A stretch of 64,000 nucleotides of DNA, taken from positions 1 to 64,000 of the forward strand of contig JAIETM010000004.1 of the NCBI GenBank assembly GCA_019745155.1. The letters are read 5' to 3'. The notes beneath the pieces are model-generated. The model was not told the DNA's origin, searched no databases, and saw only the letters and a program-made list of their open reading frames with translations. Of this stretch, positions 1 to 64,000 are shown in pieces. The translations under genes and the position numbers were made by a program. How positions within the stretch are numbered: the first letter of the stretch is position 1; each line of letters opens with the position of its first letter. The DNA is from Chitinophagaceae bacterium. GTDB lineage: Bacteria; Bacteroidota; Bacteroidia; Chitinophagales; Chitinophagaceae.

Positions 1-1695
1 ACGGAAGGACTGAATGCTTGGAATATCAACTTTGCCAGAAACAATCTTTACCTGAACGAAAGAAGCAGCTGGGCACCTATTGGAAGAAATTTCCGTATGG
101 TTGACGTAACATTTGCCGGCAGAATGAATTGGGAACAAGCCCCTCCACAACAAGGCAAGAATGTATCCATCATTCCATACACAACCGTAAACGCTTCTGA
201 AGACAAACTGCGCAACATTCCGCTCAGCAGTGATGTACAAGCAGGCTTCGACGCCAAATTAGCCGTAACCCCTTCGCTGAATCTGGATATCACAGTGAAT
301 CCAGACTTTGCGCAAGCTGAAGTAGACAGACAAATCACCAACCTGAGCCGCTTTGAATTATTCTTTCCGGAAAGACGACAATTCTTTTTAGAAAACAGTG
401 ACCTGTTTGGAGCTTTTGGGTACGACAATATCAATCCTTTCTTTTCCCGACGAATCGGACTAGGCAGAAATGTAAATAATGGACAGAATGTACGCGTACC
501 CATAGTCGCCGGCGCAAGATTAAGTGGAAGACTAAACAAAGATTGGCGTGTTGGACTCTTAAATATGCAAACAGCTAAGAGTGCAGACTTTGGTTTACCT
601 GCCACCAATTTTTCTGTCGCCGCTTTACAAAGAAGAATTGGGAGAAGAAATAACCTTGGCTTGATTGCAGTCAATAAAGACGAGTTCAACAATAAGCAAT
701 CCAACACAAGATTTAGCCGAACAGTTGGTATTGACTACAATATGGCTAGTGCAGATGGCAAATGGAGTGGTCAGGCTTTCGTGCATAAAAGTATTACCCC
801 AAAGGATACTACTGGCCAATACGCAATGGCTGGTTTTCTTAGTTATAATACCCCTACTTTTTCCTTTGACCAAAGCTTTGAAAATGTTGGTACTAATTAT
901 AGAGCAGATGTAGGGTTTGTACCAAGAAATGGCTATTTACGCAGCGAAGGAAATACCGCATTGATTTTTTTCCCATCCGATAAACGCTTGAATAAACAGA
1001 TCAATAATTGGCGTATCAGTTTTGATTATGATGTGATCTATGGCAAAAACGACAAAAAGGTAACTGACTTAGATGCAGGCATGTTTTTTAGAATTGGTTT
1101 CCAGAATAGTGCTGAACTCAGCGGTGCATTGATTCGGATGGATTACACCTACCTCTTCTTCCCTTTTGACCCAACGAATACGGGCGGTAAGGAGATTGAA
1201 GCAGGACGCTCTTACACGTATCTGAGTCAACGCTGGGGTTTTCGAAGCAATGCCAGAAAACGCTTTTTCTTTAATACCAATTTGCGCTTTGGACAATACT
1301 TTAACGGTAAAATCTTTCAATCGCAGAATAGTTTCAGCTATCGCATACAACCCTATGGCATTTTCAGCGTGGATGTGAACTATACAGGTATCAGACTACC
1401 CAAACCTTACAATAGTGCAGACCTATGGTTAATTGGTCCGAGAGCGGAAATCTCTTTCAATAGATCGCTCTTCTTCAATGCATTCATGCAGTACAATAAC
1501 CAGGTCAATAATGTTAACCTCAACCTGAGGCTACAATATCGCTTCAAGCCGGTGAGCGACTTTTTCCTGGTGTACACCGACAATTATTTTGCAACGGATG
1601 AACCAGGCACGATGCTGGGTAACCATCCAGCCCGGGCATTCCAAAGCAAAAACAGGGCATTGGTGGCCAAGCTGACCTATTGGTTCAACTTATAA
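1..1695 (+). CDS. DUF5916 family outer-membrane protein, C-terminal part (5' end outside window)
   Basis: The reading frame is open from base 1, so the visible 564 codons are only the C-terminal part. The stretch around base 290 (NPDFAQAEVDRQ, then FELFFPERRQFFLE) is the hallmark of the DUF5916 domain of Bacteroidota, which normally follows an N-terminal carbohydrate-binding (CBM9-like) domain; that domain would lie upstream of the window. The rest is rich in alternating aromatic and polar residues and ends in LTYWFNL, as expected for an outer-membrane beta-barrel whose last strand ends in an aromatic residue. The substrate is unknown for the family, so no function is proposed beyond outer-membrane location. 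The next gene begins 182 bases further on and has its own promoter-like box. Confidence 0.85.
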   Translation, partial: TEGLNAWNINFARNNLYLNERSSWAPIGRNFRMVDVTFAGRMNWEQAPPQQGKNVSIIPYTTVNASEDKLRNIPLSSDVQAGFDAKLAVTPSLNLDITVNPDFAQAEVDRQITNLSRFELFFPERRQFFLENSDLFGAFGYDNINPFFSRRIGLGRNVNNGQNVRVPIVAGARLSGRLNKDWRVGLLNMQTAKSADFGLPATNFSVAALQRRIGRRNNLGLIAVNKDEFNNKQSNTRFSRTVGIDYNMASADGKWSGQAFVHKSITPKDTTGQYAMAGFLSYNTPTFSFDQSFENVGTNYRADVGFVPRNGYLRSEGNTALIFFPSDKRLNKQINNWRISFDYDVIYGKNDKKVTDLDAGMFFRIGFQNSAELSGALIRMDYTYLFFPFDPTNTGGKEIEAGRSYTYLSQRWGFRSNARKRFFFNTNLRFGQYFNGKIFQSQNSFSYRIQPYGIFSVDVNYTGIRLPKPYNSADLWLIGPRAEISFNRSLFFNAFMQYNNQVNNVNLNLRLQYRFKPVSDFFLVYTDNYFATDEPGTMLGNHPARAFQSKNRALVAKLTYWFNL

Positions 1696-1846
1696 TCCTG
1701 TGCTTTCATAGGAACTGGCCCTTCTGACATACCCACGCAGGGTTTACATGAGGATATTGGCAATCTGGCAACTTGTTGATTGTACAAGGTTCTTAAAAGT
1801 GGTAAACCCTGTCTTTTTTTATTGCCCCCGTTTAGGCATTCCACCC

Positions 1847-1854
1847 TATTTTTG
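1847..1854 (+). promoter_or_regulatory. -7 box of the sucD promoter
   Basis: TATTTTTG matches the Bacteroidota -7 consensus TAnnTTTG exactly and ends 23 bases before the sucD start. A clean TTTG at the -33 position is not seen; ATTG at 1821-1824 is the nearest candidate with a long 22-base spacer. Confidence 0.5.
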
Positions 1855-1877
1855 CGCCACAAAAGAAAAACGATCCC

Positions 1878-2750
1878 ATGTCTGTATTAGTGAACAAGAA
1901 CTCCCGCATCATCGTACAGGGTTTTACCGGTACGGAAGGTACTTTCCATGCCACCCAGATGATCGAGTACGGAACGAATGTAGTGGGTGGTGTTACACCC
2001 GGAAAAGGCGGTAGCACCCACCTGGATAAGCCTGTATTCAATACTGTGGCAGATGCTGTGAAGCAGACAGGTGCCGATGTGAGCATCATTTTTGTACCAC
2101 CCGCTTTTGCTGCAGATGCCATCATGGAAGCTGCTGAAGCCGGTATTGGTTTGGTGGTTTGTATCACAGAAGGTATTCCTGTGCAGGACATGGTTCGCGT
2201 GAAGAATTACCTGCAAGGCACGAATACTCGTTTGATCGGACCAAACTGTCCTGGTGTGATCACTGCAGGTGAAGCTAAAGTAGGTATCATGCCTGGCTTT
2301 ATCTTCAAGCCGGGCCGTATCGGTATCGTATCTAAGTCTGGTACATTAACATATGAAGCTGCTGATCAGGTTGTAAAAGCAGGTTTGGGTATCACCACTG
2401 CCATTGGTATTGGTGGTGATCCGATCATTGGTACCCCTACTGTAGAAGCGGTGAAACTGCTGATGGACGATCCTGAAACTGAAGGTATCATCATGATTGG
2501 TGAAATCGGCGGTGGCATGGAAGCTGAAGCTGCCCGTTGGTTGAAAGACAATATGCGTAAACCTGTGGTTGGTTTCATCGCAGGCCAAACAGCCCCTCCA
2601 GGCCGTAGAATGGGCCATGCCGGTGCCATTATTGGCGGTGCTGATGATACAGCTGAGGCGAAGATGAAGATCATGGCTGAATGCGGCATTCATGTAGTAG
2701 CTAGTCCTGCTGATATTGGCAAGACCATGGCTGCAGCTTTGAAGAAATAA
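1878..2750 (+). CDS. sucD: Succinate-CoA ligase (ADP-forming) subunit alpha
   Basis: The 290-residue protein has the normal length for the alpha subunit of succinyl-CoA synthetase, which with SucC makes succinate and ATP/GTP from succinyl-CoA in the TCA cycle in the cytoplasm. The N-terminal CoA-binding Rossmann domain begins with the phase [16 protein letters not shown], and the phosphorylated histidine sits in GHAGAII (His247), matching the conserved catalytic His of the family. The sucC partner is not adjacent, as is common in this phylum. A strong hairpin terminator follows 20 bases after the stop, so this appears to be a single-gene transcript with its own -7 box. Codon usage is typical of a well-expressed housekeeping gene. 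Confidence 0.97.
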
Positions 2751-2770
2751 TCAAGGTCTTTTTGATAGCA

Positions 2771-2798
2771 AACCCCGGCATTGCCGGGGTTTTTGTTT
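2771..2798 (+). terminator. Intrinsic terminator of sucD
   Basis: The arms AACCCCGGCA and TGCCGGGGTT form a perfect 10-bp stem with a one-base centre, followed by a T run (tttttgtttt). Confidence 0.9.
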
Positions 2799-2897
2799 TC
2801 TTCACATTTCTTTATCAGGATATTGGGCACACCATTTGTGTAAACTGTTTTGGTTTGCATCATTGTATCAATCAATTTAGTACCATAACCATCCCTT

Positions 2898-5800
2898 ATG
2901 CGATCAGCATTCATTTGCTTTCTTTCTATACTCAGTTTTTGGTGCACGGCACAAACAGCCTATTACGATCAACAATGGAAACGAGTTGATTCACTCATCA
3001 TACTGGCGCGACTGCCAAAGTCGGCATTAGACTTAACGAAGAAAATAGAACAGACTGCTTTGAAAGAGAAAAATGAAGCACAGCAGTTAAAGGCCTTGCT
3101 GTATACACAAACCCTGACAGAAGGTATCGAGAATCAACTAGACCTATCTACACAAATCAAACAATATCAAACGCGCCTTAATACTTTCAGTAAACCTGCA
3201 CAGGCAGTTGTGCATACCATTATTGCAAATACTTATCTCTATCATTTGCTGGAGAATCGCAGCTTCGGCAGAAATGCTTCCAATCTTACTGAACGATGGT
3301 CATTCAATCAAACTGACAGCATCATTCGCTATCATTTTGAACAAGCATTACAACTAAATGAGACAAAGTCGATACAACTAAAAGAATATCTACCCATCGT
3401 GATCAATAGTAAATACGCCTGGCCGGGAACAAGTGTTCATGATTTGATCATACAAGAAGCGATTGCCTACTATGCAAAACAGTTGGACCAAAGCAGTGCT
3501 AATCTGATCAACTACAAAGAAAAAAAGGCACAGCTATTACTGCCTTTTGATCAATTGATGCAACTACCACGTGACTCCAATAGTACAACACACATCGTAA
3601 AAGCCATTTTACTATACCAGCAATGGATGCAGTTGCATTTTAATGATCAGGATAAAAACATGTTTGCTGCAATTGATCTACAAAGACTCAATTGGGCAAA
3701 ACAAATCAATGGAGACAATCAAAGCAATCAACGGTACCTCAATGCTATACAAAAGCTATTGAACCAGTGGCCATGTGAAGCTAGCTATCAAGCTTATCAC
3801 CATTTTGCCCTGGCTGATATGGAAAAAGCCATGAATTATAATCGACTTAGCGATACCACCAACAGATTCCGCTATCTCGATGCGCTGCAACATATACAAT
3901 TTGGTTTAGAACGTGCTACCGACACAACACTGCGAGCTGCATTGAAAGGCTTGGCCAAAAATATTCAGCAACCTAGTTTATCTGTCACAACAGAAGCTGT
4001 GCAGATACCGGCACAGCCCTTCAGGATCCTACTCAATTTCCGGAATACACAAACGGTGTATACACGCATCATCCGATTAACAGCAGACAGTTATAAGGAC
4101 ACTATCTCAGAAAACTTCAAAAAGACAAATTGGCTTCATCTCTTACCTGCTTACAGAAGCGAAGCAATCCAACTACCAGATACAAAAGATTACCAAGAAC
4201 ATGCTGCAGAAATAAAAATTGACGCGCTTCCAGCAGGGAAATATCTCCTACTCTGCTCATCAGACCCGAGCTTTCAACAAGGAAAAGCTGCGCTTAGCAT
4301 CAACACCATCTGGGTTTCTGGCTTAAGCTATGTGCAAAACAAGAATGATCTTTTTGTATTGAACCGAAGTAATGGACAGCCCATTAAGGATGCGCTGATA
4401 GAAGTGTTTGACCACAATTACAACAAACAAAAAACGGCAAAACTACTCACCACAGGCAAAACAGATGCGAATGGCAGGTATACGTACAAGGGACCTTTCG
4501 CCAATAACTATCATTACCGGTTTATCGTCAAGAAAGATACGCTTGACATAAATCGGATGTATTATGCAAGCTATTTCCAGAACCCTGATCAAACGCGCAC
4601 CGATCTGTCGCCAAGAGCCCCCACCGTCTATTATTTTACAGATAGAAGCATCTATCGCCCCGGACAAACTGTATTTGTAAAAGTGTTGGTGATGAAGCAA
4701 AAAAATAATCTTCAACCTTACATTGACAGCAGCTATACACATATCACTTTTTATCTCAGAAACGCCAATCAGAAAATCATTGATTCAGTAAAGACTCGCA
4801 TTACCGATTTTGGTTCTGCCTCAGCTCAGTTTATCTTGCCTGCGCAAGGACTTACCGGTAATTTTTCTATTCATACCTCTTTCAACAATAATCAGCAATA
4901 TTATTTCAGTGTAGAAGCTTATAAGCGACCAAGCTTCAGTGTTTCATTTGATGAAATCAAACAATCTTATAGAATTAATGACAGCGTAACAATCAGTGGC
5001 ACTGTAAATGCTTATGCCGGCTATGCAATCAATAATGCCCAAGTAGCCATTCGTATTAATGGTAGTAATATTGAAAATGAGTTGTCTTGGAGAGCCTTAG
5101 AACAGTTTCCGGAAATCAACACATTGGTCACAACCGACAATCAAGGAAAATTCACCTATCGTTTTCTTGCCAAAGGTTATCAGGATTTGAATGCCGCATG
5201 CATTTTATCCTTATCAGCATCCATCACTGATCAAAATGGAGAGACACAGAGTACAAGAAAAAACATCATTATCCGAAATAAAGATCTGGTATTACAGCTT
5301 ACTACTCCTGAAAGCATAGAAGCTGATAGTGATGTATCCATTAAACTTAGCAGAACACTATACAATAAGCAGCAGCGTAATGGTACGACGAAACTGGTAT
5401 TGCAAAGATTGGCTTCACCTAAGCGTTTCATTAGACAGAGAGAATGGGCTGCACCAGATATACATTTGTACAGCGAAGCTGCATATACCAATTGGTTTCC
5501 TTATGATCCTTACAACAAAGAAGATGATCCAGCTTCATGGTTGCCTGATGGTGAAGCAGAGACGTTGCACTCAACTAGTGGCAATGAAAGCTTGGTGGTG
5601 AAGTCTGGTAAACTATCAGCTGGATGGTATAAACTGATTGCATCTACAGTAGATAGTTTCGGGAATACCATTCAGGCAGAAAAAATCATGCTTGTCATTA
5701 ACAGTAAGCAACCCAATCAAAATCCGCTTACCGCTTTTAGTAATATCTCTCAGGAGAATACTTATCAACCAGGAGAAACAGCATCATTTAAGAGCTGGAG

Positions 5801-8800
5801 TAGCATTGATCAAAGATTTGTGATACGCAATAAAGAGTCCCATGGCACATCCACAATTACAACCATCCGACTCAGTAAAGGCGAACAAGTGCTATCACAT
5901 GTTGTGGTAGAGAAAGACAGAGGCAATCTGGAATACACCGACTGCTTTGTCTATCAAAACCGCTTTTACACAAGCAGCTATTCTATTAAAGTACCATGGA
6001 AGAATAAACAGTTGCTGGTTAGTCATCAAAGTTTTCGTGATAAGACCAGTCCCGGAAGTGAAGAAAACTGGAGTGTAACAGTACATAACCCAGACAGCAG
6101 TGTTGCTATTGCTGAAATTGTCACAGCTTTATATGATGCTTCTTTAGACGCTATCAAGCCACATCAGTGGACAACACCTTATGTCTGGTATATCCAAGTT
6201 TATAATAACCGCTTTTATCAGGGTGAAAATTTTGGCATCAGTAGCGGCGAATCTTATCGCATCAACCAGCCCGAGCCTCAACGCTTCAATCCATCTGTTG
6301 CACAATTGGCTACAGCCGGACTTCATCTAATGGAAGCAAGTTTTGATGAAGATGCAGCCAATTTAGCTAAGGGTATGCGACCAAGCCTTTACCTACGTGG
6401 GATGTTATTAGATGGTTTAAATGAGGTTGTTGTAAGTGCTTACAATACCCAGAAGAAAAAAGCCGCCCAGATTAATATTAGAGGTAATTCATCTATGCAA
6501 GAAGAAAGCTATGACAAGGTTTTCTCTGCTCCTGCTGAGCCGATGAGGGAAGAAGCAAACGACCCCATACAAATTCGCAGCAATTTTAATGAGACTGCTT
6601 TCTTCTTTCCACAATTATATACAGACAGCACAGGCAGTGTGCAGTTTAGCTTTACCATGCCAGATGCACTCACTAAATGGAAATGGCAAACACTGGCACA
6701 TACCAAGGATTTGTCTTTTGGTATGGCAACAGACTTCATCACTACGACTAAACAACTCATGGCACAGGCCAATGCACCCAGGTTCTTAAGAGAAGGTGAT
6801 CGTATTGAATTTAGCACCAAGATTGTCAACACCACTGAAAAGGAATTATCCGGGCAAGTAGAACTCAGCTTGATTGATCCATCTACCAACAAACCCGTTG
6901 ATGGCTGGTTCCAAAATAGTTTCCCCAACCAATACTTTACTGCAGAAGCGGGACAAAGTGTGGTAGTGAAATTTCCGATACAAGTCCCCATCAGCTATAC
7001 CAAACCATTACAATGGCGGGTGATTGCAAGAAGCGGCACTATCAGCGATGGTGAAACAAACTATTTACCTGTACTCAGCAACAGAACTTTGGTTACTGAA
7101 ACAGTACCACTCTTGTTACGCGGTAAAGAAACCAAATATTACACACTAGACAAGTTGGTAAAAGACGAAAGTGCCAGCCGTACTCAGGAAGGTATTACTG
7201 TCAGCTACACCACCAATCCCATCTGGTATGCGGTGCAGGCATTGCCTTATTTATCGAACAATGGCGACGATTGTGCGGAGCAAGTATTCAATCGTTTTAA
7301 TGCCAATAGCATGGCAACATTGATCGCTAAACAACAACCTGCTATTGCTGCAGTACTGGAAGCATGGAAAAAAGATTCTACGGCAACCAAATCAGCATTA
7401 GAGAAAAATGCATCGCTCAAACAAATTGTTTTAGAAGAAACACCTTGGGTAAATGCTGCATCAGCAGAAAGCATTCAAAAAAAGGAATTAGGCGTATTGT
7501 TTGATATAGCCCGCATGAATAGTGAAGCGAAAATCACTTTGGAGAAATTGAAAAAACTCCAATTGCCCAATGGTGCTTTCCCTTGGTTTAGCGGCGGTTA
7601 TGCCAATAGCTACGTTACCAATTATATCCTCACAGGATTAGGACGACTGATTAGACTCAAAGCATTATCAAAAGAAGTTACTACACTCGCTAGTAACATC
7701 ATTCAACCTGCACTAGTTTGGATGGACACAGAAATGGAAGCTCGCTATAAGCATCAGCAAAAAAGCAAACAGGTGTTTATTTGGGTTCCAACTGTGGATG
7801 AACTCAGCTACTTGCACATGCGTAGTTATTTTGTACAGGATTATCCTGTTAAGGCAAATGCATATAAAACACGGTTACTGGAAGCGAAAAAGCATTGGAA
7901 CAAACAAAACAATTATCGCGCAGCATTAACAGCACAGATACTTTTCCGTAACGGGGAAGAATCTTTTGTGCGCAAAACCATCTTACCTTCTCTGTTAGAA
8001 CGAACAGTGATTGATACAGCAAATGCCAGTTTATATTGGAAACAACGCAATACCTATTTCTGGTATGCCAGTCCGATTGACCACCAGAGCATGATGATTG
8101 AAACACTACAATTACTCAACAAGGATGGCAAATTGCAACAAGCCATACAACAAGCGAGTAACTGGTTGTTGTTAAATAAGCAAACCAATCATTGGGGTAA
8201 TAGTATCGCAACAGCCAATGCTTGCTATGCATTATTATTGAACGGCGAACAATCGTTGCAAACCAAGAATAGCGTACGCATACAGCTGGGCAATTTTGTT
8301 TTGAACAGCGACAATCTTACGCAGGAAGCAGGCACCGGTTATCTGCAAAAAAGAATTGAAGCTCGTTTTGTACAACCAGCAATGGGTAATATTCAGGTGA
8401 CCAGCAACAATCATAAAGGTTCGATTAGTTGGGGCAGTATTTTCTGGCAGTATTTTGAAGAGATGGATAAGATAACGACTTCAGCAAATAATCCATTATC
8501 GGTACAAAAGCAACTTTTCGTTGAACGCACTACTACCAATGGAAAACAATTATTGGTGGTGAATGATGGTGATGAATTAAAGATTGGTGATAAACTCATC
8601 AGTCGCATGCAAATCACTGCAACCCGCGATATGGACTTTGTACACCTCAAAGATTTACGACCTGCAGGCACAGAACCCGAAAACACACTCAGCGGTTACC
8701 AGTGGCAAAACAGGTTAGGCTATTATCAGAGCACCAAGGATGTGAGCAATAACTATTTCTTCGATCGCATACCCAAGGGAAGTTATATCATAGAATATCC

Positions 8801-8921
8801 AATGTATGTAACCCATGCAGGTAAATTCTCAGCAGGACTAGCGAGCATTCAATGTTTGTATGCGCCTGAGTTTACAAGTCATTCTAAAGGTTTCACCGTA
8901 TTTGTGCAAACTGCCGATTAA
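2898..8921 (+). CDS. Alpha-2-macroglobulin family protein with thioester domain
   Basis: This 2007-residue protein starts with a signal peptide (MRSAFICFLSILSFWCTAQ). A helical N-terminal part is followed by macroglobulin repeats; the MG2 hallmark DRSIYRPGQTV lies near residue 582. The A2M domain begins near residue 1229 (FNETAFFFPQL, then DALTKWKW). The thioester motif C-A-E-Q is intact at Cys1459, at the start of the helical TED domain. Bacterial A2Ms trap proteases in the periplasm or at the cell surface through this thioester. An odd segment at residues 1174-1188 (LNEVVVSAYNTQKKK) closely resembles the TonB-box region of SusC-type receptors. There is no lipobox. A penicillin-binding protein gene, the usual partner of proteobacterial A2Ms, is not adjacent. 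The promoter was not clearly seen. Confidence 0.9.
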   Translation: MRSAFICFLSILSFWCTAQTAYYDQQWKRVDSLIILARLPKSALDLTKKIEQTALKEKNEAQQLKALLYTQTLTEGIENQLDLSTQIKQYQTRLNTFSKPAQAVVHTIIANTYLYHLLENRSFGRNASNLTERWSFNQTDSIIRYHFEQALQLNETKSIQLKEYLPIVINSKYAWPGTSVHDLIIQEAIAYYAKQLDQSSANLINYKEKKAQLLLPFDQLMQLPRDSNSTTHIVKAILLYQQWMQLHFNDQDKNMFAAIDLQRLNWAKQINGDNQSNQRYLNAIQKLLNQWPCEASYQAYHHFALADMEKAMNYNRLSDTTNRFRYLDALQHIQFGLERATDTTLRAALKGLAKNIQQPSLSVTTEAVQIPAQPFRILLNFRNTQTVYTRIIRLTADSYKDTISENFKKTNWLHLLPAYRSEAIQLPDTKDYQEHAAEIKIDALPAGKYLLLCSSDPSFQQGKAALSINTIWVSGLSYVQNKNDLFVLNRSNGQPIKDALIEVFDHNYNKQKTAKLLTTGKTDANGRYTYKGPFANNYHYRFIVKKDTLDINRMYYASYFQNPDQTRTDLSPRAPTVYYFTDRSIYRPGQTVFVKVLVMKQKNNLQPYIDSSYTHITFYLRNANQKIIDSVKTRITDFGSASAQFILPAQGLTGNFSIHTSFNNNQQYYFSVEAYKRPSFSVSFDEIKQSYRINDSVTISGTVNAYAGYAINNAQVAIRINGSNIENELSWRALEQFPEINTLVTTDNQGKFTYRFLAKGYQDLNAACILSLSASITDQNGETQSTRKNIIIRNKDLVLQLTTPESIEADSDVSIKLSRTLYNKQQRNGTTKLVLQRLASPKRFIRQREWAAPDIHLYSEAAYTNWFPYDPYNKEDDPASWLPDGEAETLHSTSGNESLVVKSGKLSAGWYKLIASTVDSFGNTIQAEKIMLVINSKQPNQNPLTAFSNISQENTYQPGETASFKSWSSIDQRFVIRNKESHGTSTITTIRLSKGEQVLSHVVVEKDRGNLEYTDCFVYQNRFYTSSYSIKVPWKNKQLLVSHQSFRDKTSPGSEENWSVTVHNPDSSVAIAEIVTALYDASLDAIKPHQWTTPYVWYIQVYNNRFYQGENFGISSGESYRINQPEPQRFNPSVAQLATAGLHLMEASFDEDAANLAKGMRPSLYLRGMLLDGLNEVVVSAYNTQKKKAAQINIRGNSSMQEESYDKVFSAPAEPMREEANDPIQIRSNFNETAFFFPQLYTDSTGSVQFSFTMPDALTKWKWQTLAHTKDLSFGMATDFITTTKQLMAQANAPRFLREGDRIEFSTKIVNTTEKELSGQVELSLIDPSTNKPVDGWFQNSFPNQYFTAEAGQSVVVKFPIQVPISYTKPLQWRVIARSGTISDGETNYLPVLSNRTLVTETVPLLLRGKETKYYTLDKLVKDESASRTQEGITVSYTTNPIWYAVQALPYLSNNGDDCAEQVFNRFNANSMATLIAKQQPAIAAVLEAWKKDSTATKSALEKNASLKQIVLEETPWVNAASAESIQKKELGVLFDIARMNSEAKITLEKLKKLQLPNGAFPWFSGGYANSYVTNYILTGLGRLIRLKALSKEVTTLASNIIQPALVWMDTEMEARYKHQQKSKQVFIWVPTVDELSYLHMRSYFVQDYPVKANAYKTRLLEAKKHWNKQNNYRAALTAQILFRNGEESFVRKTILPSLLERTVIDTANASLYWKQRNTYFWYASPIDHQSMMIETLQLLNKDGKLQQAIQQASNWLLLNKQTNHWGNSIATANACYALLLNGEQSLQTKNSVRIQLGNFVLNSDNLTQEAGTGYLQKRIEARFVQPAMGNIQVTSNNHKGSISWGSIFWQYFEEMDKITTSANNPLSVQKQLFVERTTTNGKQLLVVNDGDELKIGDKLISRMQITATRDMDFVHLKDLRPAGTEPENTLSGYQWQNRLGYYQSTKDVSNNYFFDRIPKGSYIIEYPMYVTHAGKFSAGLASIQCLYAPEFTSHSKGFTVFVQTAD

Positions 8922-8931
8922 ACTACCTTCG
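8901..8931 (+). promoter_or_regulatory. Bacteroidota-type promoter of the DadA-like gene
   Basis: TTTG at 8901-8904, a 19-base spacer and TACCTTCG at 8924-8931 match the -33/-7 consensus with one deviation in the -7 box. The box ends 4 bases before the start codon and overlaps the 3' end of the preceding gene, so the message may be leaderless. Confidence 0.5.
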
Positions 8932-8935
8932 TTCC

Positions 8936-9994
8936 ATGCGCAAAGTGGATTTTCTATTGGTAGGTCAGGGCATTGCCGGTACATTTCTGAGTTATTTTCT
9001 ACAGGAAGCTGGCTACGAAGTAATCGTGATTGACCAATTCAATCCACATAGTTCCACGCAGGTTGCTAGTGGTGTCATCAATCCCGTTACAGGCCGACAA
9101 GTCGTTACCACCTGGTTGGCAGATGAAGTGCTGCCCTTTGCCTGGGATGCTTACCAAAGAATGGGCGCAGCCATTGGTCAACAAATCATTGAACAAAGCA
9201 ATATCCTCGCCTTTCCGCCTTCTGAGCAGATGATGCAAGGCTATCAAAACAAACTACAGGAAGCAAATGCATATGTGCGTAGTGCAGAAGATAGCTATCA
9301 AAACTATTTCCATTACCGCCATGGAGTAGTAGAAATCGCACCTGCTTATTTAATTGACCTGCATGCTTTGTTGAAAGGTTGGCGCAACTATCTACGTAAA
9401 ACAAATTCACTCATCGAAGAAAGCTTCGATGAAGCTGCGGTGCAGATAACCGATAATGATATTATATATGTAGACACCATTACTGCAAAGCATATCATCT
9501 ATTGCAATGGCGTACATGCTTATCAATCCAAGTATTGGCAAAACCTGCCACACAGTCTCAATAAGGGCGAAGCCTTAATTGCAGCGATTCCGGATTTACC
9601 CGCGCACCGCATTTATAAATTCGGCATCACCACATTAGTGCCTTGGGATGAAGGTCAATGGTGGGTAGGCAGCAGCTACGACAATCGTTTTACAGATGCT
9701 CAACCTTCTACCCTGTTCAGAGAACGCAAAGAAGCCGAGCTGCAACAAATACTTAAACTGCCTTATCAGATTGTAGACCACATTGCATCAATCAGGCCAG
9801 CAACTGTTGAGCGAAGACCATTTGTGGGCATGCATCCACAAGAAGCACGTGTAGGTATATTTGGCGGCATGGGTACCAAGGGCTGTTCCCTCTCCCCATT
9901 TTTCGCCAAAGCTTTTGCTGATTATTTCCAATACCAAACACCCATGCACCCTGCTGCAGACGTGCAACGTTTCCAGAAAATTTTAAGCCGCTAA
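8936..9994 (+). CDS. FAD-dependent oxidoreductase, DAO/DadA-like
   Basis: The 352-residue protein begins with a Rossmann dinucleotide-binding motif, GQGIAG at residues 10-15, after a short beta strand, and has the length and pattern of D-amino-acid oxidase (DAO) family enzymes such as DadA or glycine oxidase. The C-terminal segment GIFGGMGTKGCSLSPFFA is the second FAD-contact region of this family. The substrate is probably an amine or amino acid, but nothing in the sequence fixes which one. There is no signal peptide, so it is likely cytoplasmic. The gene starts 14 bases after the A2M stop and seems to have its own promoter overlapping that gene's end. Confidence 0.8.
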   Translation: MRKVDFLLVGQGIAGTFLSYFLQEAGYEVIVIDQFNPHSSTQVASGVINPVTGRQVVTTWLADEVLPFAWDAYQRMGAAIGQQIIEQSNILAFPPSEQMMQGYQNKLQEANAYVRSAEDSYQNYFHYRHGVVEIAPAYLIDLHALLKGWRNYLRKTNSLIEESFDEAAVQITDNDIIYVDTITAKHIIYCNGVHAYQSKYWQNLPHSLNKGEALIAAIPDLPAHRIYKFGITTLVPWDEGQWWVGSSYDNRFTDAQPSTLFRERKEAELQQILKLPYQIVDHIASIRPATVERRPFVGMHPQEARVGIFGGMGTKGCSLSPFFAKAFADYFQYQTPMHPAADVQRFQKILSR

Positions 9995-10034
9995 GACTTG
10001 ACAAAAAATTAATATTGCCACTCAAAATTTGAGC

Positions 10035-10472
10035 ATGGCGAATAACCAATCACAAAAGGCAATGCCTTTTGAAACAGATACTGTATTGCGCTACAATATT
10101 CCGTTGCGTTACCGCAAAATGGAAAATCTACATATCGTTTTCTGGTTGTTCAAAGATGTAGCCTGGTGCATGGGTTGGCGACCATTAGGTATCGTGATGA
10201 TCATCCCCACTTTACTCATCTCCATTATCATAGCCTGGCGTACGCGTCAGTATGTTTCTGAGCTCTGCCACAATATTGCCATCAGCTTATGGATCTCTGC
10301 CAACTCTTATTGGATGGTGAGTGAGTTTCTGCATTTTGACACCAAGATCTTGTTTGGTGAATACACATTTAAACACCTCGCATTAATTCCCTTTATTCTC
10401 GGCCTGCTGATTTTAGGCTACTATTATCTCTACTGGAAACCCACACATAAGCACGAGCTGGAGACCATGTAA
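10035..10472 (+). CDS. Hypothetical membrane protein
   Basis: The ATG at 10035 gives a 145-residue protein; an in-frame TTG six bases upstream is less likely. Three to four hydrophobic segments are visible (about residues 37-50, 53-67, 80-95 and 113-131), with a hydrophilic N-terminus and a His-rich, acidic C-terminal tail (KPTHKHELETM). It resembles small uncharacterised membrane proteins often seen in Bacteroidota, but I do not recognise a named family. No partner gene is obvious: the next 400 bases contain no clear gene. Confidence 0.7.
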   Translation: MANNQSQKAMPFETDTVLRYNIPLRYRKMENLHIVFWLFKDVAWCMGWRPLGIVMIIPTLLISIIIAWRTRQYVSELCHNIAISLWISANSYWMVSEFLHFDTKILFGEYTFKHLALIPFILGLLILGYYYLYWKPTHKHELETM

Positions 10473-10590
10473 CCACTCGTAACGGCGGGCAACCATTCGT
10501 GAAACTGCCACTTCCACTCGCACTGGAAAGCCTTTACAGAAAAGCCACACCTGCTGTATATTTGGTACTCAATTCGGCGTAAGCCCAACC

Positions 10591-10662
10591 ATGAATGCAC
10601 ACACTTTCTTTTTGCTCGCCCGTTTTCGTCAGCGTGTAAAACCACCAGAAGCCAGGGATTGA
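10591..10662 (+). CDS. Possible 23-residue small protein
   Basis: An ATG 27 bases after a perfect TATATTTG box opens a 23-codon frame (MNAHTFFLLARFRQ at its start) that ends in TGA. The peptide has a short hydrophobic patch and a basic C-terminal half. Nothing shows that it is translated; the promoter may instead drive a non-coding RNA. Confidence 0.15.
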   Translation: MNAHTFFLLARFRQRVKPPEARD

Positions 10663-10770
10663 TACCCCGGCACTGCATTCATTCCATCATCATAAGATTC
10701 TGCTGCAGCTGTCACTCCCGGCGGGAGTCAGGTATCATTCTATACACCTGATTCAAGAACGACTTATCTA

Positions 10771-10833
10771 ATGAACATGAAACCCATGGTGATCGCCATT
10801 ATTGGCGGTGCTTTATTGCTGTTTTTCCTGTAA
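10771..10833 (+). CDS. Possible 20-residue hydrophobic small protein
   Basis: The frame encodes a short polar start followed by a single strongly hydrophobic stretch (VIAIIGGALLLFFL) and a stop. This is the composition of single-span membrane micropeptides. It lies just upstream of the aspS promoter. The only support is the composition and a clean ATG, so the call is tentative. Confidence 0.25.
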   Translation: MNMKPMVIAIIGGALLLFFL

Positions 10834-10853
10834 AACAGCCCCCCTTTTTTGGC

Positions 10854-10861
10854 TATATTTG
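10854..10861 (+). promoter_or_regulatory. -7 box of the aspS promoter
   Basis: TATATTTG matches TAnnTTTG exactly and ends 23 bases before the ATG at 10885. It argues against the longer reading that would start aspS at 10849, inside the promoter. Confidence 0.55.
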
Positions 10862-10884
10862 CCGCCAATCAAAGAGCAAGCTTT

Positions 10885-12711
10885 ATGTACAGAACGCATA
10901 CCTGTGATGAATTACGCATTCAGGATGCCGGCAAAACGATTACCCTTGCCGGTTGGGTACAGACCGTGAGAAAATTTGGCGCCATCACTTTTGTGGACCT
11001 GCGCGATCGCTATGGTATTACCCAATTGCTCTTTGGCGAAGAATTGAATACCCGTTTAGACGAGCAACCGCTGGGTCGCGAGTTTGTATTGCAGGTAACT
11101 GGTGCGGTGAGCGAACGCAGCAACAAGAATCCGCAATTGCCTACCGGCGATATTGAGCTGATTGTAGTTGATTTCAAAATTTTGAACAAATCTGCAGTAC
11201 CACCCTTCACCATTACCGATGAAACCGATGGTGGTGATGACCTGCGCATGAAATACCGCTACCTCGATTTACGCCGTAACGCCGTGAAGAAAAACTTAGA
11301 ACTGCGTTATGCCGTGAACAGAAGTGCGCGCAATTATCTGCATGAAAATCATTTCATGGATATTGAAACGCCCTTCCTAATCAAATCAACACCGGAAGGT
11401 GCGCGCGATTTCGTCGTGCCCAGCAGAATGAACCCTGGTCAGTTTTACGCCTTACCACAATCGCCACAAACCTTCAAGCAATTGCTGATGGTGAGTGGTT
11501 ACGATAGATACTACCAAATCGTGAAGTGCTTCCGCGATGAAGACCTGCGTGCCGACAGACAGCCGGAGTTTACGCAGATCGACTGCGAAATGAGCTTTGT
11601 TGAGCAAGAAGACATACTCAATATGTTTGAAGGATTGGTGAAGCGCATCTTCAAAGATGTAAAGGGTATTGATTACACTGAAGCTGTGCAGCGCATGAGC
11701 TGGGAAGACGCCATGTGGCAATACGGCAACGACAAGCCGGATATCCGCTTTGGCATGCAGCTTACTAACCTGAAATATCCTGCACATACATTCCCTAACA
11801 GAACCGATATCAGCAACCTCATCAACGGTGCCAATTTTGGCGTGTTTGATAATGCAGAGACAGTGATTGCCATTGCTGTTCCCGGTTGCAGCGAATACAG
11901 CCGCAAGCAGATTGACGAAATCACCGAATGGGTGAAGCGTCCGCAGATTGGTATGCAGGGATTGGTGAACATCAAAGTAAATACTGACGGTACTTATAAG
12001 AGCAGCGTAGATAAATTCTATGATGAAACCAGATTAAAAGCCATTGCTGATGCAGTAGGTGCCAAAGCCGGCGATTTGATTTTGATTCTTGCCGGTGCAG
12101 AAGAAAGAACGCGTAAAGCCATCAGCGAACTGCGCCTGGAAATGGGCAAGCGCTTGGGTATGCGCAAGGATGATGAATTCAAATTGCTGTGGGTATTAGA
12201 CTTCCCATTGTTTGAATACGATGCTGATGAAAACAGATGGGTAGCCCGTCACCATCCTTTTACTTCGCCCAAGCCAAGTGATATTGAAGTGATGATCAAT
12301 AACGAACCACGCATTGCCAATGCAGCTGAATACCTCAAGCATCCTTATGCCAATATCAAGGCCAATGCCTATGACATGGTATTGAATGGTAACGAAATTG
12401 GCGGTGGTTCTATCCGTATTTTCCAACGCGAACTGCAGGAGAAAATGTTTGCTGCATTAGGCATGAGCGATGAGGAAGCCCTGCACAAATTTGGTTTCTT
12501 ACTCGGCGCATTTGAATATGGCGCACCGCCACATGGTGGTATCGCTTTCGGCTTCGACCGACTCTGCTCTATCCTCGGCGGAAGCGAAAGCATTCGCGAT
12601 TTCATCGCCTTCCCGAAAAATAACTCAGGAAGAGATGTGATGCTAGATGCACCAAGCACCATCGACCAGAAACAATTTGATGAATTGCAGATTCAACTGA
12701 ACCTGAAATAA
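10885..12711 (+). CDS. aspS: Aspartate--tRNA ligase
   Basis: The 608-residue class II synthetase charges tRNA-Asp in the cytoplasm. The N-terminal OB-fold anticodon-binding domain ([19 protein letters not shown]) is followed by the catalytic domain with class II motif 2 ([16 protein letters not shown]), the bacterial insertion domain, and motif 3 near the C-terminus (GIAFGFDRL). The length fits bacterial AspRS. I chose the ATG at 10885 because the family begins with MYRTHTC and because a -7 promoter box lies between this codon and the earlier in-frame codon at 10849. The next gene starts 1 base after the stop, so the two are probably co-transcribed. Confidence 0.97.
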
Positions 12712-12712
12712 C

Positions 12713-13222
12713 ATGAATCAATTATCCGTATTCCGCATACTCACCTATATCTTGCTCCCTATTGCCGCATTCTTAGGTGTGATGAGTTTGATTGCATTAT
12801 TGCTGGCATTGGCCAATCCTGCTATCATACTTCCCGTATTGCTATTGGCAGCTTTGGTTACCTATATCATTGCCTGCTTTGTATTCCTTCTCAAAAATGT
12901 GGATACAGGCAAAGCAGCTTCTATCAAACTACAATCGCTATTACGCTTTACCTCCATTATCAGTATCAGCTTTGCAGGTCTGTGGTTAATGAGCACTTTG
13001 CAATTCCTCACCACTGCTTACCCAAAGAAGATTCAGATTGTGAATGAGTTTTTGAAGATGCAGCCTAATCTGCCGGGACTGAATATTGATGATTTCCTCA
13101 ATATCATGAATGCCGTTTCCTGGGGTATGCTGATTTTTAGTGTGATCCTGATTGTACAAATCATTCTCTACTTCCAACTGATCAAACTGTTCAGAAACAA
13201 CCCAGAAAACAACGAGAACTGA
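12713..13222 (+). CDS. Hypothetical membrane protein (four predicted spans)
   Basis: The 169-residue protein has four hydrophobic segments at roughly residues 8-32, 35-60, 80-103 and 137-160, with a short polar loop carrying NVDTGKAASIK between the second and third. The arrangement resembles DUF2975-type small membrane proteins, but the match is by eye only. It begins immediately after aspS and ends 25 bases before rarA, so it may be translated from the aspS message. No enzymatic motif is visible. Confidence 0.75.
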   Translation: MNQLSVFRILTYILLPIAAFLGVMSLIALLLALANPAIILPVLLLAALVTYIIACFVFLLKNVDTGKAASIKLQSLLRFTSIISISFAGLWLMSTLQFLTTAYPKKIQIVNEFLKMQPNLPGLNIDDFLNIMNAVSWGMLIFSVILIVQIILYFQLIKLFRNNPENNEN

Positions 13223-13247
13223 GCAAGGTATTTTGTACTTTGGTTCC

Positions 13248-14510
13248 GTGAACAGTACCCCACTTGCGGAAAGATTAAGACCAAGCAGTCTAGCGGCTTT
13301 AGCCGGACAAACACACCTTACCGGTGAGGGCTCTGTATTGCGTAAAGCCATTGAGCAGGGGCGCATTCCTTCCATGATTTTGTGGGGACCGCCCGGCACA
13401 GGTAAGACTACCATTGCCAATATTATTGCACATACTTTAGCAGTTCCTTATTTTCAATTGAGTGCGATCAGCAGCGGTGTAAAAGAAGTACGTGAAGTAA
13501 TTGAGCAAGCAAAGCAAGTAGATGCTGCTATTCTCTTCATCGATGAAATTCATCGTTTCAACAAGGGCCAGCAGGATGCTTTATTAGGTGCAGTAGAAAA
13601 AGGTACGATTACACTGATTGGTGCCACTACAGAGAATCCTTCTTTTGAAGTGAACTCAGCCTTGCTCAGCAGATGCCAGGTTTATGTACTCAAAGCATTG
13701 GATGAAGGCGATCTTGTCAATCTGCTTAAGGAAGCTATTGCCAAAGATGCATGGTTACAATCGCAACAAGTAACCCTGCAAGAAACAGATGCATTGATTC
13801 GTATCTCCGGAGGTGATGCACGCAAACTGCTCAATTTATTTGAACTCGTCGTACAATCCGCCAATACCCAACCTGTGACCATCACAGATGCATTGGTAAT
13901 GCAGGTAGCGCAGAAAAAGATTGCTATTTATGATAAGCAGGGCGAGCAACATTACGATATCATTTCAGCTTTTATCAAAAGTATGCGCGGCAGCGATCCT
14001 AATGGTGCGGTATATTGGTTGGCACGCATGATCGAAGGTGGGGAGGATGTAAAATTCATCGCTCGCAGGATGTTGATTTTCGCCAGTGAAGATGTGGGCA
14101 ATGCCAACCCAAACGCCTTACTCTTGGCTAATGCTTGCTTTGATGCAGTGAGCAAAATTGGTTACCCTGAATCACGCATCATTTTATCGCAATGCGCTAC
14201 CTATTTAGCCTCCTCGCCAAAGAGTAATGCTGCTTATGAAGCTATTGGTGCTGCATTAAATGCTGTACATCAAAAAGGGGATCAGCCTGTGCCCTTACAC
14301 TTACGCAATGCGCCTACCAAACTCATGAAAGACATGCAGTATGGTAAGGACTATCAATATTCACACTTAGGCGAAGGCAATTTTATTGAGCAGGAATATT
14401 TGCCCGATGGATTGAAGGGCACTCTCTTCTATAACCCAGGCAACAATGCCAGAGAAAATGAACTACGCAAATTTCTCCGCGATCGCTGGAAAAACAAATA
14501 CGGTTATTAA
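13248..14510 (+). CDS. rarA: Replication-associated recombination protein A (MgsA-type AAA ATPase)
   Basis: The 420-residue AAA+ ATPase acts at stalled replication forks. Walker A is GPPGTGKT at residues 47-54, Walker B is [10 protein letters not shown], sensor 1 lies in [10 protein letters not shown], and the C-terminal part ([13 protein letters not shown], then [14 protein letters not shown]) is the family-specific tetramerisation domain. The GTG at 13248 gives the usual N-terminus ([11 protein letters not shown]); the upstream in-frame TTG at 13233 would overlap the putative -7 element TACTTTGG at 13236-13243, which ends exactly 4 bases before the GTG. The gene follows the membrane protein by 25 bases and converges with an FAD oxidoreductase 6 bases beyond its stop. 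Confidence 0.93.
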
Positions 14511-14516
14511 GCCTAA

Positions 14517-15992
14517 CTACTGAACTCTCTTCGGTACTAAACGACCAACGACTTTCTGTGTATCTTCTTCACCACGTAAGCCACCTTCATGGTATTCTGC
14601 ATCTTCGTTTACGTTCCACACATCGTACAATTCTTCACCGGCAATGATGTTCTTCGCAGCCAGCATAGCCGTCATCATGCTATGATCCTGGTTATTGTAC
14701 TTGTGCATACCGTTACGGCCCATCAGGTAAATACCCGGATAAGGCTTTAAGGCTTCACGAATGGCTTCTACATTTTCTTTGTAAGTATGATCGTACACCG
14801 GATAAGCTTTTGGCTGACGCACCACATAACCATCTACTACGGCAGATGCTTTGGTTAATCCAATCTGCACCATTTCTTTCGTTGCCAGTGCAATCAGGTC
14901 TTCATCCTTGCTTGTCCATAAGCCATCACCTTCAAAACAGAAATACTCCAGTCCATAACAAGCCATCGCAGGGTCTGGCACCATATAAGGGCTCCAACTC
15001 TTGAAATTCTGTATACGGCCTACTTTCACAGAAGGATCATGGATATAAATCCAGTTATCATCAAATGCATCTTCGTCTTTACAAATCAGCACCACGGTTA
15101 AGAAGTCTCTGTAACCCAACTTCTGTGCAGCTTGGTAACCGCTGGCTTCCAGTTGTGGCTGAATGCTTGGAATCAACTCACGAATTGGTGCAGAAGACAA
15201 TACATGATCAAAGCCTTCGAAAGTTCTGCCATCTGTTGTGGTGATGGACCATTTGCCAGCTTCTTGATGCACCCCTTTAGCGCCGCAATTCATTTCTACC
15301 TGAACGCCCATGGCAATACACTTGTCGCGACAAGTCTCCCACATCAAACCGGGACCACGCTTCGGGTAACGGAAAGAATCAATCAAAGTCTTGATCACTT
15401 TATCCTTACCGCCGCTAGCCTTGGGTTTAAACAAGGCATTCCAAATGGCACTGCTGAGTGAAAGTCCTTTGATACGCTGTGCTGCCCAGTCGGCAGAAAT
15501 CTCTTTACAAGGAATACCCCATACTTTCTCTGTATAGGTTCTGAAGAAAATATTGAAGAGTCTTTTACCAAACTGATTGGTTACCCAGTCTTCGAAATTG
15601 GTTGGATTCTTTACCGGGAACATTTTCGCTTGCAGATAGCTGAGCACACAGAGTCCGCTCTCAATGATGCCCAATTTCTGCAGGGCTTCCATTGCTACCA
15701 ATGGGTAGGAAAAGAACTTCTTGTTGTAATAAATACGTGAACTGCGCGGACGCTCCAGCATTTCATCGCCAAGGATCTCTGTCCAGAAATCTTCTACCTC
15801 TTTACTCTTAGAGAAAAAGCGGTGACCGCCGATATCGAATGCATAGCCTTTGTAGGTTTCGGTACGGGAAATACCACCTACATACTGCGGGTCTTTTTCA
15901 AAGACCACTACTTCCTGCTGCGCCTTACCCAATAAATAGGCGGCCGTTAATCCCGCAGGGCCTGCACCAATGATTGCAACTTTTTTTGCCAT
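14517..15992 (-). CDS. NAD(P)/FAD-dependent oxidoreductase (protoporphyrinogen oxidase/UDP-galactopyranose mutase-like)
   Basis: The 491-residue protein starts [19 protein letters not shown], with the FAD-binding GAGPAG at residues 9-14, a conserved [22 protein letters not shown] substrate-domain segment and the C-terminal FAD contact [15 protein letters not shown]. It belongs to the amine-oxidase/HemY superfamily; members with this exact N-terminal pattern are often linked to polysaccharide biosynthesis and share features with UDP-galactopyranose mutase, but no sugar gene is nearby. The ATG at 15992 is preferred over one 31 codons upstream, because the earlier codon would overlap the divergent acetyltransferase. 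A near-consensus box CACCTTTG lies 17 bases upstream of the start. Confidence 0.85.
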
Positions 15993-16040
15993 AGTATTCA
16001 CAAGGGTGCAAAGGTGCAGAAATAATGGGGTAATACCATG

Positions 16041-16048
16041 TATTTTTG
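16041..16048 (+). promoter_or_regulatory. -7 box directly before the ElaA-type gene
   Basis: TATTTTTG matches the consensus exactly and ends 4 bases before the ATG at 16053, implying a leaderless or nearly leaderless message. No TTTG at -33 is seen. Confidence 0.5.
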
Positions 16049-16052
16049 GCCC

Positions 16053-16508
16053 ATGGAGCAAGGATTTACCCACAGCATCAAGCATTTCAACGAGTTAAGT
16101 GCCACTGAGTTATACGAGATCATTCGCTTGCGGAATGAAGTTTTTGTGGTAGAGCAGAACTGTGTATTTCAGGATGCGGATAATAAAGACCAAGATTGTT
16201 ATCACCTGATGTTGCGTCAAAATGATGCTTTGGTAGCTTATACCCGACTTGTTCCCAAGGGTGTTTCATATCCTGATGATATGTCGATTGGCCGTGTGGT
16301 GAGTTCGCCTGCGGCGCGAAGAACGGGTGCCGGCAGGGCCGTGATGGAATTATCGATTGAAGCTTGTTATCGCTTATGGGGACAAGCACCCATCAAGATT
16401 GGTGCGCAATTATACCTCAAGCGTTTTTACGAATCACTAGGCTTTGTACAAAGCAGCGATGTGTATGATGAAGATGGAATAGATCATATTGAGATGATTA
16501 AAGCATAA
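16053..16508 (+). CDS. GNAT family N-acetyltransferase, ElaA type
   Basis: The 151-residue protein fits ElaA: it opens with [18 protein letters not shown], the typical first helix and strand, and has the acetyl-CoA-binding segment [20 protein letters not shown], with the R/Q-x-x-G-x-G/A loop present as RRTGAG. It likely transfers an acetyl group to an amine; the substrate of ElaA is not established. The start at 16053 is chosen over the upstream in-frame ATG at 16038 because the perfect -7 box lies between them. It is divergent from the FAD oxidoreductase and converges on a bidirectional terminator. Confidence 0.85.
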
Positions 16509-16536
16509 ACAAACAAATAGATATAACCCATAATAA

Positions 16537-16564
16537 AAAACGGAACGCCTGAGCGTTCCGTTTT
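16537..16564. terminator. Bidirectional intrinsic terminator
   Basis: CGGAACGC ctga GCGTTCCG forms a perfect 8-bp stem, flanked by A's on the left and T's on the right, so it can end transcription from both converging genes. Confidence 0.9.
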
Positions 16565-16584
16565 AGTCTTGTCAACAAGTAATT

Positions 16585-17073
16585 TTACTTCTTAGGTCGC
16601 TTAAAATAGAAGCGTGTAATAAAAATACCATTACCATCTTTTTCACCAGCATCACTTTCCACACCTGCCGTAATGGTCAACAATTCCCAGCCATCTTCCA
16701 TCATACCATTTACTTTACTATTTACCATAGCATCATTGGCTGCAATATTCTGAAAGCGAATACCACCCAAATTGAAAAAATTTAAAATCTTGGTTTCTTC
16801 AAAATTCTTTACACGAATATCATCTCTGTCTGATTTGTTACGCGTATTGTCATCTTCAGACCTAACAGAAGAAAACTCTTTATAATCGCGTGTCTCTAGG
16901 GCATGAATGATTCTTGAACGACCCAAACCACTTGGAATAATTGATTCAATAACTGTGAAGGATGTAAACTCATAGCCTTTTTGGGCTTTGGTTTCATTGC
17001 CTGAGAGCATAGCAAGCAGGAATGCACAGACGATACCTGCTTTTTTTGTAATCCTAGTGATGGACAATTGCAT
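16585..17073 (-). CDS. Secreted hypothetical protein with DUF4177-like C-terminus
   Basis: The 162-residue protein has a signal peptide (a basic start, then AGIVCAFLLAMLSG, with likely cleavage after KAQ). The middle is charged and low in hydrophobicity (SVRSEDDNTRNKSDRDD). The C-terminal part contains MEDGWELLTITAG and then FITRFYFKRPKK, resembling the core of DUF4177-type small domains found in many secreted Bacteroidota proteins. Its role is unknown. It shares a bidirectional terminator with the ElaA gene and lies downstream of the DUF1080 gene on the same strand, 68 bases away. Confidence 0.65.
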   Translation of the reverse strand: MQLSITRITKKAGIVCAFLLAMLSGNETKAQKGYEFTSFTVIESIIPSGLGRSRIIHALETRDYKEFSSVRSEDDNTRNKSDRDDIRVKNFEETKILNFFNLGGIRFQNIAANDAMVNSKVNGMMEDGWELLTITAGVESDAGEKDGNGIFITRFYFKRPKK

Positions 17074-17141
17074 ATGTGTTGTTTTTAGTTTGAACAGTAA
17101 TTTAATGAAAGATTTGGATTCTGATTTAACTGCGGTTCTGC

Positions 17142-17906
17142 TTATTTGTATTGCTTTAATTTGAGGTGCTTATACTGCACTTTCATGGCCGGACCAACAT
17201 GTACTTGTACCCCAATTAATCCCTTTTCGCTTCGGTTAACCGTATCATCATCAGTTACATCACTCATTAGTCGGCCATTGATATAGTGTTGCATACGATT
17301 ACCGCGTACAATCAGGTGGAAATCATGCCACTGATTGGGTAATAAACCAGCAGTTAAACTATCTGCACTTCCTAAAGACGCAGTCTGATTTACACAAGTC
17401 CAGGCATTGTTACGAACACGCTTACTAATAGCTTCCAAAGAAGTTTGCTCCATACATGTATTGACGGTGGTCTTCTGACCGATATAGGCCAATGTGGTAC
17501 GTTTTCGTTCTTCATAGTTCTGTCCTGTGTACCAGTTTTGTCCGTCAATATCTGCCTGATAACCTCTTAAAGCATAGGGTATGCCTTTCACTTCCTCACT
17601 CCTGTAATTAATCCCTGAATTACCTTCAGCACTGATCCTGAATTGCCCTTTCAGCTCAAAGTCTGCCGGCATACCGCCACGCCAAATAATAAAAGAATTG
17701 TGCTGAAGAAGATTGCCTGGTTTTACCTCTCCTGTTAAAGCACTGTCTTCAACCCGCCAATAAGCGGTATCCCCATCCCAGCCATCCAGATTGCGTCCGT
17801 TAAAAATAGACATGAATTGAGCTGGCTTTTGCAGCTGACAAAAAACAGTATTGCTGAATAACGAAGAACAAAACAGAACGATAAAGGCTATAGCAAACTT
17901 CCTCAT
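17142..17906 (-). CDS. DUF1080 (3-keto-disaccharide hydrolase-like) secreted protein
   Basis: The 254-residue protein has a signal peptide (FAIAFIVLFCSSLFSNTVFC) and a single laminin-G/concanavalin-like DUF1080 domain. Family hallmarks are FNGRNLDGWDGD near residue 35, WRVEDSALTG, FELKGQFRISAEGNSGINYRS and WHDFHLIVRGNRMQHYINGR. Some members hydrolyse 3-keto-glycosides, while others appear only to bind sugars. The Cys at the end of the hydrophobic stretch (NTVFCQ) does not form a clear lipobox. The upstream region is a 270-base spacer with hairpins. Confidence 0.85.
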   Translation of the reverse strand: MRKFAIAFIVLFCSSLFSNTVFCQLQKPAQFMSIFNGRNLDGWDGDTAYWRVEDSALTGEVKPGNLLQHNSFIIWRGGMPADFELKGQFRISAEGNSGINYRSEEVKGIPYALRGYQADIDGQNWYTGQNYEERKRTTLAYIGQKTTVNTCMEQTSLEAISKRVRNNAWTCVNQTASLGSADSLTAGLLPNQWHDFHLIVRGNRMQHYINGRLMSDVTDDDTVNRSEKGLIGVQVHVGPAMKVQYKHLKLKQYK

Positions 17907-18012
17907 GGGTGAAACTTAAAACTGAAGCGAAATTGATGCATTCAGAGATAAGCGGCAATCGCATAACTATGTGATGAGATAGGGCTAAAACCCTACTAAC
18001 CGTTTCTCTCCC

Positions 18013-18042
18013 GCCATTGTTGGTCGCCCGACCAACAATGGC
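18013..18042. repeat. Perfect 14-bp inverted repeat (hairpin)
   Basis: GCCATTGTTGGTCG and CGACCAACAATGGC are exact reverse complements separated by two bases (cc). There is no T run next to it, so it is not a standard terminator. It sits directly before the repeat at 18055. Confidence 0.85.
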
Positions 18043-18054
18043 TTTATGCCAAAC

Positions 18055-18109
18055 AGCGGTGTCCTCACCGCAGAAATACCGCAGGACTTTAGAATGCGGA
18101 AGGAACTCC
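18055..18109 (+). repeat. Palindromic repeat family, copy 1 (diverged)
   Basis: It begins with the small hairpin GCGGTG tcct CACCGC, then the block GAAATACCGCAGG, and ends with the family signature CGGAAG. About 30 of 43 bases match the copy at 19651 over the core, in the same orientation. The hairpin arm has decayed compared with the other copies. Confidence 0.6.
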
Positions 18110-18176
18110 AAGTGCGAAAATTTGCAACCACTAAGTTTATTATATTGATTATATTTATCATATAAAATTTTGACCT

Positions 18177-18662
18177 ATGAGAAAGTTTTTATTACTACCA
18201 TTATTACTCCTAGCAACTCAATTCACAGCTTACTCCCAAATAAACCCAATAACAGAAGAAGATAAGGCCATTACTAAAGTGGAAATTGGTGAGTTGAAAA
18301 TAGTAGGCAGCTTTCAAGCAAGCTGTACATTATTCATAGATAAAAAAACAAACGATAGCACTTATGTTATTTCATTCCTAAATGGAAAGTATAGCACTTT
18401 AGTCGACATCGTCAGCTTTTCATTTGACGAAACCGGAGGAGATTTTGAGAAACTATTTAAACTAATTGAAACAAACCTCACAGAGAAAGCAAAAAAAGAG
18501 ATAGAAATACCCTTGAAAAATGGCACATTAACGTTGGTTTTCGACAAGTACATGGGAACAGCTTCAATGAGTATGCGCTGGTATTCCAAAGGAGTGCTTA
18601 GCTATTCAGGATATTTCACATTGAAACAGTACAAAAAGCTATTTGGAAAGACTGATAAATGA
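18177..18662 (+). CDS. Secreted hypothetical protein
   Basis: The 161-residue protein starts with a signal peptide (KFLLLPLLLLATQFTAYSQ). The mature part is a mix of predicted strands and helices with a Lys/Thr-rich composition; no known domain was recognised. The region is clearly more AT-rich than the neighbours uvrA and the DUF1080 gene. A -7-like element AAATTTTG ends exactly 4 bases before the ATG. Together with the convergent 284-residue gene it forms a small module flanked by two copies of one palindromic repeat family, which suggests recent insertion. Confidence 0.65.
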   Translation: MRKFLLLPLLLLATQFTAYSQINPITEEDKAITKVEIGELKIVGSFQASCTLFIDKKTNDSTYVISFLNGKYSTLVDIVSFSFDETGGDFEKLFKLIETNLTEKAKKEIEIPLKNGTLTLVFDKYMGTASMSMRWYSKGVLSYSGYFTLKQYKKLFGKTDK

Positions 18663-18734
18663 AAATTCAAAATTCATGACCAGAAATTAAAATGATAAAG
18701 TATAGAAAAATATAAATTCACCTACTTTTTCATT

Positions 18735-19589
18735 TTATTCCCGCTCTCTTAACCTTCTAACTAGGTTGTAAGCAACTACAATAGTCATATGATAACGGAA
18801 GGTTGAGTCTTCATCACTTGACAAACCAGGATGCGCGCCAGCAGGATGTAATCTTTTCCAAAATCCTTCAATAAATGGTTTCTTACATTTATCACTCTCG
18901 ACTTCATTTAATTCTTTACTTAAAAATGACGGACTAACTGAGTTTGTGAGCAAGTTAATAGCAGAGCTTGCACTATCACACTTATTAGCTGGTAATAACT
19001 TTTTTGATATTGAAATCAAAAGAGACTCAATGAACGCTCTAAATTGCGCATTAGCCCCAGCCCAATTTCCTTGAGAATGATTAGAGATTGCTTGCTCTAA
19101 ATGACCTAAAGATTCGTAGAAGTTGCTTTGTTTTAAACTTAGAACCAGATCACTTTCTATTCTAGCTTCTTCAATCTCAGATGGCAGCATTTTTTTTATC
19201 TGATTCTTTTGAAGTGTATAACCATCTCTTTTTAGCGCATTAATTAAAGAAGAATATTTATAAGAAAATTTATCAGTATTGCTTACAGGGTCAAGTATGG
19301 GGTCATAAACTTTATAACCCGCCTTCTCAACACCATCCTCAATTCTATAATAATGATCAAGCATATATTGTAACAAATCCATGCTAAATGAATCTGTAAA
19401 TGGTCCTTTATCTGGAGGGTTCTTTAAAACCTTAATCAACACATTTAACTTGTCTTCTCTTGTTAGGCGGCCATTGATTGGCTTAATCATATGGTCGATA
19501 TCGAACGTAAAAAAGATTCTGTCGATAACCACTTCAGTGTAATTATCTATAAAATGTACAATCTCTAACGCTGTTTTATATGAGAGCAT
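18735..19589 (-). CDS. Hypothetical protein, possibly abortive-infection-like (Abi C-terminal resemblance)
   Basis: The 284-residue, AT-rich gene encodes a mostly helical soluble protein with no signal peptide or membrane span. The stretch NWAGANAQFRAFIESLLISI followed by a C-terminal ending with RLHPAGAHPGLSSDED and a final hydrophobic helix resembles the layout of HEPN-like C-terminal domains of abortive-infection proteins (helix, linker, R..H-type motif, helix). This is a visual resemblance, not a proven match. The N-terminal 130 residues are unlike anything I recognise. It is single-copy here, AT-rich and flanked by repeats, which fits an acquired accessory gene. Confidence 0.55.
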   Translation of the reverse strand: MLSYKTALEIVHFIDNYTEVVIDRIFFTFDIDHMIKPINGRLTREDKLNVLIKVLKNPPDKGPFTDSFSMDLLQYMLDHYYRIEDGVEKAGYKVYDPILDPVSNTDKFSYKYSSLINALKRDGYTLQKNQIKKMLPSEIEEARIESDLVLSLKQSNFYESLGHLEQAISNHSQGNWAGANAQFRAFIESLLISISKKLLPANKCDSASSAINLLTNSVSPSFLSKELNEVESDKCKKPFIEGFWKRLHPAGAHPGLSSDEDSTFRYHMTIVVAYNLVRRLRERE

Positions 19590-19650
19590 TCAACTTACTT
19601 ATGATACAATGAAAATACTTTTTTTGATACAATTTACAGAACATCTAAAT

Positions 19651-19705
19651 AGTTGTGCCCTAACCGCTGAAATACCACAGGGTCTCCGATTACGGAAGAC
19701 CCTGC
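19651..19705 (+). repeat. Palindromic repeat family, copy 2
   Basis: CAGGGTCTCCG atta CGGAAGACCCTG forms a hairpin with one unpaired A on the right arm. The preceding block AACCGCTGAAATACCA is shared with copy 1. The copy lies between the 284-residue gene and the uvrA terminator. Confidence 0.7.
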
Positions 19706-19714
19706 TAATACAAC

Positions 19715-19739
19715 AAGAAAGGGCCAAAGGCCCTTTCTT
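19715..19739 (-). terminator. Terminator hairpin after uvrA
   Basis: AAGAAAGGGCC aaa GGCCCTTTCTT is a perfect 11-bp stem that begins 1 base after the uvrA stop on the minus strand; the following T tract is short. Confidence 0.75.
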
Positions 19740-19740
19740 A

Positions 19741-22608
19741 TCACTTCAATTCTTCTTTCAAGAACCGCGCCGTATGGCTCTGCTTCACTTTCACCATTTC
19801 CTCCGGACTGCCGGCAAATAATATTGTACCGCCACCGCTGCCTCCTTCAGGGCCAAGATCAATAATATGGTCAGCCACTTTAATCACATCCAGATTGTGT
19901 TCAATCACCAATACTGTATTGCCTCTATCAACCAGTTTATTCAATACTTCCAGCAAATGCTGGATATCCTGAAAATGCAAACCCGTTGTAGGTTCATCCA
20001 GTATATAAAAAGTTTTACCAGTGTCTTTCTTACCCAGCTCCGTTGCCAATTTCACCCGCTGTGCCTCACCTCCACTTAGGGTTACTGCTGATTGTCCCAA
20101 CGTAATATAGCCCAGACCCACATCCTGTAATACCTTGATCTTTCTATACAGATAAGGCACAGGCTGGAAAAACTCACAAGCTTCATCTACCGTCATGTTC
20201 AACACATCGCTAATACTTTTGCCCTTGTAGCGTATCTCTAAAGTCTCTCTGTTATAACGCTTGCCATTACATTTCTCACAATGCACATAGACATCGGGCA
20301 AGAAATTCATTTCAATCACGCGCATACCACCACCTTCACACACATCGCAACGGCCTCCTTTCACATTGAAAGAAAAACGACCTGCATTGTAGCCACGTAT
20401 CTTGGCTTCAGGTACCGCTGCAAACAATTGCCTGATCTCCGTAAAGAAACCACAATAGGTTGCAGGATTACTGCGTGGTGTTCTACCAATCGGACTTTGG
20501 TCTATCTCAATCACTTTATCAATCTGCTCCAGTCCCTTTATGCTCTTATACGGTTGCACCGCCATGCGGCTGTTGTAACAATGCTTTGATAATAAAGGAT
20601 AAAGCGTTTCATTGATGAGTGTTGATTTACCACTACCACTTACACCTGTTACCAGAATCAAACTACCCAGTGGGAAACGGGCACTTACATTTTTCAAGTT
20701 ATTGCCACTGGCACCGGTTAGCTCCAACCACTTGCCATTGCCCTTTCTTCTTTCTGCAGGTATGGCGATAGATTTTTTACCGTTGAGGTACATCGCCGTT
20801 TCGCTGCCACTTCTCAAAACATCTTGTGGCGTGCCAGCTGCTACAATTTGTCCGCCATGCTTACCTGCCCGCGGACCAATATCCACCAAATGATCCGCCG
20901 CCATCATAATATCCTTATCATGCTCTACCACCAATACACTGTTGCCGATATTGCGCAGGTTCTGCAAAGCTTCAATCAAGCGATGGTTATCGCGCTGATG
21001 TAAACCAATAGAAGGTTCATCCAGAATATAGGTAATACCTTGTAGTTGAGAACCAATCTGCGTTGCCAAACGGATACGCTGCGATTCGCCCCCACTCAAA
21101 GATTTGGACGGACGATTCAAGGTGAGATAGGTTAACCCAACATCTAACAAGAATTGTAAACGCTCTTTGATTTCTTTGAGAATATCTTTCGCAATGACTT
21201 GTTGTTTATTGCTCAGTTGCTTATCCACTTGCTGAAACCAAATCATGAGTTGATCCAGGTTCTGCTCACTCAATTCTGAGATATTCCGCTCACCAATTTT
21301 AAACCAAAGACTATCGCGCTTCAATCTAGCGCCGTTACAAGTAGGGCATGTTTTGAGCTGCATGTATTGCTCACTCCACTCACGCACACTATCACTCATG
21401 CCTGAACTACCAAACCAACGTTTGAGCATGGGCACTACCCCTTCAAAGGGACCGCTATACCAATCACCTTCCGGAATATTTTCAAAATCTAAAATCTCTT
21501 CTGTGCTGCCCGCTTCATTACCATACAAGAGCAAATTCATAATGGGCTTGGGCAATTCCTTCACCGGCACATTCAACTTAAACTTTTTAGCCTTGGCTAA
21601 TTGCTCCACCTGACGGAAAATATGCGCATCGCGCTGTTCGCCCAGCGGCGCAATACCACCATCATTAATCGACACATTCCAATCGGGTACCACGGCTTCC
21701 AAATCCACCCCATACACATTGCCCAAACCTTTACAGGTGCCACAAGCACCATAGGGCGAGTTAAATGAGAATGCATTGGGTGATGGCTCTTCATAAGAAA
21801 TACCTGTGTCTTCACACATCAATTGCTTGCTGTATTGCACCACTTGGTCTGTATCATTCACCAAAAGAAACATCAGGTCTTTACCAGTCTTCAGTGATTG
21901 CTGCACACTCTGACTCAGGCGCACTTTCATATCGTCCGTCACCTGCAGACGATCTATCACCACTTCAATATCGTGGATCTTGTAACGATCTACCTGCATC
22001 TTTGACACCAGGTCTTTCACTTCCCCATCCACACGCACTTTTACAAACCCTTTCTTGCGGATATCTTCAAAAAGTTCGCGGTAATGCCCTTTACGGCCAC
22101 GCACCAATGGCGCGAGTAAACTGATTTTTTTGTTCTTGAATTTCTTGGTGATGTTTTCTACAATTTCTTCCTCGGAAAACTTCACCATTTTCTTGCCTGT
22201 GTTATAGCTATAGGCTTCGCCGATACGCGCATACAACAAACGCAGAAAATCATAAATCTCAGTAACCGTACCTACAGTAGAACGCGGGTTACGGTTGGTG
22301 GTTTTCTGTTCAATGGAGATGACCGGTGAGAGTCCAGTGATCTTGTCCACATCAGGCCTTTCCATATCGCCAATGAACTGACGGGCATAAGCCCTAAAGC
22401 TTTCCATGTAACGGCGCTGACCTTCGTTGTAAATGGTATCAAAAGCCAGGGATGATTTTCCGCTACCACTCACACCGGTGAAAACCACCAGTTTGTTTTT
22501 GGGAATACTGATATCAATATTGCGCAGATTATGCTCTCTGGCACCAAAGACTTCAATAGCTTCAGATACCGTATCTGCGGGGGTATTTTTAGTTGCTTGC
22601 TTTGCCAT
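19741..22608 (-). CDS. uvrA: Excinuclease ABC subunit A
   Basis: The 955-residue protein has the two ABC ATPase modules of UvrA, the damage-sensing subunit of nucleotide excision repair. Walker A motifs are GVSGSGKSSL in the first half and GVSGSGKSTL in the second; the signature LSGGESQRIRLA and LSGGEAQRVKLA are both present, with Walker B YILDEPSIGL and YILDEPTTGL. Zinc-binding pairs are visible as CGTCKGLG, CPTCNGARL, CDVCEGGG and CEKCNGKRY. The first zinc finger has only one Cys in its first half (LMCEDTG) where E. coli has a CxxC pair. A TACATTTG box lies upstream of the start on the minus strand. The gene is monocistronic. Confidence 0.98.
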   Translation of the reverse strand: MAKQATKNTPADTVSEAIEVFGAREHNLRNIDISIPKNKLVVFTGVSGSGKSSLAFDTIYNEGQRRYMESFRAYARQFIGDMERPDVDKITGLSPVISIEQKTTNRNPRSTVGTVTEIYDFLRLLYARIGEAYSYNTGKKMVKFSEEEIVENITKKFKNKKISLLAPLVRGRKGHYRELFEDIRKKGFVKVRVDGEVKDLVSKMQVDRYKIHDIEVVIDRLQVTDDMKVRLSQSVQQSLKTGKDLMFLLVNDTDQVVQYSKQLMCEDTGISYEEPSPNAFSFNSPYGACGTCKGLGNVYGVDLEAVVPDWNVSINDGGIAPLGEQRDAHIFRQVEQLAKAKKFKLNVPVKELPKPIMNLLLYGNEAGSTEEILDFENIPEGDWYSGPFEGVVPMLKRWFGSSGMSDSVREWSEQYMQLKTCPTCNGARLKRDSLWFKIGERNISELSEQNLDQLMIWFQQVDKQLSNKQQVIAKDILKEIKERLQFLLDVGLTYLTLNRPSKSLSGGESQRIRLATQIGSQLQGITYILDEPSIGLHQRDNHRLIEALQNLRNIGNSVLVVEHDKDIMMAADHLVDIGPRAGKHGGQIVAAGTPQDVLRSGSETAMYLNGKKSIAIPAERRKGNGKWLELTGASGNNLKNVSARFPLGSLILVTGVSGSGKSTLINETLYPLLSKHCYNSRMAVQPYKSIKGLEQIDKVIEIDQSPIGRTPRSNPATYCGFFTEIRQLFAAVPEAKIRGYNAGRFSFNVKGGRCDVCEGGGMRVIEMNFLPDVYVHCEKCNGKRYNRETLEIRYKGKSISDVLNMTVDEACEFFQPVPYLYRKIKVLQDVGLGYITLGQSAVTLSGGEAQRVKLATELGKKDTGKTFYILDEPTTGLHFQDIQHLLEVLNKLVDRGNTVLVIEHNLDVIKVADHIIDLGPEGGSGGGTILFAGSPEEMVKVKQSHTARFLKEELK

Positions 22609-22941
22609 GGGTAAGGAATCAAATGTACAAACAAAGGCGGTTGGTTTTGGTTTGGAATAGGGCTGATTTACAGGAGGTTTTTATCAATGTCTCCAATAAA
22701 CAAGTGCCTTTTCCCTTAGACTAAAGTCTAAGGAAATAAAGAAACTATCCTCAAAAAATGGCCTCAGAAAAAGGTCGGCTTATTTCAAATATTTTATACG
22801 TCCTTTTTGGCCCCGCATTAGCGGGATTTTCCACTTGACTTCAAAAGGACCAAAAAGATCAAGGCTACAAAAAAAATAACATACGAGAAAGCCACTTTCA
22901 AGTTTGGCACCAAATTTGGAATCCTATTATAAATCTCTGCT
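22609..22941. other. 333-base spacer between uvrA and an outer-membrane protein gene
   Basis: No gene is seen. The spacer holds the uvrA promoter region at its left edge, a perfect 9-bp hairpin at 22714-22733 (CCTTAGACT aa AGTCTAAGG) and a terminator-like hairpin at 22812-22829 (CCCGC atta GCGGG then atttt) that has no plus-strand gene in front of it. The latter may be a relic of a lost gene. Confidence 0.5.
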
Positions 22942-23550
22942 ATGAAAAAAAGACAAGTATTACTAGCAATGTGCTTACTCCTTATAACTGCGACACAAGC
23001 ACAATTAGAAAAAGGCACCAGAATCGTGGGGTTACAAACCAATATCGCCGAAGGTGACCTCTACTATTCCTCCTTAATGCTACGTGCCAATAAAAACTAT
23101 TCAGACCTTGGCATCAATATCGTACCCACATTTGGTTGGGTAGTAGAAAAAAATTGGGTAATTGGCGGACAAATAACCATGGGTTGGGCACGAGATAAAT
23201 ATGTATCGAACTGGTCGAATGGCGTAAGTGTTGCAAGCACCAGTACAAATTATCTCGATCTAGGTATTGCACCTTTCACTCGTTATTATATTGATATCAC
23301 CCGCAACCAAAAAATCAAATTGTTTGGTATGGCGTCGATGGAACTAGCGTATGGCCGTTACAAATCGCAAGTGAAGCAAAACAACGGTAACATCATTGCT
23401 ACCAATAGCGACAATAGCGTTAACCTAGATGGTAGCATAGGGTTTGGTATGGCTTATTTCGGCAAAAAGGGTTCGCTTGATCTTAACCTCAGCAATATGG
23501 GTTTACGTTTAGGCCTGTATAAAATTTTGCCAACTAACCGTAAACGATAA
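22942..23550 (+). CDS. Outer-membrane beta-barrel protein
   Basis: The 202-residue protein has a signal peptide (KRQVLLAMCLLLITATQAQ) and a mature part of about eight alternating strands with aromatic residues at the edges (GINIVPTFGWVVEKNWVIGGQI, then GIAPFTRYYID, FGMASMELAYGRYK). This is the pattern of small porin-like outer-membrane barrels (PF13568-like) that are abundant in Bacteroidota. It probably sits in the outer membrane; the specific function is unknown. It is a single gene with a 400-base riboswitch region downstream. Confidence 0.75.
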   Translation: MKKRQVLLAMCLLLITATQAQLEKGTRIVGLQTNIAEGDLYYSSLMLRANKNYSDLGINIVPTFGWVVEKNWVIGGQITMGWARDKYVSNWSNGVSVASTSTNYLDLGIAPFTRYYIDITRNQKIKLFGMASMELAYGRYKSQVKQNNGNIIATNSDNSVNLDGSIGFGMAYFGKKGSLDLNLSNMGLRLGLYKILPTNRKR

Positions 23551-23648
23551 AAAATATTATACGCTGAAACGCAATACAGCAAAGGATTTCAGAAAAGCAA
23601 ACAATTGTTAGCACAAAAAATAATTTGGCTGATTGATTGACTGCCCTA

Positions 23649-23656
23649 TACATTTG
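23649..23656 (+). promoter_or_regulatory. -7 box in front of the SAM-I riboswitch
   Basis: TACATTTG matches the consensus exactly, about 18 bases before the riboswitch P1 helix. A TTTG lies at 23624-23627 (21-base spacer). Confidence 0.55.
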
Positions 23657-23673
23657 CAACAGTTCTTTACAAT

Positions 23674-23856
23674 CTCTTATCAAGAAAGGCAGAGGGTAAT
23701 GGCCCGATGAAGCCTTGGCAACCCTGACGGATCTTGGAGCGTCAGAAGGTGCCAACTCCATCCAGTTGAGTAAACTGGAAAGATAAGTCAGAAACATAGT
23801 TTGCTAGAAACAACACAACATAGTAAGCTCATCTGATTTATCGGATGAGCTTTTTT
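23674..23856 (+). promoter_or_regulatory. SAM-I (S-box) riboswitch with expression platform, controlling metY-metX-hom
   Basis: The aptamer contains the classic S-box landmarks in order: CTTATCAAGA, GGCAGAGGG, TGGCCCGATGAAGCC, GGCAACC, the GACGG...CGTC P3-type hairpin, AAGGTGCCAACTCC and a closing GATAAG. P1 pairs CTTATC (23676-23681) with GATAAG (23782-23787). The platform is an intrinsic terminator at 23825-23852. The 3' strand of P1, GATAAGTCA (23782-23790), can instead pair with TGATTTATC (23834-23842), which lies in the terminator hairpin; this pairing has 9 bp with one G-T wobble. SAM binding should therefore stabilise P1, free the terminator and stop transcription. Confidence 0.95.
23825..23856 (+). 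terminator. Riboswitch-controlled intrinsic terminator
   Basis: AAGCTCATCTGA and TCGGATGAGCTT form a 12-bp stem with one T-G wobble and a 4-base loop, followed by a run of T's. It is the OFF state of the SAM-I switch. Confidence 0.85.
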
Positions 23857-23907
23857 ATTGCACCTCATCAAGCAATAGATGCTCGCCCGGTAAGCCCTTC
23901 TTGGTAA

Positions 23908-25287
<1,380 letters not shown>

Positions 25288-25288
25288 T

Positions 25289-26326
25289 ATGGCCATCTAT
25301 CAACATACAGCAGATTTTACTTTGGAAAGTGGCAAGGTGATACCCGGTTATCACCTTGCTTACCAAACTTGGGGTACACTCAATGCACAAAAGAGCAATG
25401 CGGTCTGGGTTTTTCATGCACTCACTGCTAACGCCGATGCAACAGATTGGTGGAGTGGCTTGGTAGGTGAAGGCAAGCTCTTTGACCCTGCACAGTATTT
25501 CATTGTTTGTGTGAACATGCCCGGCAGTCATTATGGAAGTATCAGTCCGCTCGACCGTGAAGATTGGTATGCTAATTTCCCTTGGTTCACCGTTCAGGAT
25601 ATGGTGCGTGCCTATCAACCTTTGCGCAAAGCTTTGGGTATTGAAAAGATTCATATTGGCATTGGCGGTTCTATGGGCGGACAGCAATTGCTGGAATGGG
25701 CTGTAGCCGAACCGGCATTGTTTGAATACATTATTCCTATTGCGACCAATGCACAACATTCCTCTTGGGGCATCGCTTTCAATGAAAGCCAAAGATGGGC
25801 TATTGAAAATGATCCCACTTGGCAACAAACAAATCCACAAGCAGGTATTGAAGGCATGAAACTGGCACGCAGTGTAGCATTGATCAGTTATAGAAACTAC
25901 GCTACCTATACCACTTTTCAGCCAGCATCAAACGATGATCCATTTACACAGCAGCGTGATGCAGCCAGCTATCAGCGCTATCAGGGCGAGAAACTGGCAC
26001 AACGTTTCAATGCTTACAGCTATTACTTTCTGAGTAAGGGCATGGATAGTCAGCACGTAGGCAGAAACAGAGGTGGTGTACGCAAAGCATTGAGCAGTAT
26101 ACAAGCAAAAGCATTGTGTGTGGGTATTTCATCAGATATCTTATTCCCGCCATCAGAGCAAAGAATATTGGCACGATGGATACCTGATGCTACTTACGAA
26201 GAAATTCACTCTGTATATGGACATGATGGTTTCTTACTAGAGTACGAACAATTAGAAATCATCATCCGCAATTACCTCAAGAAAACATTTATTCCGAACG
26301 ATCTCGAAACGGAGATATTCAATTAA
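25289..26326 (+). CDS. metX: Homoserine O-acetyltransferase
   Basis: The 345-residue alpha/beta-hydrolase-fold enzyme acetylates homoserine with acetyl-CoA, feeding MetY. The catalytic Ser is in IGIGGSMGGQQLLEW, and the acid and His lie in SDILFPPSEQ and YGHDGFLLE. The early segment VIPGYHLAYQTWG and the later LTANADATDWW, GPNMPGSHYG-like region (NMPGSHYGS) are typical. It starts 1 base after the metY stop, so it is tightly coupled to it. The order metY-metX-hom puts two consecutive steps of methionine synthesis together. Confidence 0.96.
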   Translation: MAIYQHTADFTLESGKVIPGYHLAYQTWGTLNAQKSNAVWVFHALTANADATDWWSGLVGEGKLFDPAQYFIVCVNMPGSHYGSISPLDREDWYANFPWFTVQDMVRAYQPLRKALGIEKIHIGIGGSMGGQQLLEWAVAEPALFEYIIPIATNAQHSSWGIAFNESQRWAIENDPTWQQTNPQAGIEGMKLARSVALISYRNYATYTTFQPASNDDPFTQQRDAASYQRYQGEKLAQRFNAYSYYFLSKGMDSQHVGRNRGGVRKALSSIQAKALCVGISSDILFPPSEQRILARWIPDATYEEIHSVYGHDGFLLEYEQLEIIIRNYLKKTFIPNDLETEIFN

Positions 26327-26331
26327 GCAAT

Positions 26332-27588
26332 ATGAGCAGCAACAAACATTTGAACATTGGTTTATTTGGCTTTGGCGTAGTTGGTGAAGGCCTCTACAAA
26401 GTATTGAAGCAAACACCTTCACTGCAAGCCAGCATCAAAAAAGTAGTGATTAAGCATCCTGACAAAAAGCGTAGCGCCCCACCAGAAATCTTCAACACAT
26501 TAGCAGACGATATTCTAGAAGATTCGAATATCAATGTGGTGGTGGAAGTAATTGATGATGCAGAAGCAGCATATCATATCGTTACAAAAGCCTTGAAGAA
26601 TGGCAAAGCTGTGGTGAGCGCCAACAAGAAAATGATTGCCGAGCACCTGGAAGAATTATTGCAATTACAGCAGCAATATCAAGTACCCTTCTTGTATGAA
26701 GCTTCTGTATGTGCTTCTATTCCTGTGATTAGAAACCTGGAAGAATATTATGACAATGATCTGCTGCAATCTGTTAGCGGTATCATCAATGGTTCTACCA
26801 ATTTCATCCTCACCAAAATGTTCCAGGATCAGGTAGAGTTTGTAGATGCCATACTGCAAGCACAACAACTGGGTTTTGCAGAAAGTAATCCGTCACTGGA
26901 CGTATTGGGTATTGATGCAGTAAACAAACACACGATTCTGGTTGCGCACGCATATGGTATTCTTACTAAGCCAAATAATATCCTGCACAATGGTATCCAG
27001 AATATTCAGTTAAGTGATGCCAAAGTAGCTGCTGAGCGTGATTATCAAATCAAACTGATTGCCCGTGCAGGCAAACTGAAGAATGGGAAGATTGCCGCTT
27101 TTGTATTACCGCATTTTGTAGGTAAAGAATCTCAGCTCTATAATGTAGCCAATGAATACAATGGTGTGATCATTGAAAGTGGTTTTGCAGATCAGCAGTT
27201 TTTCTATGGCAAGGGTGCGGGCAGCTTCCCTACTGCTTCTGCTGTGCTGAGCGATATTGCCGCATTACGTTACGATTATCGTTATGAATACAAGAAAAAA
27301 TACTACCACACCCCTTCTGAACTGAGCAATGACTTCTACCTCAAAGTCTATGTAAGCTTTGATGATGTAAAAAAACTGCAGAAGGAAGATTTTGAATGGA
27401 TAGAAGAGTGGCATAGCGGACAAGAACGCAGTTATCTGGCCGGTGTGATTCATTTCGACAAGCTGGTGCAACACAACTGGTGGAAGCAACATGGCGTTTC
27501 GCTGATCGTACTTCCCGAAGCTATTATCGAAAATGTTGAATTGCGTTCAGTTAAGAAGCGCAGTTTAGAACTGGCAGGAATTCTTTAA
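26332..27588 (+). CDS. hom: Homoserine dehydrogenase
   Basis: The 418-residue enzyme reduces aspartate semialdehyde to homoserine using NAD(P)H. The dinucleotide-binding motif is GLFGFGVVGEGL near the start; the catalytic part includes NKKMIAEH, the substrate-loop NGSTNFIL and ESNPSLDVLGIDAVNKH, which holds the conserved acidic and lysine residues. The C-terminal 100 residues look like a degenerate ACT-type regulatory region. It follows metX by 5 bases and is the last gene of the SAM-controlled operon, before an intrinsic terminator. A fused aspartate kinase is absent, so threonine and methionine share this monofunctional enzyme. Confidence 0.94.
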   Translation: MSSNKHLNIGLFGFGVVGEGLYKVLKQTPSLQASIKKVVIKHPDKKRSAPPEIFNTLADDILEDSNINVVVEVIDDAEAAYHIVTKALKNGKAVVSANKKMIAEHLEELLQLQQQYQVPFLYEASVCASIPVIRNLEEYYDNDLLQSVSGIINGSTNFILTKMFQDQVEFVDAILQAQQLGFAESNPSLDVLGIDAVNKHTILVAHAYGILTKPNNILHNGIQNIQLSDAKVAAERDYQIKLIARAGKLKNGKIAAFVLPHFVGKESQLYNVANEYNGVIIESGFADQQFFYGKGAGSFPTASAVLSDIAALRYDYRYEYKKKYYHTPSELSNDFYLKVYVSFDDVKKLQKEDFEWIEEWHSGQERSYLAGVIHFDKLVQHNWWKQHGVSLIVLPEAIIENVELRSVKKRSLELAGIL

Positions 27589-27615
27589 TGAATACTGCAA
27601 ATGAGCAAGCAAGCG

Positions 27616-27638
27616 AAATCCCCGATAGGGGATTTTTG
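27616..27638 (+). terminator. Intrinsic terminator of the metY-metX-hom operon
   Basis: AAATCCCC gata GGGGATTT forms a perfect 8-bp stem followed by T's. Its T run also supplies the TTTG (27635-27638) that could serve as the -33 box of the next gene. Confidence 0.88.
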
Positions 27639-27664
27639 CTTTAAGACACCAACCCTTACTTTTA
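27635..27664 (+). promoter_or_regulatory. Putative promoter of the PAP2 gene
   Basis: TTTG at 27635-27638, an 18-base spacer and TACTTTTA at 27657-27664 approximate the -33/-7 consensus. The -7 box ends 4 bases before the ATG. Confidence 0.4.
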
Positions 27665-27668
27665 CGCC

Positions 27669-28289
27669 ATGCAGGAACTCCATTACAAGCCATGTATAGC
27701 TGCTTGTATTATCACAAGTTTAACCGGACTGGCCTTGATCATCAATTCCATGGTCTATGGTAAGATTCCATTATTCCTTCTCCTGAATGGCGATGGCGGC
27801 CCTTGGATGGATCTGTTTTTTCATTACTGGACTTATGCAGGTGATGGCATCTGGTGGCTCATTTTACTGCCTTTGGTGTGGCGTTTCAAGAAAAGCTTAT
27901 TACCACTCTATATTGCGGCTTTTGCTTTTTCAACCCTCTTTACGCAAGTGCCTAAGAAACTCATCTTTCCTGAAATGGCGAGACCAACCAAAGCCATTGC
28001 AGATTTGAGTCAGGTGCACACAGTAGCCGGTGTTGAACTGCATCATACCAATAGTTTCCCTTCAGGACATACGGCTACCGCGTTTACCCTTTTTCTTTTA
28101 GCGGTACTTTTCTTTCCCCGTAGAAGAACTGTAGTAATTGGATTTATACTCGCAGCATTGGTAGCTTATTCCAGAGTCTATCTGGCGCAGCATTTTCCAT
28201 TAGACCTTGGCTCCGGTATGCTGGCCGCGGTACTAGCTGTATTTTGTTCGGTACAGGTGCAGAGAAGATTGTTCACGAAAGCTGCATAG
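27669..28289 (+). CDS. PAP2 family membrane phosphatase
   Basis: The 206-residue protein has five to six hydrophobic spans and the three PAP2 motifs: K97 followed by seven residues and R105-P106 (K-x7-RP, close to the usual K-x6-RP), PSGH at 131-134 with the catalytic His134, and SRVYLAQHFPLD with the nucleophile His. Such enzymes dephosphorylate lipid phosphates such as undecaprenyl pyrophosphate or lipid A at the periplasmic face; the substrate here is not determined. The gene converges with the HAD phosphatase and overlaps its 3' end by 17 bases. Confidence 0.85.
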   Translation: MQELHYKPCIAACIITSLTGLALIINSMVYGKIPLFLLLNGDGGPWMDLFFHYWTYAGDGIWWLILLPLVWRFKKSLLPLYIAAFAFSTLFTQVPKKLIFPEMARPTKAIADLSQVHTVAGVELHHTNSFPSGHTATAFTLFLLAVLFFPRRRTVVIGFILAALVAYSRVYLAQHFPLDLGSGMLAAVLAVFCSVQVQRRLFTKAA

Positions 28290-28923
28290 GATTCAGCCCC
28301 TCGTAATCCTTGATAAAACGAATGATATTATCGAAGCCTGCAAACTCTGCTGCTTCGTGAATAGAAGTAATGACCACACAGGGCATGCCCGCGCGTTGCG
28401 CTGATTCCACACCCTTTAATGCATCCTCAAATACAATGCACTCACTTGGTTGCACACCCAATCTTTTTGCACAAGTCAAATAAGTTTCCGGATCGGGCTT
28501 GCTGTTCACCACATCATCAGCACTCACTAAGGTTTGAAAATAGTGGCCGATGTTGAGTCCTTCTGTCACAAACGTAAGATTGGGCATAATACCCGCTGAA
28601 CCAATCGCCATTAAGATGCCAGCCAGGTGCGCTTTTTCAAGAAATGCGTCCAGACCCGGCATTAATTTCAAATGCGGCCGAAACATTTCTCTGTAAGCGG
28701 CTTCCTTATCAAACCCAATTTGATAGGCTTCTTCATCCGTGAATTTACCAGGCAGTATTCTGCCAATGAGCTCAGCACTTTTGCCATAGCAATTGGCTTT
28801 GGATTCCTCATAGGTAATATTCGCGCCCAAATCATTCAGGATTTTGTGCCAGGCCGAGATATGGTAATGCATATCATCAATCATGGTTCCATTCAGATCA
28901 AACAAAAAAGCTTTGGCTTGCAT
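28273..28923 (-). CDS. HAD superfamily phosphatase, beta-phosphoglucomutase-like
   Basis: The 216-residue protein belongs to the HAD subfamily I group of small sugar-phosphate phosphatases and mutases. The nucleophile is Asp9 in FDLNGTM; the second Asp of the usual DxD is replaced by Asn11. Motif II is IGSAG, the motif III Lys is in NSKPDPETY and motif IV is FEDALKGVESA. Because the second Asp normally serves as acid/base, the N suggests an altered chemistry or a lineage-typical variant. It converges with and overlaps the PAP2 gene by 17 bases at the 3' ends. Confidence 0.83.
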   Translation of the reverse strand: MQAKAFLFDLNGTMIDDMHYHISAWHKILNDLGANITYEESKANCYGKSAELIGRILPGKFTDEEAYQIGFDKEAAYREMFRPHLKLMPGLDAFLEKAHLAGILMAIGSAGIMPNLTFVTEGLNIGHYFQTLVSADDVVNSKPDPETYLTCAKRLGVQPSECIVFEDALKGVESAQRAGMPCVVITSIHEAAEFAGFDNIIRFIKDYEGLNPMQLS

Positions 28924-28984
28924 GCGGGCAATGATAGTAAATATTTAATGGATGCGTATTATCTAGCTGCTCAATTAGGGGCAT

Positions 28985-29013
28985 AAAAAATCCCCGCATT
29001 GCTGCAGGGATTT
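28985..29013 (-). terminator. Terminator after tRNA-Pro
   Basis: On the minus strand AAATCCC TGCA gcaa TGCG GGGATTTTTT forms a hairpin with a T run immediately after the tRNA. Confidence 0.8.
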
Positions 29014-29014
29014 G

Positions 29015-29089
29015 TCGGGATGGCAAGATTCGAACTTGCGACCTCCTGGTCCCAAACCAGGCGCGATAACCGGGCTACGCTACATCCCG
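29015..29089 (-). tRNA. tRNA-Pro (anticodon TGG)
   Basis: On the minus strand the sequence folds into a standard cloverleaf: 7-bp acceptor CGGGATG/CATCCCG with discriminator A, D stem GCG/CGC, anticodon stem CCTGG/CCAGG with loop TTTGGGA (anticodon TGG), and T stem GCAAG/CTTGC with TTCGAAT. CCA is not encoded. Confidence 0.97.
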
Positions 29090-29100
29090 AGCCTGTTGAG

Positions 29101-29189
29101 CGGTGAGGGAGGGATTCGAACCCTCGGTACAGAGTTACCCGTACGGCAGTTTAGCAAACTACTGATTTCAGCCACTCATCCACCTCACC
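29101..29189 (-). tRNA. tRNA-Ser (anticodon GCT)
   Basis: On the minus strand the acceptor GGTGAGG pairs with CCTCACC, with discriminator G; the anticodon loop TTGCTAA gives GCT; a long variable arm typical of class II tRNA-Ser follows (TACGGGTAACTCTGTA region); the T arm is GAGGG TTCGAAT CCCTC. It is transcribed in the same direction as tRNA-Pro and dnaA. Confidence 0.97.
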
Positions 29190-29299
29190 GTCGCCAGAGA
29201 CAATTGCAACCTAACGAAGCATTGTTCTCAAGAAAGGGCTGCAAATATAACAGCCAATCGGGAAAATCCAATAACAAAATTGAAAAAGAAATTGCCAAA

Positions 29300-29326
29300 A
29301 GAAAACCCAGACTGTTTGTCTGGGTT
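29300..29326 (-). terminator. Intrinsic terminator of dnaA
   Basis: AACCCAGAC tgttt GTCTGGGTT is a perfect 9-bp stem; on the minus strand it is followed by TTCTTTTGG. It separates dnaA from the downstream tRNAs. Confidence 0.85.
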
Positions 29327-29349
29327 CCAATCGTTTGTATCGTTATGGC

Positions 29350-30774
29350 TTACATCGCCGCGAGCTGTACTTTCTGTGTCAGTTCCATCACATTTTCGCG
29401 GAAGATGGAGTCTGTATCCATCAGGTCTTTTACCGTCTGGCAGCTGTGGATAACCGTTGTATGATCTCGTCCACCGAAATGCTCTCCGATGGTTTTGAGG
29501 GAGTTCTTGGTAAATGCCTTGGCCAGGAACATGGTAATCTGGCGGGCTTGAACAATTTCGCGCTTGCGGGTTTTGTGCAGCAGCTTCTCGTAAGGCACAT
29601 CGAAATATTCGCAAACCATTTTCTGGATGGCTTCAATGGTGATTTCCTTACTGCTGGTCTTCACAAAATTGCGGAGCACTTTCTTGGCCAACTCCAGATC
29701 AATATCTTTCTTGTTCAGTGAAGACTGTGCTAAGAGGGAAATCAACGCACCTTCCAGTTCACGAACATTGGTATTAATATTATATGCCACGTATTTCACT
29801 ACTTCCTTCGGCATATCCAAGCCATCGTTCTTCATCTTACGCTCCAGAATCTCGATTCTGGTTTCGTAATCAGGCACCTGCAGATCAGCACTCAATCCCC
29901 AACGGAAACGGCTAAGCAGTCTTTCCTGTAAACCATCCAGGTCTTTGGGCGGCTTATCTGAAGTAAGTACCAACTGCTTACCACTCTGGTGGAGGTGGTT
30001 GAAGATGGCGAAGAATGCATCCTGAGATTTCTCAGCACGATTGAAGAATTGCACATCGTCGATGATGAGTACATCAATTAACTGATAGAAATGGATGAAG
30101 TCGTTGATGGCGTTATTACGACTATGGTCCTGAAACTGGTTGATGAATTTCTCACTGCTTACATATAATACCACCTTGTTGGGGTGTAAGCGCTTTACTT
30201 CATTACCGATTGCCTGGGCTAAGTGGGTTTTACCCAAACCAACACCACCATATACCACCAATGGGTTGAAAGAGTTGGCTCCGTGCTTTTCCGCAACAGT
30301 TTTACCTGCGCGACGAGCAACACGGTTACAATCACCCTCAATGAATGCATCGAATGTATAATTGTGATTCAGCTGTGGATCGATCTGCATTTTCTTCAGA
30401 CCGGGAATCACAAAAGGATTTCGAACGGGGTTCTCAATAACGAGGGGAAAATTCATCTCGTTATTATTGTATGTCTTGATATTACCTGCAGGGAGATCAA
30501 CTGAGCCATTGCGGTTACCACTGTCTACCATGATACGGTATTCGAGACGGGCTTCTTTACCCAACTCTCTTTTCAGTGTTTTGGCAAGCAGTGTTACATA
30601 ATGCTCTTCCAAATACTCGTAGAAGAACTGGCTCGGCACTTGAATCATCAGCACATTACTCTTCAGCTCTACGGGAGTGATTGGTTCAAACCATGTTTTG
30701 AAGTGTTGCCATTCTACAATGTCTTTGATAATCTTCAAACAATTAGTCCAGACAGATTCAGCAGTTTTAGCCAT
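29350..30774 (-). CDS. dnaA: Chromosomal replication initiator protein DnaA
   Basis: The 474-residue initiator binds DnaA boxes at oriC, melts the duplex and loads the helicase. Domain I (TNCLKIIKDIVEWQHFKTWF) is followed by the AAA+ domain with Walker A GGVGLGKT at residues 176-183, Walker B VLIIDDVQFF and the arginine-bearing box VII region. The C-terminal domain IV ends with the DnaA signature GGRDHTTVIHSCQTV that contacts DNA. The length is typical for the phylum. Upstream lies a 349-base AT-rich spacer with DnaA-box-like sites, which could be an autoregulatory site or part of oriC. Confidence 0.98.
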   Translation of the reverse strand: MAKTAESVWTNCLKIIKDIVEWQHFKTWFEPITPVELKSNVLMIQVPSQFFYEYLEEHYVTLLAKTLKRELGKEARLEYRIMVDSGNRNGSVDLPAGNIKTYNNNEMNFPLVIENPVRNPFVIPGLKKMQIDPQLNHNYTFDAFIEGDCNRVARRAGKTVAEKHGANSFNPLVVYGGVGLGKTHLAQAIGNEVKRLHPNKVVLYVSSEKFINQFQDHSRNNAINDFIHFYQLIDVLIIDDVQFFNRAEKSQDAFFAIFNHLHQSGKQLVLTSDKPPKDLDGLQERLLSRFRWGLSADLQVPDYETRIEILERKMKNDGLDMPKEVVKYVAYNINTNVRELEGALISLLAQSSLNKKDIDLELAKKVLRNFVKTSSKEITIEAIQKMVCEYFDVPYEKLLHKTRKREIVQARQITMFLAKAFTKNSLKTIGEHFGGRDHTTVIHSCQTVKDLMDTDSIFRENVMELTQKVQLAAM

Positions 30775-31123
30775 ATCAACAATCAGCGCTTTATAATGGG
30801 TTATGGTTATTTTCTCAAGCCTTAAGTTATCCCTTATTTTCCATATTCACACATGTTGAAAAATTTTTGGGACAGGAGTGCGAATATGGACAAATCTTGT
30901 TGAAAAAAAAATTTTTTTGGAAGATGAATTTCTCCATTCAAGAACCAAATCAACTTGCTCCATACCACCAAATTTTTTTTGCTGATTTGGCATGAAAAAG
31001 GCGCAATTTTTACAAAAAATATTTCCACGTTTCTGCAAAAAAGTCGTAAACTCCTCTGACAGAATTTTCCCGCTCACGGGTTTGATTTGTCTACATTTGC
31101 GAACATAAACATTCCACATACAC
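30775..31123. other. AT-rich dnaA upstream spacer with DnaA-box-like sites
   Basis: No gene is seen. Two identical TGTTGAAAA sites (30854-30862 and 30898-30906; reverse complement TTTTCAACA, one mismatch to TTTTCCACA) and ATATTCACA at 30843-30851 (two mismatches to TTATCCACA) are clustered within 64 bases. Long A/T runs follow (30902-30918 and 30971-30978). The right part holds TACATTTG at 31092-31099, the probable -7 box of the DUF3127 gene, 24 bases before its ATG. Confidence 0.4.
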
Positions 31124-31504
31124 ATGTCATACGAGATCATCGGTAAACTGGTAGCAAGATTCGATATTGTGCAACGCACAGAAACATTCAAAACACGTGA
31201 GTTTGTTATTGAAAAAACAGAAGACATTAACGGACGCAGCATTACAAACTATGTAAAGTTTCAATGTGTACAAGATAAGACTGCTATGCCCGATCGTTTC
31301 AACATTGGTGATGAGGTAAAAGTTTTATTTAACATCAAAGGCACCAAGTGGGTAAAAGATGGTCGCGAAAACTATATCACCAACCTGGATGCTTGGAGAA
31401 TGGAAACGGTGAAGATGGGACAAGACATGGGTGGTGATAATGAATATCCTTTCCCAGCAGATGCACCGCCACCAGCTGATATGGTGGACGATCTGCCTTT
31501 CTAA
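31124..31504 (+). CDS. DUF3127 OB-fold protein with SSB-like acidic tip
   Basis: The 126-residue protein matches the DUF3127 family found in Bacteroidota: MSYEIIGKLVARFDIVQRTE, EFVIEKTEDINGR, VKFQCVQDK and the conserved NIKGTKWVKDGRENYITNLDAWR. The strand pattern is that of an OB fold. After a Pro/Ala-rich flexible linker the protein ends in DDLPF, like the C-terminal acidic tip of single-stranded DNA-binding proteins (consensus DDxPF) that recruits replication and repair partners. The family function is not established; the tip and the position next to dnaA suggest ssDNA binding. It is divergent from dnaA and has its own promoter box. Confidence 0.8.
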   Translation: MSYEIIGKLVARFDIVQRTETFKTREFVIEKTEDINGRSITNYVKFQCVQDKTAMPDRFNIGDEVKVLFNIKGTKWVKDGRENYITNLDAWRMETVKMGQDMGGDNEYPFPADAPPPADMVDDLPF

Positions 31505-31536
31505 ACTGCTGACCATTTTTAGGATCAATACCTGAC

Positions 31537-33126
31537 ATGCCCACACAGCTTAGTTTCAAACTCAAACCGGCAGAAGCTGCCGACAATGACCTGCTCCGCA
31601 GTTATATTGCTGCGCAAGCCGGCGTACCCGAAAACCAGATTAACGGTTTTTACAGACTAAAGCAGTCCATTGACGCACGTAGTCGCCAACAAGTTTGGGT
31701 AAATCTTACGCTGGAGGTGTTTATTAATGAAACGCCCACCGGCAGAAATATCCAAAAAGGACAATTCCAAACTGTACAGCAAGCCAAGCATCGGGTAATT
31801 ATTATCGGAGCCGGACCAGCGGGTTTATTCGCCGCACTCCGATTGATAGAACTTGGCATTCAACCCATTATTCTGGAAAGAGGCAAAGATGTACGTGCAC
31901 GAAGAAGGGATTTGGCTGCCCTGAATAAAGAGGGCGTTGTAAACCCAGAAAGCAATTATTGCTTTGGGGAAGGTGGTGCAGGTACCTATAGCGATGGTAA
32001 ACTCTACACCCGCAGCAATAAAAGAGGTGATATCAACCGTATTCTGCATCGCTTTGTGGAATTCGGAGCCGATGAGAAAATTATCTACGAAGCACATCCG
32101 CATATTGGCACCAATAAACTGCCCCATATCATTACCACTATGCGGGAATGCATTATCGCCATGGGCGGACAATGTTTGTTTGAAAAAAAGGTAACCCAAC
32201 TGATTCTTGAAAACGATAGCATTAAAGGTGTAGGTACAGCAGATGGTGATCGACTGATGGCTGACGCCGTGATACTGGCTACGGGCCACTCCGCTCGGGA
32301 TATTTTTCGCATGCTGCGCGATCAAGGTTTGCTGATTGAAGCCAAACCTTTTGCATTGGGCGTACGCATCGAACATCCACAAGCATTGATTGACTCTATC
32401 CAATACCATTGTGCCATTAGAGATGAGTACCTCCCTCCTGCTTCTTATGGACTGGTTGAGCAAGTGCAGGAAAGAGGTGTCTTCAGTTTTTGCATGTGCC
32501 CCGGCGGCATCATCGCGCCAGCAGCAACCAACCCTGAAGAATTGGTGGTGAACGGCTGGAGCCCAAGTAAACGCAACAATGCTTTTGCCAATAGCGGCAT
32601 GGTAGCGGAAGTCAGTGCACAAGACGCTTTGCGTTACCTGAAACACCAACAACAAAAGGCCAGGGCAGATGATCCTCTATTATTAATGCAGTTTCAGGAA
32701 GCGGTTGAAAGAAAAGCATTTGTAGCCGGCGGCGGAAAGTTTGTGGCACCGGCCCAACGTATGGCCGACTTCTGTGATAAAAGAACCAGCACTACCCTGC
32801 CCGACTGCAGTTATCTGCCCGGCTTGAATAGTGCTGACCTATCTCAAGTATTACCTGATTTTATTTTCAAGAGTTTACAAGGTGGTTTCCGCGCATTTGG
32901 TAAGAAAATGCGGGGCTATCTCACCAATGATGCGGTGGTAGTGGCTACAGAAAGCAGAACTTCTTCACCAGTACGTATTCCAAGAAACGCAGACGACCTG
33001 CAACATCCACAAATCAAAGGCTTCTATCCTTGTGGAGAAGGTGCCGGCTATGCAGGCGGTATCGTGAGTGCTGCGATGGACGGAGAAAAAGTAGCCAACC
33101 AGCTGGCAGCAGTGTTACAAGCTTAA
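31537..33126 (+). CDS. FAD-dependent dehydrogenase (COG2509-like)
   Basis: The 529-residue protein has a short N-terminal domain of about 85 residues (an S4/thioredoxin-like lead typical of this group), then the FAD-binding [16 protein letters not shown], a conserved CFGEGGAGTYSDGKLYTRS motif and GHSARDIFRML in the middle. The C-terminus has YPCGEGAGYAGGIVSAAMDG, closing the FAD site. These features define the uncharacterised FAD-dependent dehydrogenase family COG2509. The substrate is unknown. The gene lies 32 bases after the DUF3127 stop, in the same direction, and converges with the S1/P1-like gene with a single base between stops. Confidence 0.88.
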   Translation: MPTQLSFKLKPAEAADNDLLRSYIAAQAGVPENQINGFYRLKQSIDARSRQQVWVNLTLEVFINETPTGRNIQKGQFQTVQQAKHRVIIIGAGPAGLFAALRLIELGIQPIILERGKDVRARRRDLAALNKEGVVNPESNYCFGEGGAGTYSDGKLYTRSNKRGDINRILHRFVEFGADEKIIYEAHPHIGTNKLPHIITTMRECIIAMGGQCLFEKKVTQLILENDSIKGVGTADGDRLMADAVILATGHSARDIFRMLRDQGLLIEAKPFALGVRIEHPQALIDSIQYHCAIRDEYLPPASYGLVEQVQERGVFSFCMCPGGIIAPAATNPEELVVNGWSPSKRNNAFANSGMVAEVSAQDALRYLKHQQQKARADDPLLLMQFQEAVERKAFVAGGGKFVAPAQRMADFCDKRTSTTLPDCSYLPGLNSADLSQVLPDFIFKSLQGGFRAFGKKMRGYLTNDAVVVATESRTSSPVRIPRNADDLQHPQIKGFYPCGEGAGYAGGIVSAAMDGEKVANQLAAVLQA

Positions 33127-33127
33127 G

Positions 33128-34117
33128 TTATTCGCCTGAAGCACCCGCTTTGGCCTTCAGTTGCTTTTCTGCAATCAGGCTATTACGACGATAAGCTGTA
33201 CGTTGTGCTTTTAAGGCAGCTTTATCGGCATCCGTCCAATTCTTGGTAATAGCTTTCAAATCAGGCTTGCCCGCATCTACCCAGGCTGTGTACCAGAAAT
33301 CGGCCAACAAATCTGCTGAACGCAACAACTGCCTATTAATAGTAGGCTTCAAAGCTTCGCCATAAGCTTTGGCGAAAGTGGTTGTATAATATTTCACAGC
33401 AGTACCGCGACGCATCTGTGTTCTGTATTTCACACTATCCGGAAACTGCTGCGTGAGTCTGGTCTCAACTGCAAATACATCAGGCAATAATTGAAACGCA
33501 CCACGCACCCCCTGCATAATCGCTTCAGCAGGGTTCTTTAAGTATTTGGCTTTGTGGCCGCTATTCAATTGGTATTGATCCAATTCAATCTCAGGCACCA
33601 CGCTTTCCCACAAAGCATGCAAGCCTTTTTGGTTGGTGAGCTGACCATCATAATTAATAGTAGTATGCAAAGGCACATGCGCATCGCCGATATAATGGCC
33701 TAAATCAGCTGCGTAGAATAGAATGCTATCTGCATTACCTGAACGGAAAGCTTCAGTAAGCTTACGCTGCATATACACCACATGATAAGGCACATAACCA
33801 TACTTTATTAATGTATCGCGGGTAAACTGCTGCACGGCAGCTTCCCAGTAGAGCGGCATTTTCCATGCTGCAGAATCACCATAAGCTTCCATATCAATAA
33901 AGTGCTTGGTTGCCTCCGTACTATCTGTATTGCGACGGATATCTGGTCTTGGTGCATTGTTGACGAGATAATCCATATTCTTATAAAAGAAAGGACGCAT
34001 ACCAGAAGGTAATTGGTAGATAGCTACCTGATTCACCGTTTTATGTACCAGAAAGCCCCAGCTAGACAAGCTTACTACAACAGTAATCGCAAAAATGGCG
34101 ACCAAAACACGTTTCAT
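33128..34117 (-). CDS. Zinc-dependent S1/P1 nuclease / phospholipase C-like secreted protein
   Basis: The 329-residue protein has a signal peptide (RVLVAIFAITVVVSLSSWG). In this family the mature N-terminal Trp is itself a zinc ligand; here the cleavage region gives WGFLVHKTVNQVA, with a His close by. The second metal site appears in YAADLGHYIGDAHVPLHTT followed by HALWE, which matches the S1/P1 and zinc phospholipase C pattern HxxGDxHxPLH...W. The product is probably periplasmic and cleaves phosphodiesters, but nuclease versus lipase activity cannot be told from the sequence. Confidence 0.82.
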   Translation of the reverse strand: MKRVLVAIFAITVVVSLSSWGFLVHKTVNQVAIYQLPSGMRPFFYKNMDYLVNNAPRPDIRRNTDSTEATKHFIDMEAYGDSAAWKMPLYWEAAVQQFTRDTLIKYGYVPYHVVYMQRKLTEAFRSGNADSILFYAADLGHYIGDAHVPLHTTINYDGQLTNQKGLHALWESVVPEIELDQYQLNSGHKAKYLKNPAEAIMQGVRGAFQLLPDVFAVETRLTQQFPDSVKYRTQMRRGTAVKYYTTTFAKAYGEALKPTINRQLLRSADLLADFWYTAWVDAGKPDLKAITKNWTDADKAALKAQRTAYRRNSLIAEKQLKAKAGASGE

Positions 34118-34231
34118 ACTTTTTGGAGGTTAGGGGCGCAAAATAACCATAAAACCTGCCGTTGTTGTAATAATTACACGGGTACTGCTACCAATGTGGG
34201 CAGTTTCCTACATTTATCAAAACCAAGACCA

Positions 34232-35167
34232 ATGAGTAACATCCTGGAATTACAAAACCTGAAGAAATATTATGCCACGCAGAAAGCGGTGGATGATATC
34301 AGTTTCGAGGTGAAGGCCGGTAGCATTTTTGGTTTGCTGGGACCCAACGGTGCCGGTAAAACCACCCTCCTGCGCATGATCACGGGGATATTTTACCCCG
34401 ATAGCGGACAAATTATTTTCGACGGCCAATCCTTCAACCCCATTGAAGATGTATTGAAGATTGGTTACATGCCCGAAGAAAGAGGCTTGTATAAGAAAAT
34501 GAAGATTGGGAAACAGGCCTTGTACCTGGCCCAGCTCAAAGGCTTGAACCATGCAGAAGCCATGGAGAAGATCAAGTTCTGGTTTAAGCGATTGGAAATG
34601 GAAAGTTGGTGGAATAAAAAAGTGGAAGACCTAAGTAAGGGTATGAGCCAGAAGCTGCAGTTTGTAACAACTGTGTTGCATGAACCCAAGCTGATTATCC
34701 TGGATGAACCCTTCAGCGGATTAGACCCTGTGAACGCCAACCTCATCAAGGATGAAATTTATGGACTGGCCCAACGCGGTTGCAGCGTCATTTTCAGTAC
34801 ACATAGAATGGAACAGGTAGAAGAAATCTGTGACCATATTGTATTAGTAAACCTTGGTAAAAAGATACTGGATGGCACTGTGCATGATGTGAAGCAACAA
34901 TTCAAGGAAAATAAGTTCAGCATCAAATTGTCTGAAGTACCTAATGGTATTGGCCATGCAGCATTTGAAGTGCTGGAGCAGGAAGCCAATCAGCTCACAG
35001 TAAAAATTCAGGAAGGCTTTAAGAGCAATGATGTATTGCAATACCTGATTCAGCAAAACCTGACAGTGGAAGGCTTTAATGAGATTCTGCCTTCGCTGAA
35101 TGACATCTTTATCAAACTGGTGGAAGGTACCAAATCAACCACCCGTGCATTTCAACCAGTACAATAA
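34232..35167 (+). CDS. ABC transporter ATP-binding protein
   Basis: The 311-residue ATPase has Walker A GPNGAGKT at residues 37-44, the signature LSKGMSQKLQ, Walker B LIILDEPFSGLDP and the H-loop STHRM. The C-terminal extension after residue 220 (DUF4162-like) is typical of ABC-2/NatA-type exporters. The start MSNILELQNLKKYY at 34232 is chosen, because the longer in-frame reading overlaps the preceding divergent gene. A TACATTTA box lies 19 bases upstream. The membrane subunit follows 17 bases later, so both form one exporter operon. Confidence 0.93.
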   Translation: MSNILELQNLKKYYATQKAVDDISFEVKAGSIFGLLGPNGAGKTTLLRMITGIFYPDSGQIIFDGQSFNPIEDVLKIGYMPEERGLYKKMKIGKQALYLAQLKGLNHAEAMEKIKFWFKRLEMESWWNKKVEDLSKGMSQKLQFVTTVLHEPKLIILDEPFSGLDPVNANLIKDEIYGLAQRGCSVIFSTHRMEQVEEICDHIVLVNLGKKILDGTVHDVKQQFKENKFSIKLSEVPNGIGHAAFEVLEQEANQLTVKIQEGFKSNDVLQYLIQQNLTVEGFNEILPSLNDIFIKLVEGTKSTTRAFQPVQ

Positions 35168-35184
35168 CCTCAACTCAACGCATT

Positions 35185-36516
35185 ATGAATAAAATATGGA
35201 TTGTTGCACGCAGGGAATTCCTGACACGTGTACAAAAGAAAACATTTCTACTCACCACCATTGGTCTGCCTTTACTCATTTTTGGCTTCTATGCAGCGAT
35301 TATCTTTTTCTCTGTTAAGGGATCGGATGATTATACCGTAGCTGTAGTAGATAAAGCCAATGTATTTGAAGGCAAGCTGGAATCAAAGAATGATGAAGTC
35401 ATCTTCAAAATGGTGAAAGCAGATACAGCTGAATTAAAAACCCAGCTGGAAAAGAAAGTGTATGATGCTTATCTCTTCGTTCCTGAGAACTACACACTTG
35501 ATAGTGATGAAAGCGAACTGTACTTCAAATCAGGCAAAGCTACCGGCATCATGACACGCGAGGGTATCCAGCGCAGCATCAATAAGCGATTGGAAGAGAA
35601 GCGCATGGCCAAGATGAATATCTCTAAAACATTATTAGACAGCCTGCGCAAAGACAGCGATATCAACTATACAACACTAGCTGGCAAAAGCGATAGTGGC
35701 ATTAAAGCAGGCATCAGTTATGGTGTGGGTTTCATCAGTGGCATTCTTATCTACATGGTACTATTTATTTATGGTACGATGGTAATGCGTGGCGTGATGG
35801 AAGAAAAAGTGAGCCGTATTGCAGAAGTAATTGTAAGTAGTGTAAAACCCTTCCAACTGATGATGGGTAAAATCATTGGCATTGGTGCAGTTGGCTTAAC
35901 CCAATTCATCATCTGGGGCATACTGATTATCAGCTTGCAATTCCTTTTACCAGTAATTTTCCCTGAGCTGGCGCAGTCTATGCAATCACAGGCAATACAG
36001 CCAGGTGCAGCAGGTGCTATGAATGCAGCCAAGCAGAGTGGCGCATTAGATGGTTTAATGGCCGGCTTGAGTCAGATTAATTTCCCATTGATTATTGGTT
36101 GTTTCATTTTCTACTTCCTGGGCGGCTATTTCCTCTATTCATCATTATTTGCTGCTGTAGGTAGTGCTGTGAATGAAGACCCACAAGATGCACAAAGCTT
36201 ATTACTGCCTATTACCATGCCCATCATTTTTGCTTTTGTGATTCTGACCAAAGCAGTGAATGACCCCAACAGTCCGATTGCAGTATTCGGTAGCTTGTTC
36301 CCGCTTACTTCACCAATTGTAATGATGGCTCGTATTGGTCATGGTATTCCTGAAGGTGTATCTGTATGGCAATTATTATTAAGTATGGCCTTACTGGTTG
36401 CAGGTTTTATTGCCACAACATGGTTGGCAGGCAAAATCTATAGAACAGGTATCTTGATGTATGGCAAGAAAGTGACCTGGAAGGAAATGTGGAAATGGGC
36501 TTTTAGGAAATACTAA
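35185..36516 (+). CDS. ABC transporter permease (NatB/ABC-2 type)
   Basis: The 443-residue membrane protein has one N-terminal span (TTIGLPLLIFGFYAAIIFFS), a large extracytoplasmic domain of about 140 residues and then five spans in the C-terminal half. The sequence MVMRGVMEEKVSRIAEVIVSSVKPFQLMMGK is the diagnostic coupling region of the ABC-2/NatB family (Na+ export or DUF3526 type). It is paired with the ATPase just upstream. The substrate is not evident. A perfect 41-base palindrome follows the stop. Confidence 0.9.
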   Translation: MNKIWIVARREFLTRVQKKTFLLTTIGLPLLIFGFYAAIIFFSVKGSDDYTVAVVDKANVFEGKLESKNDEVIFKMVKADTAELKTQLEKKVYDAYLFVPENYTLDSDESELYFKSGKATGIMTREGIQRSINKRLEEKRMAKMNISKTLLDSLRKDSDINYTTLAGKSDSGIKAGISYGVGFISGILIYMVLFIYGTMVMRGVMEEKVSRIAEVIVSSVKPFQLMMGKIIGIGAVGLTQFIIWGILIISLQFLLPVIFPELAQSMQSQAIQPGAAGAMNAAKQSGALDGLMAGLSQINFPLIIGCFIFYFLGGYFLYSSLFAAVGSAVNEDPQDAQSLLLPITMPIIFAFVILTKAVNDPNSPIAVFGSLFPLTSPIVMMARIGHGIPEGVSVWQLLLSMALLVAGFIATTWLAGKIYRTGILMYGKKVTWKEMWKWAFRKY

Positions 36517-36520
36517 ATAA

Positions 36521-36561
36521 ATAAGGGCTATCCTGAGTTTAAAACTCAGGATAGCCCTTAT
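36521..36561. repeat. Perfect 41-base palindrome between the permease and RAYT genes
   Basis: Two arms of 20 bases (36521-36540 and 36542-36561) are exact reverse complements around one central A; the core is GGGCTATCCTGAG / CTCAGGATAGCCC. It can work as a bidirectional terminator for the ABC operon, and it also lies 33 bases before the RAYT start, where REP substrates of such transposases usually lie. Confidence 0.85.
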
Positions 36562-36594
36562 AATATAAGTTTTGCTCTTAATGATAGAAAACCA

Positions 36595-37149
36595 ATGGCT
36601 GGTGGTGGCTATAAAATTCGAAACAAAGAAGCCATTCATTTTATCACTTTTGCAGTAGTTGAATGGATTGATGTCTTTACAAGAAAAGTATATCGAGACC
36701 TACTGCTAGATAGCATACGATATTGCCAAAAAGAAAAAGGTTTAATACTACATAGCTGGTGCATCATGAGCAATCATGTTCATTTAGTAATCTCTGCAAG
36801 AGATAATAACCCAAGTGATATTTTAAGAGATTTCAAAAAATATACCAGCAAAAAAATCATTAAAGCCATTACAGCTCATCCAGAAGAAAGCCGAAAAGAA
36901 TGGATGTTACAGGTCTTCAGAGAGAAAGGCCAGGCAAATAGTCGTAACAAGCAGTATCAATTTTGGCAACAAGATAATCATCCAATAGAACTATATAGTG
37001 AACGTTTTACGAAACAAAAACTAAATTACATTCATAATAATCCAGTTGCTGCCGGCATTGTTGAGAAATCAGAAGAGTATATCTATAGCTCTGCAAGAGA
37101 TTACTACTATGGCAAGAATTGCGGACTTTTAAATCTAGAATTGCTTTAA
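36595..37149 (+). CDS. REP-associated tyrosine transposase (RAYT, Y1/IS200-like)
   Basis: The 184-residue protein belongs to the Y1 transposase family of single-strand HUH endonucleases. The metal-binding HUH motif is HVH at residues 61-63 (MSNHVHLVIS), and the catalytic Tyr is Y145 in LNYIHNNPVAAGIV, the RAYT hallmark. RAYTs are domesticated relatives of IS200/IS605 transposases that move REP/REPIN palindromes in trans. No left or right IS ends are seen, as expected for a RAYT. The gene is AT-rich relative to the ABC genes and sits next to a 41-base palindrome. It lies 10 bases before the sprA stop, on the opposite strand. Confidence 0.88.
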   Translation: MAGGGYKIRNKEAIHFITFAVVEWIDVFTRKVYRDLLLDSIRYCQKEKGLILHSWCIMSNHVHLVISARDNNPSDILRDFKKYTSKKIIKAITAHPEESRKEWMLQVFREKGQANSRNKQYQFWQQDNHPIELYSERFTKQKLNYIHNNPVAAGIVEKSEEYIYSSARDYYYGKNCGLLNLELL

Positions 37150-37159
37150 ATGCAGTTGT

Positions 37160-40100
37160 TTACTGCGCCAGACTAATCCGCACCTGAACACCTGCACGGG
37201 TATTGGTAATTGGTGCAGAAGTAGAAATGTAAGGTATCGCTCTACGCTGATCGAAGAAGAACTTCAAGTTAATACGATTATTCAACACATAATCGATCGA
37301 AGGCTGGATAGTAATGACTTTCTGACCGCCTGTACCATACGCATTGCTTTGGTCTAAGCGACTATTGCTTTGCTGTTCATCGCGCATAGACAAATCTAAT
37401 TTGAAGCTCAAATCATTCTCCATGGTTTTGCCACGCATGAATGGCAACTGGAATGGCAGATGAATACCACGCTTACGCCAGCTAAATCCAAACACCCATT
37501 CTGTACTTCTGGTTTCTGCTAACTGGAAATCAACCAGACTTAAACTTAACTGTCTGCTTCGCTTATACTCGAACTTGAGGTTTAACTGATTGACAGTAGT
37601 GATATCAATACCAATCAAAGGCGCAAATGCCTCCTGCATCGACAAATTGGGTACTAAGAAATAAGGGATATAATTACCACTTACCGTATCTACAAAACCC
37701 GGCGCGCCCAAACCAAATGGATCACGGTACAACAATGCACTCGCAAAGCTATTCATGCTTAACGTGCTGTTATAGCCGTGCGATAAAGTAATCATGCTGA
37801 ACTTTTCAGCCAAAGCAGGCAACTTGGTTAGTCCTGTGTAGGTTACACGCCAGTTAGGCTTAGGCAGAACACCTTTGAAAGGATTGGTTCGAATAGTAGC
37901 ATTGTTCTGTCCAATGAGCGGAACATTGTTTGGATCCTTGCCTGTATAAGCAGCCAAGAAAGCTGGAATCAACACATCCTGAGAATAACGGCCATAACCA
38001 CGCGCATAACCATCAGACGTAAACTGTTGTGCAGGAGGCAGTGATTGCCAGTATGGATTGGTAGCGGCAATTCTTCCGGAAATAATTTGTCGGTTTTGCT
38101 CAAACTCTCTGAATGTTTGCGAAATCTCATTTGGATTCTGCTTTCTAAACAAGGTGTTCATCGCCATATAAGACACGCTAAAACCACCGGACGCAAGCGG
38201 ACTCAAATGCGCAAACTTGCCATTGCTCAATGTGTCTTTGAATAATTCAGAGTAATCCTTATTAAAAGATTTATCAAGGTTGATACTGATATTAAACTCT
38301 CGTATCGGCTCAGCTTGTGCGGTAATACTCAACCGCTGCTCAAAGTTCTGACGGAAAAGGAAGTTGAAATTACTATCACTACTCATCAAGCCCCTGCTGG
38401 CAAAATTATTCAGCATGGCTGTATCAGGTTGTTTACCGAATACATAGCTCAATCCCGGCGCCATACTGCCGAAATTATTACCCAAGATTTTCGAGCTATC
38501 CATAAAGCCCGGCAATCTGCTACGCAAATTTTCAGTGTAGCTAACATTCACATTTTTCACCATCGTCAGCAAACGACCGCCAGTACGAACAAAATCATTC
38601 ATGTCAACAGGCTCGTTTTGCTTAGATAATCTTCTTGCCAAACGCTCATCTCTTCTTTGCTGACGCCATTTACGTAATGCATCTCGGCGCGCCTTGCCTT
38701 TCAAATCTTTCACCACTTCTTCCTTCGATGGCAAACTGCTACCCAATACTGATTGCTGTATGGCTTGACCGGGTGGCGGTGGTGTTGGCTTACGCTTTCG
38801 TTTATTTTTATTGTCTTGCACATCTGCATCAGAACGAACAGGTACAGTGAAATCTTCCAAAGCACGCAACCATCTGGATTTTGCATATAATCGTCTGAAA
38901 TCAAATTCGCCTGTCAGATTATTATCCTGCCCATTTTCAATTACATTACCTAAGCTTCGTGCAATCAAGCTGGCACCAACCCAATTATACGTTGTCTTGT
39001 AGCTATAACGCGCATTCACCCAATCCACCAAAGGAATCTTGCTCAAAGGCAAAGTGTAGGTGAGATTGGCTGTCTGCTGATATAAAGTATTTCTACCACC
39101 CTTGAGGAAATTGTCACGAACAGAGTCACGTTTAGGGCCTCTATCAATTCTACCGAATGGTTCATCTACACGTGCATTATTGGTAGCCGAAAAATCAATA
39201 TTTAATGAGCGGGTTAAATCCCAGCGCATATTGTAGAAACGATCGAAGGTGAAGAACTTATCGTACGTTGTATCCACTCTTTCTACCTTACTATCGATTG
39301 TATTCACAATACGTGGTACAAACTGTCCGAACTGACGATTCACATCTGCGCGGAAACCAATTAAAGAAGGCGTAATATTAAAATTGAATTCTTTCAACCA
39401 CTTCAACCAATTGCTATTGCCTTTAATTAAATAACGCATTGGCTCAATAAACCTCGGCTGACCACTAAATGTATATCCAAGGCCTGCACGATGTCTGGTA
39501 ACTTTATTCTCGGTTACAAGCGGACTTCTTTGCTCGGTTTGTGTGAAAGAATAGCTCACATCAAAATTACTCAAACGCCAAGGCTGTGGCTTACGCGCCG
39601 ATGGTGCCAATCTAACATTGGTAAAATTGATTGTCTTAATAGTCGTTTGATCCAATGCTGTATTGCGAATAGAGTCGCGTTTATTACCTGAAGTATTCAG
39701 CTTACTCTGATACAATACATCTCGATCATAAGGATCATACTGTGGTGCGCGGATGGTTCTGTTGATACTTGCATATACAGGCAATGACAAACCCCATTTT
39801 GCTGGTGTCAATTTACCCGCATTCAAATTGGTAGCAATATCAAACTGCACTAGATTGTCACGTGCACGCTCATTCACTCTTTGTTCAATGGTACCAAAAC
39901 CTTGGGTATAGGTATTCGCAGAAACAGACAATGTACCCAAATCTGCCAAAGTCATATCTACCCTACCCAATGCAGCCCATGCGGATTTTTCATCAAGCTC
40001 AGATAAACGTAATTCGTTTACCCACATTTCCGCATACATAGGTGCTGTACTTATTGGATTGGCATTTTCAATCGCCACCAAGATACCCCTCACTTCACCA

Positions 40101-43100
40101 AGGTTGGGATTACCAAATACGGAGAATGTCTTATTACCAATTCGCTCACGATACATCGTGGTGAAAGATTGATTGGTTTGATTGCGACGTAATTTCAACT
40201 CTACCAATTCGCGCAAGCTAAAATCCAAATTGTTGACATCTGGCCATACAATATTGGCCTGACCAGCAGTATAAGTGCCCGGCGGCGTTACTTTCAATGG
40301 AATCTTGATCTCGTAATAATTATTCAGGAAGTCTTGACCCAAACGAACCACCAGATTGGCATCGCCATCACGCAAAGCTGCCTGACCAACAATAGATTCT
40401 ATGTGCGCAAACATAGAGAGCTTACCATACTGACGCATATCAAAAGGCACAGTCTTGAATACACCGCGCGCATCACCGCGTGTTAGGTTTCGTACTTGAA
40501 TACTCAATGCTTGTTCGTTCTGCAAGAGATTCACACCGTTATTGCTCAGTTGCTGCACACGTTCAATACCGGGAGGAATTACATAGTTCACCGGCTGACG
40601 TGCACTATTCTCTTCCAAGTTCACAGCCAAAGTGTTGAAAGTAGTTGGCGAGTTATTCGGCAGCTTGATATAATTACCTGCTGTATCTAAGTTGTAGGTG
40701 AATTGCCGCCATTGGTTACGCACCAGATCCATCTTCACAAAACGAAGCACAACAGAATCTTCAAAATCGGTCATATACCAACGCATGAAGCGTATAGATT
40801 TAAAGTCGGGAATATTCCCAACTTTTCTACTGTAATCACGAATAGGCACACGGAACAAATACCAATTCTCAGTTCTGCGAATTCCATCTGCAGAATTCAC
40901 GGTAACCGTTCTTCTATCCGTGATGTATTTATTACTACCCACATTCATGTTAGGGAACAAATCAATCTGGTATTCATAATACTCTTCTGATTCATTCAAA
41001 GTATTATCCCTGTTCAAATCTTCATTATCCGGATACAAAGTTGCTGCAGGCGTAAACTGTCCGCCAGTAGTAGCGAGAGGCGAGTTGCCTTGTGGATTAT
41101 TGAAATTCTTATAACGTCCCAGAATACCCGTAGCACTTGCATCATAACTCGCATCCCTGAACCATACATAGTTATCATCAGATGGATCATTCAATGCACG
41201 ACGATAGATAAAGGAGTTGGTGCCGAAGTTTTGTGCAAGACGATTTAGATAGTTCTGTCGCTTTCTTCTTTCAGCAGCATCATCTACGCCATCCAAACCA
41301 ACATCCTGAAATGGTCTATCAGCTGGATCATTACTAAAGGCTTGCGTAATCTGAATGGGGTTCACCGGTGCCTTACCCCATGCATTACTACTGTCAACCG
41401 CTGCGGGTATCGTAGGCGTATTCAATCCATTCTCATAAAACCTTCTACCATCTTTCAGGATGTCTTCACTGATATTACCCAGGTTCAAGAATAATTTACC
41501 ACCGCGACTATTGGTGTTTCGAATAAATGGATCCTGAATCCAGAACTCCACGAATTCGATATTGCCTGTTTCAAAATCTGTTTGATCCAATGCACGCATG
41601 ATACCACCCCAACGAGCTGCAGGGTTAGTTAGATGACCACTATCTGTAATTTGTCCGATTCTGTTTTCAAAATTGTATGGCCCTTTATTGCGTGGATAGA
41701 AAGCCATGTCAAAAGTGAAAGCCTGTATATCCGTAATATTGGTTGTACGCTGCGGAAATAATTCATTGGTGAATACCTGACGTACGCGAGGATCACTTAA
41801 CTCAGATAAGTTTCTACGCAATGGGTTATTCGGACTATTTCTATCCTGCAGGTTAGGCTCAATTTGATACCAAGCCAGCTTTGCTCTGTTTTTATTGTAG
41901 TCAACAGAATCTGTCAAAATTGCTTCAGGAAACTTAGGATTACCTTGTGGTGTAGATGCCAGGTTCCAAGCAACAAAAGGAAAACGCAAATCAATATTGT
42001 TACGCGTGCCTTCAAAATCATCCAAATAAATCAAGCCCTGTTCAGCACGACCAATTTGCGGTGGGTGACCGGGCTTCAACAAAGCTGCTTCACCATAAGC
42101 AGTGATATTAGAAGGTGCTTTGGTAGAATAGAAAGGCAGTTTATTCAACGCACGTGTTAAGCCAGGCAAATCTGAACGATAACTAAAATCCAAACCAAAC
42201 ATGGTGTTGCGGATAGGATCATCACCATAATTCATTTTGGTAAAGAAAGGACGCTCGCCCAATCTTACTGTAGAAAAGCCCAGCGCTAGTTTTTTATTGG
42301 CGAGATAATCTAATCGTAAACCAGTAAATCCTCTTTGTTGCAAACCAAAGCCTGCATTGTTTTCAAAAGATACTTGCACAGGAATACCGGATGACAAAAT
42401 ACCCTGATTCAAAATCTTTACACTACCCAGGTTATAATCTATTACATAGTCGGCACCCTCGCGCAATAGTTGTCCGCCTGCAGACACGGTTACTGATCCT
42501 CGAGGGATATTGAATGTGTTCAAGAAAATTTCAGAACCACCCGTTCCTTTTGCCTGACCTTGCATCACAAAACGATTCACATTGGCATAGGTCTGCGCAA
42601 TGGCTTTGATAGAATCGTACAACTGATAGTAAATATATTTCTGCTTCAATGCAGTGGCTTGTCCGTTATACGCCAGTCGATCCAAATCTCTACCAAAAGG
42701 CTCCAAAACCGGGAAGACAATACGACCTTGCTGCGGCAAAATGGTGAAGCCTTCAATCCAATCGAATACACCATCGGGCTGTGGATCATTTCGATTGTTG
42801 AGTCGGTCTAAATTCAAAATACGCAACAAAGGCTGGCCTTCTACAGTTGGCGCTGTTTCAGGCAAATATCTTTTCAAACCACCGCTAGGCTCTTCATACA
42901 AAACATTCAATTTGAAATCTTCACGCTGAATTCCACCAAACAAATCAAGCGTGTACACATTCTTCATCATCAAACCCCAGATAGGCAATGTAGGTCTTTG
43001 CGAAGTAGCTTTCAATAATTTCAGGAACAATACTTTCTGTACACCTTGTGTAGAATCCAATCCTACATCTTGCGCAAATTCACCTACTTGGTAAACACGG

Positions 43101-44476
43101 CCATTGAATGTGTATTGAAATGCCACACCCAATACTTCATCTGGCTGCAGCTGAGTATTTAATGACAGGAAACCAATCTGCGGATTGAAATAATATTCGT
43201 TGGGTGATAATTTTCTTGCGAAAGTTTTTTCGAAATCTTCAACTGGGCGCAAACCTTTTGCCAATAATTGACTAGTGATTTGTACCGGATTCCTGTTCGC
43301 AGGATTCGCTGTGAGATAGGCATATAAATCGTTCGCACGGTTATCCGGCAAAGGATTATTACTTAATGGATTTACCACACCTGTTCTATATGGATTGGTT
43401 TCCGCCAAATCCATCAAGCCCACAACATCACGCGATTCTGTTGTAGCCCCTGTTCTATTCGTTACCCAAACATCCATACGCAAGATCTGCACCTGACTGT
43501 TTACAATCGGCAGTTGCGACATGGCTTTATTGTAATTATTACGGAAGTATTGAGCTAAGAGAAAGTGTTTATTCTCTTCATAATCATCCAGTTTCTTTTG
43601 AAAGGTATTGGTAGAAGCACCGCCTTGCAAGGCAACAGATTGTCTTTGTGAACGCTGATTGGCAATAGCAGCTGTTACAAAGAGTTTACCAAACTGCAAT
43701 TGCGTTTTGATACCAAAGAGGTTTTGCGCACCGGGAATCAATGTTCCTTTTGATTGAAAAGAAATATTGCCCGCTTCAATACTCTTGATCATTTCATCAT
43801 CCATGCCCTTATAATCCAGCTTGATCTGGTTATCGAAATTCAGGTTGGACAATGTGTTGTAATTGATAGGAAAACGCAGCTTATCACCAATGCTGGCATT
43901 CACGCCCAGATTGGCATTCATATCGAAATCAAAACCACCATTACGTCTGGCTCTTTCGGCCAATGTGGGGTTCTTGATGTTTTGTCCCTGATAACCTGCC
44001 AGGATATTCACTTCACCCTGCGGGCGAATATCTACTTTCAAACCGTTGGGACCTAGGCCAAACATCCTGTCGAACAACTGATCATACACTTTCAGCTTAG
44101 GTCTGGCAGCTTTTTTATTCAGCAGCGTTAACGCATCTGACCGTTTGCGGAAATAATCTACTTCTGCTTGTCTACTTTGTTGTTGATAGAATTGCTGAAA
44201 ACTCATCGGCACCGGCTTGCGATACAAACGGCTGCCAATTTTTTCTTCTACATAATAAGTCTTGGTCTTGGGATCGTATTTCACTTCACGCTTGAGGTAA
44301 AGCGAATCATTAAAGTCGAAAGCATGGCTTTTGGGCGCGTTAAACTGATCAGCTCTTCTGTCATTGATGGGGAAACGCAAAGAATCTTTCTGCTGTGCAA
44401 ACAACACACTGTTGCAACAACAAAACAAGATGATGATGTAGCCCGGAAGCGAATATTTCCTACGCGAAAAAAACAA
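37160..44476 (-). CDS. sprA: SprA, type IX secretion outer-membrane translocon
   Basis: The 2438-residue giant is the T9SS translocon, a very large (36-strand) outer-membrane barrel that exports gliding and secreted proteins. Family signatures include DIRPQGEVNILAGYQGQ, GFDFDMNANLGVNASIGDK and LDYKGMDDEMIKSIEAGN near the N-terminus and the repeated barrel strands further on. The signal peptide (YIIILFCCCNSVLFAQQ) follows a basic start. The only reachable start is the TTG at 44474-44476: an in-frame stop lies two codons upstream and no ATG occurs before the signal peptide. The gene follows ruvA by 37 bases on the same strand, an arrangement conserved in Bacteroidota. Confidence 0.97.
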   Translation of the reverse strand: MFFSRRKYSLPGYIIILFCCCNSVLFAQQKDSLRFPINDRRADQFNAPKSHAFDFNDSLYLKREVKYDPKTKTYYVEEKIGSRLYRKPVPMSFQQFYQQQSRQAEVDYFRKRSDALTLLNKKAARPKLKVYDQLFDRMFGLGPNGLKVDIRPQGEVNILAGYQGQNIKNPTLAERARRNGGFDFDMNANLGVNASIGDKLRFPINYNTLSNLNFDNQIKLDYKGMDDEMIKSIEAGNISFQSKGTLIPGAQNLFGIKTQLQFGKLFVTAAIANQRSQRQSVALQGGASTNTFQKKLDDYEENKHFLLAQYFRNNYNKAMSQLPIVNSQVQILRMDVWVTNRTGATTESRDVVGLMDLAETNPYRTGVVNPLSNNPLPDNRANDLYAYLTANPANRNPVQITSQLLAKGLRPVEDFEKTFARKLSPNEYYFNPQIGFLSLNTQLQPDEVLGVAFQYTFNGRVYQVGEFAQDVGLDSTQGVQKVLFLKLLKATSQRPTLPIWGLMMKNVYTLDLFGGIQREDFKLNVLYEEPSGGLKRYLPETAPTVEGQPLLRILNLDRLNNRNDPQPDGVFDWIEGFTILPQQGRIVFPVLEPFGRDLDRLAYNGQATALKQKYIYYQLYDSIKAIAQTYANVNRFVMQGQAKGTGGSEIFLNTFNIPRGSVTVSAGGQLLREGADYVIDYNLGSVKILNQGILSSGIPVQVSFENNAGFGLQQRGFTGLRLDYLANKKLALGFSTVRLGERPFFTKMNYGDDPIRNTMFGLDFSYRSDLPGLTRALNKLPFYSTKAPSNITAYGEAALLKPGHPPQIGRAEQGLIYLDDFEGTRNNIDLRFPFVAWNLASTPQGNPKFPEAILTDSVDYNKNRAKLAWYQIEPNLQDRNSPNNPLRRNLSELSDPRVRQVFTNELFPQRTTNITDIQAFTFDMAFYPRNKGPYNFENRIGQITDSGHLTNPAARWGGIMRALDQTDFETGNIEFVEFWIQDPFIRNTNSRGGKLFLNLGNISEDILKDGRRFYENGLNTPTIPAAVDSSNAWGKAPVNPIQITQAFSNDPADRPFQDVGLDGVDDAAERRKRQNYLNRLAQNFGTNSFIYRRALNDPSDDNYVWFRDASYDASATGILGRYKNFNNPQGNSPLATTGGQFTPAATLYPDNEDLNRDNTLNESEEYYEYQIDLFPNMNVGSNKYITDRRTVTVNSADGIRRTENWYLFRVPIRDYSRKVGNIPDFKSIRFMRWYMTDFEDSVVLRFVKMDLVRNQWRQFTYNLDTAGNYIKLPNNSPTTFNTLAVNLEENSARQPVNYVIPPGIERVQQLSNNGVNLLQNEQALSIQVRNLTRGDARGVFKTVPFDMRQYGKLSMFAHIESIVGQAALRDGDANLVVRLGQDFLNNYYEIKIPLKVTPPGTYTAGQANIVWPDVNNLDFSLRELVELKLRRNQTNQSFTTMYRERIGNKTFSVFGNPNLGEVRGILVAIENANPISTAPMYAEMWVNELRLSELDEKSAWAALGRVDMTLADLGTLSVSANTYTQGFGTIEQRVNERARDNLVQFDIATNLNAGKLTPAKWGLSLPVYASINRTIRAPQYDPYDRDVLYQSKLNTSGNKRDSIRNTALDQTTIKTINFTNVRLAPSARKPQPWRLSNFDVSYSFTQTEQRSPLVTENKVTRHRAGLGYTFSGQPRFIEPMRYLIKGNSNWLKWLKEFNFNITPSLIGFRADVNRQFGQFVPRIVNTIDSKVERVDTTYDKFFTFDRFYNMRWDLTRSLNIDFSATNNARVDEPFGRIDRGPKRDSVRDNFLKGGRNTLYQQTANLTYTLPLSKIPLVDWVNARYSYKTTYNWVGASLIARSLGNVIENGQDNNLTGEFDFRRLYAKSRWLRALEDFTVPVRSDADVQDNKNKRKRKPTPPPPGQAIQQSVLGSSLPSKEEVVKDLKGKARRDALRKWRQQRRDERLARRLSKQNEPVDMNDFVRTGGRLLTMVKNVNVSYTENLRSRLPGFMDSSKILGNNFGSMAPGLSYVFGKQPDTAMLNNFASRGLMSSDSNFNFLFRQNFEQRLSITAQAEPIREFNISINLDKSFNKDYSELFKDTLSNGKFAHLSPLASGGFSVSYMAMNTLFRKQNPNEISQTFREFEQNRQIISGRIAATNPYWQSLPPAQQFTSDGYARGYGRYSQDVLIPAFLAAYTGKDPNNVPLIGQNNATIRTNPFKGVLPKPNWRVTYTGLTKLPALAEKFSMITLSHGYNSTLSMNSFASALLYRDPFGLGAPGFVDTVSGNYIPYFLVPNLSMQEAFAPLIGIDITTVNQLNLKFEYKRSRQLSLSLVDFQLAETRSTEWVFGFSWRKRGIHLPFQLPFMRGKTMENDLSFKLDLSMRDEQQSNSRLDQSNAYGTGGQKVITIQPSIDYVLNNRINLKFFFDQRRAIPYISTSAPITNTRAGVQVRISLAQ

Positions 44477-44513
44477 TAGTTAGTCTACTTGGTCAGGTAA
44501 CGTTGCAGCGATA

Positions 44514-45104
44514 TCAAATATTTTTAAGTGACTGTTTAATAATGTCTTCTAAAGTTACGTCGGTATTCAGAGATTTCAGTGTTTTTTGTACAGCCGCTTC
44601 TGCCGCATTGCGGGCAATGCCCAAAGCCACCAGCGCCTGAATGGCATCCTGACCGGGCAGCTGTGCAACTGCACCTGTGGCACTCAGCGCCTTATCGCCC
44701 ATGTGCTTACCTACTTTATCGCGTAGCTCCACCACCAATCTTTCGGCAGATTTCTTACCAATACCCTTAATTTTCTCCAATTGAGCCGTATTGCCTTGCG
44801 CTATTGCTTGAATAATCTCCTCAGGCTTCATGCCAGACAGCATCATTCTAGCCGTAGAAGCGCCTACCCCAGAAACACTGATGAGCAACAAAAACAGGTC
44901 TTTTTCAGCTGTATCAGCAAAGCCAAATAAGGTCTGGGCGTTCTCAGTTATGTGCAAGTAGGTGAATAACAGGCCAGTGTCTTTCTGACTAATGGCCGAG
45001 TAAGTATGCAGGCTGATCTGAAGATCATACCCTACTCCATTGACGTCTACTACTACTCTGGCCGGTGTTTTTACTGCAAAATGGCCTCTAACAAAAGCGA
45101 TCAT
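44514..45104 (-). CDS. ruvA: Holliday junction branch migration protein RuvA
   Basis: The 196-residue protein has the three RuvA domains: an N-terminal OB fold (MIAFVRGHFAVKTPARVVVDVNGVGYDLQ begins it), two helix-hairpin-helix motifs (VSGVGASTARMML and IKGIGKKSAERLVVELRDK) and a C-terminal three-helix domain that contacts RuvB (QDAIQALVALGIARNAAEAAVQ). It binds Holliday junctions as a tetramer and guides the RuvB motor. It is upstream of sprA with 37 bases between them. TACTTTTA, a near-consensus -7 box, ends 6 bases before the ATG. Confidence 0.97.
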   Translation of the reverse strand: MIAFVRGHFAVKTPARVVVDVNGVGYDLQISLHTYSAISQKDTGLLFTYLHITENAQTLFGFADTAEKDLFLLLISVSGVGASTARMMLSGMKPEEIIQAIAQGNTAQLEKIKGIGKKSAERLVVELRDKVGKHMGDKALSATGAVAQLPGQDAIQALVALGIARNAAEAAVQKTLKSLNTDVTLEDIIKQSLKNI

Positions 45105-45224
45105 AGGCCTTAAAAGTACATGGAAATCATGAAGTAAGCATGTTTTGACTAACCCGCGTTAGCTTATTTGCCCTTTCTACCTATCTAAAAAGGGTTAAGT
45201 TTGCGCCCTCAAAGTAAACTCCGT

Positions 45225-46211
45225 ATGAGCACCAGAGCAGCCATCACCGCAGTAGGCGGATATGTTCCTGAAACCAAACTCACCAATTTCGATTTGGAGA
45301 AAATGGTGGATACCAACGATGAGTGGATTAGAACCAGAACTGGTATTGAGGAACGCCGCATTCTGAAAGAGCCAGGTAAAGCCAGCAGTGATATGGCCGT
45401 ACCCGCTATTCAGGAAATCCTGCGCAAGAAGAATATGGATGCTACAGAAATTGACTGCATCATTTGTGCGACTGTTACGCCGGATATGGTGTTTCCTGCT
45501 ACTGCAAATATTATTGCAGATAAGATTGGCGCAACCAATGCCTGGGGCTATGATATGAGCGCTGCCTGCAGCGGATTCTTGTTTGCGTTGACTACCGGCG
45601 CCATGTACATTGAAAGTGGCCGCTTCAAGAAAGTGATTGTGGTGGGCGTTGACAAAATGAGTGCCATAATTGATTATACCGACCGTGCCACTTGCATCAT
45701 TTTTGGTGATGGCGCCGGCGCTGTTTTGCTAGAACCTAATCAGGAAGAAGTGGGCGTATTGGATAGTATTCTGCGCAGCGATGGTAGTGGTAGACAGTAC
45801 TTGCACATGAAAGCAGGTGGATCACTGAAACCTGCCACGATGGAAACCGTATTGGCAAAAGAACACTTTGCGTATCAAGAAGGTCAGGCTGTATTCAAGT
45901 TTGCTGTAAAAGGCATGGCCGATGTAAGCGCTGAATTGTTAGAACGCAATGGTCTTACTGGTGAAGACATCGCTTGGTTGGTACCGCATCAGGCCAACCT
46001 CCGCATTATTGATGCAACCGCCAACCGGATGGGCTTACCCAAAGAGAAAGTGATGATCAATATTCATCGCTATGGCAATACCACTGCAGCAACTATTCCA
46101 CTTTGTTTATGGGAGTGGGAAAGCCAACTGAAGAAGGGCGACAACATCGTACTTGCAGCATTCGGCGGCGGCTTTACTTGGGGCGCTACTTGGGTGAAGT
46201 GGGCGTATTAA
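45225..46211 (+). CDS. fabH: Beta-ketoacyl-ACP synthase III
   Basis: The 328-residue thiolase-fold enzyme condenses acetyl-CoA with malonyl-ACP to start fatty acid synthesis. The catalytic triad is visible: Cys115 in [11 protein letters not shown], His in [10 protein letters not shown] and Asn in [19 protein letters not shown] and [11 protein letters not shown] are also typical. The ATG at 45225 is preferred over a TTG at 45201, because TAAGTTTG at 45196-45203, an exact -7 box, overlaps that codon. The gene is monocistronic, divergent from ruvA and followed by a hairpin terminator. Confidence 0.94.
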
Positions 46212-46248
46212 CGATTGCTAATTTTCTATTTGAGATTTGAGATTGGGT

Positions 46249-46287
46249 AGTACGCTCTAAGTCAATATTTTGCTAGAGTACTTTTTG
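46249..46287 (+). terminator. Probable terminator of fabH
   Basis: AGTACGCTCTA (46249-46259) and TAGAGTACT (46274-46282) form a stem with a two-base bulge, followed by a T-rich tract that is also the start of a degenerate TTTTGACTTTTG-like spacer repeat. Confidence 0.6.
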
Positions 46288-46309
46288 CTTTTGACTTTTG
46301 ACTTTTTAC

Positions 46310-47698
46310 TTATGCAAAAGCTTTTTTGCTTTTGACTATCAAGCGCAACGGTTTTTTCCCCTTAATAATAATGGCCGTATTAACGGATGGCTCTTTTTTG
46401 TAGGGCGACGCAAAGGAGAAATTACTCAAGAGCTCAGCCATGATCATGTGCATTTGAATATTGGCAAAGCCTTGCCCTATGCACGTTCGCTTACCCTGAC
46501 CAAATGGGATATACACAAACGCCTTTCCCTGCAACTGTTGTTTCTCGAAATTATCTGGTGAGAATTGTTGAGGATTGCTCCAATAGTCTTTATGCTGATG
46601 CGTTACAAAAGGTGTAATCATCACGATAGAGCCCTTTCTAATCTTATACCCTTCAATAATATCATCCTCCATACATTGGCGCATGTAAAACCAAACCGGC
46701 GGATACAAACGCATGGCTTCTTTCATGCACAATTTCAAATAGGGTAAATCCCGTTGCTGCCAATCTTCCACACGCGCCACTTTATTGGCATCAAGCTCCT
46801 GATGAATCTTTTCTTGTTCACTTGGATGTTTGGCAATGCAATACAATGACCAACACAAAGCAGCTGCAGTTGTTTCAAAACCTGCAAACAAGAAATTCAT
46901 AATGGTATCCCTATAATCCTTGTACGTAATCGTTTTGTTGGCATAGGCTTCGTTCAAAACAGTCGTTAATGCACCCGGCGACAATTCTTTATTGATTAAT
47001 TGATGAATCATCGCATCAACCAATTGCTCCAGATAACGAATATCTTTTAGCTCAGCTTCTGTATTCTTTTTACCGACCAAGGCATTGACAAATAGTTGCA
47101 TAAATTTCTTGATGGCAGTATTGAAGCTAACTGCATGCATCACTTGTTGAAATGCATCAAAAATGGGATCGTTATCAAAATATTTGTCCGCTACAAATTG
47201 GGTACGGAATAAAATATTGTAGGCACTTTTATGAATACTCGACTCAATGTCTATTACTGGGTTCTTGGCACTTTGGATTCGCCATTGTGCCACCATCAAA
47301 GCAACTTCTTCTGCAACAGCGGTATAATGTTTTGCTAATGCATCAGGCGCAAACAGCGGCTTCACCAATTCATGTTGCTGTTGCCAATCAAGACCATCAC
47401 TTAAAAAAATACCATTACCTAGAAAATAATCCACTGCGCTGAGATCCTTTATCTCACGCACCACTTCACCTCTGGAATAATTCTGCACATTGTCTTTCAG
47501 GACATGCTTGATATAGTTTGGGTGGCTAATCAGCACGACTGGCTTATAAGGCTTTTTGTTGAAATAGTTGATATCACTAAACGCAACGATATCACCATAA
47601 TTCGCAGCTATTTGCTGTAAAGCTGAAATCGGGTGCTTTACAAAAGCCAACAAATATTTTGGGATGTGTAGTGTCGGTATAATGGGAATTTTAGGCAC
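46310..47698 (-). CDS. Cytochrome P450
   Basis: The 462-residue monooxygenase has all P450 landmarks: the I-helix oxygen-activating motif FAGFETTAA, the ExxR pair in KEAMRLYPP, and the heme loop FGQGKRTCIG with the axial Cys406. The substrate is unknown, but the length and pattern resemble bacterial class I/CYP110-like fatty-acid or terpene hydroxylases. The gene starts 4 bases after the stop of the E2-like gene, so the two are co-transcribed and may act in one pathway. Its last codons (coding VKSKKAFA) consist of the same TTTTGCTTTTGAC-type repeat as the adjoining spacer. Confidence 0.93.
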   Translation of the reverse strand: MPKIPIIPTLHIPKYLLAFVKHPISALQQIAANYGDIVAFSDINYFNKKPYKPVVLISHPNYIKHVLKDNVQNYSRGEVVREIKDLSAVDYFLGNGIFLSDGLDWQQQHELVKPLFAPDALAKHYTAVAEEVALMVAQWRIQSAKNPVIDIESSIHKSAYNILFRTQFVADKYFDNDPIFDAFQQVMHAVSFNTAIKKFMQLFVNALVGKKNTEAELKDIRYLEQLVDAMIHQLINKELSPGALTTVLNEAYANKTITYKDYRDTIMNFLFAGFETTAAALCWSLYCIAKHPSEQEKIHQELDANKVARVEDWQQRDLPYLKLCMKEAMRLYPPVWFYMRQCMEDDIIEGYKIRKGSIVMITPFVTHQHKDYWSNPQQFSPDNFEKQQLQGKAFVYIPFGQGKRTCIGQGFANIQMHMIMAELLSNFSFASPYKKEPSVNTAIIIKGKKPLRLIVKSKKAFA

Positions 47699-47702
47699 TC
47701 AA

Positions 47703-48461
47703 TCAGGGCAGTTTAAAATTGTCCAAGAAGTATTTAAATCGCACTGCCGCATTGGTAAGTCCTAACCCATTGCTAATGGTATGATCAGCAGAAAAATGCG
47801 CCGTCATATGTAAAGTATTGGTCTCTGGATGAACAAAAGGCCCAACCACTAATAAACCAAAGCTGTGGAAATGATTCGCAAAAGCGTAAGTAGGGTTTTC
47901 TATGGATATGTGTTTCTTCACTGCACCAAAATATACGCTACCAAAAATATCTTTTCGCTGCAGCGGCATACTCATCAGAATAGAATACCCAATTTGTCTG
48001 ATCCACTTGGGCAACTTCATGAAGTGCTTTTTATAGGAAGGTAATCCATCATCGCTTGTACTTCGCACATCACTCAAAATAGCCTCTATCTCAAAGACGG
48101 TCTTTTTGTTGAGCGCTCGGATGATTTTTGAAGCAAGTACTTTTTTGCCATTCACTTCTATTTCATACGGAAAGAATGCATCAGCATCTTCAAAAACATA
48201 GCGCAGGTTTCTCCAGCTTTTTAAAGCATGTAGTCTTTTCTGCTCTTGTAAAACCTGCCCATAACAATACAAGCAAACGGCAATCATAGAAGGTCCATGG
48301 CCATTAGCAGCTCTATACTCATCGAGCATTTTTTTGATATGCGTAACATCAGCTTTACCCAAAGCATGAATCAAATTTACTTTAGACCCTAGATAAGCGC
48401 TATCGGCCACCATGATATCGACAGGCTTGAGCTTTTCTGTAAAGTATTTTTTTGTAGGCAT
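47703..48461 (-). CDS. Stand-alone 2-oxoacid dehydrogenase E2-like acyltransferase (CAT fold)
   Basis: The 252-residue protein resembles the catalytic (chloramphenicol-acetyltransferase fold) domain of E2 components but lacks lipoyl and E1/E3-binding domains. The C-terminal catalytic signature reads SADHTISNGLG, where E2 enzymes have DHRxxDG: His227 is kept, but the Asp is replaced by Asn231. It may therefore be an acyltransferase with altered activity or a non-catalytic homologue. It is followed 4 bases later by the P450 gene on the same strand, which suggests a shared biosynthetic role. Alternative: an oligomeric scaffold. Confidence 0.65.
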   Translation of the reverse strand: MPTKKYFTEKLKPVDIMVADSAYLGSKVNLIHALGKADVTHIKKMLDEYRAANGHGPSMIAVCLYCYGQVLQEQKRLHALKSWRNLRYVFEDADAFFPYEIEVNGKKVLASKIIRALNKKTVFEIEAILSDVRSTSDDGLPSYKKHFMKLPKWIRQIGYSILMSMPLQRKDIFGSVYFGAVKKHISIENPTYAFANHFHSFGLLVVGPFVHPETNTLHMTAHFSADHTISNGLGLTNAAVRFKYFLDNFKLP

Positions 48462-48699
48462 ACAGTGCGACTAATAAGGTAGTCTAACAAATATAAAGTG
48501 AACAGAAAAGGTATGTAGAAAAATCTGGAAACAATGGTTATTAGTTACTGATTTGTGGTTTCCAGTTATTGATTATTGTTGATTATTAATTGTTTATTGA
48601 CGGCTTAAATTTGACAGGGTACGACAAGTTACTGTGCTTGTATTGTTGGGTTATCAGCAGCATAATCTTAGCATTTTAGCATAAGTAGCCAACCTAAGC

Positions 48700-48722
48700 C
48701 TCTTACTTCCGCTAGCGGAGAG
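48700..48722 (-). repeat. Palindromic repeat family, short copy (minus orientation)
   Basis: On the minus strand CTCTCCGC ta GCGGAAGtaAGAG carries the TCTCC...GGAAG signature of the family seen at 19651 and 51035. Confidence 0.5.
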
Positions 48723-48747
48723 ATTAAAACGAAACCCCTTTATTAGT

Positions 48748-49233
48748 TTAAAGAAAATACGACTGTATTGACGGAGCGATAATGAGAATTAAATGAATAA
48801 AGAAGGCTATAGCTAAGCCATTTTGTAATGAGACTTGAATTATTGTGTCGCTGTAAAACTTTCGTAACATTATTTCGTCGGCCTCATCTATCTCCTCCGA
48901 TGTTAAAGTTGTTTTGTCTAACTGACTTGCTTTCCTCAAAAAACTTGAACCTGCGAAAAAGGGAATAAACAATAAAACCAACTGCAATCTTGATAATTGC
49001 ACAACATCATAATCCTCAACTGCCATTTTCAATAAAAAGTAATATGGAATAAGATTTATCAATTGAAATATCAACTGAATTCGTTGCGAAAACTTTCTCT
49101 TTTCTTTAGATGATTTGTTTACCAAGGATGAGTTTGCATAAAGTAAAGCCTTAAAGACTTGCATCGAAATCCAATTTACAAATACAATTAGTCCTATGAA
49201 TTTAAACCAAAGAAGTAAGAATTTCCAAAACAT
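48748..49233 (-). CDS. Hypothetical membrane protein (accessory islet)
   Basis: The 161-residue protein has hydrophobic segments at about residues 4-30, 55-70, 83-97 and 136-158, with a charged middle containing LDKTTLTSEEIDEADEI. No family was recognised. The composition is AT-rich (many Lys, Ile, Phe, Leu codons ending in A/T), like the other islet genes and unlike its upstream neighbours. It is transcribed in the same direction as the nuclease-like and DarTG genes but separated by a 245-base spacer, so it is probably an independent unit. Confidence 0.55.
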   Translation of the reverse strand: MFWKFLLLWFKFIGLIVFVNWISMQVFKALLYANSSLVNKSSKEKRKFSQRIQLIFQLINLIPYYFLLKMAVEDYDVVQLSRLQLVLLFIPFFAGSSFLRKASQLDKTTLTSEEIDEADEIMLRKFYSDTIIQVSLQNGLAIAFFIHLILIIAPSIQSYFL

Positions 49234-49478
49234 AAGTACCAGTTTAACTATTTTAATAGAAGAATAATTTTAGGATTTCAACCAACAGTTTTAGACTTAG
49301 CATTTGGACGGCTTTCGGTGCACAAAACTTCAAGTTTGCACAGCCTGTTCCGTCTCAAAGGGGCAGCCTATATGACTCAAAACCATTTATAACTAGTACA
49401 GTTTAGAAGGTCCGAAATCGGTCGACTGTAAGTTTGTTAAATATCGCATTTAAAAATGTTTAGTTATCCATAATTAGT

Positions 49479-50810
49479 TTAGCTGAGAAAATGAAATAAC
49501 ATGATTTCAACTTGAACTTTATTATTAATATCGTCCTTCTGCCTAAAGAGAAAACTAAAACTGCTCATGTCCTTTACGCCTAAATACTGTACATAGTATT
49601 GATGCTCTTTTGCTTCTGCTTCAATTTGCCCCAACACGCTTGAGAAGTCCTTGTTATTAACAAAAAAGATGATGGCAACTTTTGTATCCCGCCAAGTTAT
49701 ATAATTATCAAATAATTGGTATATAGTTGAGTGGAAAACTGACGCTCCTTTCCACCATTTACATTCAGCAATGAAAAGATTGTTGCCTTTATCATCTTTA
49801 AGAAGGATATCCGTCCGTCCTTCCTTATTAAAGGTTTCCCCAGTCGCCGCAGTTTTCTCATATCTGCCAGTCAAGTTAGTTAAGAAATGATCCCTAAGCC
49901 CTTCTTCGTCCTGTCCAGAATAAATTTTTGGCTTTTTTTCTAAATCCTTTCCATAGTCAGAAAGCGTTTTTAAAATATCCTGATACAATTCGTTTGGAAA
50001 TTCAGAAGTTGGTAGCTTTTTCTTTCGAATAATTGGGGTTGGCTTGCTTGAAAAACTATCTTCGTAAATCCTATCGTATCCTTTTTGTGTTAATCTGAAA
50101 CACTCTGGTCCAGCAGATGCGTCCTCGTAACTAATATAACCTTCATCAATTAAAGCTTTCGCTGCATCACTAAAAATTTCCTGTTCTTTTGGATTTAGTT
50201 TTAGAATTACTTCAAAACGTAAGACATTCATCATTACTATGTGGTTTGCTCGGCTATTGCTTTTCCTAAACTGGTCAAGAATAATTTCTTGCATTTCTTC
50301 TTTTGATTTCATACTTATATCCACTGGTTGATCATTTATTTGTTGAGGTTTTTTAGAAGTTAATGAAGTGTAATAAGAAATAAACTCATTATTTATTATC
50401 TCATTAATATGTTTCAATGACTTGATTGTTTTTTCGCATTCTGTTACTATTTGAGAATGTTTTTCTCTATCAGCTGCCAAGCCAATCCATTTATTTAAGC
50501 TATTGATTGTGTCGTTGCCGAAATTTTCTATGTAAGGCATTAGCTCTAATAGAAGAAGCTTCTTTTCATCAAGGCTGAATAGATTGTCGTCAAGATATTG
50601 CCGAACACTCTCGACTAATTTAGAAGCAACAGAAACGGGCTCTAGCTCATTTTTGTAATTTTTATACAAATATGGTAAAGAGTAGGTGCCTTTTTCCTCG
50701 TTACGAACCAACTTAAACACGTTTTTCGAAGCAACTTTAGCCTTTAGAATTTGTAGTGGCTCGTAATACCTTGAAGTAAACCCAATTTTGCTATTAGTTA
50801 TACTTGTCAT
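49479..50810 (-). CDS. Putative PD-(D/E)xK nuclease-like protein of the accessory islet
   Basis: The 443-residue protein has a helical N-terminal half, a central winged-helix-like region (residues about 180-260, ending LTQKGYDRIYED) and a C-terminal domain with a PD-(D/E)xK signature: Asp334 in GRTDILLKDD, then Glu349 and Lys351 in FIAECKWWKG, spaced as in restriction-endonuclease folds. No methylase or helicase partner is adjacent. The family is unnamed to me; the fold and the islet context with DarTG suggest DNA cleavage in defence, but this is inference. AT-rich gene, start ATG at 50810. Confidence 0.55.
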   Translation of the reverse strand: MTSITNSKIGFTSRYYEPLQILKAKVASKNVFKLVRNEEKGTYSLPYLYKNYKNELEPVSVASKLVESVRQYLDDNLFSLDEKKLLLLELMPYIENFGNDTINSLNKWIGLAADREKHSQIVTECEKTIKSLKHINEIINNEFISYYTSLTSKKPQQINDQPVDISMKSKEEMQEIILDQFRKSNSRANHIVMMNVLRFEVILKLNPKEQEIFSDAAKALIDEGYISYEDASAGPECFRLTQKGYDRIYEDSFSSKPTPIIRKKKLPTSEFPNELYQDILKTLSDYGKDLEKKPKIYSGQDEEGLRDHFLTNLTGRYEKTAATGETFNKEGRTDILLKDDKGNNLFIAECKWWKGASVFHSTIYQLFDNYITWRDTKVAIIFFVNNKDFSSVLGQIEAEAKEHQYYVQYLGVKDMSSFSFLFRQKDDINNKVQVEIMLFHFLS

Positions 50811-50984
50811 TCTATAATATCAGTGTGTATTTATTTTTATTAAGATATCCGTATAATCCTATTCAGTTTTATATTAGAGCTTTCGTCATAGGTTACATGC
50901 TAATCTAATTTATGAAAATAAATCATATGCAAAAGCATCAAGACTATACATGTATAAGCCTTGAGAATGCTGATTTTTTAGTCT

Positions 50985-51018
50985 CCTAAGAGTCTTCCTC
51001 TATGAGGAGACTCTTAGG
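50985..51018 (-). repeat. Palindromic repeat family, minus-orientation copy
   Basis: CCTAAGAGTCTTCCTC tat GAGGAGACTCTTAGG forms a hairpin with one unpaired T. On the minus strand the core reads AGAGTCTCC...GGAAGACTCT, the same signature as the copy at 51035, so the two form an inverted pair. Confidence 0.7.
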
Positions 51019-51034
51019 CTTGAGCTCATTAATG

Positions 51035-51068
51035 CCACAGAGTCTCCGCGCTGCGGAAGACTCTGTGG
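51035..51068 (+). repeat. Palindromic repeat family, plus-orientation copy
   Basis: CCACAGAGTCTCCGC gct GCGGAAGACTCTGTGG forms a hairpin with one unpaired A on the right arm. Compared with the copy at 19651, a G-C pair has become A-T on both arms (GGGTCT/AGACCC versus GAGTCT/AGACTC), a compensatory change. Confidence 0.75.
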
Positions 51069-51163
51069 GAATATAAAACTTTTACAGGCAGTTAATGCCT
51101 TTCGTCCGTCACACTTTCATATTCTTCTCAAATAAAAAATGTAGTGTATCACACTCAAAGTGC

Positions 51164-51790
51164 CTATTCAACGCCAAATAGTTTTCTTTGTTCTGGTGTT
51201 AGATTTTCAATCCTTTTTTTAGTCGCTTTATATATTTCTGGCAATAGCTCTTGAATTGGATAATGTGACCAATGTAAAAAAAGTGTCGTGTATTTTAAGC
51301 ATAGACTGATAATCTCATCTATCGATGCTTCACTGTAAATGTTGACTGGCTTTTTGGCAAATTTATTTAGTTTGTTTAGCTGCATTTCTTTATTTGCAGC
51401 CCCAAACCATCTGTATTTATGAGAAAAGTCCAATTGCCAGTGTGCCATTACATTTCTACATTCCATAATTTTTGTCAATTCTTCGCCGACTGAAGAATTG
51501 GGAGTATGTGCTAAAAAATATGGCTCTTGTAATTTTACTAATTGGCAGACTATTTTAATCTTGTTGCTAAATGTCATTTCTGTTTGCCAAAAGAAAGTTT
51601 GACGAAAACTCTCTATTTGTTCGTCATAATCTTTATCCGTCAAGGCAATAACATAATGTCTAGCAATAAACAGTTCAATAACCTGCTCAACGTCTATCGC
51701 ATGTTTTATTACTTTACCTCTCCATCTTTCAGCCATTTTCAAGTATTCATCCCATTCTTGAAAAGGCTCTTTAGAATTTGTCTTTGTCAT
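51164..51790 (-). CDS. HEPN-like hypothetical protein of the accessory islet
   Basis: The 208-residue, mostly helical protein carries the motif RNVMAH at residues 112-117, matching the RNxxxH signature of HEPN ribonucleases often found in toxins and abortive-infection proteins. The flanking helices (VEQVIELFIARHY early, and ISLCLKYTTLFLHW late) fit the four-helix HEPN bundle. No antitoxin (MNT-like nucleotidyltransferase) lies next to it, so it may act alone. Other explanations for the motif are possible. The gene is AT-rich. Confidence 0.5.
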   Translation of the reverse strand: MTKTNSKEPFQEWDEYLKMAERWRGKVIKHAIDVEQVIELFIARHYVIALTDKDYDEQIESFRQTFFWQTEMTFSNKIKIVCQLVKLQEPYFLAHTPNSSVGEELTKIMECRNVMAHWQLDFSHKYRWFGAANKEMQLNKLNKFAKKPVNIYSEASIDEIISLCLKYTTLFLHWSHYPIQELLPEIYKATKKRIENLTPEQRKLFGVE

Positions 51791-52138
51791 AAATGCTTTA
51801 AAAATATGTTATATGTTACGCTGCTTAAAAGAATTAATCCTGCTGAAAAAAATATTTGCTATCTAAATAATGAGCAGTCAGCACGTTTTTCGTCACATCC
51901 AAAACCGCCACATGACATACAACGTTCGAGGCTTGCCGCAGAGCTGGGATTGTTGCTGTATCTTCCTAGCAACTGAAGCCGATTGAAAACTGATTTTAAA
52001 GTTAACAACTAAAAGCCAAATAGAATTCGGTCAAGTCCAATATTAGCTGATAGCAATATCCTGCAGATGCATGTTTATTTCGTCCACCAGCCTTACTGCG
52101 AAACTTTTTGTTGGGCGTTTGTTGTTATTAGAAAAAAA
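51791..52138. other. 348-base spacer between darG and the HEPN-like gene
   Basis: No gene is seen. On the minus strand the spacer starts with the segment GCCCAACAAAAAGTTTCGC and contains, about 170 bases later, GCGGCAAGCCTCGAACGTTG; the two ends share an imperfect inverted similarity (CGCAG..GCTGG against CCAGC..CTGCG). This resembles, but does not match, a long integron attC-type site. Confidence 0.35.
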
Positions 52139-53170
52139 TCAAGCGAAATTAGCCGACTGTAAATGTCGAAGAGAGAGTTCGAGATATTTTGGATTCGAAA
52201 ACAAGGTACGCTTTCGGTCACTCCATTTTTCCAATCCTTTTGAAATTGCTTGTTTATCTAAAGTGTTTTCTTTTGTTGATATATAATCTATAGATGACAA
52301 TAACTCTAAGGCAAAGTCAGAGTAAAACCCTCTCAAAAAGACAATGGTTTTATTTGCTATCTTCAACAGCTCGTTGTCTTTTTCAACATGACTTTTTACC
52401 ATTTCATAAGCATCTGCGACTAAGGTTAAGGGCTCAAAGGGCTTTTTATTCATATCGCTATACCCCATTAGATAGCTTCCGTTAATTGCATTTAATACAA
52501 ATCGGACTTTTCCAGAATATGGTCCATAAAAGTTTGGTTCAAACTCTAATTTGAAAAACTTCTTTGCGCCGAATTTCTGCAAGAAATAGCAGATTTTCTC
52601 ACTCGAAAATTCAGAAACATATTCGCCATTTTTAACCAGGTCATACAAAACATACAATAGCAAAGCTCGGGCATCCGTAAGTTTTACTCTTTCCTTCATT
52701 AGATGCTCTTGAATTTGAATGGTTGGTTCGTAGACATAAATATCAATGTTTAAATATCCAAGCTTTTGTTCTATTATTTTTTTAACTTTCTCCCAGTTCA
52801 AACCACCGTTTCCAGCTCCAAGTGGTGGTATTGCTATACTCTTTATTTGCCTATGATTAATTACTTCAACAAGATTGTCTAGACCATCTTCAATATACTT
52901 ATACTCTGAAGGTTTTCTCCAATCGGTTTTTGTTGGGAAATTAATAATAATCCGCTCTCCTGTCGCCGTGTTGCTATCTAGTGTCACAAACATTCTTCCG
53001 ACTTTTACTTCCTCATTTTTGGATGCTTTTTCATAGGCTTTATAATTGTTAGGGTACGCTTTTTTGAATTGCAAAGCAATACCTTTTCCCATAACACCCA
53101 TTGTATTTACAGTATTTACTAGAGCTTGGGCGTTACTGTCTAAAATGTTACCTGTAATATATTGTATCAT
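52139..53170 (-). CDS. darG: DarG-like antitoxin: macro-domain DNA ADP-ribosylglycohydrolase
   Basis: The 343-residue protein has an N-terminal macrodomain: GNILDSNAQALVNTVNTMG, then KGIALQFKKAYP, the TKTDWRKPS loop holding the catalytic Lys, and PPLGAGNGGLNW binding the ADP-ribose. The C-terminal half (from about residue 165) matches the DarG-specific domain that binds and blocks DarT. DarG removes ADP-ribose from thymidines in ssDNA and neutralises DarT. It follows darT by 9 bases on the same strand, the canonical darT-darG order. Together they form a DNA ADP-ribosylation toxin-antitoxin system with a phage-defence role in other bacteria. Confidence 0.93.
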   Translation of the reverse strand: MIQYITGNILDSNAQALVNTVNTMGVMGKGIALQFKKAYPNNYKAYEKASKNEEVKVGRMFVTLDSNTATGERIIINFPTKTDWRKPSEYKYIEDGLDNLVEVINHRQIKSIAIPPLGAGNGGLNWEKVKKIIEQKLGYLNIDIYVYEPTIQIQEHLMKERVKLTDARALLLYVLYDLVKNGEYVSEFSSEKICYFLQKFGAKKFFKLEFEPNFYGPYSGKVRFVLNAINGSYLMGYSDMNKKPFEPLTLVADAYEMVKSHVEKDNELLKIANKTIVFLRGFYSDFALELLSSIDYISTKENTLDKQAISKGLEKWSDRKRTLFSNPKYLELSLRHLQSANFA

Positions 53171-53179
53171 GTTTGTTTA

Positions 53180-53836
53180 TTAATAGTAAGCGCCAGGTAT
53201 TACCTTTATTTTATCTTCTTCAATTCCTAAATCTACTAACTTATTTTTAGCATTGTCATTATAACACCCAAAACCTATTATATGACTTGAGTCTACATCA
53301 CCAGAAACTAAAAATTCGGCCTGCTTTTTTCTCTTCACATTTAAATTATCTTGTCCGCCCCAATATGAAGCCCGAACCGCATTCCAGTCAATAATTTCTG
53401 GTAATTCGCTAACTTTTGTTTTATCGTAAAATGAAGTTAAGTTGTCAGTTGCATGACCGTCTGAAAAATAATAATCCTTATGATGCTTAATGATTTTGGC
53501 AATTGAACATACCATGTAAATTATTTCATAAGCAGGAGTAGCCTTAGTGACAAAATTACCTCCGTTTTGTATAACGTAAAGCATTGGCATTTTTATACCG
53601 AAATAAAATGGAATGAAGTCTCCGAGAGTGATTGTAGATGCATCAATATCAAAGATATCGCCATTGTCCACCTTAACAAGCTTAGTGTCTCTATTACTTA
53701 TTAAGCTGATGTCACCAATAGCTACATAATCAGGGTTATGGTTTGGAGAATTCCTATGTGTTATCCCATATTGTAATATATGCTCTATATTGTCAATATG
53801 TGTCATGCGATAAACCTTAATTTCTGCCAAATCCAT
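53180..53836 (-). CDS. darT: DarT toxin, ssDNA thymidine ADP-ribosyltransferase (DUF4433)
   Basis: The 218-residue toxin modifies thymidine bases in single-stranded DNA with ADP-ribose from NAD+, blocking replication. The N-terminal THIDNIEHILQYGI segment is the NAD-binding start typical of DUF4433, FYFGIKMPMLYVI lies in the middle, and the catalytic Glu174 sits in the conserved KKQAEFLV motif. The gene starts the operon; a -7 box, TATATTCG at 53857-53864 on the minus strand, lies 20 bases upstream. The AT-rich composition fits horizontal acquisition. darG follows directly. Confidence 0.93.
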   Translation of the reverse strand: MDLAEIKVYRMTHIDNIEHILQYGITHRNSPNHNPDYVAIGDISLISNRDTKLVKVDNGDIFDIDASTITLGDFIPFYFGIKMPMLYVIQNGGNFVTKATPAYEIIYMVCSIAKIIKHHKDYYFSDGHATDNLTSFYDKTKVSELPEIIDWNAVRASYWGGQDNLNVKRKKQAEFLVSGDVDSSHIIGFGCYNDNAKNKLVDLGIEEDKIKVIPGAYY

Positions 53837-54142
53837 TTAATTTCAATTTGAAACTTCGAATATAGCAATTTCAAAATTTAAATGGTTTCCAGTTCAATAA
53901 CGCCCAATTCTAATATATGCTAAATAAATTACACGAAAAAACATCATCTCTTATAGTTTCTAGTTTATAGTTGCCCATGATTATTGCTGATTGTCAATTG
54001 AATATTGTTAATTGTTGAGTGGCCCATAAACTACAAACCACCCTCCTACGCTAAAGCTTCGGTGGCCTTCTAAACAAAGCTTCAGCATAGTTGAGGCAGG
54101 CTAACCACTAACCTCTAACTAGTAACCACTAACTACTAACCT
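53837..54142. other. 306-base spacer with an imperfect hairpin and degenerate tandem repeats
   Basis: It holds the darT promoter region at the left, a 16-bp imperfect hairpin (54046-54061 with 54075-54090) and, at the right, a degenerate CTAACC/ACTAAC-type tandem repeat that runs into the 3' end of the formate-THF ligase gene. No gene is seen. Confidence 0.6.
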
Positions 54143-54149
54143 CTAACTC
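54101..54149. repeat. Degenerate tandem repeat of ctaac(c/t)-type units
   Basis: Units such as CTAACCACTAAC and CTCTAACTAGTAAC recur with small changes over 49 bases. The last unit provides the stop codon (CTA on the plus strand, TAG on the minus) of the formate-THF ligase gene. Confidence 0.7.
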
Positions 54150-55813
54150 AACCCCGTAATCACCCCATTCGCATCAATATCCATACCCTCTGCGGCAGGC
54201 AGATTAGGCAACCCAGGCATGCGCATCATATCACCTAGAATGGGTATCACAAAGCCTGCACCACTGGCGAATTCAAATTCACGTACTGTTACCACAAAAT
54301 TTTCAGGTCTTCCTATTTTTCTTTCATCATCCGATAAACTCTTGGGCGTTTTCGCCATACAGACAGGCATCTGATCAAAGCCCAATGATTGAATATGCTT
54401 TAAATGTGTTTTGGCCTTCACAGAATACTCAACACCTTTCGCGCCATAAATCTTGGTGGCAATGGTGTGTATCTTGTTTTCAATTGTATCATTCCATTGA
54501 TACAATGGCGAGAAATCGCCCGTACTATTTTCCACCAATTGCACCACAGCCTTAGCCAATGCCTCCATGCCTTTACCACCTTCTGCAAAACCCGTACACA
54601 CAATGGCTCTTGCACCATGCTTGGCACAGCAATCCTGTACCAATTTGATTTCGGCTTCTGTATCACCAGGGAAAGCATTGATCGCCACCACCGGCGGCAC
54701 ACCAAACTGACGGATATTTTCCAAATGCTTTTCCAGATTGGCCAAACCAGCTTTCACTTTTTCTGTATCAGCTATGGCATATGCATCTTTCTTCGCGCCG
54801 CCGTGGTGTCTTAAAGCACGAATAGTCGCTACAACAACAGCAGCTGCAGGTTTTAATCCGCTCGACACACATTTGATGTCAAAAAATTTCTCTGCACCCA
54901 GATCAGCGGCAAAGCCCGCTTCTGTTACCACATATTCACTCAACGATAATCCCATTTTTGTTGCCAATACAGAATTGGTGCCTTGTGCAATACTGGCAAA
55001 GGGACCACCATGCAATAAAGCAGGATTGCCTTCTAGGGTTTGTACCAGATTGGGCTTAATCGCATCTTTCAACAGAATAGCCATGGCGCCAACAGCATGC
55101 AGGTCGCGCGCAAATACAGGTTTACCATCCATGGTGCTGCCGATATAAATATTACCAAGTCTTCGTTTTAAATCATCCATGCCGGTACACAAACACAGTA
55201 TCGCCATGATCTCTGATGCAGGCGTTATATTGAAACCATCTTCGCGCGGCATACCATCGGCCGTGCCACCCAAACCAATAATGATATGGCGCAGTGCACG
55301 ATCATTCAAATCCATCACCCGCTTCCACACAATGGTACGGGGATCAATATGCAAACTGTTTTTCTTATTCTGGAGATTATTATCAATGAGTGCTGCCAAT
55401 AAATTATTTGCTTTCTCTATCGCAGCAAAATCGCCGGTGAAATGCAGGTTGATGTCTTCCATCGGTATCAACTGCGAATAACCACCACCCGCTGCTCCAC
55501 CCTTCATGCCAAATACCGGCCCCAGCGATGGTTCGCGCAGCACCGCCATGGCTTGTTTACCAATGCGGTTGAGTCCGTCTGTTAAACCCACAGACACCGT
55601 TGTTTTACCTTCCCCTGCAGGCGTAGGCGTAATCGCTGTTACCAATACTAAATGATGTTGCTTAATGACCGCTTCATCAATCAATTTCAAGGGCAACTTG
55701 GCTTTATACTTGCCATAGTATTCCAAATCTTCTTTATCAATACCAATGGCGGCGGCAACTTCGCGAATATGGCGAATGGGTGCCGACTGTGCGATTTCAA
55801 TATCTGTAAGCAT
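54143..55813 (-). CDS. fhs: Formate--tetrahydrofolate ligase
   Basis: The 556-residue enzyme makes 10-formyl-THF from formate, THF and ATP, feeding one-carbon metabolism. The P-loop variant is TPTPAGEGKTT (residues 62-72), with REPSLGPVFGMKGGAAGGG following, and further family blocks (FNITPASEIMAILCL, NLVQTLEGNPALLHGGPFA, FVIPILGDMMRMPGLP) are intact. The length is typical. The gene lies 48 bases downstream of the DinB gene on the same strand and ends inside a spacer tandem repeat. Confidence 0.97.
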   Translation of the reverse strand: MLTDIEIAQSAPIRHIREVAAAIGIDKEDLEYYGKYKAKLPLKLIDEAVIKQHHLVLVTAITPTPAGEGKTTVSVGLTDGLNRIGKQAMAVLREPSLGPVFGMKGGAAGGGYSQLIPMEDINLHFTGDFAAIEKANNLLAALIDNNLQNKKNSLHIDPRTIVWKRVMDLNDRALRHIIIGLGGTADGMPREDGFNITPASEIMAILCLCTGMDDLKRRLGNIYIGSTMDGKPVFARDLHAVGAMAILLKDAIKPNLVQTLEGNPALLHGGPFASIAQGTNSVLATKMGLSLSEYVVTEAGFAADLGAEKFFDIKCVSSGLKPAAAVVVATIRALRHHGGAKKDAYAIADTEKVKAGLANLEKHLENIRQFGVPPVVAINAFPGDTEAEIKLVQDCCAKHGARAIVCTGFAEGGKGMEALAKAVVQLVENSTGDFSPLYQWNDTIENKIHTIATKIYGAKGVEYSVKAKTHLKHIQSLGFDQMPVCMAKTPKSLSDDERKIGRPENFVVTVREFEFASGAGFVIPILGDMMRMPGLPNLPAAEGMDIDANGVITGLS

Positions 55814-55861
55814 ACTGCAACTTAAGCCGCAGCAGCAGCAAAAAACATGATAATCATCAGC

Positions 55862-56350
55862 CTAAGCGCGACTCCAGAGTATGAAGTCTGTAGAAGGAAT
55901 CGTCGTTAATCCCAACTGACGTAAGATAGTCACCACCTGTCCTCGATGATACGTACCATGATTAAACAAATGCAGCGCCATTTGCCAGACAGGCTGTTCA
56001 AAATGAAAACCCTTGGTATTGGTATAACCAAAATGGACTTGCAATGCATTTTCTGTTACGCCATTGGCCCAATCCAGCCAGGTTTGGTTTTGTCCCAGCA
56101 AACCATTGGCCACATCTTTTAGGTGTGGGTGAAAAGTCTTGCTAGGTATCACAATATGTTCATGATTCTGCAATCTTTGCCACCAGCCGCTTTCCGCATC
56201 CCACATATGCATGAAAGTAGCTTTGAGCGTAGGAAAACTACTGGGCACAGTTTGTTCATGCAATGCGGGGTCTAACTGCAATGCAGCATCAAACAATTGG
56301 CGATTGGCCCAAATATTATAAGCGGCGAGGGATTGAATCAGTTCTTTCAT
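55862..56350 (-). CDS. DinB family protein (putative metal-dependent hydrolase)
   Basis: The 162-residue protein has the DinB four-helix-bundle pattern with three metal-ligand His: one in FMHMWDAESGWW and two in the C-terminal LHLFNHGTYHRGQV. This is the YfiT/DinB fold. Known members act in bacillithiol chemistry or as uncharacterised hydrolases; the substrate here is unknown. It is divergent from the trans-sulfuration gene, and the fhs gene follows 48 bases downstream. Confidence 0.85.
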   Translation of the reverse strand: MKELIQSLAAYNIWANRQLFDAALQLDPALHEQTVPSSFPTLKATFMHMWDAESGWWQRLQNHEHIVIPSKTFHPHLKDVANGLLGQNQTWLDWANGVTENALQVHFGYTNTKGFHFEQPVWQMALHLFNHGTYHRGQVVTILRQLGLTTIPSTDFILWSRA

Positions 56351-56400
56351 GGTTTTCTGTTAGCTTTGTTAAGTTAGTACAATAGCCTTTTTCAAACCGA

Positions 56401-56409
56401 TAATTTTTG
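56401..56409 (+). promoter_or_regulatory. -7-like box of the trans-sulfuration gene
   Basis: TAATTTTTG resembles TAnnTTTG with one extra base and ends 3 bases before the ATG at 56413; it is another near-leaderless arrangement. Confidence 0.35.
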
Positions 56410-56412
56410 CAC

Positions 56413-57630
56413 ATGTCCGGTAAACAATTCAGCGGAATCAGTTCTACAGCCATGCATTCCGCCACAGATGAACATAATTATTCGCATATCACGCCTATCT
56501 ATGCCACGTCCACATTTGTGTTCGACACAGCAGACCAGGGCATGGAGCGTTTTGAAAGCACTGATAAAGAATTTATCTATAGCCGCTGGAGCAACCCCAC
56601 TTTCAAAGCAGCAGAACAAACCATTGCTGCACTGGAAGCATTTGGCCTAACCAATGCTGATGGCAGTCCGCTAGAACTGAAAGCACTTTTACACGCAAGC
56701 GGACAAGCAGCTATGGCAACGATGTTCTTAAGCAACTTGCAAGCAGGCGATGCGGTACTATCGCATTATTCTTTGTACGGCGGCACCTATGAACTCATGC
56801 ACAAAGTGCTGGGACAAAATGGGATCACCATCTATATTGCAGACCTGCGCAATGCAGCAACGCTGAAAGCAGAATTGAAAGCCCATCCGGAAATCAAACT
56901 GGTGCATATTGAAACACCGGCCAATCCAACCATTCAGTGTATTGATATTGAAACAACTGCCAATATTGCCAAACAGTACGGCAAGATTGTAACTGTTGAC
57001 AATACTTTTGCCACACCTTATCTGCAACAGCCTTTCCGTTATGATGTGGACTTTGTATTTCACTCTACTACTAAGTTTCTGAATGGACATGGCACGGCCA
57101 TTGGTGGTGTCTTGTTAGGCAGAGATATTCAATTCATGAAAACCAAAGCATGGAAATGGCATGCACTCTTAGGCGGTAATGCCAATCCCTTTGATGCATA
57201 TCTGCTGATTAGTGGTATGAAGACTTTGGAAGTGCGTATGGACCGCCATTGCCACAATGCAATGGAAGTTGCCAGCTATCTGGAGCAGCACCCCAATATT
57301 GAGCATGTAAACTATGTAGGCCTGCCATCGCATCCGGATTACCATACGGCTATGAAACAGATGCGCCATCCCGGACCCATGTTGAGTTTTGAATTAAAGG
57401 GCGGATTGGAAGCAGGCAAGCAATTCATCAATAAACTGCAAATGTGTGTGCGGGCTGTATCATTAGGAACAGTGGATACACTGATTTCTCACCCTGCTTC
57501 TATGACGCATTATAGTGTGCCACGTGAGGAAAGAATCCGTTTCGGTATCACTGACGGACTGATTCGTATGAGTGTGGGCATTGAGAACATTGCAGATATT
57601 CTTAGCGATCTGGAACAAGCACTCAGCTGA
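56413..57630 (+). CDS. Cys/Met metabolism PLP-dependent enzyme (cystathionine gamma-lyase/synthase-like)
   Basis: The 405-residue enzyme belongs to the trans-sulfuration family. The PLP Lys is in HSTTKFLNGHGTAIGG; YSRWSNPTFKAAEQTIAALE, SGQAAMATMFLS and LISHPASMTHYSV are typical family blocks. The sequence does not separate cystathionine gamma-lyase, gamma-synthase and methionine gamma-lyase; the residue after the Lys region and the N-terminus favour a lyase-type enzyme. The start at 56413 (MSGKQFSG) is preferred over TTG 6 bases earlier, which lies within the -7 box. It is not part of the SAM-riboswitch operon. Confidence 0.88.
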   Translation: MSGKQFSGISSTAMHSATDEHNYSHITPIYATSTFVFDTADQGMERFESTDKEFIYSRWSNPTFKAAEQTIAALEAFGLTNADGSPLELKALLHASGQAAMATMFLSNLQAGDAVLSHYSLYGGTYELMHKVLGQNGITIYIADLRNAATLKAELKAHPEIKLVHIETPANPTIQCIDIETTANIAKQYGKIVTVDNTFATPYLQQPFRYDVDFVFHSTTKFLNGHGTAIGGVLLGRDIQFMKTKAWKWHALLGGNANPFDAYLLISGMKTLEVRMDRHCHNAMEVASYLEQHPNIEHVNYVGLPSHPDYHTAMKQMRHPGPMLSFELKGGLEAGKQFINKLQMCVRAVSLGTVDTLISHPASMTHYSVPREERIRFGITDGLIRMSVGIENIADILSDLEQALS

Positions 57631-57682
57631 TGCTGTAATAAAATACGGGCAGCTGCAACTCATAGCATTGAAATCAACAGAT

Positions 57683-59512
57683 ATGAAACAAACACTGTTC
57701 TGCCTGCTGCTGCTCCTAAGCGCGAGCACATTTGCACAAAAAGCCAAGACCAAGTCTGCTAACGACGGCGAAGACAAACGTTTTGCCGGACTGGAAGCAC
57801 AAATCAATAAAGTATTGAAAGACCAGCACGCAGCCGGTGTTGCTGTTGCTGTGGTGGAGAAAAACAAAGTGGTTTATGCTAAAGGTTTTGGCTATCGCGA
57901 TTATGCGAACAAACTGCCGGTAACACCCAATACACAGTTTGCCATTGGCTCTTGTACCAAAGCATTTACTTCAGCTGTTTTGGGTATTCTGCAAAAGGAT
58001 AAGTCGATTGATTTTGATAAACCCGTAACAACTTATCTGCCCGACCTGAAGTTTTACAATGATGGCATGACCAATCAGATTACCCTGCGTGATATGATGA
58101 GTCACCGCACAGGCTTACCCAGACATGATTTGTCCTGGTATATTGATCCGGATACGAGAGAGAATCTGGTAAAACGCATTCAATACATGGAACCCAGTGC
58201 GCCATTGCGTACGCGTTGGCAGTACAATAATTTCATGTTCTTATTGCAAGGTGTAGTTGCAGAAAAACTCACTGGTAAAAAGTGGGAACAGAATGTGCAG
58301 GAAAAAATCCTGAATCCGCTGGGTATGAAGCAGAGTAATTTCTCTGTGAAGCAATTGGCCAAGTATACTGAGCCTGCTATTGGTTATGGTATAAAGAAAG
58401 ACAGCATCATTCACCCATTACCCTATTACGATATTGATGGCATGGGCCCTGCAGGCTGTATCAACAGTAGTGTACTGGATATGACGCAGTGGTTGCGTGT
58501 GTGGATCAATGGTGGCAAGCTGGATACCGTACAGATTATTCCGCCAGCCTATCATGCGCAAGCCATGTCTTCTCAGATGATTATTGCGCCGGGCACGCCT
58601 ACAACAGAAAGACCAGATATCCATTTCAGCAATTATGGTTTCGGTTGGTTTTTAGCATCCTATAAAGGACACTATCGTGTAGAACATGGTGGCAATATTG
58701 ATGGCTTTAGTGCCAGCACCTGCTTCTTCCCAACAGATAGTATCGGCATTGTGGTATTGGTGAACCAAAATGGTTCTGCCGTTACCAGCATTGTACGCAA
58801 TTTGATTGCAGACAGAATGCTAGGCCTGCCTTTCTTCGATTGGAATGAAGACAGAAACAAAGCCGACGCAAAAGCCAAAGCAGCTGCGAAGGAAGCAGAA
58901 AAATCTGCCAGCGCCAACATCAAGCAAGGTACTAAACCATCACACAACCTGATTGATTATGATGGCGTATATAAGAATGATGCTTATGGAAAATTTGAGC
59001 TTATTGCCAAAGGCGATTCCCTCTTTGCACAATTACAAAAAGAGCGTTGGTGGTTGCAGCAGGTACACTATGATATTTTCATGCCCTACGATACAAAAGA
59101 AGGCATCGATACAGCCGATAAGAGTCCTGTACGTTTTCAATTCACAACCAATATTAGCGGCGATATTGAATCCGTATCTCTTCACGGCATCGAACCAGCG
59201 TTGGATCATCCCATCGTGTACAAACGCAGCAACCGCATGAAACCACTGACTGGTGCAGAACTAAAGCGGTATGTGGGCGAGTTTGAACTGGCCGGTGCAA
59301 CAGTTAAAACCTATATTCAAAACGATAAAACCTTGTTTGTATTAGTGCCAGGCCAGCCCGACTATGAGTTGGTGCCAGCAGGTAATCACCAGTTCGATCT
59401 GAAAGTAGCGGCAGGTTATAGTGTTTTGTTTGAAGTAAACGATAAGGGTGAAGTACTATCACTCACTTTCAAACAACCCAATGGCAATTTCAAAGCTGTG
59501 AAGAAAAAATAA
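57683..59512 (+). CDS. Serine hydrolase, class C beta-lactamase/D-aminopeptidase family, secreted
   Basis: The 609-residue protein has a signal peptide (LFCLLLLLSASTFA). The S12/beta-lactamase catalytic set is visible: S90-C-T-K93 (SxxK), the YxN motif in WQYNNFMF and HGG in VEHGGNIDGF. After residue 390 comes a DUF3471-type C-terminal domain. Such enzymes act as peptidases, esterases or penicillin-binding-like proteins in the periplasm; true beta-lactamase activity cannot be concluded. The start at 57683 is supported by the signal peptide; an earlier in-frame start would overlap the upstream gene. A terminator follows. Confidence 0.88.
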   Translation: MKQTLFCLLLLLSASTFAQKAKTKSANDGEDKRFAGLEAQINKVLKDQHAAGVAVAVVEKNKVVYAKGFGYRDYANKLPVTPNTQFAIGSCTKAFTSAVLGILQKDKSIDFDKPVTTYLPDLKFYNDGMTNQITLRDMMSHRTGLPRHDLSWYIDPDTRENLVKRIQYMEPSAPLRTRWQYNNFMFLLQGVVAEKLTGKKWEQNVQEKILNPLGMKQSNFSVKQLAKYTEPAIGYGIKKDSIIHPLPYYDIDGMGPAGCINSSVLDMTQWLRVWINGGKLDTVQIIPPAYHAQAMSSQMIIAPGTPTTERPDIHFSNYGFGWFLASYKGHYRVEHGGNIDGFSASTCFFPTDSIGIVVLVNQNGSAVTSIVRNLIADRMLGLPFFDWNEDRNKADAKAKAAAKEAEKSASANIKQGTKPSHNLIDYDGVYKNDAYGKFELIAKGDSLFAQLQKERWWLQQVHYDIFMPYDTKEGIDTADKSPVRFQFTTNISGDIESVSLHGIEPALDHPIVYKRSNRMKPLTGAELKRYVGEFELAGATVKTYIQNDKTLFVLVPGQPDYELVPAGNHQFDLKVAAGYSVLFEVNDKGEVLSLTFKQPNGNFKAVKKK

Positions 59513-59532
59513 GTAAAGATTTCACTTGCATA

Positions 59533-59563
59533 AACATCCTGCACAAACTGCAGGATGTTTTAT
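59533..59563 (+). terminator. Intrinsic terminator of the serine hydrolase gene
   Basis: AACATCCTGCA caaac TGCAGGATGTT is a perfect 11-bp stem. Its T-tract overlaps the -7 box TATTTTTG of the following gene. Confidence 0.85.
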
Positions 59564-59568
59564 TTTTG
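59561..59568 (+). promoter_or_regulatory. -7 box of the GNAT gene, overlapping a terminator T-tract
   Basis: TATTTTTG matches the consensus exactly and ends 4 bases before the ATG at 59573. Confidence 0.5.
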
Positions 59569-59572
59569 ACCT

Positions 59573-60028
59573 ATGTCACATTCTATCCTCATCAGAAAAG
59601 CTGTTGCAGCTGATTGCCCAAGATTATTAGAGCTGGTGCAAGAACTGGCTGAATACGAAAAAGCACCACAGGAAGTCACCGTTACACTGGAACATTTTGT
59701 AGAAAGTGGTTTTGGGGCCAATCCGGTTTGGTGGGCGTTTGTAGCAGAAGTGGATGGACAAGTGCAGGGCTTCGCCTTGTATTACATCCGCTACAGCACT
59801 TGGAAGGGACAAAGAATGTATCTCGAAGACATCCTCGTTACAGAAAGCATGCGCGGTAAAGGTTTGGGCAAACTGCTGTTTGATCAACTGATTGTTGAAG
59901 CCAAAGAAAGAAAACTCAATGGTATTGTGTGGCAGGTGTTGGAGTGGAACGAACCTGCAATAAAGTTCTATAAAAAATATGATGCTGCATTTGATCCCGA
60001 GTGGGTGAACTGCAGCATCATGGTATAA
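59573..60028 (+). CDS. GNAT family N-acetyltransferase
   Basis: The 151-residue protein has the GNAT core: the N-terminal IRKAVAADCPRLLELVQELAEYE, the strand FALYYIRYSTWKG, the acetyl-CoA-binding loop MRGKGLGKLLFDQL (Q/RxxGxG/A as RGKGLG) and the late NEPAIKFYKKYDA. It resembles diamine or thialysine N-acetyltransferases (SSAT-like, LEDILVTESMRG). The substrate is probably a small amine. The message may be leaderless. Confidence 0.85.
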   Translation: MSHSILIRKAVAADCPRLLELVQELAEYEKAPQEVTVTLEHFVESGFGANPVWWAFVAEVDGQVQGFALYYIRYSTWKGQRMYLEDILVTESMRGKGLGKLLFDQLIVEAKERKLNGIVWQVLEWNEPAIKFYKKYDAAFDPEWVNCSIMV

Positions 60029-60038
60029 ATTTCAAGGC

Positions 60039-60920
60039 TTAGCTTAAGCCATCAATGGTTGCATCTTTCGCAATCTTAGCGATGAGTCCCTGTAATACTT
60101 TACCCGGACCAACTTCAGTAAAATGCGTGGCGTCATTGGCTACCATGGCACGTACGTTCTGGCTCCATTTTACTGCGCCGGTTAATTGGTGCATCAAGTT
60201 TACTTTAATATCAGCAACACGACTCACAGGCCATACCACCACGTTCTGATATACGGGACAGATTGGTTTGTGGAAGACAGTATTTTCAATAGCAGCAATC
60301 AATTCTTCTTCTGCATGAATCATGAGCGGACTGTGAAATGCGCCACCAACAGGCAAGGGCAATGCACGCTTGGCACCAGCTGCTTTTAATTTTTCACAGG
60401 CGATATTGATCCCCTCTAAAGAACCGCTAATCACCAACTGACCGGGACAATTGTAATTGGCTGGCACTACTTCTTCATCAATCTCTGAACATATACGCTC
60501 AATCACTTCATCTTCCAATCCGATGATGGCCGCCATGGTACCGGGATCTGTTTCGCAAGCATGCTGCATGGCATTGGCACGTGCACTCACCAACTTCAAC
60601 GCATCAGCAAACTCCAAACATTCGTTTGCTACGAGTGCAGAAAACTCACCGAGTGAATGACCGGCAACCATATCAGGCTTTTCTTTCACCAGACATTTAT
60701 AAGCAATCACCGAATGCAGGAATACTGCAGGCTGGGTAACATTGGTTTGCTTCAACTCCGCTTCTGTTCCATAGAACATCACATCACTGATGCGAAAACC
60801 CAATACTTCATTGGCTTGTTCAAACAACTCTTTGGCCTGCGGATAATTTTCATACAGGCTCTGACCCATGCCGGGAAATTGCGCGCCCTGTCCGGGAAAA
60901 ACAAAAGCGTGTTTACTCAT
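60039..60920 (-). CDS. fabD: Malonyl CoA-acyl carrier protein transacylase
   Basis: The 293-residue enzyme moves malonyl groups from CoA to ACP for fatty acid synthesis. The nucleophile is Ser89 in AGHSLGEFSAL, the catalytic His lies in GGAFHSPLM, and FPGQGAQFPGMG opens the sequence. The length is normal. On the minus strand TACATTTA lies 18 bases before the ATG as a near-consensus -7 box. It converges with the GNAT gene; no other fab gene is adjacent. Confidence 0.97.
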   Translation of the reverse strand: MSKHAFVFPGQGAQFPGMGQSLYENYPQAKELFEQANEVLGFRISDVMFYGTEAELKQTNVTQPAVFLHSVIAYKCLVKEKPDMVAGHSLGEFSALVANECLEFADALKLVSARANAMQHACETDPGTMAAIIGLEDEVIERICSEIDEEVVPANYNCPGQLVISGSLEGINIACEKLKAAGAKRALPLPVGGAFHSPLMIHAEEELIAAIENTVFHKPICPVYQNVVVWPVSRVADIKVNLMHQLTGAVKWSQNVRAMVANDATHFTEVGPGKVLQGLIAKIAKDATIDGLS

Positions 60921-60960
60921 GAAAAATGGTTTAGGGCGTAAATGTAGCGGAAAAAGAAAA

Positions 60961-61458
60961 TCAGCCCTTTTTTTGAGAAAACATCTTCTGCAGGGTAGCT
61001 GACAACATTGATGGCCTTGGATTCACCAACAGAATCTTTCCATCGGCACCCACCAAGAGTGTTGTTGGTAATGCGTTATAACCCATTTTAATTAGCAATG
61101 ATCCTTCTGGCTTAGAACGATCTGTATCAAATAGATTCATGAAGTCCTCAATGTTTAGCTTATCGACGGATTTACGCCAATCAGCATCTTTGTCGTTTGT
61201 GGCTATGGTTAGTACCAAGAGACCCTTATCCATATACGGCCTAACTGTTTCTGCTAAAAACGGCATTTTGATCTTACAAGGAAAACACCAGGAAGCCCAA
61301 AAATCAATCACCATGGGATGGCCTTTTAGCCAGCTACTTTCAATCTGATGCCCTTCAATGGATTTCATAGAAAAGGCGGGAATGGTATCCCCTACTTGGT
61401 ATTGGGCTGCTGCACTTAATGAAAGCATGCAGCAAATGACCATCAGGTAGTTTTTCAT
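60961..61458 (-). CDS. TlpA-like thioredoxin-family protein, periplasmic
   Basis: The 165-residue protein has a signal peptide (LMVICCMLSLSAAAQ) and a TlpA/ResA-type thioredoxin domain: DTIPAFSMKSIEG, then VIDFWASWCFPC with the redox pair Cys58 and Cys61, and the cis-Pro region ALPTTLLVGADGKIL. Such proteins reduce periplasmic disulfides or assist cytochrome maturation. The CFPC active site differs from the standard CxPC only in the first variable residue (Phe). The folE terminator lies upstream. Confidence 0.85.
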   Translation of the reverse strand: MKNYLMVICCMLSLSAAAQYQVGDTIPAFSMKSIEGHQIESSWLKGHPMVIDFWASWCFPCKIKMPFLAETVRPYMDKGLLVLTIATNDKDADWRKSVDKLNIEDFMNLFDTDRSKPEGSLLIKMGYNALPTTLLVGADGKILLVNPRPSMLSATLQKMFSQKKG

Positions 61459-61471
61459 ACCAACTAATTTC

Positions 61472-61505
61472 CTGAAAAAAATAACCCCGAAAATTCGGGG
61501 TTATT
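61472..61505 (-). terminator. Intrinsic terminator of folE
   Basis: AATAACCCCGAA aa TTCGGGGTTATT is a perfect 12-bp stem; on the minus strand it is followed by six T's. Confidence 0.9.
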
Positions 61506-61524
61506 ACTATTGGTTGTAATCAAT

Positions 61525-62289
61525 TTAAAATTCAGTTTTCAACTCCAGGTATTTCAGGAATTCTGACTTTGTTTTTTCTTCCTTGAATTTACCGCCATAG
61601 AAGGCAGTGATAGTTGAAGACGTTACATCATTCACGCCACGACTGGCAACACACATGTGCTTGGCATCCAATACTACTGCTACATCTTCTGTATTCAATG
61701 CGCGCTGCAATTCCTTACCAATCTGCATGGTGAGTCTTTCCTGCACTTGTGGACGCTTGGCAAAATATTGCACCAGTCTGTTCAGTTTGCTCAAACCAAT
61801 CACTTGTCCGCTGCTGATATAAGCAACATGGGCTTTACCAAAAATGGGCACAAAATGGTGTTCGCAATTGCTATGGAAAGAAATGTCTTTCTCTACCAGC
61901 ATCTGGTTGTACTTGTATTTGTTTTCAAACAAAGTAACCGATGGCTTATTCGCAGGATTCAAGCCGCTGAAGATTTCCTGTACATACATTTTAGCAACAC
62001 GCTTGGGTGTGCCTTTCAGGCTATCATCAGTCAGATCCAAACCCATGATCTCCATGATGCTTCTGAAATGCTGTTCAATCTGTGCAATCTTATCTGCATC
62101 GCTCAGCTCAAATGCATCTGCACGCAAAGGCGTATCGTAAGAAGTACTTACGTGGTTTTCACCAATTTCATCAATAGTTACATCACTCAGTTCTACATAA
62201 GCAGGACCATGATGATGCCCGTTGTGGTGACCATTGTGATGACCGTTACCGTTATGCTGGGTATTCAACAAAGTTTCTTTCGGTTTCAT
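61525..62289 (-). CDS. folE: GTP cyclohydrolase I with His-rich N-terminal extension
   Basis: The 254-residue enzyme converts GTP to dihydroneopterin triphosphate, the first step of folate and biopterin synthesis. The zinc site (HSNCEHHFVPIFGKAHVAYI), LNRLVQYFAKRPQVQERL and the Cys-bearing AKHMCVASRGV are typical. Residues 11-28 are an unusual His/Asn/Gly stretch with eight His (for example NGHHNGHHNGHHHG), a possible metal-binding tail not found in standard FolE. The ATG at 62289 overlaps the upstream PTPS gene by 38 bases, implying translational coupling; an earlier ATG at 62322 is possible. Confidence 0.93.
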   Translation of the reverse strand: MKPKETLLNTQHNGNGHHNGHHNGHHHGPAYVELSDVTIDEIGENHVSTSYDTPLRADAFELSDADKIAQIEQHFRSIMEIMGLDLTDDSLKGTPKRVAKMYVQEIFSGLNPANKPSVTLFENKYKYNQMLVEKDISFHSNCEHHFVPIFGKAHVAYISSGQVIGLSKLNRLVQYFAKRPQVQERLTMQIGKELQRALNTEDVAVVLDAKHMCVASRGVNDVTSSTITAFYGGKFKEEKTKSEFLKYLELKTEF

Positions 62290-62674
62290 ATAATCTGATT
62301 TTGAGATCCAATGCTGCATCAATTTGCGGTCTCAGCAGGTCATAGATCACCACAGCAATATTTTCTGCTGTAGGGTTAAGGTGTTTGAATGCGGTTGTGT
62401 CTTCGTTCAGGTTTTTGTGATCGAATAAATTCAATGCGTGTTCCCAGATGAGATCACTCAAGACCTTCATATCCATCACATAACCTGTTTGCGGATCGGG
62501 GTAACCAGTCACCTGAACGATCAGCTCATAATTATGCCCATGGTAATTGGGGTTATTGCATTTGCCAAATACAGCCGTGTTGGTTGCATCATCCCAGTTG
62601 GGATTGTGCAGACGGTGGGCTGCATTGAAATGCTCTTTCCTGAAAACAGCAACTTTTTTACGTTCCAAGTTCAT
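62252..62674 (-). CDS. 6-pyruvoyltetrahydropterin synthase, C-x5-HGH type
   Basis: The 140-residue enzyme has zinc-ligand His in EHFNAAHRLHNPNW and the motif CNNPNYHGHNYELI, i.e. C-x5-HGH as in animal PTPS, rather than the C-x3-HGH of QueD. The likely reaction is dihydroneopterin triphosphate to 6-pyruvoyl-tetrahydropterin. LFDHKNLNEDT and YETERNFVEY complete the family pattern. The ATG at 62674 is preferred over a TTG 12 bases upstream. It overlaps folE, the previous pathway step, by 38 bases, so the two are co-expressed. Confidence 0.87.
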   Translation of the reverse strand: MNLERKKVAVFRKEHFNAAHRLHNPNWDDATNTAVFGKCNNPNYHGHNYELIVQVTGYPDPQTGYVMDMKVLSDLIWEHALNLFDHKNLNEDTTAFKHLNPTAENIAVVIYDLLRPQIDAALDLKIRLYETERNFVEYPA

Positions 62675-62988
62675 TTGTTCAGACAAGGCATTGCGCCTGA
62701 ATTGTCTTCAGACAAAATGCATGTTTATTTACTTATTAATACGTCAAGTGGTTCAGTTATCCGACTGCCTGGCACTGCGGCAAAAGTGAGTTGCTCAAGT
62801 GGCCCGGCATCATGAGAGCGAATAATCGGTAACAGAGCTTGATTCGGTATCAGCATCGAATACCATGATGGTCATTCAAAGCTACATACGATGAAATTAA
62901 CGAAATGGATTTGTTTTTGTTTAAAATCTTTTATCAAGAAGTTAAACGTTTAACAAAAACGGCAGATTAGCAGACAATACTGTCACAT
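62675..62988. other. 314-base spacer between two PTPS genes with a perfect palindrome
   Basis: No gene is seen. GTTAAACGTTTAAC at 62941-62954 is a perfect 14-base palindrome with a central CG, resembling LacI-family operators. The left part holds the upstream region of the PTPS-folE operon. Confidence 0.45.
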
Positions 62989-63399
62989 TTACTCCCCGAA
63001 GTACTCCACGTAAATACGGGGTGTTTCATAAAGCTTGATGCAATGCAGTTTTACTGCGGCTGGCAGGTGGGGCGCTAACTCGTTCCAAATGCCCAGCACC
63101 AGGTTCTCTGTGCTGCACATTTTTCCGCGCATGAAATCCACGTCCAGATTGAGGTTTTTATGATCCAGCTTCTTGATCACATGTTCCTGAATGAGCTTAC
63201 TGAGCTTTTTTACGTCCATGAGAAAGCCCGTATCCGGATCAGGGTGGCCCTTCACCGTTACGTATAGTTCAAAATTGTGCCCATGCCAGTTTTCATTGGC
63301 ACAAACCCCGAATACTTCTTCATTCTTCTCCTTGGTCCAGTTGGGGTTATAGAGTTTATGGGCGGCGTTAAAATGCTCCAGTCGCGTTAAATACAACAT
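62989..63399 (-). CDS. Second 6-pyruvoyltetrahydropterin synthase, C-x5-HGH type
   Basis: The 136-residue paralogue has the same layout: LEHFNAAHKLYNPNW, then CANENWHGHNFELYV (C-x5-HGH) and KLDHKNLNLDV, with YETPRIYVEYFG at the end. It is clearly related to the first PTPS copy but diverged. A TACTTTTG -7 box at 63421-63428 on the minus strand and a GAGGAG before the ATG are visible, the latter unusual in this phylum. It is divergent from the futalosine hydrolase gene. Confidence 0.87.
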   Translation of the reverse strand: MLYLTRLEHFNAAHKLYNPNWTKEKNEEVFGVCANENWHGHNFELYVTVKGHPDPDTGFLMDVKKLSKLIQEHVIKKLDHKNLNLDVDFMRGKMCSTENLVLGIWNELAPHLPAAVKLHCIKLYETPRIYVEYFGE

Positions 63400-63420
63400 C
63401 TCAGCTCCTCAGATTTTGCG

Positions 63421-63428
63421 CAAAAGTA
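63421..63428 (-). promoter_or_regulatory. -7 box of the second PTPS gene
   Basis: On the minus strand TACTTTTG matches TAnnTTTG and ends 21 bases before the ATG. Confidence 0.5.
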
Positions 63429-63435
63429 GGAAAAG

Positions 63436-63453
63436 ACCTGCTATTTAGCAGGT
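63436..63453. repeat. Perfect 8-bp hairpin in the divergent promoter region
   Basis: ACCTGCTA tt TAGCAGGT lies between the two divergent -7 boxes; it may be an operator or a relic terminator. Its right end provides the T's of the -33 box for the futalosine hydrolase gene. Confidence 0.65.
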
Positions 63454-63483
63454 TTGCCCTTCGGGCGATATTGCCGACATTTG
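63453..63483 (+). promoter_or_regulatory. Promoter of the futalosine hydrolase gene
   Basis: TTTG at 63453-63456, a 19-base spacer and GACATTTG at 63476-63483 approximate the -33/-7 consensus; the box ends 6 bases before the ATG. Confidence 0.5.
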
Positions 63484-63489
63484 TGCCCC

Positions 63490-64000
63490 ATGCGAATCAT
63501 CATTACTGCAGCCACTACGGGCGAATGGATGCCCGCTTTTGCTGAACTGGATAAACGTTTGGCAGAGAACAGCATCCGCTTCAAGCCTGTTTTCCACCAA
63601 AGCGGTGTGGGCATGCTGGCAAGTGCAGTATCGCTCACCCAGGCCATACTCACGGAAAAGCCTGATCTGGTGATACAGGTGGGTATTGCAGGCTGTTTTG
63701 ATATCAATCTGCCATTGGGCACAGTTGTGGTGGTGAACAATGAGCAATTGGGTGATACCGGTGTTCTGGAAGATGGAAAATGGAAAGACATCTTCGATCT
63801 GAAACTGGAAAAGAGCAGCTATCATCCCTATGAAAAGAGAAAACTGCCCAATCCCTGGCTCAAACAATACAATCTCTTACAATTACCTGAAGTTGACGCC
63901 ATCACCATAAACCGCATCACCACGGGTGAAGAAAACATTACCCGACTTCAAAAAAAATATGCCCCGGTTATCGAAAGCATGGAAGGCGCAGCATTGCATT
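63490..64000 (+). CDS. mqnB: Futalosine hydrolase (MTA/SAH nucleosidase family), 3' end outside window
   Basis: The frame is open to the window end, giving 170 codons of an N-terminal part. MRIIITAATTGEW opens it, QVGIAGCFD and GTVVVVNNEQLGDTGV are the nucleoside phosphorylase/hydrolase pattern, and the late ESMEGAALH matches the purine-binding segment of futalosine hydrolase, MqnB. The enzyme splits futalosine in the alternative menaquinone pathway. The MTA/SAH nucleosidase MtnN is closely related; the GDTGVLEDG segment favours MqnB. It is divergent from the second PTPS gene. Confidence 0.8.
   Translation, partial: MRIIITAATTGEWMPAFAELDKRLAENSIRFKPVFHQSGVGMLASAVSLTQAILTEKPDLVIQVGIAGCFDINLPLGTVVVVNNEQLGDTGVLEDGKWKDIFDLKLEKSSYHPYEKRKLPNPWLKQYNLLQLPEVDAITINRITTGEENITRLQKKYAPVIESMEGAALH

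Follow-up and report, generated by a model that had tools for sequence, protein, structure and literature searches.

A candidate single-protein defense nuclease of a Chitinophagaceae bacterium with a probably replaced front half and a winged helix common to SEFIR and membrane proteins

Introduction

Shedu is a stand-alone PD-(D/E)xK nuclease with a large front half. The defense nucleases McrC and NucC, both of the restriction-endonuclease fold, work alongside a GTPase partner or through a cyclic-nucleotide signal. A further single-gene phage defense candidate, PDC-S54, is listed in PADLOC as PDLC05036; no paper on it was found by that name in the open-access literature (bioRxiv excluded). According to the accessible text of the DefensePredictor study (PMC13092281), PD-(D/E)xK domains are present in 13 of 31 additional validated systems. 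Embedded defenses are the subject of a 2024 preprint by Payne et al. Likewise, the accessible text of Kaur et al. (2020, PMC7159879) describes effector-associated domains, in which a small non-catalytic domain is reused on different effectors. In that text, wHTH domains are placed among the effector-module domains and not among the effector-associated adaptor domains.

Here we describe a gene from a 64,000-nucleotide stretch of a Chitinophagaceae bacterium contig (hereafter the window). An earlier note, made from the DNA letters and their translations, had singled out this gene as a stand-alone nuclease candidate. On the basis of sequence comparison, structure prediction and genomic context, we consider it to encode a single-protein anti-phage nuclease that was made by domain exchange, is gated by its front half and cuts DNA after infection. 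We give this reading a probability of roughly 0.55.

Results

Gene and protein layout

The open reading frame listed first in Table 1 is a genuine gene of 443 codons. Scored for codon usage, residues 1-165 reach -0.08 in their own frame, compared with -0.46 to -0.78 in the five others, and lie near the score of the remainder of the gene. The open frame of the first 166 codons survived in 0 of 20,000 mononucleotide shuffles. Because the own-frame score is the highest and no shuffle left the frame open, the N-terminal part did not arise as a random lengthening of the frame.

An AlphaFold2 model of the whole protein, based on a 20-row alignment, has a confident winged helix at residues 169-252, a mostly confident region from about 270 to 443, and helices of low confidence over residues 1-165. 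Of the helical and winged-helix-like front described in the earlier note, the winged helix is therefore the part predicted with confidence. That front is also shorter than proposed: the nuclease starts near residues 263-273, so that about 260 residues precede it instead of about 330. Since the pTM of the whole model is only 0.44, the mutual placement of the three parts is not fixed by it. The top Foldseek rows for this model (DNA polymerase beta, rmsd about 20 A) were rejected as spurious joins. In searches with the N-terminal 161 residues, there was no match beyond the genome of origin among 99 genomes and none among plasmids. Four other matches were obtained among 395 genomes of the phylum, at E 0.0027-0.0083.

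Table 1. Positions of the nuclease gene, its parts and the surrounding features in the window.
Feature	Position	Strand	Remarks
Whole gene, 443-aa chimeric nuclease	49479..50810	-	ATG start, stop included; PADLOC PDC-S54 on residues 263-441
PD-(D/E)xK nuclease domain, residues 263-443	49482..50024	-	Conserved E303, E325, D334, E349, K351, Q365
Winged-helix module, residues 167-254	50049..50312	-	Also on SEFIR and membrane proteins
Helical N-terminal region, residues 1-165	50316..50810	-	Low-confidence helices, coding-like codon usage, no convincing relative
Variable slot	46231..53949	.	Both flanks match same-genus genome G451, which holds a different 4.3 kb here
DarT	53180-53836	-	Pfam E 7.5e-40
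DarG	52139-53170	-	NCBIfam E 2.9e-116
208-aa protein	51164-51790	-	No profile match above cut-off; contains RNVMAHW
161-aa small membrane protein	48748-49233	-	Four hydrophobic segments; 245 bp downstream of nuclease
Two overlapping imperfect inverted repeats (pairs I2, I16)	50989-51073		Upstream of nuclease gene

The nuclease domain

The C-terminal domain contains the motif GRTDI-x14-ECK, in which D334 lies upstream of E349 and K351, followed by Q365; E349 and K351 are located where the earlier note had placed them. For comparison, 40 nuclease proteins were aligned, comprising the window protein, 18 loci of the same phylum, all 13 IMG/VR loci and 8 of the 22 plasmid matches. E302, E303, R306, E325, D334, E349 and W353 are identical in all 40, and K351 is kept in 39. 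This conservation points to metal-dependent nuclease activity of the domain. A relative on an archaeal plasmid (Haloplanus; L090, 4365-5564) has alanine at the catalytic lysine position and is possibly inactive through this change.

When the last 181 residues were modeled alone, AlphaFold2 reached a pLDDT of 86.2 and a pTM of 0.85. The best structural neighbors in VIA-align are BglII and OkrAI, both at Z 8.7 (133 residues at 4.0 A and 140 residues at 3.9 A), where a Z near 8 is modest. They are followed by McrC (7.8), NucC (7.0), Card1 (6.3) and DrdV (6.2), and unrelated folds (acetyl-CoA carboxylase, RNA polymerase subunit) come up from Z 5.0 down. With the same model, Foldseek returned no match at E<=0.001 in the PDB, where DrdV was best at 6.6e-3, and a viral structure library returned none at that threshold. 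A sequence search of solved structures with the protein gave 0 matches.

Several other candidates were discarded. Foldseek rows for polymerase beta/lambda, YaeQ and terminal uridylyltransferase, obtained with the nuclease alone, mostly have large rmsd or short alignments. Two weak matches of the nuclease alignment to mannosyl-3-phosphoglycerate synthase (39 positions, E 0.42 and 0.54) were judged to be chance. The Pfam families DUF234, PDDEXK_9, HSDR_N and NERD matched weakly, under the cut-off wherever bits were shown, and were set aside.

Both features by which the PD-(D/E)xK superfamily is recognized are present in the domain, namely the restriction-endonuclease core fold and the D and E-x-K residues with an upstream E. 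The top structural rows and the sequence motif agree, supporting a restriction-endonuclease fold as predicted by the model. The C-terminal PD-(D/E)xK domain proposed in the earlier note is thus upheld by residue conservation, model confidence and restriction-enzyme neighbors. Structure prediction was also the check on which that proposal had been staked, and it left the proposal standing.

Relationship to PDC-S54

In PADLOC, residues 263-441 match positions 231-406 of the 410-position PDC-S54 profile at E 3.5e-66. The front half of the profile (positions 1-230) is unmatched by the window protein. Near-complete matches to the profile were obtained for the five relatives scanned (L003, L004, L007, L009, L010). 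Because PADLOC already includes the nuclease family among its defense candidates, the window protein does not represent a new type of enzyme.

Eight of the 40 nuclease proteins served to build a model of the standard front half, which recognizes 36 of the 40 at E<=1e-3, with the 8 seeds counted among the 36. The window protein reaches E 0.024 through one 51-residue helix and is one of four proteins without the standard front half. Two of the others (L064, L065) form a group in the nuclease tree and have front halves of roughly 150 residues, and the front half of the last (L091) is different again. In a maximum-likelihood tree of the nuclease, rooted at its midpoint, the window lies inside a set of 16 rows with support of 100/96, 14 of which have the standard front half. 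Nearest to it by tree path are L035, from a viral contig, and L063, from the same family (54% identity), the forks next to the window being less firm (94/83, 92/90). Because the window protein lacks the standard front half yet groups among nucleases that carry it, replacement of the front half in the window lineage is probably the simplest reading of these sequences.

The three-part architecture was found nowhere else among 395 genomes of the phylum and 195 of the family, nor among plasmids, phage records, IMG/VR loci or the seven winged-helix loci described below. The plasmid matches of longest coverage (L086, L089) carry the standard front half. As the architecture is a single case, it may be an odd or decaying fusion. 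The long terminal branch of the window nuclease (0.93, compared with a median of 0.4) would also fit a recent, non-functional fusion that is decaying in one genome. However, the frame is intact, the conserved residues examined are all kept and codon usage is coding-like throughout, and we regard such decay as highly improbable.

The winged-helix module

A pattern scan that covered 84,980 species with one genome each yielded seven loci with the winged helix. In six of these (L029-L034), it is N-terminal in a protein of 395-399 residues with a SEFIR/TIR domain at the C-terminus. The SEFIR domain was assigned by profile in L031, L032 and L022 (PADLOC bSEFIR, E 7e-68 to 3e-71), the last of which has a contig as long as that of L030 and is probably the same record; the remaining loci were read from sequence. 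In the seventh locus (L028), the winged helix is followed by three predicted membrane segments, and the protein has no Pfam or PADLOC match. Stand-alone tandem winged helices occur in two further genomes (G095, G725). Seven genomes of the class match the winged-helix alignment, four of them at E 0.001-0.008. A tandem winged-helix protein of 165 residues is followed by a SEC-C motif protein in L077 (6851-8258).

The nuclease is absent from all winged-helix SEFIR, membrane and tandem proteins found. No winged helix of this kind was found in IMG/VR, plasmid or phage records, or on an NTPase core protein in the loci read. Identity to the winged helix of the window is 45-54% in the five rows aligned (L029, L031-L034). 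In the alignment, the module's first methionine in L028, L029 and L031 falls on M167 inside the window protein, which would follow from the addition of a helical segment ahead of a formerly N-terminal module. Translation from M167 as an internal start is possible. From its recurrence on these proteins, the winged helix appears to be an exchangeable module with a regulatory role.

Many winged helices bind DNA, and the structural matches of this one (residues about 169-252) include MarR, PadR and TubR-type proteins at Z 8-9. Together with McrC among the neighbors of the nuclease, these matches favor the best rival to our reading: a type IV-like restriction enzyme, dependent on sequence or modification, in which the winged helix binds and reads DNA and the nuclease cuts nearby, without abortive infection. 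The same winged helix is also carried by SEFIR and membrane proteins, which argues against this, as DNA targeting is harder to explain there. In addition, no modification enzyme was found alongside the window gene. Of the 11 copies of the winged helix examined, 9 have a net charge of 0 or below and two (L033, L034) a net charge of +2, a weak hint of protein contact rather than DNA contact. We consider the restriction-enzyme explanation unlikely. In a more far-reaching reading, the winged helix might be a previously undescribed, exchangeable trigger or adaptor domain of Bacteroidota immunity. It would act through protein-protein contact, either self-pairing or contact with a phage or partner protein, and would be coupled separately to SEFIR/TIR domains, membrane disruption and DNA cleavage. 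We put this role forward tentatively.

Genomic setting

The nuclease gene is located in a variable slot, because the same-genus genome G451 differs between flanks that match the window at 85-93% identity (22.9-46.2 kb and 53.95-64 kb) and because the nuclease is missing from both same-genus genomes searched (G451, G529). A stretch of low GC content at about 48.5-54.0 kb (31-37%, compared with 40-47% in most of the window) contains the nuclease together with a complete DarT-DarG toxin-antitoxin pair (52139-53836, minus strand).

Two neighbors without assigned function lie on the same strand as the nuclease. The RNVMAHW sequence of the 208-aa protein presumably resembles the HEPN Rx4-6H motif, and the 161-aa membrane protein has no notable family match in Pfam, PADLOC, NCBIfam or PHROG. 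Given that DarTG shows toxin-antitoxin pairs to be present here, the nuclease could be the toxin of a pair with one of these neighbors. However, it is separated from them by gaps of 353 bp (to the 208-aa gene) and 245 bp, the 353-bp gap contains inverted repeats that are possibly a two-way terminator, and no constant partner gene was found on reading the neighbors of 18 nuclease loci. We judge a toxin-antitoxin pair to be quite improbable.

The earlier note had observed that the gene has no methyltransferase or helicase neighbor. This proved correct: no methyltransferase or restriction helicase was found among the open reading frames of 44-56 kb, which were inspected by eye, with Pfam and PADLOC searches of five island genes. 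Its further statement that the gene is unlike restriction systems holds for the window locus, but several relatives of both halves have type I or type IIG restriction genes around or next to them.

Relatives and their distribution

The winged-helix SEFIR/TIR proteins of three loci lie within type I restriction operons, after hsdS. In L029 (1879-10424), the gene is between HsdS and HsdR, with HsdM, HsdS and HsdR identified by Pfam. L030, read from sequence, has a similar arrangement plus one 209-aa open reading frame ahead of HsdR. In L031, a 1246-aa helicase-like gene intervenes (read from sequence; HsdM and HsdS by Pfam). The other three loci (L032-L034, 2466-7176) contain a conserved trio, consisting of a 472-aa protein that is ATPase-like by reading, a 668-aa HATPase protein and the winged-helix SEFIR protein. 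The HATPase domain was assigned by Pfam on L032 only, and the 668-aa protein of that locus has no PADLOC match at E<=1e-5.

Restriction genes also adjoin several relatives of the nuclease. In L057, the nuclease lies directly between HsdS (read from sequence) and an HsdR split into two open reading frames. It is 2 bp after HsdS in L051 and 41 bp after a type IIG enzyme in L052, and adjoins a type I methyltransferase on the opposite strand in L062. Other neighbors are AriA/AriB-like genes in L058 and an LmuB-like gene in L054, while AbiEii is near L050. These neighbors come from profile scans of 7 of the 18 Bacteroidota nuclease loci; because the 7 were chosen by eye, the list is a description and carries no enrichment statistic. 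The other 11 loci were read only, and some of them have no obvious defense gene. In L067 (G315, 8222 onward), the frame is broken inside the nuclease domain, and the contig also carries transposase-like genes.

Overall, relatives are present in 18 of 395 genomes of the phylum (the genome of origin included, and one by winged helix alone), 22 of 72,556 plasmid records, 2 of 50,697 phage records and 13 IMG/VR contigs, where the genome-contig and IMG/VR scans use short patterns by which relatives can be missed. PDC-S54 nuclease relatives occur in several phyla. No close viral relatives of the full protein were confirmed, and no match was obtained when E. coli genomes were searched at the nucleotide level with a divergent relative from an E. 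coli plasmid. Residues 269-410 match a phage protein family whose function is not assigned (phrog_9664, E 4e-8). The relatives on plasmids, phage records and IMG/VR contigs, and this family match, would be consistent with a housekeeping or mobile-element nuclease that serves repair, recombination or element maintenance and is unrelated to defense. The rare and patchy distribution in the phylum, the variable slot, and the restriction and other defense genes at the loci scanned argue against such a role, which we consider improbable.

Discussion

The reading that we favor is an anti-phage nuclease produced by domain exchange. In a PDC-S54-type nuclease, a helical segment and a winged-helix module would have taken the place of the usual front half. 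Before infection, the nuclease would be kept inactive or as a monomer by this front half. Once infection begins, the front half would bind a trigger derived from the phage or from damage, whether a protein or a DNA structure, and the nuclease would be released or assembled for metal-dependent DNA cleavage. This cleavage would stop the infection, probably via abortive infection. For the window protein, we infer sensing of a trigger, assembly and defense from the modularity and genomic setting of the gene, and nuclease activity from residue conservation.

If the winged helix is an exchangeable trigger or adaptor domain, the window nuclease would be an experiment of nature that has placed a PDC-S54 nuclease under a new sensor. 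A PDC-S54 relative in which a module also carried by SEFIR and membrane proteins has probably taken over from the standard front half would provide a direct route to separating sensing from killing. Should phage specificity follow the front half, the winged helix would serve as a marker for further defense effectors. What appears new is the swapped front half, with a winged helix common to SEFIR and membrane proteins; neither was found in the open-access literature (bioRxiv excluded).

Among known systems, type I, II and III restriction-modification systems differ from the window locus in having an adjacent methyltransferase or helicase. The McrC and NucC structures resemble the window nuclease at Z 7.8 and 7.0, respectively, but no GTPase or cyclic-nucleotide partner was recognized beside the window gene.

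The likeness to Shedu invoked in the earlier note requires a distinction. A stand-alone nuclease of defense type is supported by the fold, the winged helix and the adjoining DarTG, and the window protein shares with Shedu a stand-alone PD-(D/E)xK layout and a long front half. In the structure comparison, 128 residues of E. coli SduA (8ps4) align to the window nuclease at Z 5.7 with 19% identity. However, SduA structures are only mid-table in VIA-align (Z 5.7 and 5.3), with 8ps4 at rank 18 and 17 rows above or level with it. Moreover, Pfam, PADLOC and NCBIfam, which we take to include SduA/DUF4263 models, gave no match to such a profile at E<=1. Membership of the Shedu family is therefore not supported, and Shedu-type logic, in which the front half varies and the nuclease is conserved, is apt as an analogy.

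The likeness to effector-associated domains, as described in the accessible text of PMC7159879, is one of idea. A closer relationship exists with bSEFIR and the proteins of L029-L034, which have the winged helix in common with the window protein. Their effector is a SEFIR/TIR domain, for which the window protein has no match at E<=1 in Pfam or PADLOC, and in the window protein it is a nuclease. With PDC-S54, the window protein shares the nuclease half, and the PDC-S54 front half is replaced by another.
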